Origin: a virus
Reading direction: 5' to 3' (one strand)
IMG/VR virus record: IMGVR_UViG_3300005914_000091
Coordinates: 1 to 24,497 of that record
Length of the DNA stretch: 24,497 nt
Of the stretch, positions 1 to 24,497 are shown one piece after another; position 1 is the first letter of the stretch; each line of letters opens with the position of its first letter. The position numbers were made by a program, and so were the translations under genes. The notes beneath the pieces are model-generated. The model had not been told where the DNA came from and ran no database searches. It worked only from the letters and a program-made list of their open reading frames with translations.

Positions 1-336
1 GGTATAGTCGATGCCACCCTAAGTCCTAACGCAGAAAACAACACGTACAATCTAACACGATCAAAATCAGTTACGTTGTATGATGCGGCCAGAGCAATTA
101 CACAAATTGTAGGCAAGGGACGCATTGAGGTAAAACGAAAAGATGCAAACTTCCCTACTAGGGGTTCATTAAGCATCAAAAAAGCACAGAAAGATTTTGA
201 TTATTCTCCCAGTGTAGATATCAACGAAGGTTTTATGATCTATTACAATTGGTTCTTGAATTCTACGTTTTGGAACAGTGTGCCTGATCTTCTTCCTAAA
301 GCAAAGTTAAAGAAAAAGAAAAAGAAAAGTGATTAA
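1..336 (+). CDS. NAD-dependent sugar epimerase/dehydratase, C-terminal part (5' end outside window)
   Basis: The reading frame is open from base 1, so this is the last 111 codons of a longer gene; no start codon is claimed. The segment with N-T-Y-N-L followed by S-V-T-L-Y-D-A-A-R-A-I and then I-V-G-K-G matches the C-terminal half of extended short-chain dehydrogenase/epimerases (GalE/RmlB/WcaG type), where a 'yni' strand precedes a helix that helps bind the nucleotide-sugar. The next part, with S-I-K-K-A-Q-K-D-F-D-Y-S-P, is the usual 'KA...lGy.P' signature, followed by a terminal helix. The Rossmann fold and the YxxxK catalytic residues lie outside the window, so the exact reaction cannot be given. 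The C-terminus is a lysine-rich run (about residues 102-110). The stop overlaps the start of the aminotransferase by 8 nt, suggesting coupled translation and a joint role in making a modified sugar for host LPS or virion glycans. Confidence 0.8.
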   Translation, partial: GIVDATLSPNAENNTYNLTRSKSVTLYDAARAITQIVGKGRIEVKRKDANFPTRGSLSIKKAQKDFDYSPSVDINEGFMIYYNWFLNSTFWNSVPDLLPKAKLKKKKKKSD

Positions 337-1456
337 GTATTTTGGCTTAGACCGACAGTACCAAACTCTACGGGGAGAACTCTTACATGCAAGTGATAAT
401 GCATTAAAAGATGGTCAACTATCTGGTGGCATATTTGCAGATAAGTTCTCAGATTGGCTCTCTATCAAAACAAACGCAACGGATGCTGTCTTATGTCACA
501 GTGGCTCTCAAGCACTTGAGATCATCGCCAGATATGAAAGAGAGACCTCACCTGACCAAGATCCATATGCTGATTGGCAATATGATAAAAAAACCTATAA
601 CACAATCAGAATTCCTAACCTAACATACCCAGCAACAATGAATGCTTTCTTAAGTGCTGGCCTCAATGTTGAGTTGTGTGATACAGACAAAAATGGACTC
701 ATGCTTCCTCAAGAAGACGGTGACCTTAAAGGGTTTATGATAGAATGTCACGTAGGCCTATTTGGAGCCCCTACAATGCGCGTAGAGAGCGACAACGGTA
801 TCACTGTAATGAATGATAATGTTGCTATTGTAGATGGTGCACAGCATTGGTTAGTTGCTGACGGTAATATAGGTACTGCCATGGCAATTAGTTTTGACCC
901 TACAAAAAACTTAAACGCATCTGGTAATGGCGGAGCCATTGTGACAAATAATGAAGCATTAGCAACCTTTGCTAGACAATGGAGAGACAACGGAAAGCCC
1001 CATCACTTTTACTCTGGTACAAATAGTAAGATGAGTGAACAAGACTGTGCTCAGATATTAGTAAGATCACAATACATTGATGAATGGCAAGCACGTAGAA
1101 AACAAATCAGAGAATATTACTTAGATGCCTTTAAAGACTTGCCATTGGTTAGGTGTTTGAGCAGAGGCTTTAAGGTACACGCTGATCAGAAATTTGTAAT
1201 AGATGTCGGTCCACACCGTGATAACTTACGGGCATGGCTTGCTGATAAAAAAATAGAAACCAAGATACATTATGGTACAGCCTTGTCTGAACTTCCTATT
1301 AGTGCTAAGATGACTAAACCTGATTTTATGTCTGCGAGTGTAATGCTTACAAGATCGGTGCTTAGTTTACCTATGTATCCTGAACTAACTGATGAAGAGA
1401 TTGAAACAGTCGCAGATGCAGTTTGCCTCTATTTTGCAATAATACGAGCTTTATGA
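329..1456 (+). CDS. DegT/DnrJ/EryC1/StrS-type PLP-dependent sugar aminotransferase
   Basis: This 375-residue protein has the length and order of the DegT/StrS family, which transfers an amino group from glutamate or glutamine to a keto-sugar nucleotide using PLP. An N-terminal L-S-G-G-I-F-A-D-K-F segment resembles the family's 'sgG..v..fE..~a' start. C-H-S-G-S-Q-A-L-E is the phosphate-binding GT/S-x-A-L region. V-D-G-A-Q-H carries the PLP-contacting Asp, and S-F-D-P-T-K-N-L-N-A-S-G-N-G-G-A contains the Schiff-base lysine in 'SF...K....GGa'. The start is GTG at 329, inside the end of the epimerase gene. Keto-sugar formation plus amination is the standard route to amino-deoxy sugars such as perosamine or viosamine, so the pair probably alters surface glycans. 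The substrate is not predictable. Confidence 0.88.
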   Translation: MIKYFGLDRQYQTLRGELLHASDNALKDGQLSGGIFADKFSDWLSIKTNATDAVLCHSGSQALEIIARYERETSPDQDPYADWQYDKKTYNTIRIPNLTYPATMNAFLSAGLNVELCDTDKNGLMLPQEDGDLKGFMIECHVGLFGAPTMRVESDNGITVMNDNVAIVDGAQHWLVADGNIGTAMAISFDPTKNLNASGNGGAIVTNNEALATFARQWRDNGKPHHFYSGTNSKMSEQDCAQILVRSQYIDEWQARRKQIREYYLDAFKDLPLVRCLSRGFKVHADQKFVIDVGPHRDNLRAWLADKKIETKIHYGTALSELPISAKMTKPDFMSASVMLTRSVLSLPMYPELTDEEIETVADAVCLYFAIIRAL

Positions 1457-1460
1457 GAGT

Positions 1461-1583
1461 ATGAACCATCTGATGGAGCATATTTCAATCGACACTAATA
1501 ATGATCTATCGATTTGGGATAAATTACATTGGTTTTATTTTCCTGATCTATCTGAAAAACCCGCGTCAGTAAACGAACATTAA
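1461..1583 (+). CDS. small ORF of 40 codons, unknown
   Basis: ATG at 1461 opens a 40-codon frame ending TAA at 1581-1583, filling most of the gap between the aminotransferase and the holin. The translation begins M-N-H-L-M-E-H-I-S and is rich in Trp, Phe, Tyr and acidic residues (W-D-K-L-H-W-F-Y-F-P). No membrane segment or known motif is visible. The start lies 4 nt after the aminotransferase stop, so translational coupling is possible, but there is no clear Shine-Dalgarno sequence. It may be a genuine small phage protein or a chance frame. Confidence 0.35.
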   Translation: MNHLMEHISIDTNNDLSIWDKLHWFYFPDLSEKPASVNEH

Positions 1584-1611
1584 CGCATGGCAGTAATAAT
1601 GCTCCTATAAT

Positions 1612-1619
1612 ACTAAATA
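1612..1619 (+). promoter_or_regulatory. T4-type late promoter motif (ACTAAATA) upstream of holin
   Basis: ACTAAATA keeps the TAAATA core of the T4 late promoter TATAAATA. By T4 spacing, transcription would start near 1625, leaving a short leader with the ribosome binding site TAGGAG at 1629-1634 before ATG 1641. A TATAAT also sits at 1606-1611, but no matching -35 box is seen. Confidence 0.45.
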
Positions 1620-1640
1620 ATAGTACATTAGGAGAACAAT

Positions 1641-2078
1641 ATGATAGGAATTATCAAATCAGTATTAGGTGTTGCAGGCCCGTTAATAGGCAAGTTTATC
1701 CCTGATAAGGACAAGCAAATAGAGTTTGAACACGAACTCAAGATGGTCTTACACAACGCCAACTTACAACAAAACGAAATCAACTTAGAACAAGCAAAGC
1801 ACCCAAGCATCTTTGTAGCTGGAGCAAGACCTGCTATCATGTGGATATGCGCATTCGGATTAGCCTGGGCTTATCTCGTCGCACCAATGTTAAATTGGGC
1901 GGTTGTAATTAGCGGATCTACGATAGTACTTCCAGTGATTGCAACTGAAGGCTTAATGACATTAACTCTTTCAATGCTAGGCTTAGGTGGCATGAGAAGT
2001 TTTGAGAAGATGAACGGATTAGCCAGAGAGAATATGAAGGCTACTATTAAAATATCAAATAAAGCAACAAAGGACTAA
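1641..2078 (+). CDS. 3TM-type phage holin (GTA_holin_3TM-like)
   Basis: This 145-residue protein matches the layout of the 3TM holin family found in gene transfer agents and marine phages. It has an N-terminal hydrophobic stretch (about residues 2-19, then P-D-K-D-K), a charged amphipathic helix (about 25-52), the signature F-V-A-G-A-R-P-A-I-M-W-I-C near residues 58-70, and hydrophobic segments around 67-90 and 93-118. The family-typical L-G-L-G-G-M-R-S-F-E-K-M-N-G close follows, near residues 112-125. Holins of this type collect in the inner membrane and open it at a set time so that the endolysin reaches the wall. It has a good Shine-Dalgarno and a late-promoter motif, as expected for a lysis gene. 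No endolysin lies next to it. Confidence 0.82.
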   Translation: MIGIIKSVLGVAGPLIGKFIPDKDKQIEFEHELKMVLHNANLQQNEINLEQAKHPSIFVAGARPAIMWICAFGLAWAYLVAPMLNWAVVISGSTIVLPVIATEGLMTLTLSMLGLGGMRSFEKMNGLARENMKATIKISNKATKD

Positions 2079-2099
2079 TACCTACATCTATATACAAGT

Positions 2100-2107
2100 G
2101 ATAAATA
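2100..2107 (+). promoter_or_regulatory. T4-type late promoter motif (GATAAATA)
   Basis: GATAAATA differs from T4 TATAAATA at one base. The predicted start is near 2113, 22 nt before ATG 2135. The same octamer precedes three other transcription units in the window. Confidence 0.6.
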
Positions 2108-2134
2108 CAGTATAAGACTGACTGGGATAAACAT

Positions 2135-2698
2135 ATGGCTACACAAGAAATTATTAATATTGGTTCACTTCCGAATGATGGCCTAGGCGATCCGTTAAGA
2201 GTTGCCTTTGGGAAGATTAACAACAACTTTGCTAATCTATACTCAACCGCTGTAAATACGAGTAATAGTTATACCATTGGTAATGCAGTCAATCAAGTTA
2301 TATGGGAATATCCAGCCAACGCATTCACATTGGGCAGTTTTTTCATTAAATCAAATGATCCAGGGACGATTGATCAACAAGATATAGTAATAAAGGCACA
2401 GTTAAGTGCTAATGCAACTGATGTTAAATTTAGTGCATACGCAACCACTCAGTGGGGCAACGTATTAATTGGAGGAAGTGGGTATGACATGGATGTCTCT
2501 TCTGGTAATGTTAGAATTACCGTCGATCCAGATACAGCAAATGTTACTGGGTCACAATCATTATTTCACTTCATTAATTCTCAAGTTTTATTTCAGGGTG
2601 ATGCCCCAGCTGGCTTACCATTAGCATTAGATGGGTATGTAGATTCAGAACTTGGAACAGAATCAAATTTAACTGTTACAACTGAAGAAACTCCCTAA
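2135..2698 (+). CDS. virion-type structural protein with NDGxGDPLRxAFxKIN N-terminal motif
   Basis: The first 35 residues carry I-N-I-G-S-L-P-N-D-G, then L-G-D-P-L-R-V-A-F-G-K-I-N-N-N-F-A-N-L-Y. This motif is widespread at the N-terminus of phage tail-fibre, baseplate and other virion proteins in T4-like marine phages, and probably mediates attachment or trimerisation. The remaining 150 residues are rich in Asn, Thr, Ser and short beta-type strands with few charged residues, consistent with a beta-rich virion protein. The gene ends in T-T-E-E-T-P and its stop overlaps the next ATG (TAATG at 2696-2700). Its exact place in the virion cannot be told. Confidence 0.6.
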   Translation: MATQEIINIGSLPNDGLGDPLRVAFGKINNNFANLYSTAVNTSNSYTIGNAVNQVIWEYPANAFTLGSFFIKSNDPGTIDQQDIVIKAQLSANATDVKFSAYATTQWGNVLIGGSGYDMDVSSGNVRITVDPDTANVTGSQSLFHFINSQVLFQGDAPAGLPLALDGYVDSELGTESNLTVTTEETP

Positions 2699-3078
2699 TG
2701 AGAGCAAAAGAATTTATCACAGAACAAAATTCCTCAGGTGAAATCTCTAAGAGACAACGCTATAGCAGTAGAGGCATACACAAATTTCAAGATATAGAAG
2801 GCAGAGATAGAGTATATGAACTTAATCGCGTGATGATGGCCCTCGCCCAAGCTAATGGGGAGAAGGGAGAAAAGATAGATTTAGACTCTGAGAGTTGGGT
2901 TGGTACGAGCAACGTGGCTTTCCCGTATACCGAATTAGAAGCAAACATGTTAAAGGCGGCCTACAAAGCAGTAGGGTCTGAGTGGGAAGACTTAAACGAC
3001 GGCGACATGCGTTCAACCGAACTTCCAACCACTTACAAAGATAGTCCTGTCAAAGGATTCAAAGGATACCCGAGATAA
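2698..3078 (+). CDS. conserved phage protein, MRAKEF-type N-terminus, unknown function
   Basis: This 126-residue, highly charged soluble protein begins M-R-A-K-E-F-I-T-E, an N-terminal tag that I recall from several otherwise unrelated marine T4-like phage proteins. The centre reads D-I-E-G-R-D-R-V-Y-E-L-N-R-V-M-M-A-L-A. It is followed by a D-S-E-S-W-V-G-T-S-N motif, P-Y-T-E-L-E-A-N-M-L, and a C-terminal S-P-V-K-G-F-K-G-Y-P-R. No enzyme motif is visible. It overlaps the previous stop and its own stop overlaps the next gene's start (TAATG), so the three genes 2135-3794 look translationally coupled and co-expressed late. A virion or assembly role is inferred from position only. Confidence 0.6.
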   Translation: MRAKEFITEQNSSGEISKRQRYSSRGIHKFQDIEGRDRVYELNRVMMALAQANGEKGEKIDLDSESWVGTSNVAFPYTELEANMLKAAYKAVGSEWEDLNDGDMRSTELPTTYKDSPVKGFKGYPR

Positions 3079-3794
3079 TGGCAGCCATTAATGTTCCAGT
3101 CAAAGGCTTAACAGGATTGATTACAATCTTCGCATATGCAAATGATGCAGTAACTACAATAGCAGATGTACTTGCTTCAATCGTTGCCGCGGATGGTATT
3201 GGTGTGGGGTATTACTACAATCTAGCACTAATAAGAGATACGAGTAAAGACAATCTTACCGCAGGTGCTACTACTCTTGCCACACTTAACTTTGTGGGCG
3301 CAACAGGCACAGATCCTTTCGCCGCAGGCTCTATCGTTAGTCAAACATTTGATAACGGAACACAAACAACTATTCCAGCAACAGATATCTTTCTTACTAC
3401 CCCAGCATCTATCACAAATGCTCCTGCTAGTACCCGACAATTCAGACAAGAGTTGAGAGTATCAGAAGTAGCACAACTTAATAGAAGAGGTGGAATTGGT
3501 GGTAACGTCAATCTACCTGCATACAATGTATTAAACACCGCTGACTTAGACTTGCTACCTGCTAAGTATGTGGGTAACGTAGCAACACAATCAGCACAGC
3601 CAGGAACAGCACCGCGAGTTGCGGGTACTTTTACAATTGGTTTCGTCTATGAAATACAAACCCTAGGTACAACTGACTTTACATTAATTGGAGCTTCAGA
3701 AAATGCAGTCGCTATCCAATTCCAAGCAACTGGTGTTGGAGTAGGAACTGGCACAGCCGCCCAACCCCTTGAGTACGCTCGTCCCTGGACTTAG
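3078..3794 (+). CDS. virion-type protein with tail-fibre-like GTTDFTLIGA domain
   Basis: This 238-residue protein is poor in charge and rich in Ala, Thr, Gly and Asn. Near residues 184-225 it contains T-F-T-I-G-F-V-Y-E-I, then L-G-T-T-D-F-T-L-I-G-A and F-Q-A-T-G-V-G-V-G-T-G-T-A. This is a repeated module seen in many phage tail-fibre and virion proteins ('vYtI.s.GttDFt.iGa..N.vG..F.aTG.G.GtGtA'). The middle part has R-Q-F-R-Q-E-L-R-V and R-R-G-G-I-G-G-N-V-N-L. It is the third member of the coupled 2135-3794 block under a late-promoter motif. A role as a fibre, neck or surface decoration protein is likely but not resolved. Confidence 0.58.
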   Translation: MAAINVPVKGLTGLITIFAYANDAVTTIADVLASIVAADGIGVGYYYNLALIRDTSKDNLTAGATTLATLNFVGATGTDPFAAGSIVSQTFDNGTQTTIPATDIFLTTPASITNAPASTRQFRQELRVSEVAQLNRRGGIGGNVNLPAYNVLNTADLDLLPAKYVGNVATQSAQPGTAPRVAGTFTIGFVYEIQTLGTTDFTLIGASENAVAIQFQATGVGVGTGTAAQPLEYARPWT

Positions 3795-3827
3795 CAGTCC
3801 TAAAAAAATCCTGCACCTTCCATTCCT

Positions 3828-3835
3828 CATAAATA
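3828..3835 (+). promoter_or_regulatory. T4-type late promoter motif (CATAAATA)
   Basis: CATAAATA matches TATAAATA at seven of eight positions. The predicted start is about 3841, giving a 21-nt leader with the ribosome binding site AGGAG at 3851-3855 before ATG 3862. Confidence 0.55.
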
Positions 3836-3861
3836 TTACTAACCACTAACAGGAGCAGTGC

Positions 3862-4563
3862 ATGGACGTCCCATATGATATCAACAACACACTAGACTTA
3901 ATTAAATTAAAGTTTTATAATGAATGGTTATATACTGCTCATATTTACGATGAAGGCGATAGCCAATTTCATCAAGATTTAACAACGCAAGTAGTTTCAC
4001 AATATTTTGATCCATTGGCATTGCCCAAAGACGCTCATATTCTTGATCTCGGTTGTGGTCCTGGCTACTTTTTAGATGAGATGCAAAAACGTGCATACAC
4101 GAATGTCGTTGGTATTACATTAAGTCCAGGAGATCAACAACTCTGTCGGAATAAAGGCCATAATATTAAAGGATATGACCTTTCGTTCTTGCCCCAGAAA
4201 GACGGCTACCACGATGAAAGCGTAGACTTTATTTTCTTAAGACATGCACTAGAACATTCACCTTATCCTATCTTTAGTTTAATGGAATACAATCGTGTTC
4301 TAAAGCAAGGCGCGAAGATTTATATCGAGGTACCTGCCCCAGACTGTGATCGTAAGCATGAATATAACTTGAATCATTATAGTATCTTTGGACACAATCA
4401 ACTTGCGGCCCTTTTACAACGCACTGGTTTCAGTATAGATTCATTTAATAATTTAGAATTTGATCTGAACGTAGGCAAAGACGAAAATGGCAATGATATG
4501 TCTGCAACTGAAAAATATTATTGCATCGTGGCCACCAAAGCACAGCCATTAGATATTAAATAG
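3862..4563 (+). CDS. class I SAM-dependent methyltransferase (Methyltransf_11-like)
   Basis: The 233-residue protein has the class I methyltransferase fold signature. Motif I is L-D-L-G-C-G-P-G at residues 61-68. An acidic strand end and S-V-D-F-I-F-L-R-H-A-L-E-H make up motif II ('fD.v....vlEH'), and V-L-K-Q-G-A-K-I-Y-I-E-V-P is the 'LkpGG.~~ie~P' motif. This layout is common in methyltransferases acting on small molecules, sugars or lipids. It lacks the DPPY/NPPY or PCQ motifs of typical DNA methylases. Given the sugar epimerase and aminotransferase upstream, methylation of a glycan is a reasonable guess, but no substrate is shown by the sequence. It has its own late-promoter motif and a good Shine-Dalgarno. 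Confidence 0.82.
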   Translation: MDVPYDINNTLDLIKLKFYNEWLYTAHIYDEGDSQFHQDLTTQVVSQYFDPLALPKDAHILDLGCGPGYFLDEMQKRAYTNVVGITLSPGDQQLCRNKGHNIKGYDLSFLPQKDGYHDESVDFIFLRHALEHSPYPIFSLMEYNRVLKQGAKIYIEVPAPDCDRKHEYNLNHYSIFGHNQLAALLQRTGFSIDSFNNLEFDLNVGKDENGNDMSATEKYYCIVATKAQPLDIK

Positions 4564-4570
4564 TGCGGCC

Positions 4571-4792
4571 ATGTTAACATTCATAAAATACACGCTCTCA
4601 TGGATAAGTCAAAACCTGGCAGTTCCATTCTGGGCGGTAGGACATCTACACCTAAGTTCAAATTTAGACATCTATCAAGACTTACATGTTATCATAGCAT
4701 CGTGTGGTATGAATCTTATCGTCGCCATTGGATTCTTCTTTGATTACCAAGTGTACAAAAAAGAGCATGGAAAAGAGAGTAAAACCTCATAA
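4571..4792 (+). CDS. small predicted membrane protein, unknown
   Basis: The 73-residue protein has two hydrophobic segments, roughly residues 7-25 and 39-59, with a hydrophilic loop containing H-L-S-S-N-L-D-I-Y-Q-D between. A lysine- and glutamate-rich tail (Y-K-K-E-H-G-K-E-S-K-T-S) is probably cytoplasmic. It lies 7 nt after the methyltransferase stop and just before the terminase, where T4-like genomes often have gp16. It shows no resemblance to small terminase. A lysis-related or membrane-modifying role is possible but unproved. Confidence 0.5.
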   Translation: MLTFIKYTLSWISQNLAVPFWAVGHLHLSSNLDIYQDLHVIIASCGMNLIVAIGFFFDYQVYKKEHGKESKTS

Positions 4793-4796
4793 TTTT

Positions 4797-4804
4797 ACTA
4801 AATA
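4797..4804 (+). promoter_or_regulatory. late promoter motif (ACTAAATA) placed for a near-leaderless terminase mRNA
   Basis: ACTAAATA carries the TAAATA core and is the same octamer as at 1612-1619. In T4 the start is 6 nt after the last A, here position 4810, two bases before the terminase ATG at 4812. No Shine-Dalgarno lies between. Confidence 0.45.
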
Positions 4805-4811
4805 ATAAGAT

Positions 4812-6374
4812 ATGAGTAAATTACATCAAAATACTGCTGAAGAGTTAGTAAAAACACCCTATAAAGACACGCATTTCAAAGACCAAAAACAACTTGAAGA
4901 TTTTGTAAAATGCTGTGATCCTGATGATGGCTATGTATACTTTATGGATAACTTCTTCCATATACAGCATCCGACTCAGGGTGGTATTCAGTATCAGGCA
5001 TATGAATACCAAAGACGTTTAATCGATGTATATCATAATTATCGTTATTCTATTGCATTGATGCCTAGACAGTCAGGTAAGTCTACCTCAGCCGCAGGTT
5101 ACTTGCTCTGGTATGGAATGTTTATATCAGATGCTACGATTCTTATTGCGGCTCACAAGTACACAGGTTCACAAGAGATTATGCAACGCATAAGGTATGC
5201 ATATGAAGCATGTCCTATGCATATTAAGGCAGGAGTTACCACTTACAACAAAGGGTCAATAGACTTCGAGAACGGCTCTCGCATCGTATCAGCAACGACT
5301 ACTGAGAACACAGGTCGTGGTATGTCTATCACACTTCTATACTTAGATGAGTTTGCGTTCGTTAGAAACACAATTGCGGAGCAGTTCTGGACTTCTATTA
5401 CCCCAACACTAGCAACAGGTGGTAAAGCAATCATTACATCTACTCCGAATTCGGACGAAGATCAGTTTGCGTTGATTTGGAAACAAGCTAATAAAAATAT
5501 CAATGCTCAAGGCGACGAAACTGAACTAGGTGTTAATGGTTTCAAACCGTTTAGATCATACTGGAATGAGCAACCTGGACGTGACGAAAAATGGGCAGAC
5601 GAACTTCGCGCAATGATTGGGGAGGACAGATTTAACCGTGAGATAGGATGTGAATTCTTAATCTCAGACGAAACACTTATTAATCCTAATTCCTTGTTTG
5701 TGATGGAAGGGGTTGACCCTATCCATCGTATGGGACAGATACGTTGGTTCCAACAACCTAAGAAAGACATGATATATGTAATTGGCTTAGATCCTTCACT
5801 GGGTACTGGTGGTGATCCAGCAGCCATTGAAATCTTTGAAGCAAACACCACGACACAGATAGGAGAATGGAAGGATAACAAGACCGATATCCCCAGTCAA
5901 ATTAAATTGCTGGCACAGATTACTTCTCACATTGCAGAGAAAACGGAACAACCCAATAACATCTATTATTCAATAGAGAACAACTCTATTGGTGAGGCAT
6001 CACTTGTTTCACTCAATGAATTCGGGGAATCTAACATTCCAGGTGTTATGATGAGTGAGAGAGGAAAAAAACGCAAAGGATATACTACAACAAACAAATC
6101 TAAACTTCCGGCGTGTGCTAAATTCAAGACATTGATAGAAAGTAAGAAGATGACAATAAAAAGCAGTGCCTTAATTAGTGAATTAAAAACATTTGTTGCA
6201 TCTGGTGGCAGTTATGCCGCTAAAATAGGAGACAACGATGATTTAATAATGGCTACGTTGCTGGTCGTTCGAATATTGCAAGACATAACAGACTATCACG
6301 GCGATTTGAGCGAGCATATGCGCGACCATGATGAAATAATTATGCCTTTGCCTTTCTTTGCAGTGATTCACTAA
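4812..6374 (+). CDS. 17: terminase large subunit (gp17-like), packaging ATPase/nuclease
   Basis: The 520-residue protein is the DNA-packaging motor that threads the genome into the prohead and cuts the concatemer. The ATPase has Walker A M-P-R-Q-S-G-K-S-T at residues 84-92, Walker B L-L-Y-L-D-E at 175-180 with the catalytic Glu, and coupling motif T-S-T-P-N-S near 209-214. The C-terminal nuclease (RNase H fold) shows V-I-G-L-D-P-S with D327 as a metal ligand and a second acidic cluster D-N-D-D-L near residues 475-480. T4 gp17 is 610 residues, so this is a compact version, as in marine relatives. It is preceded by a small membrane protein rather than a recognisable gp16, and followed by the 973-residue protein rather than a tail-sheath gene, so the usual T4 order is broken. 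Confidence 0.96.
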   Translation: MSKLHQNTAEELVKTPYKDTHFKDQKQLEDFVKCCDPDDGYVYFMDNFFHIQHPTQGGIQYQAYEYQRRLIDVYHNYRYSIALMPRQSGKSTSAAGYLLWYGMFISDATILIAAHKYTGSQEIMQRIRYAYEACPMHIKAGVTTYNKGSIDFENGSRIVSATTTENTGRGMSITLLYLDEFAFVRNTIAEQFWTSITPTLATGGKAIITSTPNSDEDQFALIWKQANKNINAQGDETELGVNGFKPFRSYWNEQPGRDEKWADELRAMIGEDRFNREIGCEFLISDETLINPNSLFVMEGVDPIHRMGQIRWFQQPKKDMIYVIGLDPSLGTGGDPAAIEIFEANTTTQIGEWKDNKTDIPSQIKLLAQITSHIAEKTEQPNNIYYSIENNSIGEASLVSLNEFGESNIPGVMMSERGKKRKGYTTTNKSKLPACAKFKTLIESKKMTIKSSALISELKTFVASGGSYAAKIGDNDDLIMATLLVVRILQDITDYHGDLSEHMRDHDEIIMPLPFFAVIH

Positions 6375-6378
6375 AAGA

Positions 6379-6386
6379 GATAAATA
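6379..6386 (+). promoter_or_regulatory. late promoter motif (GATAAATA) placed for a leaderless mRNA
   Basis: GATAAATA ends at 6386, so the T4 spacing puts +1 at 6392, exactly the A of the next ATG. No ribosome binding site fits between 6387 and 6391. Confidence 0.55.
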
Positions 6387-6391
6387 GTATT

Positions 6392-9313
6392 ATGGCCATA
6401 GATCAAGAAACATACAATACACGACTTTTCAAAAACTTAGATGTGCGAGGTTATAAGCCAGTACCTAAGGATGCAAATAATGAGAGAACCAATCCACAAC
6501 TTGCAGAAATAATAGAGTTTCAATTCATTAAAGACGGTGAAAACTACGGCAAATGCTGGGCAACCATCGACAAAGCATCACAATTAAAAATATACTACGA
6601 TACTAAGGTCTCGGAAAGTCCTCCAGGCCAAACAAAAGGAGTAGAATACGATGACTCCTGGTATGGCTTAATAAAACACCTAAAAAAATGGGCAATGGAT
6701 AAACAATTATCATTCGATTTGATAGACAATCCAAAACAGATAAACGGTGACATGAAGCAAAGGGAACATTATAAAATGAAAGAAAAAACAAATGAAGCGT
6801 ATCATGCAGTCAACAAAACAACTTCGTACAACGACAACATACCAAATGTAAAAGTTGTTATACAGCATGATAGAGCAGTACAAGAAGGCGAACAACGTTG
6901 GAGAAATGTACAGAAAATCTTCGTAGAAAATACAGAAGGTGAAAGATTTGCGGTCCCTACTAGAATGCCTGGCATTGCACGAGTCTATGGTAGACACGTA
7001 GCAGAAGGCGGAACACCTTATGATGAACGTGGTAAGCACATCACTGCATTAGTAGAAGAATACACTAAAATGGCGGGATTTGTCCGCGCCACTCGGAAAG
7101 GACAATTTAATGAATCAGTTGCGAAACTGATAGCAGAAGGCATCAACCATCACAAATCATTAAAAGAATCATTGCAAAGAATGCAAAGTCATAGAGGTTA
7201 CAATCATTACTTCGAGTCTTGGACTCCACCATTAATGGAAGATGAGAGTGATTCATCCAGCATCGCAGAGATGTTTGCACAAGACACAATTGATCCACGA
7301 ATTGAAAGTGTTTTACCTATTCTAAACAGATTAAACAGTGGCATCATTAATGAAATTGAAGAAGTCAATGAGTTAGATCAGTGGGCTAAAGGAATCACGG
7401 AGATTACCGAAGCGCAAGAAGAGCGTCCATACATTTGCGTACATGCGCGAAAAGGCAGACACGAATGTCATGCGTCATCTTCATACGAAGCCGTTAAGAA
7501 AGCCGCGGATCATTGGAAATTAAAGTCAACGGCAGGCATTGATGCTTATCTAGCAGATGTTACTCATAGTACAGCGTCACTTGAAGAAGATTCTGGTTGT
7601 GCATGTGGATGTGGACCAAAAGACAAATGCACATGTGATGCGAGTTGCACTAAATGCGACTGTGCGAAAGACGACCTGAAAGAAGGGGCAATGTCTGAAA
7701 TTCACATAGATGCTCAAGAAATGAGCAAAGAAGAATTTACAAAGAAACACCCCAAATTTGCCAAAGATTATGATTCAATTAATGCGTCTGCTCGTGATGA
7801 GAAAAAACCGACACAGGGTGAACTTGCTTTGCAAGGAGAACTTAATTTAAAAGAAGAATCGGTTTCCAAATTTGACGTTAAAGCTTTTGTCGCTAACCTG
7901 GAAAAGCAATATTCAGATGATGAAGGCAGTATTAAGCTTCTTGTTAAACAAAGAGTGTTAGAACTGAAGGCAGAATACCGAAAAAGTAAGCACGGGGACG
8001 CCAACACAGCAAAGAAAATACGGTTTCTTGAGCAATACCTACAACGTGAAGGGTATGCTCAAGTAGGTACTGCCGCAACGGCAGCCGAGAGAGAAATGAA
8101 GAAGCAGATTGGTACATTTGGTAGAGGGAAGATAGACCCCTCAGGAGCTGATAATATGGATAGCAAAATTTCAATAGGTAAAGCATTAAGTGGGATTATA
8201 GGCATGGCCGCAGAGAGTCTTAACGAGTTCCAAGAAGAAGACTTCGATGATGATCGTGAAGATGCACCCAAAAAATACAAACCTATATTAGTTGATATGG
8301 AAGGTAATGAAGTAGATTTGCCGTATCATACCAAAGACTTTAGAGGAGATCCTCTTACAGTAATAGGCTTCGAAGCACCTAGACACACAGCATCATCAGG
8401 AAGAATCTATACAGACACTGATAGAAGTTTTTTCCCAAGTGTAGCAAAATTAAAAATTATAAATCACGAATTTGATGACAATTTAGATGAGGCCGGCATG
8501 CCTTCGTCTGTTATTAAAAACAAACAGAGATTGGCTAGTATGTCAGATATTGAATTAGCAAAACTTCTCGGTAGCAAATCAAGTGAAGAACTAAAACAAA
8601 TGGCATGGAGACACGGCTACAAAATGAAGTCTAATTACTATATAGACAGAGTTGCCAGGGGTTCTAAAGTAGATGAATCTGGTACGAAAACAGGTGCGCA
8701 TGGTTATACTGTCCACACTGACGGTGCCCCATTAAGTTTTGCAGACTGGTGTAGCGAAAACAAGAGCGAAGATGCAGTATCGACAGATAATCGCAGTAAG
8801 GACGAACTAGAAGCATCATATAAAGAATACCGGAATGCAGTATCCTCTGCTCGCATGCAAGAGGACAATGAATTGTCTGAGATTAGAAAGTTGTCGGGCC
8901 ATACCAAAGAAGCTAGTGTTGATGAAACGAGCGCAGGTGGCATGGACTTTGCTGGACATTTTAAAACAGGACCAGCTGGTCAGTGGAAGAATACAGGCAA
9001 GACTAAAGGTAAGCCTGCTAAAGTAGGTGACTTGGTTGGTGCAGAAGAAAGTGCAGATCCCTTGAAAGAAGACGAGATAGAATATGGAGAAGGTGATCTT
9101 GTAATCCTCAGAGGACAATCATACTACTTGCATATTGATGGAAACGGTACTATATGGGCTGAGGATGATGACGGCGGAAGCTATGAGTTTATCCCAGGCA
9201 CTGAACAACACCATGATCCTGCAGGTGAGAAAGAAGAAGAGATCGATGATATTGATTTCGATCTAAACGAAGCAAATGACTTGCTCAATATTATCAAAAA
9301 CATCAGAATATGA
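6392..9313 (+). CDS. 973-residue phage protein with eight-cysteine metallothionein-like cluster; probable virion or internal head protein
   Basis: The longest gene in the window. No enzyme motif is visible. The N-terminal part (about 1-330) has a region near 130-235 with many R and K residues and the segment V-A-E-G-G-T-P-Y-D-E-R-G-K-H-I-T, which I recall as conserved in marine T4-like phages. Around 347-390 a second module reads Y-I-C-V-H-A-R-K-G-R-H-E-C, then A-D-H-W-K-L-K-S-T-A-G-I-D. It is followed at 403-424 by eight cysteines (C403, 405, 407, 413, 415, 419, 422, 424) arranged CxCxCx5CxCx3Cx2CxC. The rest is acidic, low in hydrophobic residues and looks modular. Many L/I-x-E sites could be prohead-protease cleavage points. 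Late expression next to terminase suggests packaging or virion use. The function is unknown. Confidence 0.7.
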   Translation: MAIDQETYNTRLFKNLDVRGYKPVPKDANNERTNPQLAEIIEFQFIKDGENYGKCWATIDKASQLKIYYDTKVSESPPGQTKGVEYDDSWYGLIKHLKKWAMDKQLSFDLIDNPKQINGDMKQREHYKMKEKTNEAYHAVNKTTSYNDNIPNVKVVIQHDRAVQEGEQRWRNVQKIFVENTEGERFAVPTRMPGIARVYGRHVAEGGTPYDERGKHITALVEEYTKMAGFVRATRKGQFNESVAKLIAEGINHHKSLKESLQRMQSHRGYNHYFESWTPPLMEDESDSSSIAEMFAQDTIDPRIESVLPILNRLNSGIINEIEEVNELDQWAKGITEITEAQEERPYICVHARKGRHECHASSSYEAVKKAADHWKLKSTAGIDAYLADVTHSTASLEEDSGCACGCGPKDKCTCDASCTKCDCAKDDLKEGAMSEIHIDAQEMSKEEFTKKHPKFAKDYDSINASARDEKKPTQGELALQGELNLKEESVSKFDVKAFVANLEKQYSDDEGSIKLLVKQRVLELKAEYRKSKHGDANTAKKIRFLEQYLQREGYAQVGTAATAAEREMKKQIGTFGRGKIDPSGADNMDSKISIGKALSGIIGMAAESLNEFQEEDFDDDREDAPKKYKPILVDMEGNEVDLPYHTKDFRGDPLTVIGFEAPRHTASSGRIYTDTDRSFFPSVAKLKIINHEFDDNLDEAGMPSSVIKNKQRLASMSDIELAKLLGSKSSEELKQMAWRHGYKMKSNYYIDRVARGSKVDESGTKTGAHGYTVHTDGAPLSFADWCSENKSEDAVSTDNRSKDELEASYKEYRNAVSSARMQEDNELSEIRKLSGHTKEASVDETSAGGMDFAGHFKTGPAGQWKNTGKTKGKPAKVGDLVGAEESADPLKEDEIEYGEGDLVILRGQSYYLHIDGNGTIWAEDDDGGSYEFIPGTEQHHDPAGEKEEEIDDIDFDLNEANDLLNIIKNIRI

Positions 9314-9522
9314 AATTTATATTTTCCATTCTGATAGCATTTAGTTTAACTAATTGTGCTACTATCCCCAAAGGCGATACGGCCTTTACAGAAATGGCTG
9401 GGAGACCAGTCAATATTCGTCTAATAGGACAGAAAGAAATGTGTGAACGTGAGCCAGAATCACTATTATGCGATGTCGAAGACGATGAGATAGACAACAC
9501 AACCGAGAGCGACAACTTATGA
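9310..9522 (+). CDS. small predicted lipoprotein, candidate outer spanin
   Basis: The 70-residue product starts M-K-F-I-F-S-I-L-I-A-F-S-L-T-N-C, a short hydrophobic signal ending in a lipobox-like L-T-N-C (C16), so it is probably an outer-membrane lipoprotein. N at the residue before Cys is less usual than G, A or S. The mature part contains two further cysteines (in K-E-M-C-E and S-L-L-C-D) and an acidic tail. Outer spanins of phages infecting Gram-negative hosts are small lipoproteins like this and help fuse the membranes at lysis. No inner spanin with an N-terminal membrane segment and coiled coil is seen beside it. The ATG overlaps the stop of the 973-residue gene (ATGA at 9310-9313). Confidence 0.55.
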   Translation: MKFIFSILIAFSLTNCATIPKGDTAFTEMAGRPVNIRLIGQKEMCEREPESLLCDVEDDEIDNTTESDNL

Positions 9523-9863
9523 GCGTAAACTATAGAGAATTAGCAGTGTTATTAGATTCACCTAAAGGAACAGGCAAGACCACTAGTATGGTTAACCAAG
9601 CCAAAGAGATAGGGGCGACAGTAATCGTCACTAATCCGCACATGCATTTAGGTCTCGGAAAGGCACACCAAATCGATACAGTAGGACTAAAACAATTACA
9701 TACACTACATGGACTTAGAAAACCTTTATTAATCGATCACCATGCAATCAGTACGGTACTACTTGAAATGCAAAACGAGATCGACCGATTAACCTTTATA
9801 ACCAATTCCAGCTGGTTGAGACGATTCTTTTCTTGGTTTGTCGTAAAACCAGCCAACGTTTAA
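9519..9863 (+). CDS. mini P-loop protein of 114 residues, unknown
   Basis: This short protein has a Walker A-like loop S-P-K-G-T-G-K-T-T (14-22) after a beta strand (E-L-A-V-L-L-D), and a Walker B-like strand P-L-L-I-D-H-H (69-75). At about half the size of a normal P-loop domain, it could be a stripped-down NTPase or a regulatory remnant. The C-terminus S-W-L-R-R-F-F-S-W-F-V-V is aromatic and amphipathic and might touch a membrane. Its ATG overlaps the lipoprotein stop (ATGA at 9519-9522). The next gene follows 3 nt later, so the three genes 9310-10277 form one late cluster. Confidence 0.6.
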   Translation: MSVNYRELAVLLDSPKGTGKTTSMVNQAKEIGATVIVTNPHMHLGLGKAHQIDTVGLKQLHTLHGLRKPLLIDHHAISTVLLEMQNEIDRLTFITNSSWLRRFFSWFVVKPANV

Positions 9864-9866
9864 CCA

Positions 9867-10277
9867 ATGAGTAAAGAAATAGCAATCAAAGTCCACAAAC
9901 TAGTCGAAAGTAAATTCACCTATATTCACGATGATAAGCAATACATGCAGGCCGAACATTGGACGAGTCATGCTAAAGAAGTATTGGCTGGCAACGACTT
10001 TAAAGATGATTGTGACGGATTTGCTAACACTTGCGCAGAACTATTAATCAGAGAAGGCATCGATAGAAAAAAGGTGTCTATTGCATATTGCGTAACTGAA
10101 ACAGGCGAAGATCATCTAGTATGTGGTGTCGTGATTGACGGCAAGACTTATATATTAGAAAACAGATTCAGTGAGATATACGATTGGAAAGACAAGACAA
10201 AGTATGATTTTAAATACTATATGAAGATGGACGATCCAGGCCAATGGTTTGAATTACCAACCAACCAACCTTATTAA
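9867..10277 (+). CDS. transglutaminase-like cysteine peptidase (BTLCP/C93-like)
   Basis: The 136-residue protein matches the core of bacterial transglutaminase-like cysteine proteinases, the group that includes LapG. The catalytic Cys lies in D-D-C-D-G-F-A-N-T-C (C49), the catalytic His in E-D-H-L-V-C-G-V (H83), and the third position in Y-I-L-E-N-R-F (E98/N99), where many members have an Asp. The order C-H-D/E and the spacing are typical, and the size is near the minimal domain. It has no signal peptide, so it would act in the cytoplasm, in the virion, or outside after lysis. Position in the late block next to a lipoprotein fits processing of a host envelope or virion protein. The substrate is unknown. 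Confidence 0.78.
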   Translation: MSKEIAIKVHKLVESKFTYIHDDKQYMQAEHWTSHAKEVLAGNDFKDDCDGFANTCAELLIREGIDRKKVSIAYCVTETGEDHLVCGVVIDGKTYILENRFSEIYDWKDKTKYDFKYYMKMDDPGQWFELPTNQPY

Positions 10278-10302
10278 AAAATAATTAAACGGGTAAATTC
10301 GG

Positions 10303-10310
10303 GATAAATA
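10303..10310 (+). promoter_or_regulatory. T4-type late promoter motif (GATAAATA) upstream of gp32
   Basis: GATAAATA lies just before a sigma70-type promoter. Its predicted +1 near 10316 is inside the -35 box of the second promoter. T4 gene 32 is likewise transcribed in both early/middle and late periods. Confidence 0.55.
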
Positions 10311-10314
10311 CATA

Positions 10315-10342
10315 TTGACACAGGTAGCTATTAGTGTATAAT
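10315..10342 (+). promoter_or_regulatory. sigma70 promoter of the gp32-uvsX-uvsY operon
   Basis: A consensus TTGACA (10315-10320) and a consensus TATAAT (10337-10342) are separated by 16 bases. The predicted +1 is near 10349, giving a leader of about 104 nt. This is the best sigma70 match in the window. Confidence 0.8.
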
Positions 10343-10383
10343 AGTTAAATGTGTTAGATACTGTTTTGAATAAAACTACACAA

Positions 10384-10401
10384 GTGAGACTTCGGTCTTA
10401 C
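10384..10401 (+). promoter_or_regulatory. UUCG-capped hairpin in the gp32 leader, candidate translational operator
   Basis: GTGAGAC-TTCG-GTCTTAC forms a 7-bp stem (one G-U pair) closed by the very stable C(UUCG)G tetraloop. It lies about 35 nt into the predicted leader and 51 nt before the gp32 ATG. Between it and the ribosome binding site (AAAGGAG, 10438-10444) is an A-rich, weakly structured stretch. In T4, gp32 represses its own translation by nucleating on a leader structure and spreading along such unstructured RNA. There is no T-run after the stem, so it is not a terminator. Confidence 0.6.
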
Positions 10402-10452
10402 GACTACTAAACGAAAGCTAAAATTAAAGCATATTACAAAGGAGAAACAAGT

Positions 10453-11484
10453 ATGGCAAGTCTAGCTGACATCCGTGCCCGTCTGGCGGAACAAGAAACA
10501 AACACTAATACCCCTAAATCTGACGGGGCGATATATCCACATTGGAATATAGACGTAGGTGCATTAGCAACTGTGCGCTTCCTACCCGATGGCGATCCAG
10601 AGAACGCATTCTTTTGGATCGAACGTCAAATCATCAAACTACCATTTAATGGTATAAAAGGTGATACAAACTCAAAACACACCACTGTGCAAGTTCCTTG
10701 CGTAGAAATGTTTGGAGACAACTGTCCTATACTCGCAGAAGTTCGTCCTTGGTACAAAGACGAAACATTAAAAGCTATGGCAGGGAAATATTGGAAGAAA
10801 CGTACTTACATCTTCCAAGGGTTTGTACGTCAAAATCCGATCGGAGAGGACGAGACTCCTGCGAACCCAATTCGTAGATTCATTGTTGCACCACAAATCT
10901 TTGCTGGTATCAAAGCATCATTAATGGATACTGAGATTGAAGAAATGCCAACTGATTCACTGCGTGGTCTTGATTTTAATATCAGAAAGACGCAGAAAGG
11001 TGAGTATGCTGATTATGCAACTTCGTCTTGGTCTCGTAAAGAGACTGCATTGACTGAAGCAGAACAAGCGGCTGTCGATGCGCATGGTCTATGGGATCTA
11101 AAAGAATTCTTACCCAAGAAGCCAAGTGAGTCAGAGTTACGTGTTATCAAAGAAATGTTTGAAGCATCAGTTGATGGTCTTCCATATGATCTTGAGAAGT
11201 GGGGAGCATACTATCGTCCATATGGTATGCAACTACCAGATCAGGCCTCAAAATCTGATTCTGCGGCACCAGCAGATCCTGCAACACCTGCAACACCTGC
11301 AACACCAGCAGATCCTGCACCACTACCAGAGGCGGCTATACCACAAGCCGCATCACAGGCACCAGCTGAACCTGAGGCAAATATTCAAACCCCAAGTGCT
11401 GAACCTGTTAAAGATCCAGGTACTTCAAGTGATAAAGCACAAGACATTCTAGCAATGATTCGTGCAAGACAACGTACTGATTAA
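10453..11484 (+). CDS. 32: single-stranded DNA-binding protein gp32
   Basis: The 343-residue protein coats ssDNA in replication, recombination and repair, and recruits polymerase, UvsY and helicase loaders through its acidic tail. The N-terminus L-A-D-I-R-A-R-L-A-E is the basic self-association region. An OB-fold core follows, with V-R-F-L-P-D-G-D near 41-48 and R-T-Y-I-F-Q-G-F-V. Of the T4 zinc ligands, H76, C83 and C91 look retained, but the fourth position of T4's C-P-x-C is L94. The tail (about 265-343) is Ala/Pro/Thr-rich, with a 9-nt tandem repeat (GCAACACCT) at 11281-11307, and ends I-L-A-M-I-R-A-R-Q. Strong Shine-Dalgarno AAAGGAG. First gene of the recombination operon. Confidence 0.95.
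   Translation: MASLADIRARLAEQETNTNTPKSDGAIYPHWNIDVGALATVRFLPDGDPENAFFWIERQIIKLPFNGIKGDTNSKHTTVQVPCVEMFGDNCPILAEVRPWYKDETLKAMAGKYWKKRTYIFQGFVRQNPIGEDETPANPIRRFIVAPQIFAGIKASLMDTEIEEMPTDSLRGLDFNIRKTQKGEYADYATSSWSRKETALTEAEQAAVDAHGLWDLKEFLPKKPSESELRVIKEMFEASVDGLPYDLEKWGAYYRPYGMQLPDQASKSDSAAPADPATPATPATPADPAPLPEAAIPQAASQAPAEPEANIQTPSAEPVKDPGTSSDKAQDILAMIRARQRTD
11281..11307 (+). repeat. 9-nt tandem repeat within the gp32 tail
   Basis: Three perfect copies of GCAACACCT or its one-base variant ending in A, encoding repeated Ala-Thr-Pro, flanked on both sides by GCAGATCCT (Ala-Asp-Pro). The tail length could vary between related phages by slippage here. Confidence 0.7.
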
Positions 11485-11494
11485 TATGGTTATC

Positions 11495-11514
11495 GGGGGA
11501 AGGCAACTTCCCCC
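11495..11514 (+). terminator. GNRA-capped hairpin between gp32 and the next gene (weak terminator or mRNA end)
   Basis: GGGGGAAG-GCAA-CTTCCCCC is a perfect 8-bp stem with a GCAA tetraloop, starting 10 nt after the gp32 stop. It is followed by ATTTTG, a short T-run, so termination would be partial. It could also protect the 3' end of a gp32-only message. It lies 19 nt before the next ATG at 11534. Confidence 0.6.
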
Positions 11515-11533
11515 ATTTTGCAGGAGAAAAACA

Positions 11534-11758
11534 ATGACCTTACCAGAAGAAAGATTCAGGGCTCTCAAACAAGGCAAAAAATTATTAGAAGAATTATGCG
11601 ACCCAGGCAAGACTCCAAGAGTTCCAAGTCTCGTTAGAGATAGGGCCAAAGCCGCACTTAGACATTTTCCTACTGATTTTGATTTAGATGATATTTTACA
11701 AAGTTGCCCAGAGTTACTAGATAAACCAACAATTCCAAAAAAACAATCTAACCGATAG
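11534..11758 (+). CDS. small BPSL0761-like protein
   Basis: A 74-residue protein. The start is the ATG at 11534, with AGGAG at 11522-11526; an earlier in-frame GTG inside gp32 is rejected because it would put the intergenic hairpin in the coding region. The pattern M-T-L-P-E-E-R-F-R-A-L-K-Q-G-K-K-L-L-E-E-L, then V-R-D-R-A-K-A-A-L-R-H-F-P, resembles a short protein family found in proteobacteria and phages (BPSL0761 type), whose function is unknown as far as I know. It is mostly helical and charged. It lies between gp32 and uvsX and ends 9 nt before the UvsX start, so it is probably co-expressed with the recombination genes. Confidence 0.65.
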   Translation: MTLPEERFRALKQGKKLLEELCDPGKTPRVPSLVRDRAKAALRHFPTDFDLDDILQSCPELLDKPTIPKKQSNR

Positions 11759-11767
11759 GAGAATATT

Positions 11768-12850
11768 TTGGCTAAACCATTTGATGTGTCGAAATTTAGG
11801 AAAGACATAACAAAGTCCATTGAAGGACTTTCAGTAGGATTTCATGATCCAACAGACTGGATCAGTACTGGCTCATATGCACTTAATTATTTAATCAGTG
11901 GAGACTTTCATAAAGGAGTCCCCTTAGGAAAAGTAACAGTCTTTGCAGGCGAATCAGGCGCAGGTAAATCATACTTTGCCGCCGGCAACATAGTGAAGTC
12001 AGCACAAGATCAAGGTATCTTTGTAGTCTTAATTGACACAGAGAATGCACTTGATGAGGCTTGGTTACAGGCTTTGCAAGTTGACACTAGCCCAGAAAAG
12101 TTAATTAAACTTAGTATGAGTATGATCGACGATGTAGCAAAAACTATATCAACCTTTATGATAGATTACAAAGCGATGGCAGAAGAGGAACGTCCCAAAG
12201 TTCTGTTTGTAATTGATTCACTGGGTATGATGCTAACACCGACTGATGTTGCACAGTTTGAAAAAGGTGACATGAAAGGAGATATGGGTCGAAAACCCAA
12301 AGCACTTACATCTTTAGTAAGAAACACAGTTAATATGTTCGGCAGTTACAATGTTGGACTCGTCGCAACCAATCACACATACGCATCACAAGATATGTTT
12401 GACCCAGATGACAAGATATCAGGTGGTCAAGGATTTATCTACGCATCAAGTATCGTTGTTGCTATGAAAAAGATGAAACTGAAAGAAGATGATGATGGTA
12501 ACAAGATTTCTGATGTCAGAGGTATTCGTGCAGGATGTAAAGTAATGAAGACTCGTTATGCAAAACCTTTTGAAGGTGTGCAAGTGAAGATTCCTTACGA
12601 GACGGGCATGAACCCACATTCTGGACTTGTAGACTTGTTTGAAAAAGGAGGCGTGTTAACTAAGCAAGGGAATCGTTTAAAGTACATCACTCAAGATGGC
12701 ACTGAAATTCTTCAATTTAGAAAGCCTTGGGAAGCTAATGTAGACGGTTGTTTAGATAAAGTGATGGAAGAATATGCTGAAGTCAAAGAAGCACTAGACA
12801 AACAAACTAACGAACAAGCTCAGGAAACTGAAGAAGGGGTATTACAGTGA
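11768..12850 (+). CDS. uvsX: UvsX RecA-like recombinase
   Basis: The 360-residue strand-exchange protein forms ATP-dependent filaments on ssDNA, replacing gp32 with UvsY's help, for recombination-dependent replication and repair. Walker A is G-E-S-G-A-G-K-S (61-68), after the typical I-S-T-G-S-Y-A-L-N lead. I-D-T-E-N-A-L follows, with the RecA-type catalytic Glu near residue 92. Walker B is V-L-F-V-I-D-S-L (145-152), and the A-T-N-H-T segment corresponds to the RecA signal region. The start is TTG at 11768, with AGGAGA at 11757-11762. The next gene's GTG overlaps its stop (GTGA at 12847-12850). The acidic C-terminus E-E-G-V-L-Q is usual for UvsX. Confidence 0.95.
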   Translation: MAKPFDVSKFRKDITKSIEGLSVGFHDPTDWISTGSYALNYLISGDFHKGVPLGKVTVFAGESGAGKSYFAAGNIVKSAQDQGIFVVLIDTENALDEAWLQALQVDTSPEKLIKLSMSMIDDVAKTISTFMIDYKAMAEEERPKVLFVIDSLGMMLTPTDVAQFEKGDMKGDMGRKPKALTSLVRNTVNMFGSYNVGLVATNHTYASQDMFDPDDKISGGQGFIYASSIVVAMKKMKLKEDDDGNKISDVRGIRAGCKVMKTRYAKPFEGVQVKIPYETGMNPHSGLVDLFEKGGVLTKQGNRLKYITQDGTEILQFRKPWEANVDGCLDKVMEEYAEVKEALDKQTNEQAQETEEGVLQ

Positions 12851-13092
12851 ACGTATCAGACTTAGCTGAAGTTTGGACACTAATCAAACCAAGTATTGTA
12901 GATGGTGATGTAAATGAAGCATCTGATCTATTGATTAATCACTTGATTGATGGTGGACATTCTGCAATTGAACTTAAAAAAGCATTCGGAGATGACGAAT
13001 CTATCACAGCGGCACTATCATATTTCACAGACGTTGATGTTGATGATAATGACGATGAGGATGAGGATGACACCGACGATAATTGGGATTAG
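12847..13092 (+). CDS. small acidic protein, unknown
   Basis: The 81-residue product starts at GTG 12847, overlapping the uvsX stop by 4 nt. The first 60 residues look helical (L-A-E-V-W-T-L-I-K-P-S-I and A-S-D-L-L-I-N-H-L). The last 20 residues are nearly all Asp or Glu (about 14 of 20) and end D-N-W-D. Such tails bind basic proteins or mimic DNA. Coupling to uvsX suggests that it acts on, or with, the recombination proteins. No family is recognised. Confidence 0.6.
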   Translation: MNVSDLAEVWTLIKPSIVDGDVNEASDLLINHLIDGGHSAIELKKAFGDDESITAALSYFTDVDVDDNDDEDEDDTDDNWD

Positions 13093-13102
13093 TGAGCATA
13101 AA

Positions 13103-13294
13103 ATGAGTAAACCAGATCCTCATAGCTACCTTAACTTAAACGTTTATATTAAAGACATGAAAAGTTATGCACAACGGGTAGGTAAGAACCCTAATAAATT
13201 TGAACTGTATCGGTACAAAGAGTTAGGGATTTATTCAATAACCGATCTGGTAGCACATCGCAAAAACAATCCATGGAGCAAAGTGGACCTATGA
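13103..13294 (+). CDS. small protein of 63 residues, unknown
   Basis: The ATG at 13103 is preferred over an earlier in-frame ATG that lies inside the acidic gene. The product M-S-K-P-D-P-H-S-Y-L-N-L-N-V-Y is basic, with a probable helix Y-I-K-D-M-K-S-Y-A-Q-R-V and a segment R-Y-K-E-L-G-I-Y-S-I-T-D-L. No motif is recognised. Its stop overlaps the UvsY start (ATGA at 13291-13294), so it is coupled to uvsY. Confidence 0.55.
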   Translation: MSKPDPHSYLNLNVYIKDMKSYAQRVGKNPNKFELYRYKELGIYSITDLVAHRKNNPWSKVDL

Positions 13295-13749
13295 ATTGGT
13301 ATACCAGAGTAAGCCATGATCTGTCTGTAATACCAGACTTTATTACTCATTATGAAAATGAGTTGATATCGTCTAAGATCGATGTACGAATTACCGGTTC
13401 GGTAGAAAAGCAAATCACTGCCTTGCCAGGTGTCACTGAGCATCGCTTCAATCAATTACAAGAGGTTGAAGCGATACTCAATTTACTTAACATTAAATTA
13501 CGCAAGATTCGCAGAACTCACTTTCAAAAGTACTTAGAGAAGTATCAACGAGCATTGACCTCGCGTGATGCTGAGAAGTATGTAGATGGTGAAGATGAAG
13601 TCATTGACTTTGAATACTTGATTAATGAGGTTGCTTTACTAAGAAACAAATATTTAGGCATAATGAAAGGATTGGACGCTAAACAGTGGCAGATGGGACA
13701 CATTGTACGTCTCAGGACTGCTGGAATGGAAGATATTAGAGTAGATTAA
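13291..13749 (+). CDS. uvsY: UvsY-like recombination mediator
   Basis: UvsY helps UvsX load on gp32-covered ssDNA. The start is taken at ATG 13291, which forms an ATGA overlap with the upstream stop and has GGAG at 13276-13279; an alternative ATG at 13273 would add 6 residues and has no ribosome binding site. The 152-residue product is helical, with R-F-N-Q-L-Q-E-V-E-A-I-L near the middle. A basic K-L-R-K-I-R-R-T-H-F-Q-K-Y-L-E-K-Y follows, then S-R-D-A-E-K-Y-V-D-G-E-D-E-V-I-D and a C-terminal helix with K-Y-L-G-I-M-K-G-L. T4 UvsY is 137 residues with a similar basic and acidic layout. The call rests on this pattern and on the position after uvsX. Confidence 0.8.
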   Translation: MNWYTRVSHDLSVIPDFITHYENELISSKIDVRITGSVEKQITALPGVTEHRFNQLQEVEAILNLLNIKLRKIRRTHFQKYLEKYQRALTSRDAEKYVDGEDEVIDFEYLINEVALLRNKYLGIMKGLDAKQWQMGHIVRLRTAGMEDIRVD

Positions 13750-13780
13750 GTATTATTTTACAAATTAAAGTGAAAAAGTG

Positions 13781-13810
13781 TTGACAACCTTACCCAAAAG
13801 GTGTTAAGAT
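13781..13810 (+). promoter_or_regulatory. sigma70 promoter with extended -10, for the AAA+ ATPase gene
   Basis: TTGACA (13781-13786) and TAAGAT (13805-13810) have an 18-base spacer, with TGT directly before the -10 (extended TGn). The predicted +1 is near 13817, about 35 nt before ATG 13852. Confidence 0.75.
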
Positions 13811-13851
13811 AACATCTTTAAACGCACTGACACTCTAAGGTAGAAAATAAT

Positions 13852-14904
13852 ATGTCTAAAAATATAGTTGTTAAATTTGGCGAATACAGAAATCAGCCAA
13901 TTGTTAATCAAGAATTCGTTCTCGTTAAAGGCTTCTCAGAAGGCAAACGCGGTCCTTATATCACTGTTAGAAACGATGGTCAATTTCCAAATATCAGCAC
14001 TGCTAATGTTAAAGTAAAACTTAATAACGTTAATGATGTTCTTTGGAGTGGTGACCCAGTACTAGCAAGTGAATTTATCTCGCAACCTGGTGTTGTAGAA
14101 GAAGATTTAATCATAGAATCTGATGATGAGGCTATGGACAGAATCAGAAGTAGATTCGATATCTTAGATGATATGGCGGCTGCCGCTATCAGTGGAGACA
14201 TTAGAGCAATGATCGTCTCAGGTCCTCCAGGAGTAGGCAAGTCATATGGTGTTGAACAGCAAATGATAGGTGCTTCGTTGTTTAGTCAACTGGAAAAAAA
14301 TGTATTACCTCGATATGAAGTCGTTAAGGGAGCGATGACAGCATTGGGACTTTACAGAGTTCTTTATAAGTTTTCTGATCCCAAGAACGTCTTGGTGTTT
14401 GATGACTGTGATTCGGTATTTACTGATGATCTTGCTCTTAACATTCTTAAAGCGGCATTAGATTCAGGTAAGTCTAGGAAGATTTGCTGGAACTCAGATT
14501 CAAGTCTATTACGTAAAGAAGACATTCCAAACTCATTCGAGTTCAAAGGTAGTGCAATCTTTATTACTAACTTGAAGTTCGAGAACATTAAGTCTAAGAA
14601 GTTACAAGATCACTTGGATGCTTTGCAATCTAGGTGTCACTTTCTCGATCTAACTATCGATACTGATCGCGACAAGATGTTGCGTATCAAACAAGTTGAC
14701 AGAGATTGTGCTGGTGGCCTGTTTAGAGATTACGATTTCGAAGACGGTGAAGATGAACAGGTACTTCAGTTTATGGAAGATAACGCAGACAGGTTAAGAG
14801 AAGTCTCAATGAGAATGGCTCTTAAACTCGCTGACTTGTTTAAGATCCAGAAGGACAATAACTGGGTCTTGTTAGCTGAATCAACTTGTATGCGTAGAGG
14901 TTAA
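13852..14904 (+). CDS. AAA+ ATPase, unknown target
   Basis: The 350-residue protein has Walker A G-P-P-G-V-G-K-S (124-131), Walker B L-V-F-D-D-C (181-186), and a sensor-1-like segment A-I-F-I-T-N-L. An arginine region Q-S-R-C-H-F-L-D-L (near 258-266) follows. The first 110 residues are a separate beta-rich domain (F-V-L-V-K-G-F-S-E-G-K-R-G-P-Y-I-T-V). The Walker B reads D-D-C instead of D-E-x-x, so the usual catalytic Glu is an Asp. It does not match gp44 or gp41 well. It stands as a single-gene unit with its own strong promoter and a terminator after it, between the recombination and uvsW operons. A role as a DNA or protein remodeller in replication is inferred. Confidence 0.82.
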   Translation: MSKNIVVKFGEYRNQPIVNQEFVLVKGFSEGKRGPYITVRNDGQFPNISTANVKVKLNNVNDVLWSGDPVLASEFISQPGVVEEDLIIESDDEAMDRIRSRFDILDDMAAAAISGDIRAMIVSGPPGVGKSYGVEQQMIGASLFSQLEKNVLPRYEVVKGAMTALGLYRVLYKFSDPKNVLVFDDCDSVFTDDLALNILKAALDSGKSRKICWNSDSSLLRKEDIPNSFEFKGSAIFITNLKFENIKSKKLQDHLDALQSRCHFLDLTIDTDRDKMLRIKQVDRDCAGGLFRDYDFEDGEDEQVLQFMEDNADRLREVSMRMALKLADLFKIQKDNNWVLLAESTCMRRG

Positions 14905-14924
14905 AACTCTGTGTCAGGAGTGTT

Positions 14925-14948
14925 GGCGCCTTTCGGGGCGCCTTTTTT
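14925..14948 (+). terminator. intrinsic (rho-independent) terminator after the AAA+ gene
   Basis: GGCGCC-TTTCGG-GGCGCC forms a 6-bp all-GC stem followed directly by TTTTTT. In this AT-rich genome it stands out sharply. It lies 20 nt after the AAA+ stop and just before the next promoter. Confidence 0.9.
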
Positions 14949-14951
14949 ATT

Positions 14952-14966
14952 ACCAAACAGTTTGGT
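14952..14966. promoter_or_regulatory. 7-bp palindrome overlapping the -35 of the next promoter, operator candidate
   Basis: ACCAAAC-A-GTTTGGT is a perfect 7-bp inverted repeat with a one-base centre. Its right arm covers the -35 hexamer TTGGTT (14962-14967). A protein bound here would block RNA polymerase. It has no T-run, and the terminator stem is separate. Confidence 0.45.
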
Positions 14967-14990
14967 TTAATAGTTTAAAGGATATATAAT
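14962..14990 (+). promoter_or_regulatory. sigma70 promoter of the HARP-like/uvsW operon, leaderless
   Basis: TTGGTT (14962-14967), a 17-base spacer and consensus TATAAT (14985-14990). With +1 seven bases after the last T, transcription begins at 14997, exactly the A of the ATG. Confidence 0.65.
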
Positions 14991-14996
14991 ATACAC

Positions 14997-16028
14997 ATGA
15001 GAGACGAATTTACATGCAAAGAACATATCCTTTGGTTTATGATGACCAATGCCATTAGCTTGTCTCATTACGATCATAAATTTATTTCCAATATGCAAGT
15101 GTTCACGCACGAAAAGAAACAAATTACAAGCAACCAATCAGCGTTATTTAATAAGTTACTGGGTAAATACACAAAGCAATTAATTAAATGTAAAAAGGAT
15201 CCAGTAGAACTTGTAAAACTTCCATGGAAATGCGAAGTAATTTCAAGTCTGCCTCAATATACTAATGCTAATGTTGCCTACGATTCTGAGAATAACCTAT
15301 TAACAGTTAGGGCGCCATTCAAAAGGCAGTTCCTTCAATATCAGCAGGGAAAGAAGGGAAATCCATGGCTATGGAATCCAACGAAAAAACGATATGAGGC
15401 TGTACCCGATACAAGAGCATTACGGGTTGCATATGATCATTTGCCCAAGTTTTTCAATACTGTGTATCACGATGGCCTCAATGATCTAATAGCCGAGATG
15501 GAAAAAGAAAAACAGCAATTCAATCGGCCAACACTGACCATTATTAATGGAGAATATGTTGTTGCAGTTTCCAATAAAATATTAGATGAGAAACTCGAAG
15601 GAATAGAACTTAATGCTACACCACAATGCCTGTATCAAATGTCATTACTGGGCATCAGCGTAGACAGCATCATCTTACAAAACGATCCTAAGTTGCTGTT
15701 TGCTTCTAAATACGCTAATGAATGTGATGTAGATGATTTAGATAAGATTCTGTCATGGATAGCTGAGTTGGGTTGTCGTTACCTGAGCCACCAATACAGC
15801 ATGGGTGGAGAAATCGGCGGAGAAGTAAGACGGGCACTTGAAAAGGCAGGCATAGCGTTAATACCACCTGGGCCTAAGTTCGACAAGATAGCGAAGAAAA
15901 AATGTAACAACACCTTGCCAATGTTGTGTCAATTTACTTCTACTATTAACTCGGACCAACATCATGGAGCCGGTGCTGTTGGTAAAATAATTGTAATAAA
16001 AAATGGAAGAGCGATAAAAATATTATGA
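14997..16028 (+). CDS. phage protein with HARP-like module, probable partner of UvsW
   Basis: This 343-residue protein is of unknown function. Near residues 94-150 it reads A-Y-D-S-E-N-N-L-L-T-V-R-A-P-F-K, then W-L-W-N-P-T-K-K-R-Y-E-A-V-P-D-T-R-A-L. The strand-strand-W-x-P-x-x-K-x-Y-x-x-P-helix pattern resembles the HARP module that binds ssDNA or forked DNA in annealing helicases. The N-terminus has a helical H-Y-D-H-K-F-I-S-N and an I-T-S-N-Q-S-A-L-F-N-K-L-L module. The C-terminal half is compatible with a compact alpha/beta domain (G-I-A-L-I-P-P-G-P-K-F-D and I-I-V-I-K-N-G-R). Its stop overlaps the uvsW ATG (ATGA at 16025-16028). The HARP call is a pattern match by eye, not a domain search. 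Confidence 0.55.
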   Translation: MRDEFTCKEHILWFMMTNAISLSHYDHKFISNMQVFTHEKKQITSNQSALFNKLLGKYTKQLIKCKKDPVELVKLPWKCEVISSLPQYTNANVAYDSENNLLTVRAPFKRQFLQYQQGKKGNPWLWNPTKKRYEAVPDTRALRVAYDHLPKFFNTVYHDGLNDLIAEMEKEKQQFNRPTLTIINGEYVVAVSNKILDEKLEGIELNATPQCLYQMSLLGISVDSIILQNDPKLLFASKYANECDVDDLDKILSWIAELGCRYLSHQYSMGGEIGGEVRRALEKAGIALIPPGPKFDKIAKKKCNNTLPMLCQFTSTINSDQHHGAGAVGKIIVIKNGRAIKIL

Positions 16029-17488
16029 GCAAAGGAACTGCTATACTTAAAATTAAAGACGAGGTCAATCTCAAGATTGAAGGGCTTGACCTCGATGCTC
16101 GCAGAACATTGATGCAGAAATTCGAGTACGAAGTCCCTGGCGCACGTTATATGCCTGCTGTAAAACTAGGCAGATGGAATGGTAAAGTAAGTTACTGTTC
16201 ATTAGCAGGATCAACGTTTATTAATTTACTCCCTGAGATTATACCAATCTTAGAAGACCTTAATTATAATATTGAGTTAGCAGACCTAAGAGAATATAAG
16301 ACTTCGTTCAACTTCTCTGAGATCACATCTGAATCATATGCAGAGTGTAAGTGGCCTAAGGGTCACGTACATGAAGGAGAGTCTATTAAGCTAAGAGACT
16401 ATCAAGTAGAAATTATTAATCAGTTCTTGGCACACCCTCAATCGATTCAAGAAATAGCAACTGGCGCAGGTAAGACTATCATGTCAGCCGCCTTGAGTCA
16501 TAGTGTAGAATCATATGGTCGTAGCATTGTCATTGTTCCCAATAAGAGCTTGGTAACACAGACAGAAGAGGATTACATTAACCTGGGATTGGAGGTTGGT
16601 GTTTATTTTGGTGACAGAAAAGAATACTTTAAACAACATACAATCTGCACATGGCAGTCGCTGAACAATCTATTAAAGAATACTAAAAAAGGCGAAGCAC
16701 TATGCACGATAGACGAATTTATAGAAGGGGTAGTCTGTGTGATAGTAGATGAAGTGCATATGGCAAAAGCAGATGCATTAAAGACATTATTAACTGGTGT
16801 TATGGCTCATGTTCCCATACGTTGGGGACTGACAGGAACCGTCCCTAAAGCACATTACGAACGATTAGCACTACAAGTTAGTCTTGGCGAAGTTATTAAC
16901 AAATTGTCTGCCAGTGAGTTGCAGGACCAGGGAGTGTTAGCAAAATGTCATGTGAACATAATGCAACTGCAAGACAACGCGGACTTTGGTGATTATCAAG
17001 GTGAGTTAAAATATTTACTCGGCGATAAAAAACGATTAGACAAATTGGCTAGTCTTATAGATGCAATATCTCTGTCAGGAAACACTCTGATACTAGTAGA
17101 TCGTATCAATGCAGGCCATGAATTAGTCGAGCGTTTAGACGATGCAGTATTTGTATCAGGAGGAATGAAAGTTGTTGACAGAAAAGAAGAATATGACGAT
17201 GTGGCCACGGCTACTAATAAAATTATTGTTGCTACTTACGGCGTGGCTAGTACTGGTATTAATATTCCTAGGATTTTTAATCTTGTACTCCTTGAACCAG
17301 GTAAGAGTTTTGTTCGTGTCATACAGTCTATCGGTCGTGGCATTCGTAAAGCAGAAGACAAAGATTTTGTTCAAATCTGGGACTTGACAAGTTCATGTAA
17401 ATTTGCAAAAAGGCATTTGACACAGCGCAAGGCTTTCTACAAAGAAGCAAACTATCCATTTGTTGTTGAGAAAATACAATACAAATGA
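16025..17488 (+). CDS. uvsW: UvsW DNA helicase, superfamily 2
   Basis: The 487-residue protein is the T4 UvsW type of helicase, which unwinds R-loops and stalled forks, drives fork regression, and shifts T4 from origin to recombination-dependent replication. The first 110 residues form the small substrate-recognition domain. Motif Q-like L-R-D-Y-Q is at 123-127. Walker A A-T-G-A-G-K-T is at 145-151, DEVH motif II at 242-245, motif III G-L-T-G-T at 268-272, and motif VI Q-S-I-G-R-G-I-R at 434-441. T4 UvsW is about 500 residues. The gene overlaps the upstream HARP-like gene by 4 nt, which suggests that the two products are made in fixed proportion. Confidence 0.95.
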   Translation: MSKGTAILKIKDEVNLKIEGLDLDARRTLMQKFEYEVPGARYMPAVKLGRWNGKVSYCSLAGSTFINLLPEIIPILEDLNYNIELADLREYKTSFNFSEITSESYAECKWPKGHVHEGESIKLRDYQVEIINQFLAHPQSIQEIATGAGKTIMSAALSHSVESYGRSIVIVPNKSLVTQTEEDYINLGLEVGVYFGDRKEYFKQHTICTWQSLNNLLKNTKKGEALCTIDEFIEGVVCVIVDEVHMAKADALKTLLTGVMAHVPIRWGLTGTVPKAHYERLALQVSLGEVINKLSASELQDQGVLAKCHVNIMQLQDNADFGDYQGELKYLLGDKKRLDKLASLIDAISLSGNTLILVDRINAGHELVERLDDAVFVSGGMKVVDRKEEYDDVATATNKIIVATYGVASTGINIPRIFNLVLLEPGKSFVRVIQSIGRGIRKAEDKDFVQIWDLTSSCKFAKRHLTQRKAFYKEANYPFVVEKIQYK

Positions 17489-17499
17489 TACCATTAAAC

Positions 17500-17528
17500 T
17501 TGACTATCCTACTAGGAGCAGTTACAAT
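17500..17528 (+). promoter_or_regulatory. sigma70 promoter inside the uvsW-17535 gap, leaderless
   Basis: TTGACT (17500-17505), a 17-base spacer and TACAAT (17523-17528). The predicted +1 is 17535, the A of the ATG. An AGGAG at 17514-17518 lies within the spacer, too far (16 nt) from the ATG to serve well, which favours leaderless initiation from this promoter. Confidence 0.6.
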
Positions 17529-17534
17529 AACATC

Positions 17535-18038
17535 ATGAGAATATTAACACTAGAAGAAAACCTGTACTATAATTTAGAAACACTTCCGGAAGAGATTGAT
17601 GATATGCGATTTGCAATATTAGACAACTCTAATCCGTCGTATGTGGATTACTATTACATACCATTAATCTTTATTGAATCTTTCAATGCACCAGCAGTCG
17701 TATTGCAGATAGGTAACAGACAGATTAAGATGCCAGTTGATTGGCAAGTGTTAATAGGTGATGAAGAAGGAGGAGATTTAGAAACGCTCCCACTCTCAAG
17801 TCTAAACGATAGAGGTTTCTCTGTATTTGCGTTCAATCCTTTAAGTTCATTCTCACCTAGTTTCTTACCAATCGAAATAGTTGACATCTATTCTGATGTG
17901 ACATGGTATGCTCCTAGACTACGCAATGGTCAGTTCCTGTGCGTGCCTATTGATGATAGTCCTAAGCCAAGATGTGTTTATTTCATTAAGGAGATAAGTC
18001 GTAATTGTGAGATCGTAGACTATGCACAGGTATTCTGA
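17535..18038 (+). CDS. conserved phage protein of 167 residues, unknown
   Basis: The start ATG 17535 is chosen over upstream in-frame codons, which lie within uvsW or the promoter. The product is acidic and beta-rich: Y-Y-I-P-L-I-F-I-E-S-F-N-A-P, then V-V-L-Q-I-G-N-R-Q-I-K-M-P-V-D-W, and L-S-S-L-N-D-R-G-F-S-V-F-A-F-N-P-L-S-S-F. The C-terminal third has I-E-I-V-D-I-Y-S-D-V-T-W-Y-A-P and C-V-Y-F-I-K-E-I-S-R. I recall similar proteins at this place in marine T4-like phages but know no function. Position between uvsW and gp62 suggests a replication or transcription role. The next ATG is 2 nt beyond the stop. Confidence 0.65.
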   Translation: MRILTLEENLYYNLETLPEEIDDMRFAILDNSNPSYVDYYYIPLIFIESFNAPAVVLQIGNRQIKMPVDWQVLIGDEEGGDLETLPLSSLNDRGFSVFAFNPLSSFSPSFLPIEIVDIYSDVTWYAPRLRNGQFLCVPIDDSPKPRCVYFIKEISRNCEIVDYAQVF

Positions 18039-18040
18039 AA

Positions 18041-18628
18041 ATGGCTAAGGCGAAGGTTCCGATTGAAGAGAAGTTTGAGAAACAAGAGTTTGACTTATTT
18101 GAGGCAATTACTGCTATCGATAACAAAGATTATGGTTATTACGATAGACTAACTCCAGAACAGCAAAGGAAGTTTGTTCCTTATATGATGTTACATTGGA
18201 TCAGTGCGGTAAACGGTTCGCGAAAAATGGCACAGTATTATTTACAGAGTGTAGACTATCATGCTAACAAGTACGTGTTTAATGAAAATGTGATCAAGCA
18301 TCCTAAACTACAGTGGTTGATGTTGTGTTCAGCCAGTCCCGGTATTGGTAAACAATATCATGCATGGATACCGCAAATTAAAGCAGGTGTATCTAAGTTG
18401 AGAGACAAAGCAATACCAAAAGATATTAAAACGTATTTTAAAAAGATATATCCTGCACTAACAGTGGGAGATTTGGCAGAAATGTCAGAAGCATATTGCG
18501 ATCAACATAAACGCAAAATGTATTTGGCAAGCAAATTCCCTGAATTAAAATTTGATGAGGTAGAATTACTGAGTGACATCGTTACCGAAAATGACATCGA
18601 AGAATACGAAAAAGAACTCGGCAACTAA
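18041..18628 (+). CDS. 62: clamp-loader small subunit, gp62-like
   Basis: The 195-residue protein is close in size to T4 gp62 (187), which with four gp44 subunits loads the gp45 clamp. Shared features by eye with T4 gp62 are an early L-F-E-A-I-T-A-I-D-N-K-D-Y segment and a stretch of helices ending in P-K-L-Q-W-L-M-L-C-S. The matching feature of gp62 after that is the P-x-G-x-x-Y-x-x-W pattern, here P-G-I-G-K-Q-Y-H-A-W. The rest is helical and charged. Identity between gp62 proteins is low, so this is a pattern and length call. The gp44 partner is not adjacent and must lie outside the window. The end overlaps the zinc-finger gene by 38 nt. Confidence 0.7.
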   Translation: MAKAKVPIEEKFEKQEFDLFEAITAIDNKDYGYYDRLTPEQQRKFVPYMMLHWISAVNGSRKMAQYYLQSVDYHANKYVFNENVIKHPKLQWLMLCSASPGIGKQYHAWIPQIKAGVSKLRDKAIPKDIKTYFKKIYPALTVGDLAEMSEAYCDQHKRKMYLASKFPELKFDEVELLSDIVTENDIEEYEKELGN

Positions 18629-19298
18629 ATTCGGTTGTGACTTCTGCGGTCGTAAATTTCTTAGAGAGAGTACGATTGAAGTACACCTATGTGAAAGTAA
18701 ACGTAGATGGAGTGACAAAGGCCTTAAAGGCAATCGTATTGGGTTCGCCGCTTGGTTAAACTTTTATGCAAAGAATACGCCAACCAAAAAGCAAAAAACA
18801 TATTTGGATTTTGTTAAAAGTTCCTATTATATTGCATTCGTTAAGTTTGGTCATTATTGTGTTAACATAAGATGCATCAATATCAATCAATATGCAGATT
18901 GGTTACTGAAGAGTCAAATCAAGATAGACAAGTGGACGAGTGATACAAATTACACTAGATTTATTGTGGAGTATCTTAGAGCAGAAGATCCATTAGATGC
19001 AATTGCTCGTAGTATAGAATCTGCGATTAACATTGCACAGGACGCAAAGATAGAGAACCACGATACTTTTAGATATGGTCCTCCGAATAAAATCTGTTAC
19101 GAAATAACATCAGGTAGAATCTCTCCTTGGATTTTGTATCAAAGTAAATCTGGAGTAGAGTTTTTAGGGAAATTAGATTCAGGTCAACAAAACATGATAT
19201 TAGAATACATCGATCCAGAACTATGGGCCATTAAGTTCTTAAGAAACACTGACATCATTAGTGAAGTAAAAGATTTACTCAATCAAGCAGGTTATTAA
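18591..19298 (+). CDS. zinc-finger (C2HC-type) conserved phage protein, unknown
   Basis: A 235-residue product. The start is set at ATG 18591; an earlier GTG at 18573 is less likely. The N-terminus holds C16-D-F-C19, a 12-residue loop, then H32-L-C34, resembling a C2H2-type finger but with only one residue between the last two ligands. The finger follows K-N-T-K-K-N-S, a basic arm, and precedes K-R-R-W. The rest is helical and aromatic (N-R-I-G-F-A-A-W-L-N-F-Y, D-F-V-K-S-S-Y-Y-I-A-F-V-K-F-G). Further on are I-S-P-W-I-L-Y-Q-S and I-D-P-E-L-W. I recall this family from marine T4-like phages without a function. A nucleic-acid binding role is inferred from the finger and the basic arm. Confidence 0.65.
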   Translation: MTSKNTKKNSATKFGCDFCGRKFLRESTIEVHLCESKRRWSDKGLKGNRIGFAAWLNFYAKNTPTKKQKTYLDFVKSSYYIAFVKFGHYCVNIRCININQYADWLLKSQIKIDKWTSDTNYTRFIVEYLRAEDPLDAIARSIESAINIAQDAKIENHDTFRYGPPNKICYEITSGRISPWILYQSKSGVEFLGKLDSGQQNMILEYIDPELWAIKFLRNTDIISEVKDLLNQAGY

Positions 19299-19700
19299 AT
19301 GGCCAGTATAGTATCTAAAAAACTTGATAATAGATTCACTGGCTATAAACATTTTAAATATCGTGCTAATTTGACCTCGTCCCAGCCAGTGCCAGAGATG
19401 TTTAGTTCAACACAAGGCGGCTATGCTGATTTAATCAATATCATAGACCACGTTAAATTGCGAGATTGGTGCTGGGATACTTGGGGACCAAGCTGTGACT
19501 TAAAAGACTATATTAGAATTGCTGAACTAAGAGTATTTCTTGCTGTCAATGAGCGCACCAGACAGTCTGAAGATTATGAACTTAATGAACATTGGTGCTT
19601 TTCTAATGAATCAATAGTAAACACCAGAATAGGAAGAGAACGTCGAATTTATTTAGCAGGTGATGCAGAACTTGCATGGCTAGGCCTAAAATGGCAATAA
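19299..19700 (+). CDS. conserved phage protein of 133 residues, unknown
   Basis: The start ATG at 19299 directly follows the previous stop. It is rich in Trp (D-W-C-W-D-T-W-G-P-S) and has L-K-D-Y-I-R-I-A-E-L near the middle. The C-terminal segment E-H-W-C-F-S-N, then R-R-I-Y-L-A-G-D-A-E-L-A-W-L-G-L-K-W, looks like a compact beta-hairpin plus strand and may be a cousin of other small T4-like phage proteins ending in a similar way. No catalytic motif is visible. Its last 25 nt overlap the dioxygenase gene. Confidence 0.55.
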   Translation: MASIVSKKLDNRFTGYKHFKYRANLTSSQPVPEMFSSTQGGYADLINIIDHVKLRDWCWDTWGPSCDLKDYIRIAELRVFLAVNERTRQSEDYELNEHWCFSNESIVNTRIGRERRIYLAGDAELAWLGLKWQ

Positions 19701-20398
19701 ACGAATTACACTATGACGGTAAAGGTTATGTCATTGAATATAAGGTTGTGGCAGATGAATTACTGGATGCAATCAGTGACAAACTAGATACCTGTTATCC
19801 AGTCAGAGCATCTACACATAGAAAAAAATATGCAGAGGCAGAAGACACACAGAAACTGCAAGGCGTTGCTGTTTGGTGGTCACAACTGACTGATGAATGG
19901 GATGAAGTTCAGACAATTAACAATTTGGTTTATCCAATAATTCAACAACATATGCCTAAGGCAAAGTTCTATGCGAGTGACATTGTAACTATTAATGGAC
20001 CTTCTCGTTGGATTGGTCCGCATGTTGACACGCCTCATAGATTCACAGAATACAATGACGTAGCGCCAGACGAACTCTTGGGCATACAAGTCATTATACC
20101 ATTAGAGACACTAGACGAGACTACAGGGGCTACCGGCCTGATCCCTTTCAGCCATAGAGAAGATTGGGATATACAAGATTGTTACGATGGTGTACATGAT
20201 GATATGTTCAAAGACGAAGCAGTACAGCACGAGTTACCAAAAGGGTCGGTGTTGTTCTATAACACTCGATTGATGCATTCTACAATGCCATTAAATTTAC
20301 CCAAAAAGCGATCTATTCTCTTGCTTAACTATTTACGGGATGATATAATACAATCTGTAACAAAAATTGACAATATATGGAGTAGTAATGGCAAATGA
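19676..20398 (+). CDS. 2OG-Fe(II) dioxygenase, PhyH (phytanoyl-CoA dioxygenase)-like
   Basis: The 240-residue protein has the iron-binding facial triad of 2-oxoglutarate dioxygenases: H116-x-D118 in G-P-H-V-D-T-P-H-R and H201 in R-L-M-H-S-T-M-P. R212 in K-K-R-S-I-L-L-L-N-Y sits where the 2OG carboxylate is bound. The spacing (about 83 residues between D and the distal H) and the G-S-V-L-F-Y-N-T-R-L segment fit the PhyH family. Such enzymes are frequent in marine phages and hydroxylate small molecules, nucleobases or proteins. ATG 19691 is an alternative start that removes 5 residues. Placement beside DexA and gp62 hints at a nucleotide or DNA target, but that is only inference. Confidence 0.8.
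   Translation: MARPKMAINELHYDGKGYVIEYKVVADELLDAISDKLDTCYPVRASTHRKKYAEAEDTQKLQGVAVWWSQLTDEWDEVQTINNLVYPIIQQHMPKAKFYASDIVTINGPSRWIGPHVDTPHRFTEYNDVAPDELLGIQVIIPLETLDETTGATGLIPFSHREDWDIQDCYDGVHDDMFKDEAVQHELPKGSVLFYNTRLMHSTMPLNLPKKRSILLLNYLRDDIIQSVTKIDNIWSSNGK
20321..20349 (+). promoter_or_regulatory. possible internal sigma70 promoter for the exonuclease gene
   Basis: TTGCTT (20321-20326), 17-base spacer and TATAAT (20344-20349), lying inside the end of the dioxygenase gene. The predicted +1 is near 20356, giving a 32-nt leader with GGAG at 20379-20382 before ATG 20388. Confidence 0.4.
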
Positions 20399-20927
20399 TA
20401 TAATGATAGATATGGAAACATTAAGCACGAGAGCCGACTGTGTGATATTAACTATTGGTGCTGTGCGATTTGATCCCAGGGGCATTGGTGTAGTAGAGCG
20501 CATTGAAATCAGACCCACAATAGAAGAACAAACTGCCGATTTTGACAGACATATTGATGAAGAGACTCTGGATTGGTGGGGAAGACAATCAGATGATGCA
20601 ATCAATGAATCAATGGGTGATACAGGTCGAGTACCATTTAAAGTCGCAATGGAACAGTTGCACAAATTTTGTTGGAATCAAGGAAAGATATGGTCCAATG
20701 GTTCTGTTTTTGATGTAATCATAGCTGAACATGCATTCAATCAATTAGATATAACTCATCCATGGCGATTCTGGAACATCAGAGACTGTCGAACAATATA
20801 TAATCTTTGTAAAGTATCTTTAAAAGATGGTTCTCATGTAACCTCTCACAAAGCAGTAGAGGATGCTGAACACCAAGCAATAGTAGTGCAACGAGCATAT
20901 TTAAAATTAACGGAAGCAGGATTGTAA
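20388..20927 (+). CDS. dexA: DexA-like 3'-5' exonuclease (DEDD superfamily)
   Basis: A 179-residue protein. The start ATG 20388 has GGAG at 20379-20382. Exo I is D8-M-E10 in I-D-M-E-T-L. Exo II is S-N-G-S-V-F-D109, and Exo III is S-H154-K-A-V-E-D159-A-E-H, giving the four metal-binding acidic residues of the DEDDh class. T4 DexA, a 3'-5' DNA exonuclease of 227 residues, shares this short layout, and Rv2179c-like RNases are close relatives, so the RNA or DNA preference is uncertain. It overlaps the previous gene by 11 nt, and its final base is the first base of the mini-DnaE start (TAATG). Confidence 0.82.
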   Translation: MANDIMIDMETLSTRADCVILTIGAVRFDPRGIGVVERIEIRPTIEEQTADFDRHIDEETLDWWGRQSDDAINESMGDTGRVPFKVAMEQLHKFCWNQGKIWSNGSVFDVIIAEHAFNQLDITHPWRFWNIRDCRTIYNLCKVSLKDGSHVTSHKAVEDAEHQAIVVQRAYLKLTEAGL

Positions 20928-21511
20928 TGCATCAATCGGATATTGACATAGATTTTGGTGATAGGACGAAGTTGTTAAAAGTAATACAACATATTCCTGC
21001 ATCCATGCGTAATGTCAGTCCGATTAAAAAGCATCCTACTGGTGTATACATTACAGAAGTTCCGTATGATCCTGTTAATGATATGTGTGCATTGGATTAC
21101 AAAGAAGCCGATGCTCGTAAATATTTTAAATTAGATTTGTTGAATGTAAATGTGTATCAACAAGTTAAAGATGAACATCATTTGATTAGTCTTATGGCAG
21201 AGCCAAATTGGGAACGCCTTAAGGAAAAAGACTTCGTAGAGCAATTAATACACTTAAATAAACAATATGATATTTTACAAAAAATGCCACAAGAAATAAA
21301 TAGTATTCCAAGATTAGCAATGTTCCTGGCTATCATTAGGCCTGCTAAAAGAACGCTCATAGGAAGAACGTGGGAACACATTAGTAAAACAGTATGGATA
21401 GATAACAATCGTGGGTACACATTTAAGAAATCGCATGCTGTAGCATACGCACAATTAGTTGTGGTACATATGAATTTAATCGAAGAAGGAAAAACCCGTG
21501 ACGGAATATAG
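20927..21511 (+). CDS. miniature DnaE-like protein (Pol III alpha palm fragment with catalytic aspartates)
   Basis: The 194-residue protein reads S-D-I-D-I-D-F-G-D-R at its start, matching the P-D-x-D-x-D-F motif of bacterial Pol III alpha (DnaE/PolC), where two Asp bind catalytic metals (here D7 and D9). K-H-P-T-G-V-Y-I (35-42) matches DnaE 'KH..GvvI'. K-L-D-L-L-N-V (68-74) matches K-F-D-F-L-G-L, whose Asp is the third catalytic residue (D70). I-P-R-L-A-M-F-L-A-I-I-R-P-A (127-140) matches the 'l...aLiRPG' region, and F-K-K-S-H-A-V-A-Y-A (166-175) the 'FnkSHAaaYa' motif. DnaE is about 1160 residues; PHP, most of the fingers, and the clamp- and tau-binding parts are absent. It is probably a conserved marine-phage family, since similar short proteins come to mind. 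The activity is unknown. Confidence 0.72.
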   Translation: MHQSDIDIDFGDRTKLLKVIQHIPASMRNVSPIKKHPTGVYITEVPYDPVNDMCALDYKEADARKYFKLDLLNVNVYQQVKDEHHLISLMAEPNWERLKEKDFVEQLIHLNKQYDILQKMPQEINSIPRLAMFLAIIRPAKRTLIGRTWEHISKTVWIDNNRGYTFKKSHAVAYAQLVVVHMNLIEEGKTRDGI

Positions 21512-21761
21512 CGATACAGTAGAAAGACAGCGGTTGCGCATAAACTCAGAGAAGTGGGGGAAGGGTATTACAACACTTCATGCGCATTCATTAACATCTA
21601 TGTGGTATGATACACGCAAGACAGATGGCTCGGTAATAGACACTGAATACAATAATGGTTCTATTAAACGAGTAATACAAAACACTGGTGAAATTATTTA
21701 CTTTGGAAAAGCACTCACAGGAGATGCATTAATGGATGCATACGGAAGTCATGGGCAATAA
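21498..21761 (+). CDS. small conserved phage protein of 87 residues, unknown
   Basis: The start is GTG 21498, with AAGGA at 21485-21489, overlapping the mini-DnaE end by 14 nt. The product M-T-E-Y-S-D-T-V-E-R-Q-R-L-R is followed by several short strands (S-V-I-D-T-E-Y-N-N-G-S-I-K-R and G-E-I-I-Y-F-G-K). It ends G-D-A-L-M-D-A-Y-G-S-H-G-Q. Its last 11 nt overlap the peptide deformylase start. No motif is recognised, but the tight overlaps on both sides support it as a real gene. Confidence 0.5.
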   Translation: MTEYSDTVERQRLRINSEKWGKGITTLHAHSLTSMWYDTRKTDGSVIDTEYNNGSIKRVIQNTGEIIYFGKALTGDALMDAYGSHGQ

Positions 21762-22308
21762 ACTAGAACTTACGCTAATTGATGAAAGTAATCCTTTATT
21801 AAAAGAACCCTGCACTGCCTGGGATTTTACATCAGACGGTTCACCAACTGAACTGGTGTCTGCTTTGACAAGAGTTATGTTTAGCCCTAATCATGGTGGT
21901 ATTGGGTTGGCCGCACCACAGTGTGGAGTGATGAAAAATATATTTGTCATGGGAAGCAATGAAAATTTGATTGCTGTTATTAATCCTGTCATTGATGAAT
22001 TAATTGGCGACAAAGAGATGTACTTAGAAGGTTGTTTAAGTTATCCTGATCTTTGGTTACATGTACTAAGACATCCAGAATGCATCGTATCGTATCAAAC
22101 ACTCGACGGCACTGCGGTTGAAAGAAAACATCTTACGGATCTACAAGCAAGAGTATTTTTACACGAATTTGATCATTTATTAGGTATAACATTTGAAGAA
22201 CGAGTACAGAGTAAACTTAGTTTAGAATTAGCTAAGAAGCGTAGAGTAAAGAAGAGGCGTCAAACAGAAAAAGCTATCAAAAGAATGAAAGCGAAAGCAA
22301 CTCAGTAG
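21751..22308 (+). CDS. def: peptide deformylase
   Basis: A 185-residue protein. The start ATG 21751 is preferred over 21736 on length and spacing. All three PDF motifs are present: G-I-G-L-A-A-P-Q (50-57), E-G-C-L-S (93-97) and H-E-F-D-H (138-142). These give C95, H138 and H142 as metal ligands and E139 as the catalytic base. The enzyme removes the N-terminal formyl group from new proteins; marine phages often carry it, and cyanophage PDF acts on host photosystem proteins. Beyond the usual core there is a strongly basic tail (A-K-K-R-R-V-K-K-R-R and K-R-M-K-A-K). The gene closes the plus-strand replication block and meets the minus-strand gene head-on. Confidence 0.95.
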   Translation: MGNKLELTLIDESNPLLKEPCTAWDFTSDGSPTELVSALTRVMFSPNHGGIGLAAPQCGVMKNIFVMGSNENLIAVINPVIDELIGDKEMYLEGCLSYPDLWLHVLRHPECIVSYQTLDGTAVERKHLTDLQARVFLHEFDHLLGITFEERVQSKLSLELAKKRRVKKRRQTEKAIKRMKAKATQ

Positions 22309-22694
22309 GTTCGTTTTACTAACGTAATAGATTTTCTCTTAACACGTTTCTTTTGAAAATCAGTCATACTAACAACAGGGCCGTGTAGTAAATTTAGTGC
22401 TTTGTTGTTGAATGTTCTGATAAAAGGTTTGAAGGCTGTCCATTCATCTTTCAAGAACAGGTTGATTGGTATTTGTCTATTCGATTCCCACCACCATACA
22501 TCGCCTAATTCTAAAAACAGAACTTTAAGATCAGCATCATGTATCGCTCCGTAATCATACATAGTAGTGACCAGATCATCTCGGTTCTGTATGATGCCCA
22601 CGTGGTCTTGTCCAGCATACTGAAGCACCGATATGAAAGGGTGAGTTTCGGTCAGTTTCTGAAAATAATCTAGTGGGTTCTTTGCATCTGTCAT
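22302..22694 (-). CDS. conserved phage protein of 130 residues, unknown; only minus-strand gene
   Basis: ATG is at 22694 on the minus strand and the stop at 22302, overlapping the deformylase stop by 7 nt. The protein has H-P-F-I-S-V-L-Q-Y, then W-W-W-E-S-N-R-Q-I-P-I-N-L-F-L-K and F-K-P-F-I-R-T-F-N-N-K, and ends K-K-R-V-K-R-K-S-I-T-L-V-K-R. The triple Trp and basic tail look distinctive and conserved rather than random, and no strong plus-strand frame competes here. I recall similar proteins from marine T4-like phages, function unknown. A weak late-promoter-like GTTAAATA is on its strand at 22712-22705, but its support is thin. Confidence 0.62.
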   Translation of the reverse strand: MTDAKNPLDYFQKLTETHPFISVLQYAGQDHVGIIQNRDDLVTTMYDYGAIHDADLKVLFLELGDVWWWESNRQIPINLFLKDEWTAFKPFIRTFNNKALNLLHGPVVSMTDFQKKRVKRKSITLVKRTY

Positions 22695-22753
22695 AGTCTA
22701 ATAGTATTTAACTCTGGAAAATAATTGGTGTAATTTCTTTAGATTGGGTTAAA

Positions 22754-22761
22754 GATAAATA
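22754..22761 (+). promoter_or_regulatory. T4-type late promoter motif (GATAAATA)
   Basis: The same octamer as at 2100, 6379 and 10303. The predicted +1 is near 22767, with AAGGAG at 22771-22776 before ATG 22788. Confidence 0.6.
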
Positions 22762-22787
22762 TAGTTAATAAAGGAGATTAGAATGCC

Positions 22788-23588
22788 ATGTCTTACACGA
22801 CATCAGTTTACACATACACAGTCCGACAGATTGTTGTCGTCCTGTCAGGTACAAGTCCGAGGAAATATATGCCAGTTTATGCAAAACCATTAACACTAAA
22901 CAAGGGTGTTGACAATCAACTACAGTTTCAGTTTCTGAATCAAGAGCAGAAGCCAGTAAACCTGTCGGCATTAGCGGCCGCTAACTTGCAAATTTCTTTC
23001 AGAGCATTAAACTCAGACGGTACCTCGGTCCTTTTTAGAAAGGCATTAGAACCCGTATATGATGTTACTGGCATCTTTGTGCTAAACACCTCTGCCGCAC
23101 TGATAGAAGACATTGTTGCTCAAAAAGGATCGTATTCTTTAGAATGGCCTAGTGGAAATCTAAAGTTACCGGTATTCACTGATTCAAAAGCAGGCGCACG
23201 TGGGGATTTAAATATTGTAGATTCGGTTCTACCGTCATTCGTCCCTTCACAACTTGTCACGATTCCAAGCTCCCAGACGCTCCCTGCCGCAAATGCCAAT
23301 GCGAATACGGTAGCTGTCACGTTTTTCTCAAGTACGATTGATACGCAATCTAATCCAATCCTATCGACCTCACTTGATTACGCAAATTTTGTTGGTAATA
23401 TGACAATTCAAGGTTCAACTACGTCTGATGCAGACTATTATGACATCAGTTCATATGAATATGGCAACGCCGCAAATGGTGCATCTGAGTCTGGTACAAT
23501 TGGTTACACGATCAATGGGTATCATCCATTCATCCAACTTAAATTTACTGCAAATGTGGGTAACATAACAACGATTCTAGCAAGATAA
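22788..23588 (+). CDS. virion-type structural protein
   Basis: The 266-residue protein has no charge-rich core and is rich in Thr, Ser, Asn, Ala and beta-type strands. A typical opening V-Y-T-Y-T-V-R-Q-I-V-V-V-L-S-G leads into P-V-Y-A-K-P-L-T-L-N-K-G-V-D-N and Q-L-Q-F-Q-F-L-N-Q-E-Q-K-P-V. I recall this pattern as a conserved virion protein of marine T4-like phages. The C-terminus I-Q-L-K-F-T-A-N-V-G-N-I-T-T-I is another strand-rich domain. The late-promoter motif upstream fits a structural role. The ribosome binding site AAGGAG is 11 nt from the ATG; a nearby out-of-frame ATG at 22783 opens only a short shadow frame. Its place in the virion is not known. Confidence 0.6.
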   Translation: MSYTTSVYTYTVRQIVVVLSGTSPRKYMPVYAKPLTLNKGVDNQLQFQFLNQEQKPVNLSALAAANLQISFRALNSDGTSVLFRKALEPVYDVTGIFVLNTSAALIEDIVAQKGSYSLEWPSGNLKLPVFTDSKAGARGDLNIVDSVLPSFVPSQLVTIPSSQTLPAANANANTVAVTFFSSTIDTQSNPILSTSLDYANFVGNMTIQGSTTSDADYYDISSYEYGNAANGASESGTIGYTINGYHPFIQLKFTANVGNITTILAR

Positions 23589-23602
23589 GTTACCCTCTTT
23601 AC

Positions 23603-23631
23603 TTGTTTTCTCATTCTTTTTAGTATATAAT
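23603..23631 (+). promoter_or_regulatory. sigma70 promoter of the primase gene, near-leaderless
   Basis: TTGTTT (23603-23608), a 17-base spacer and TATAAT (23626-23631). The predicted +1 is 23638, one base before ATG 23639. Confidence 0.6.
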
Positions 23632-23638
23632 TACAGAT

Positions 23639-24497
23639 ATGTTTGATATACTCACGATTATTCCTGGCAAAAAGAAAAAGACACAAAGCGGTTGGAATTC
23701 ATTCAATGCTCCGTGCTGTGCTCATAATGGCCACACTCCCGATAAACGCATGCGTGGCGGTATCAAACAAGATGGAGACAATTGGCAGTTTCATTGTTTC
23801 AATTGCAACTTCAAGTGTGGCTTCCAGTTAGGTAGATCGATCAGCAAAACGTGTCGTAGATTTCTACTCTGGCAAGGCATGCCTGAAACAGACATTAACA
23901 AATGGTCTTTGCATTCTGTTCAGCACAAAGACTTGATTAATTCGATATTGTCGAAAAAGAAACAGCTGGTGGTGCCGGCGTTTAAAGAAATGCCTATGCC
24001 TGCAGGCGAGTTGATTTACGCAGGGAACAAAAAGCATAAAGTTTATATAGACTACCTACATACCAGAGGGATGACTCAAAATGATTATCCTTTTTTAGTA
24101 ACCCCTGATGAAGAAGGTAGAGAAGCAAATAAATTGATTATACCCTTTACATATCAAAACAAAGTTGTAGGTAGCACTAGTAGATACATAGATGGTAGAA
24201 AGCCCAAGTTTATAAGCGATCAACAACCAGGTTATGTATTCGGCACAGACTTGCAAAGGGACACGTGGGGAATAGTCTTGGTGTTTGAAGGCATCTTTGA
24301 TGCAATCTCAATGAATGGGTTAGCAGTGACAGGTAGCGAAATCAATGATAATCAAGCCGTGATTATTAAAAGATTGGGTAAACGTGTTATTGTTGTTCCT
24401 GATCAAGATAAAACAGGATTAGAGATATGTGATCGTGCATTAGACCTGGGTTTTGAGGTAGCACTACCAAATTGGTATGGTGCTGACAAAATGGATG
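23639..24497 (+). CDS. 61: DNA primase, gp61-like (3' end outside window)
   Basis: The frame is open from ATG 23639 to the end of the window (286 codons and one base). The N-terminal zinc-binding domain has C26, C27, H29 and H32, then H-C53-F-N-C56 and C60, within W-Q-F-H-C-F-N-C-N-F-K-C-G-F. The catalytic TOPRIM-type core shows V-F-E-G-I-F-D-A-I-S-M (near 221-231), with the conserved Glu, and V-V-P-D-Q-D-K-T-G (near 256-264), with the Asp pair that binds metal. This is the T4 gp61 layout. It makes RNA primers with helicase gp41 for the lagging strand. T4 gp61 is 342 residues, so about 50-60 residues are probably missing. Confidence 0.88.
   Translation, partial: MFDILTIIPGKKKKTQSGWNSFNAPCCAHNGHTPDKRMRGGIKQDGDNWQFHCFNCNFKCGFQLGRSISKTCRRFLLWQGMPETDINKWSLHSVQHKDLINSILSKKKQLVVPAFKEMPMPAGELIYAGNKKHKVYIDYLHTRGMTQNDYPFLVTPDEEGREANKLIIPFTYQNKVVGSTSRYIDGRKPKFISDQQPGYVFGTDLQRDTWGIVLVFEGIFDAISMNGLAVTGSEINDNQAVIIKRLGKRVIVVPDQDKTGLEICDRALDLGFEVALPNWYGADKMD

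Follow-up and report, generated by a model that had tools for sequence, protein, structure and literature searches.

A phage protein of 194 residues is very probably one half of a split, minimal C-family DNA polymerase

A 24,497-nucleotide stretch of DNA from an uncultured phage (IMG/VR record IMGVR_UViG_3300005914_000091, hereafter the window) encodes a 194-residue protein with the palm and fingers of a C-family (DnaE-like) DNA polymerase, and this protein is almost certainly one half of a split enzyme. We call it the C-piece; its counterpart, the N-piece, is a separate small protein that carries the GRGS nucleotide-binding motif, which the window protein itself does not have. Its recognition from the sequence independently recovers half of a system that is already in print. 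Iyer et al. 2021 (PMC7824862), the only article that our literature search retrieved on such a split phage enzyme, described group 2.2 jumbo phages that pair a family B polymerase with a split minimal Pol III alpha, consisting of two proteins from distant genes that likely reconstitute an enzyme, possibly dedicated to one strand or to repair, and possibly giving a picture of an ancestral Pol III module. The window's phage group shares with those phages the T4-type replication genes, and relatives of the window's phage usually carry a B-family polymerase; two separate proteins from distant genes are likewise found in contig G001, described below; as far as the consulted parts of that article go, nothing essential differs, the window's member coming from an uncultured phage. 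From the phages concerned and from the description, we infer that PHROG 11127 and PHROG 11778 are the two halves of that system. In several GenBank records one of these halves, or both, are already named. Relative to the consulted parts of the article, our analysis adds a DexA-like neighbour, the conservation of a proposed steric gate, the precise site of the split and a carrier of 141 kb that is not a jumbo phage; neither 'DexA' nor 'proofreading' is used in the text of PMC7824862.

Results

The C-piece adopts the Pol III alpha palm and fingers fold

An earlier note on this DNA had picked out the 194-residue reading frame and a series of DnaE-like motifs within it, all of which we located where it had placed them. 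The protein matches the PHROG family annotated 'DNA polymerase' at E 1.2e-54, and searches of Pfam, NCBIfam and PDB sequences with the single sequence returned nothing useful. An AF2 model, for which the query was aligned with 65 of 137 C-piece loci (66 sequences in all), reached a pLDDT of 91.0 and a pTM of 0.81; loci L120 and L178, with a stop in the stretch, and L031, with an internal stop, were left out of the alignments. When the model was compared with known structures in VIA-align, the top 12 rows (Z 5.8-9.0) were polymerase entries, which we take to be C-family, and the next, unrelated row stood at Z 3.3. C-family polymerases aligned over 183-188 residues: E. coli Pol III alpha 398-784 (5fkw) with residues 1-192 of the C-piece (Z 7.5, 187 aligned, 4.3 A), 398-781 of 4jom with the model (Z 8.1, 183 aligned, 4.2 A) and Taq 459-841 (3e0d) again with residues 1-192 (Z 9.0, the highest value). 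The predicted fold matches Pol III alpha 398-784 nearly end to end, which bears out the C-family palm that had been proposed from the sequence.

Foldseek gave no hit at E <= 0.001 for the models (best for the C-piece, 5.5e-3), though polymerase entries rank first. A profile of the C-piece set by hhalign against E. coli DnaE alone aligned over the RPG segment and nothing else, and against an unsplit mini-DnaE (see Discussion) it aligned over only 45 columns (E 0.046), with the KH..G and KxD motifs in register. The similarity of the C-piece to Pol III alpha exceeds chance.

The active site is invariant

The PDFDVDF motif of E. coli DnaE starts at residue 400, giving Asp 401, 403 and 405, while KxD lies at 553/555, RPG at 639 and KSH at 758-760. 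By motif alignment, D5, D7 and D9 of the C-piece correspond to D401, D403 and D405, K68 and D70 to K553 and D555, R138-P139 to R639-P640, and H170 (of K168-S-H170) to H760. D401, D403 and D555 are the Mg2+ ligands of E. coli Pol III alpha, and Asp405 distinguishes DnaE from PolC, which has Asn there (PMC3919608). All three Mg2+-binding aspartates of C-family polymerases are present in the C-piece (D5, D7 and D70), as is the DnaE-type extra one (D9). The catalytic aspartates named in the earlier note were D7, D9 and D70; the last stands as the equivalent of D555, and the pair is corrected to D5 and D7. In the model, DSSP places D7 and D9 in the strand 6-10 with D5 directly before it, and D70 in the strand 68-73.

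D5, D7, D9, H36, G39, K68, D70, R138, P139, K141 and H170 are invariant in all 66 aligned C-pieces, query included, so that the conservation expected of the aspartates among homologues is complete; the same set is invariant in 21 of 21 more widely spread genomes in which both pieces were found. H760 has been proposed as the steric gate that admits dNTPs and keeps out ribonucleotides (PMC8485763), and the invariance of its equivalent H170 points to the use of dNTPs, although as a sign of dNTP polymerisation it is suggestive only. Close C-pieces are under strong purifying selection, with dN/dS of 0.03-0.13 over the 21 pairs of seven close relatives, a set to which the window's sequence does not belong.

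Most of DnaE is missing

The extreme reduction in size recognised earlier is real: the C-piece is a palm and fingers fragment from which the other domains are gone. Between 398 and 784 it is shorter than E. coli DnaE by about 190 residues. From D403 to H511 the E. coli enzyme has 108 residues, against 29 from D7 to H36 here; from D555 to R639 it has 84, against 68; and from P640 to H760 it has 120, against 31. These anchor counts put the loss at about 79 residues of thumb size, with the thumb of E. coli DnaE taken by us as 433-510, and about 89 residues of fingers; by the same counts, the C-piece has no thumb domain. Everything past the KSH helix and before residue ~397 of DnaE is also absent. 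PHP, clamp-binding, HhH and OB parts are on neither chain, as judged from the lengths and from aligned ranges confined to 278-393 and 398-784, so the enzyme is not a standard DnaE.

A second gene supplies the nucleotide-binding half

Over 16257 bases the window matches part of a 92-kb IMG/VR contig, G001, at 100% identity, and the nearest relatives of its terminase are in the PA5oct/Paride group (48% identity). When PF07733 was searched in six related records, it matched a second small reading frame in all six, and not the C-piece. In the window's phage, represented by G001, this N-piece has 168 residues and its C-terminal end reads GVGRGSSVSSFVLFLIGIHRINSLYYDLDIKEFLK; it ends in the GRGS...ERFLN of DnaE and halts just before the stretch where the C-piece starts. 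Its AF2 model (65 of 99 N-piece loci plus the query; pLDDT 90.6, pTM 0.70) matches E. coli 278/279-393 from residue 69 or 76 onward (Z 9.9-11.3, 2.4-2.6 A; for 4jom, Z 11.3, 93 aligned, 2.4 A). The 15 rows shown are all polymerases, presumably of the C family, the best at Z 12.2, and the first ~68 residues lie outside the structural matches. GxGRGSS occurs in 66 of 66 N-pieces. The Pol III alpha palm and fingers fold is thus present in both models, up to Z 9.0 in the C-piece and Z 12.2 in the N-piece, and together the two cover DnaE 279-784 with no overlap.

The chains are always cut at one loop, between E. coli DnaE 393 and ~398. In the 21 paired genomes, N-pieces end 1-3 residues past the EFL-type motif, 33-35 residues from where GRGS starts, and C-piece frames begin 4-39 residues ahead of DxDxD. 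A fusion or adjacency of the two was seen in none of 278 loci searched for both (tblastn with the proteins of the window's phage, E 1e-4). In a mirror-tree comparison across the 21 genomes, N- and C-piece distances correlate at r 0.84, no higher than the values of 0.85 and 0.89 against a DnaB-like helicase (partial correlation 0.33); there is therefore no specific co-evolution signal and no specific support for binding from this source. Within the same family, the annotated C-piece of Atu_ph07 (locus L279) starts after DxD, while the open frame begins upstream with a Met five residues before DxD; this public gene model is probably too short.

The two pieces occur together

N-pieces were found, by profile or family search, in 21 of 25 distinct C-piece records, the source of the 21 paired genomes used for junctions and distances. 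The protein is consequently not the stand-alone stripped palm of the earlier note: its NTP-binding half (GRGS, Pol III alpha ~279-393) is a separate gene. Of the four records with no detectable N-piece, three are IMG/VR contigs (121, 191 and 201 kb) that may be fragments, and the fourth is an UNVERIFIED record of 109 kb. All 12 phage genomes chosen for diversity, which are part of the 21, have an N-piece. One of these 12, the 141-kb Alishewanella phage Slicko01, has both pieces, its N-piece match being weak (E 1.4e-15), and both are also present in RAS14. Among 60 of the 69 phage records with a C-piece, 59 are also listed with an N-piece, the sole exception being the same 109-kb UNVERIFIED record. 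In IMG/VR, the first 600 candidates for each piece yielded at least 529 confirmed C-piece and at least 597 confirmed N-piece stretches.

A B-family polymerase (PF00136) coexists with the split pair in five of six related records, as had been anticipated for T4-like phages. The sixth is G001; PF00136 is in neither the window nor this twin contig, both of which may be fragments.

The neighbourhood and the DexA-like exonuclease

Immediately upstream of the C-piece lies a DexA-like exonuclease gene (Table 1), whose TAA stop overlaps the ATG of the C-piece in a TAATG junction that is evident in the sequence, as the earlier note had reported. Its listed start is a TTG, and an ATG at 20391 is another possible start. 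To examine synteny, we thinned 141 C-piece loci to 82 representatives sharing less than 92% identity; the upstream sequence exceeded 2.5 kb in 66 of these and the downstream sequence in 68. The window's genes then served as tblastn queries for neighbours (E 1e-3), a search in which diverged neighbours can be missed. The DexA-like gene adjoins the C-piece in 43 of the 66 non-redundant loci, within 60 nt in 29, and was not found by tblastn in the other 23, which include RaK2, PA5oct, Phosso and Slicko01. No locus that carries it has a C-piece below 59% identity to the window's. The exonuclease is accordingly not the missing part of the split enzyme, contrary to the earlier note's comparison of the pair with a split polymerase and proofreader, and synteny rules it out as an obligatory partner.

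A softer version, in which the C-piece and the adjacent exonuclease act as polymerase and proofreader, draws on the same overlap and close spacing, and on 8 of 15 records in which an exonuclease of family PF16473 or PF00929 is encoded no more than about 6 kb from the C-piece. Against it stand the 23 loci with no DexA-like neighbour found, the 7 of 15 records with neither exonuclease family nearby, and the better keeping of the converging minus-strand gene downstream (63 of 66 loci), a count that no other tested neighbour from the window reaches. We regard such a pair as unlikely, and it is possible that the exonuclease is a clade-specific partner of the C-piece.

The gene at 18573-19298 is found upstream of the C-piece with a frequency similar to that of the exonuclease, and also in more distant phages; in RaK2, PA5oct and Phosso, the proteins encoded upstream of the C-piece show weak zf-C2H2 Pfam matches under the curated cut-offs. 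RaK2, PA5oct, Phosso, CBB and XaC1 have primase and helicase genes downstream of the C-piece; in PBECO4 the primase gene there is followed by one for an AAA ATPase. The helicase is ~33 kb from the C-piece in XacN1 and ~30 kb in RAS14, so this primase-helicase neighbourhood is not universal.

Table 1. Positions of the two pieces, of the window's neighbouring genes and of related loci; counts are representative loci with more than 2.5 kb upstream (of 66) or downstream (of 68).
Sequence	Positions	Strand	Feature	Basis or occurrence
Window	6392-9313	+	973-aa protein	
Window	14997-16028	+	343-aa ORF	
Window	18573-19298	+	~240-aa protein, zinc-finger-like in relatives	PHROG 11058; 45/66 loci (tblastn)
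Window	19676-20398	+	Phytanoyl-CoA dioxygenase-like	PF05721 E 9e-11
Window	20367-20927	+	DexA/Rv2179c-like DEDD 3'-5' exonuclease	PF16473 E 9e-34; PHROG 255
Window	20927-21511	+	C-piece, 194-aa palm/fingers fragment of a minimal C-family (DnaE-like) DNA polymerase	PHROG 11778; AF2 model; conserved residues
Window	22302-22694	-	Converging gene, function unknown	PHROG 11637 (E 1.6e-31); near C-piece in 63/66 and 67/68 loci
Window	22788-23588		Gene near C-piece	53/66 and 63/68 loci
Contig G001	42686-43270		C-piece	
Contig G001	85795-86301		N-piece, ~42.5 kb downstream of C-piece	PF07733 E 1.3e-9; PHROG 11127 E 5.7e-40
Contig G003 (L064)	148216-151842		Unsplit mini-DnaE, 574 aa	PF07733 and PF17657; no PHP match
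Atu_ph07 (L279)	4067-4561		C-piece	

Discussion

A two-chain enzyme is the best explanation of these data, and we consider it likely that the N- and C-pieces form an active heterodimeric polymerase. In the proposed mechanism, the C-piece would be the C-terminal, Mg2+- and DNA-binding half of a minimal C-family DNA polymerase, binding the metal and the primer, and the N-piece the N-terminal half, binding the nucleotide through GRGS. The chains would associate non-covalently and rebuild a Pol-beta-like palm with reduced fingers, which would add dNTPs to the primer. Having no thumb, PHP, clamp-binding or OB domains, the pair would be poorly processive, either distributive or otherwise tethered, and poor processivity makes it probable that the pair has an accessory task alongside the B-family polymerase of the phage. 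Such tasks could be primer extension or hand-off, gap filling, or repair; any one specific role can be named only tentatively and is somewhat more apt to be wrong than right. The grip of a thumbless pair on DNA is unaccounted for, which counts against the active-polymerase reading. The full picture, in which an active thumbless two-chain polymerase with its active site across the subunit interface extends primers for hand-off to the B-family polymerase and is proofread by the DexA-like exonuclease in the window's clade, is unlikely as a whole.

The main rival to catalysis is that the pair keeps the fold but does not polymerise, serving instead as a decoy or regulator whose ligands would be primer-template, dNTP or the host's Pol III partners; the earlier note had also raised a decoy, for the host clamp loader or polymerase complex. 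The missing thumb and ~89 missing fingers residues fit with this idea, since DNA binding may be weak, as does the usual presence of a B-family polymerase in these phages (five of six records). However, the equivalents of the three catalytic Asp, K553, R639 and H760 are invariant in 66 of 66 and 21 of 21 sequences, and a decoy need not keep them; nor would it need the nucleotide-binding GRGS half, which is retained too. Together with the strong purifying selection among close relatives, the invariant catalytic and steric-gate residues disfavor a decoy, which we rate as quite improbable.

Cyanobacterial DnaE is also encoded by two genes, and inteins join its parts into the full-length enzyme. 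Unlike the cyanobacterial enzyme, the pair described here is minimal and has no room for an N-intein. This intein-joined split DnaE is mentioned in PMC3919608, and a split B-family polymerase with an intein has been reported in the related phage MIJ3 (PMC6892783). Two genes with one conserved junction would suit a similar joining of the N- and C-piece into one polypeptide. Yet all 21 N-pieces end only 1-3 residues past the EFL-type motif, which leaves no space for an N-intein, and the C-piece frames open just 4-39 residues before DxDxD; on these junctions, measured in the 21 paired genomes, we reject split inteins as a very remote prospect. Decay of an acquired DnaE gene into functionless fragments, for which small size and missing domains might speak, is refuted by the low dN/dS in close relatives, the hundreds of environmental homologues and the invariant active site, and we give it practically no credence.

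The two-chain polymerase can also be set beside intact relatives. The N+C pair shares its order of palm motifs with E. coli Pol III alpha (DnaE, 1160 aa), whose fold over 279-784 the pieces match jointly; it differs in having two chains, no PHP, no thumb and nothing past the fingers helix near 784. An unsplit mini-DnaE in contig G003 resembles the split pair in its C-family palm and fingers and in having no PHP match, and differs in being one chain with longer fingers (PF17657) and with 122 residues from the second Asp of DxD to the last Asp, as against 63 in the window protein. The 203-kb contig carries this unsplit form alongside a split pair and a B-family polymerase, and a relative of the unsplit form (39% identity over 95%) is found in the 484-kb uncultured phage LR756508.1.

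We know of no C-family enzyme smaller than the N+C pair would be. If active, the pair would show how little of Pol III templated synthesis needs and that two chains can together build a C-family active site, and it would place a bacterial (C) and an archaeal/eukaryotic (B) polymerase family side by side in one phage replisome. In the literature searched, including the available parts of PMC6892783 and PMC12926913, we found no laboratory test of the split minimal Pol III. The question is testable, since the subunits are small (168 and 194 residues) and isolated relatives exist (PA5oct, Paride and RaK2).

Other features of the window

Three further genes of the window may be recorded. The phytanoyl-CoA dioxygenase-like gene lies in the replication module upstream of the exonuclease. 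The 343-residue reading frame sits between an AAA ATPase-like gene and a UvsW-like helicase gene, and has no convincing match in Pfam or PHROG. The 973-residue protein, encoded after the terminase gene, contains a cysteine-rich stretch, CACGCGPKDKCTCDASCTKCDC.
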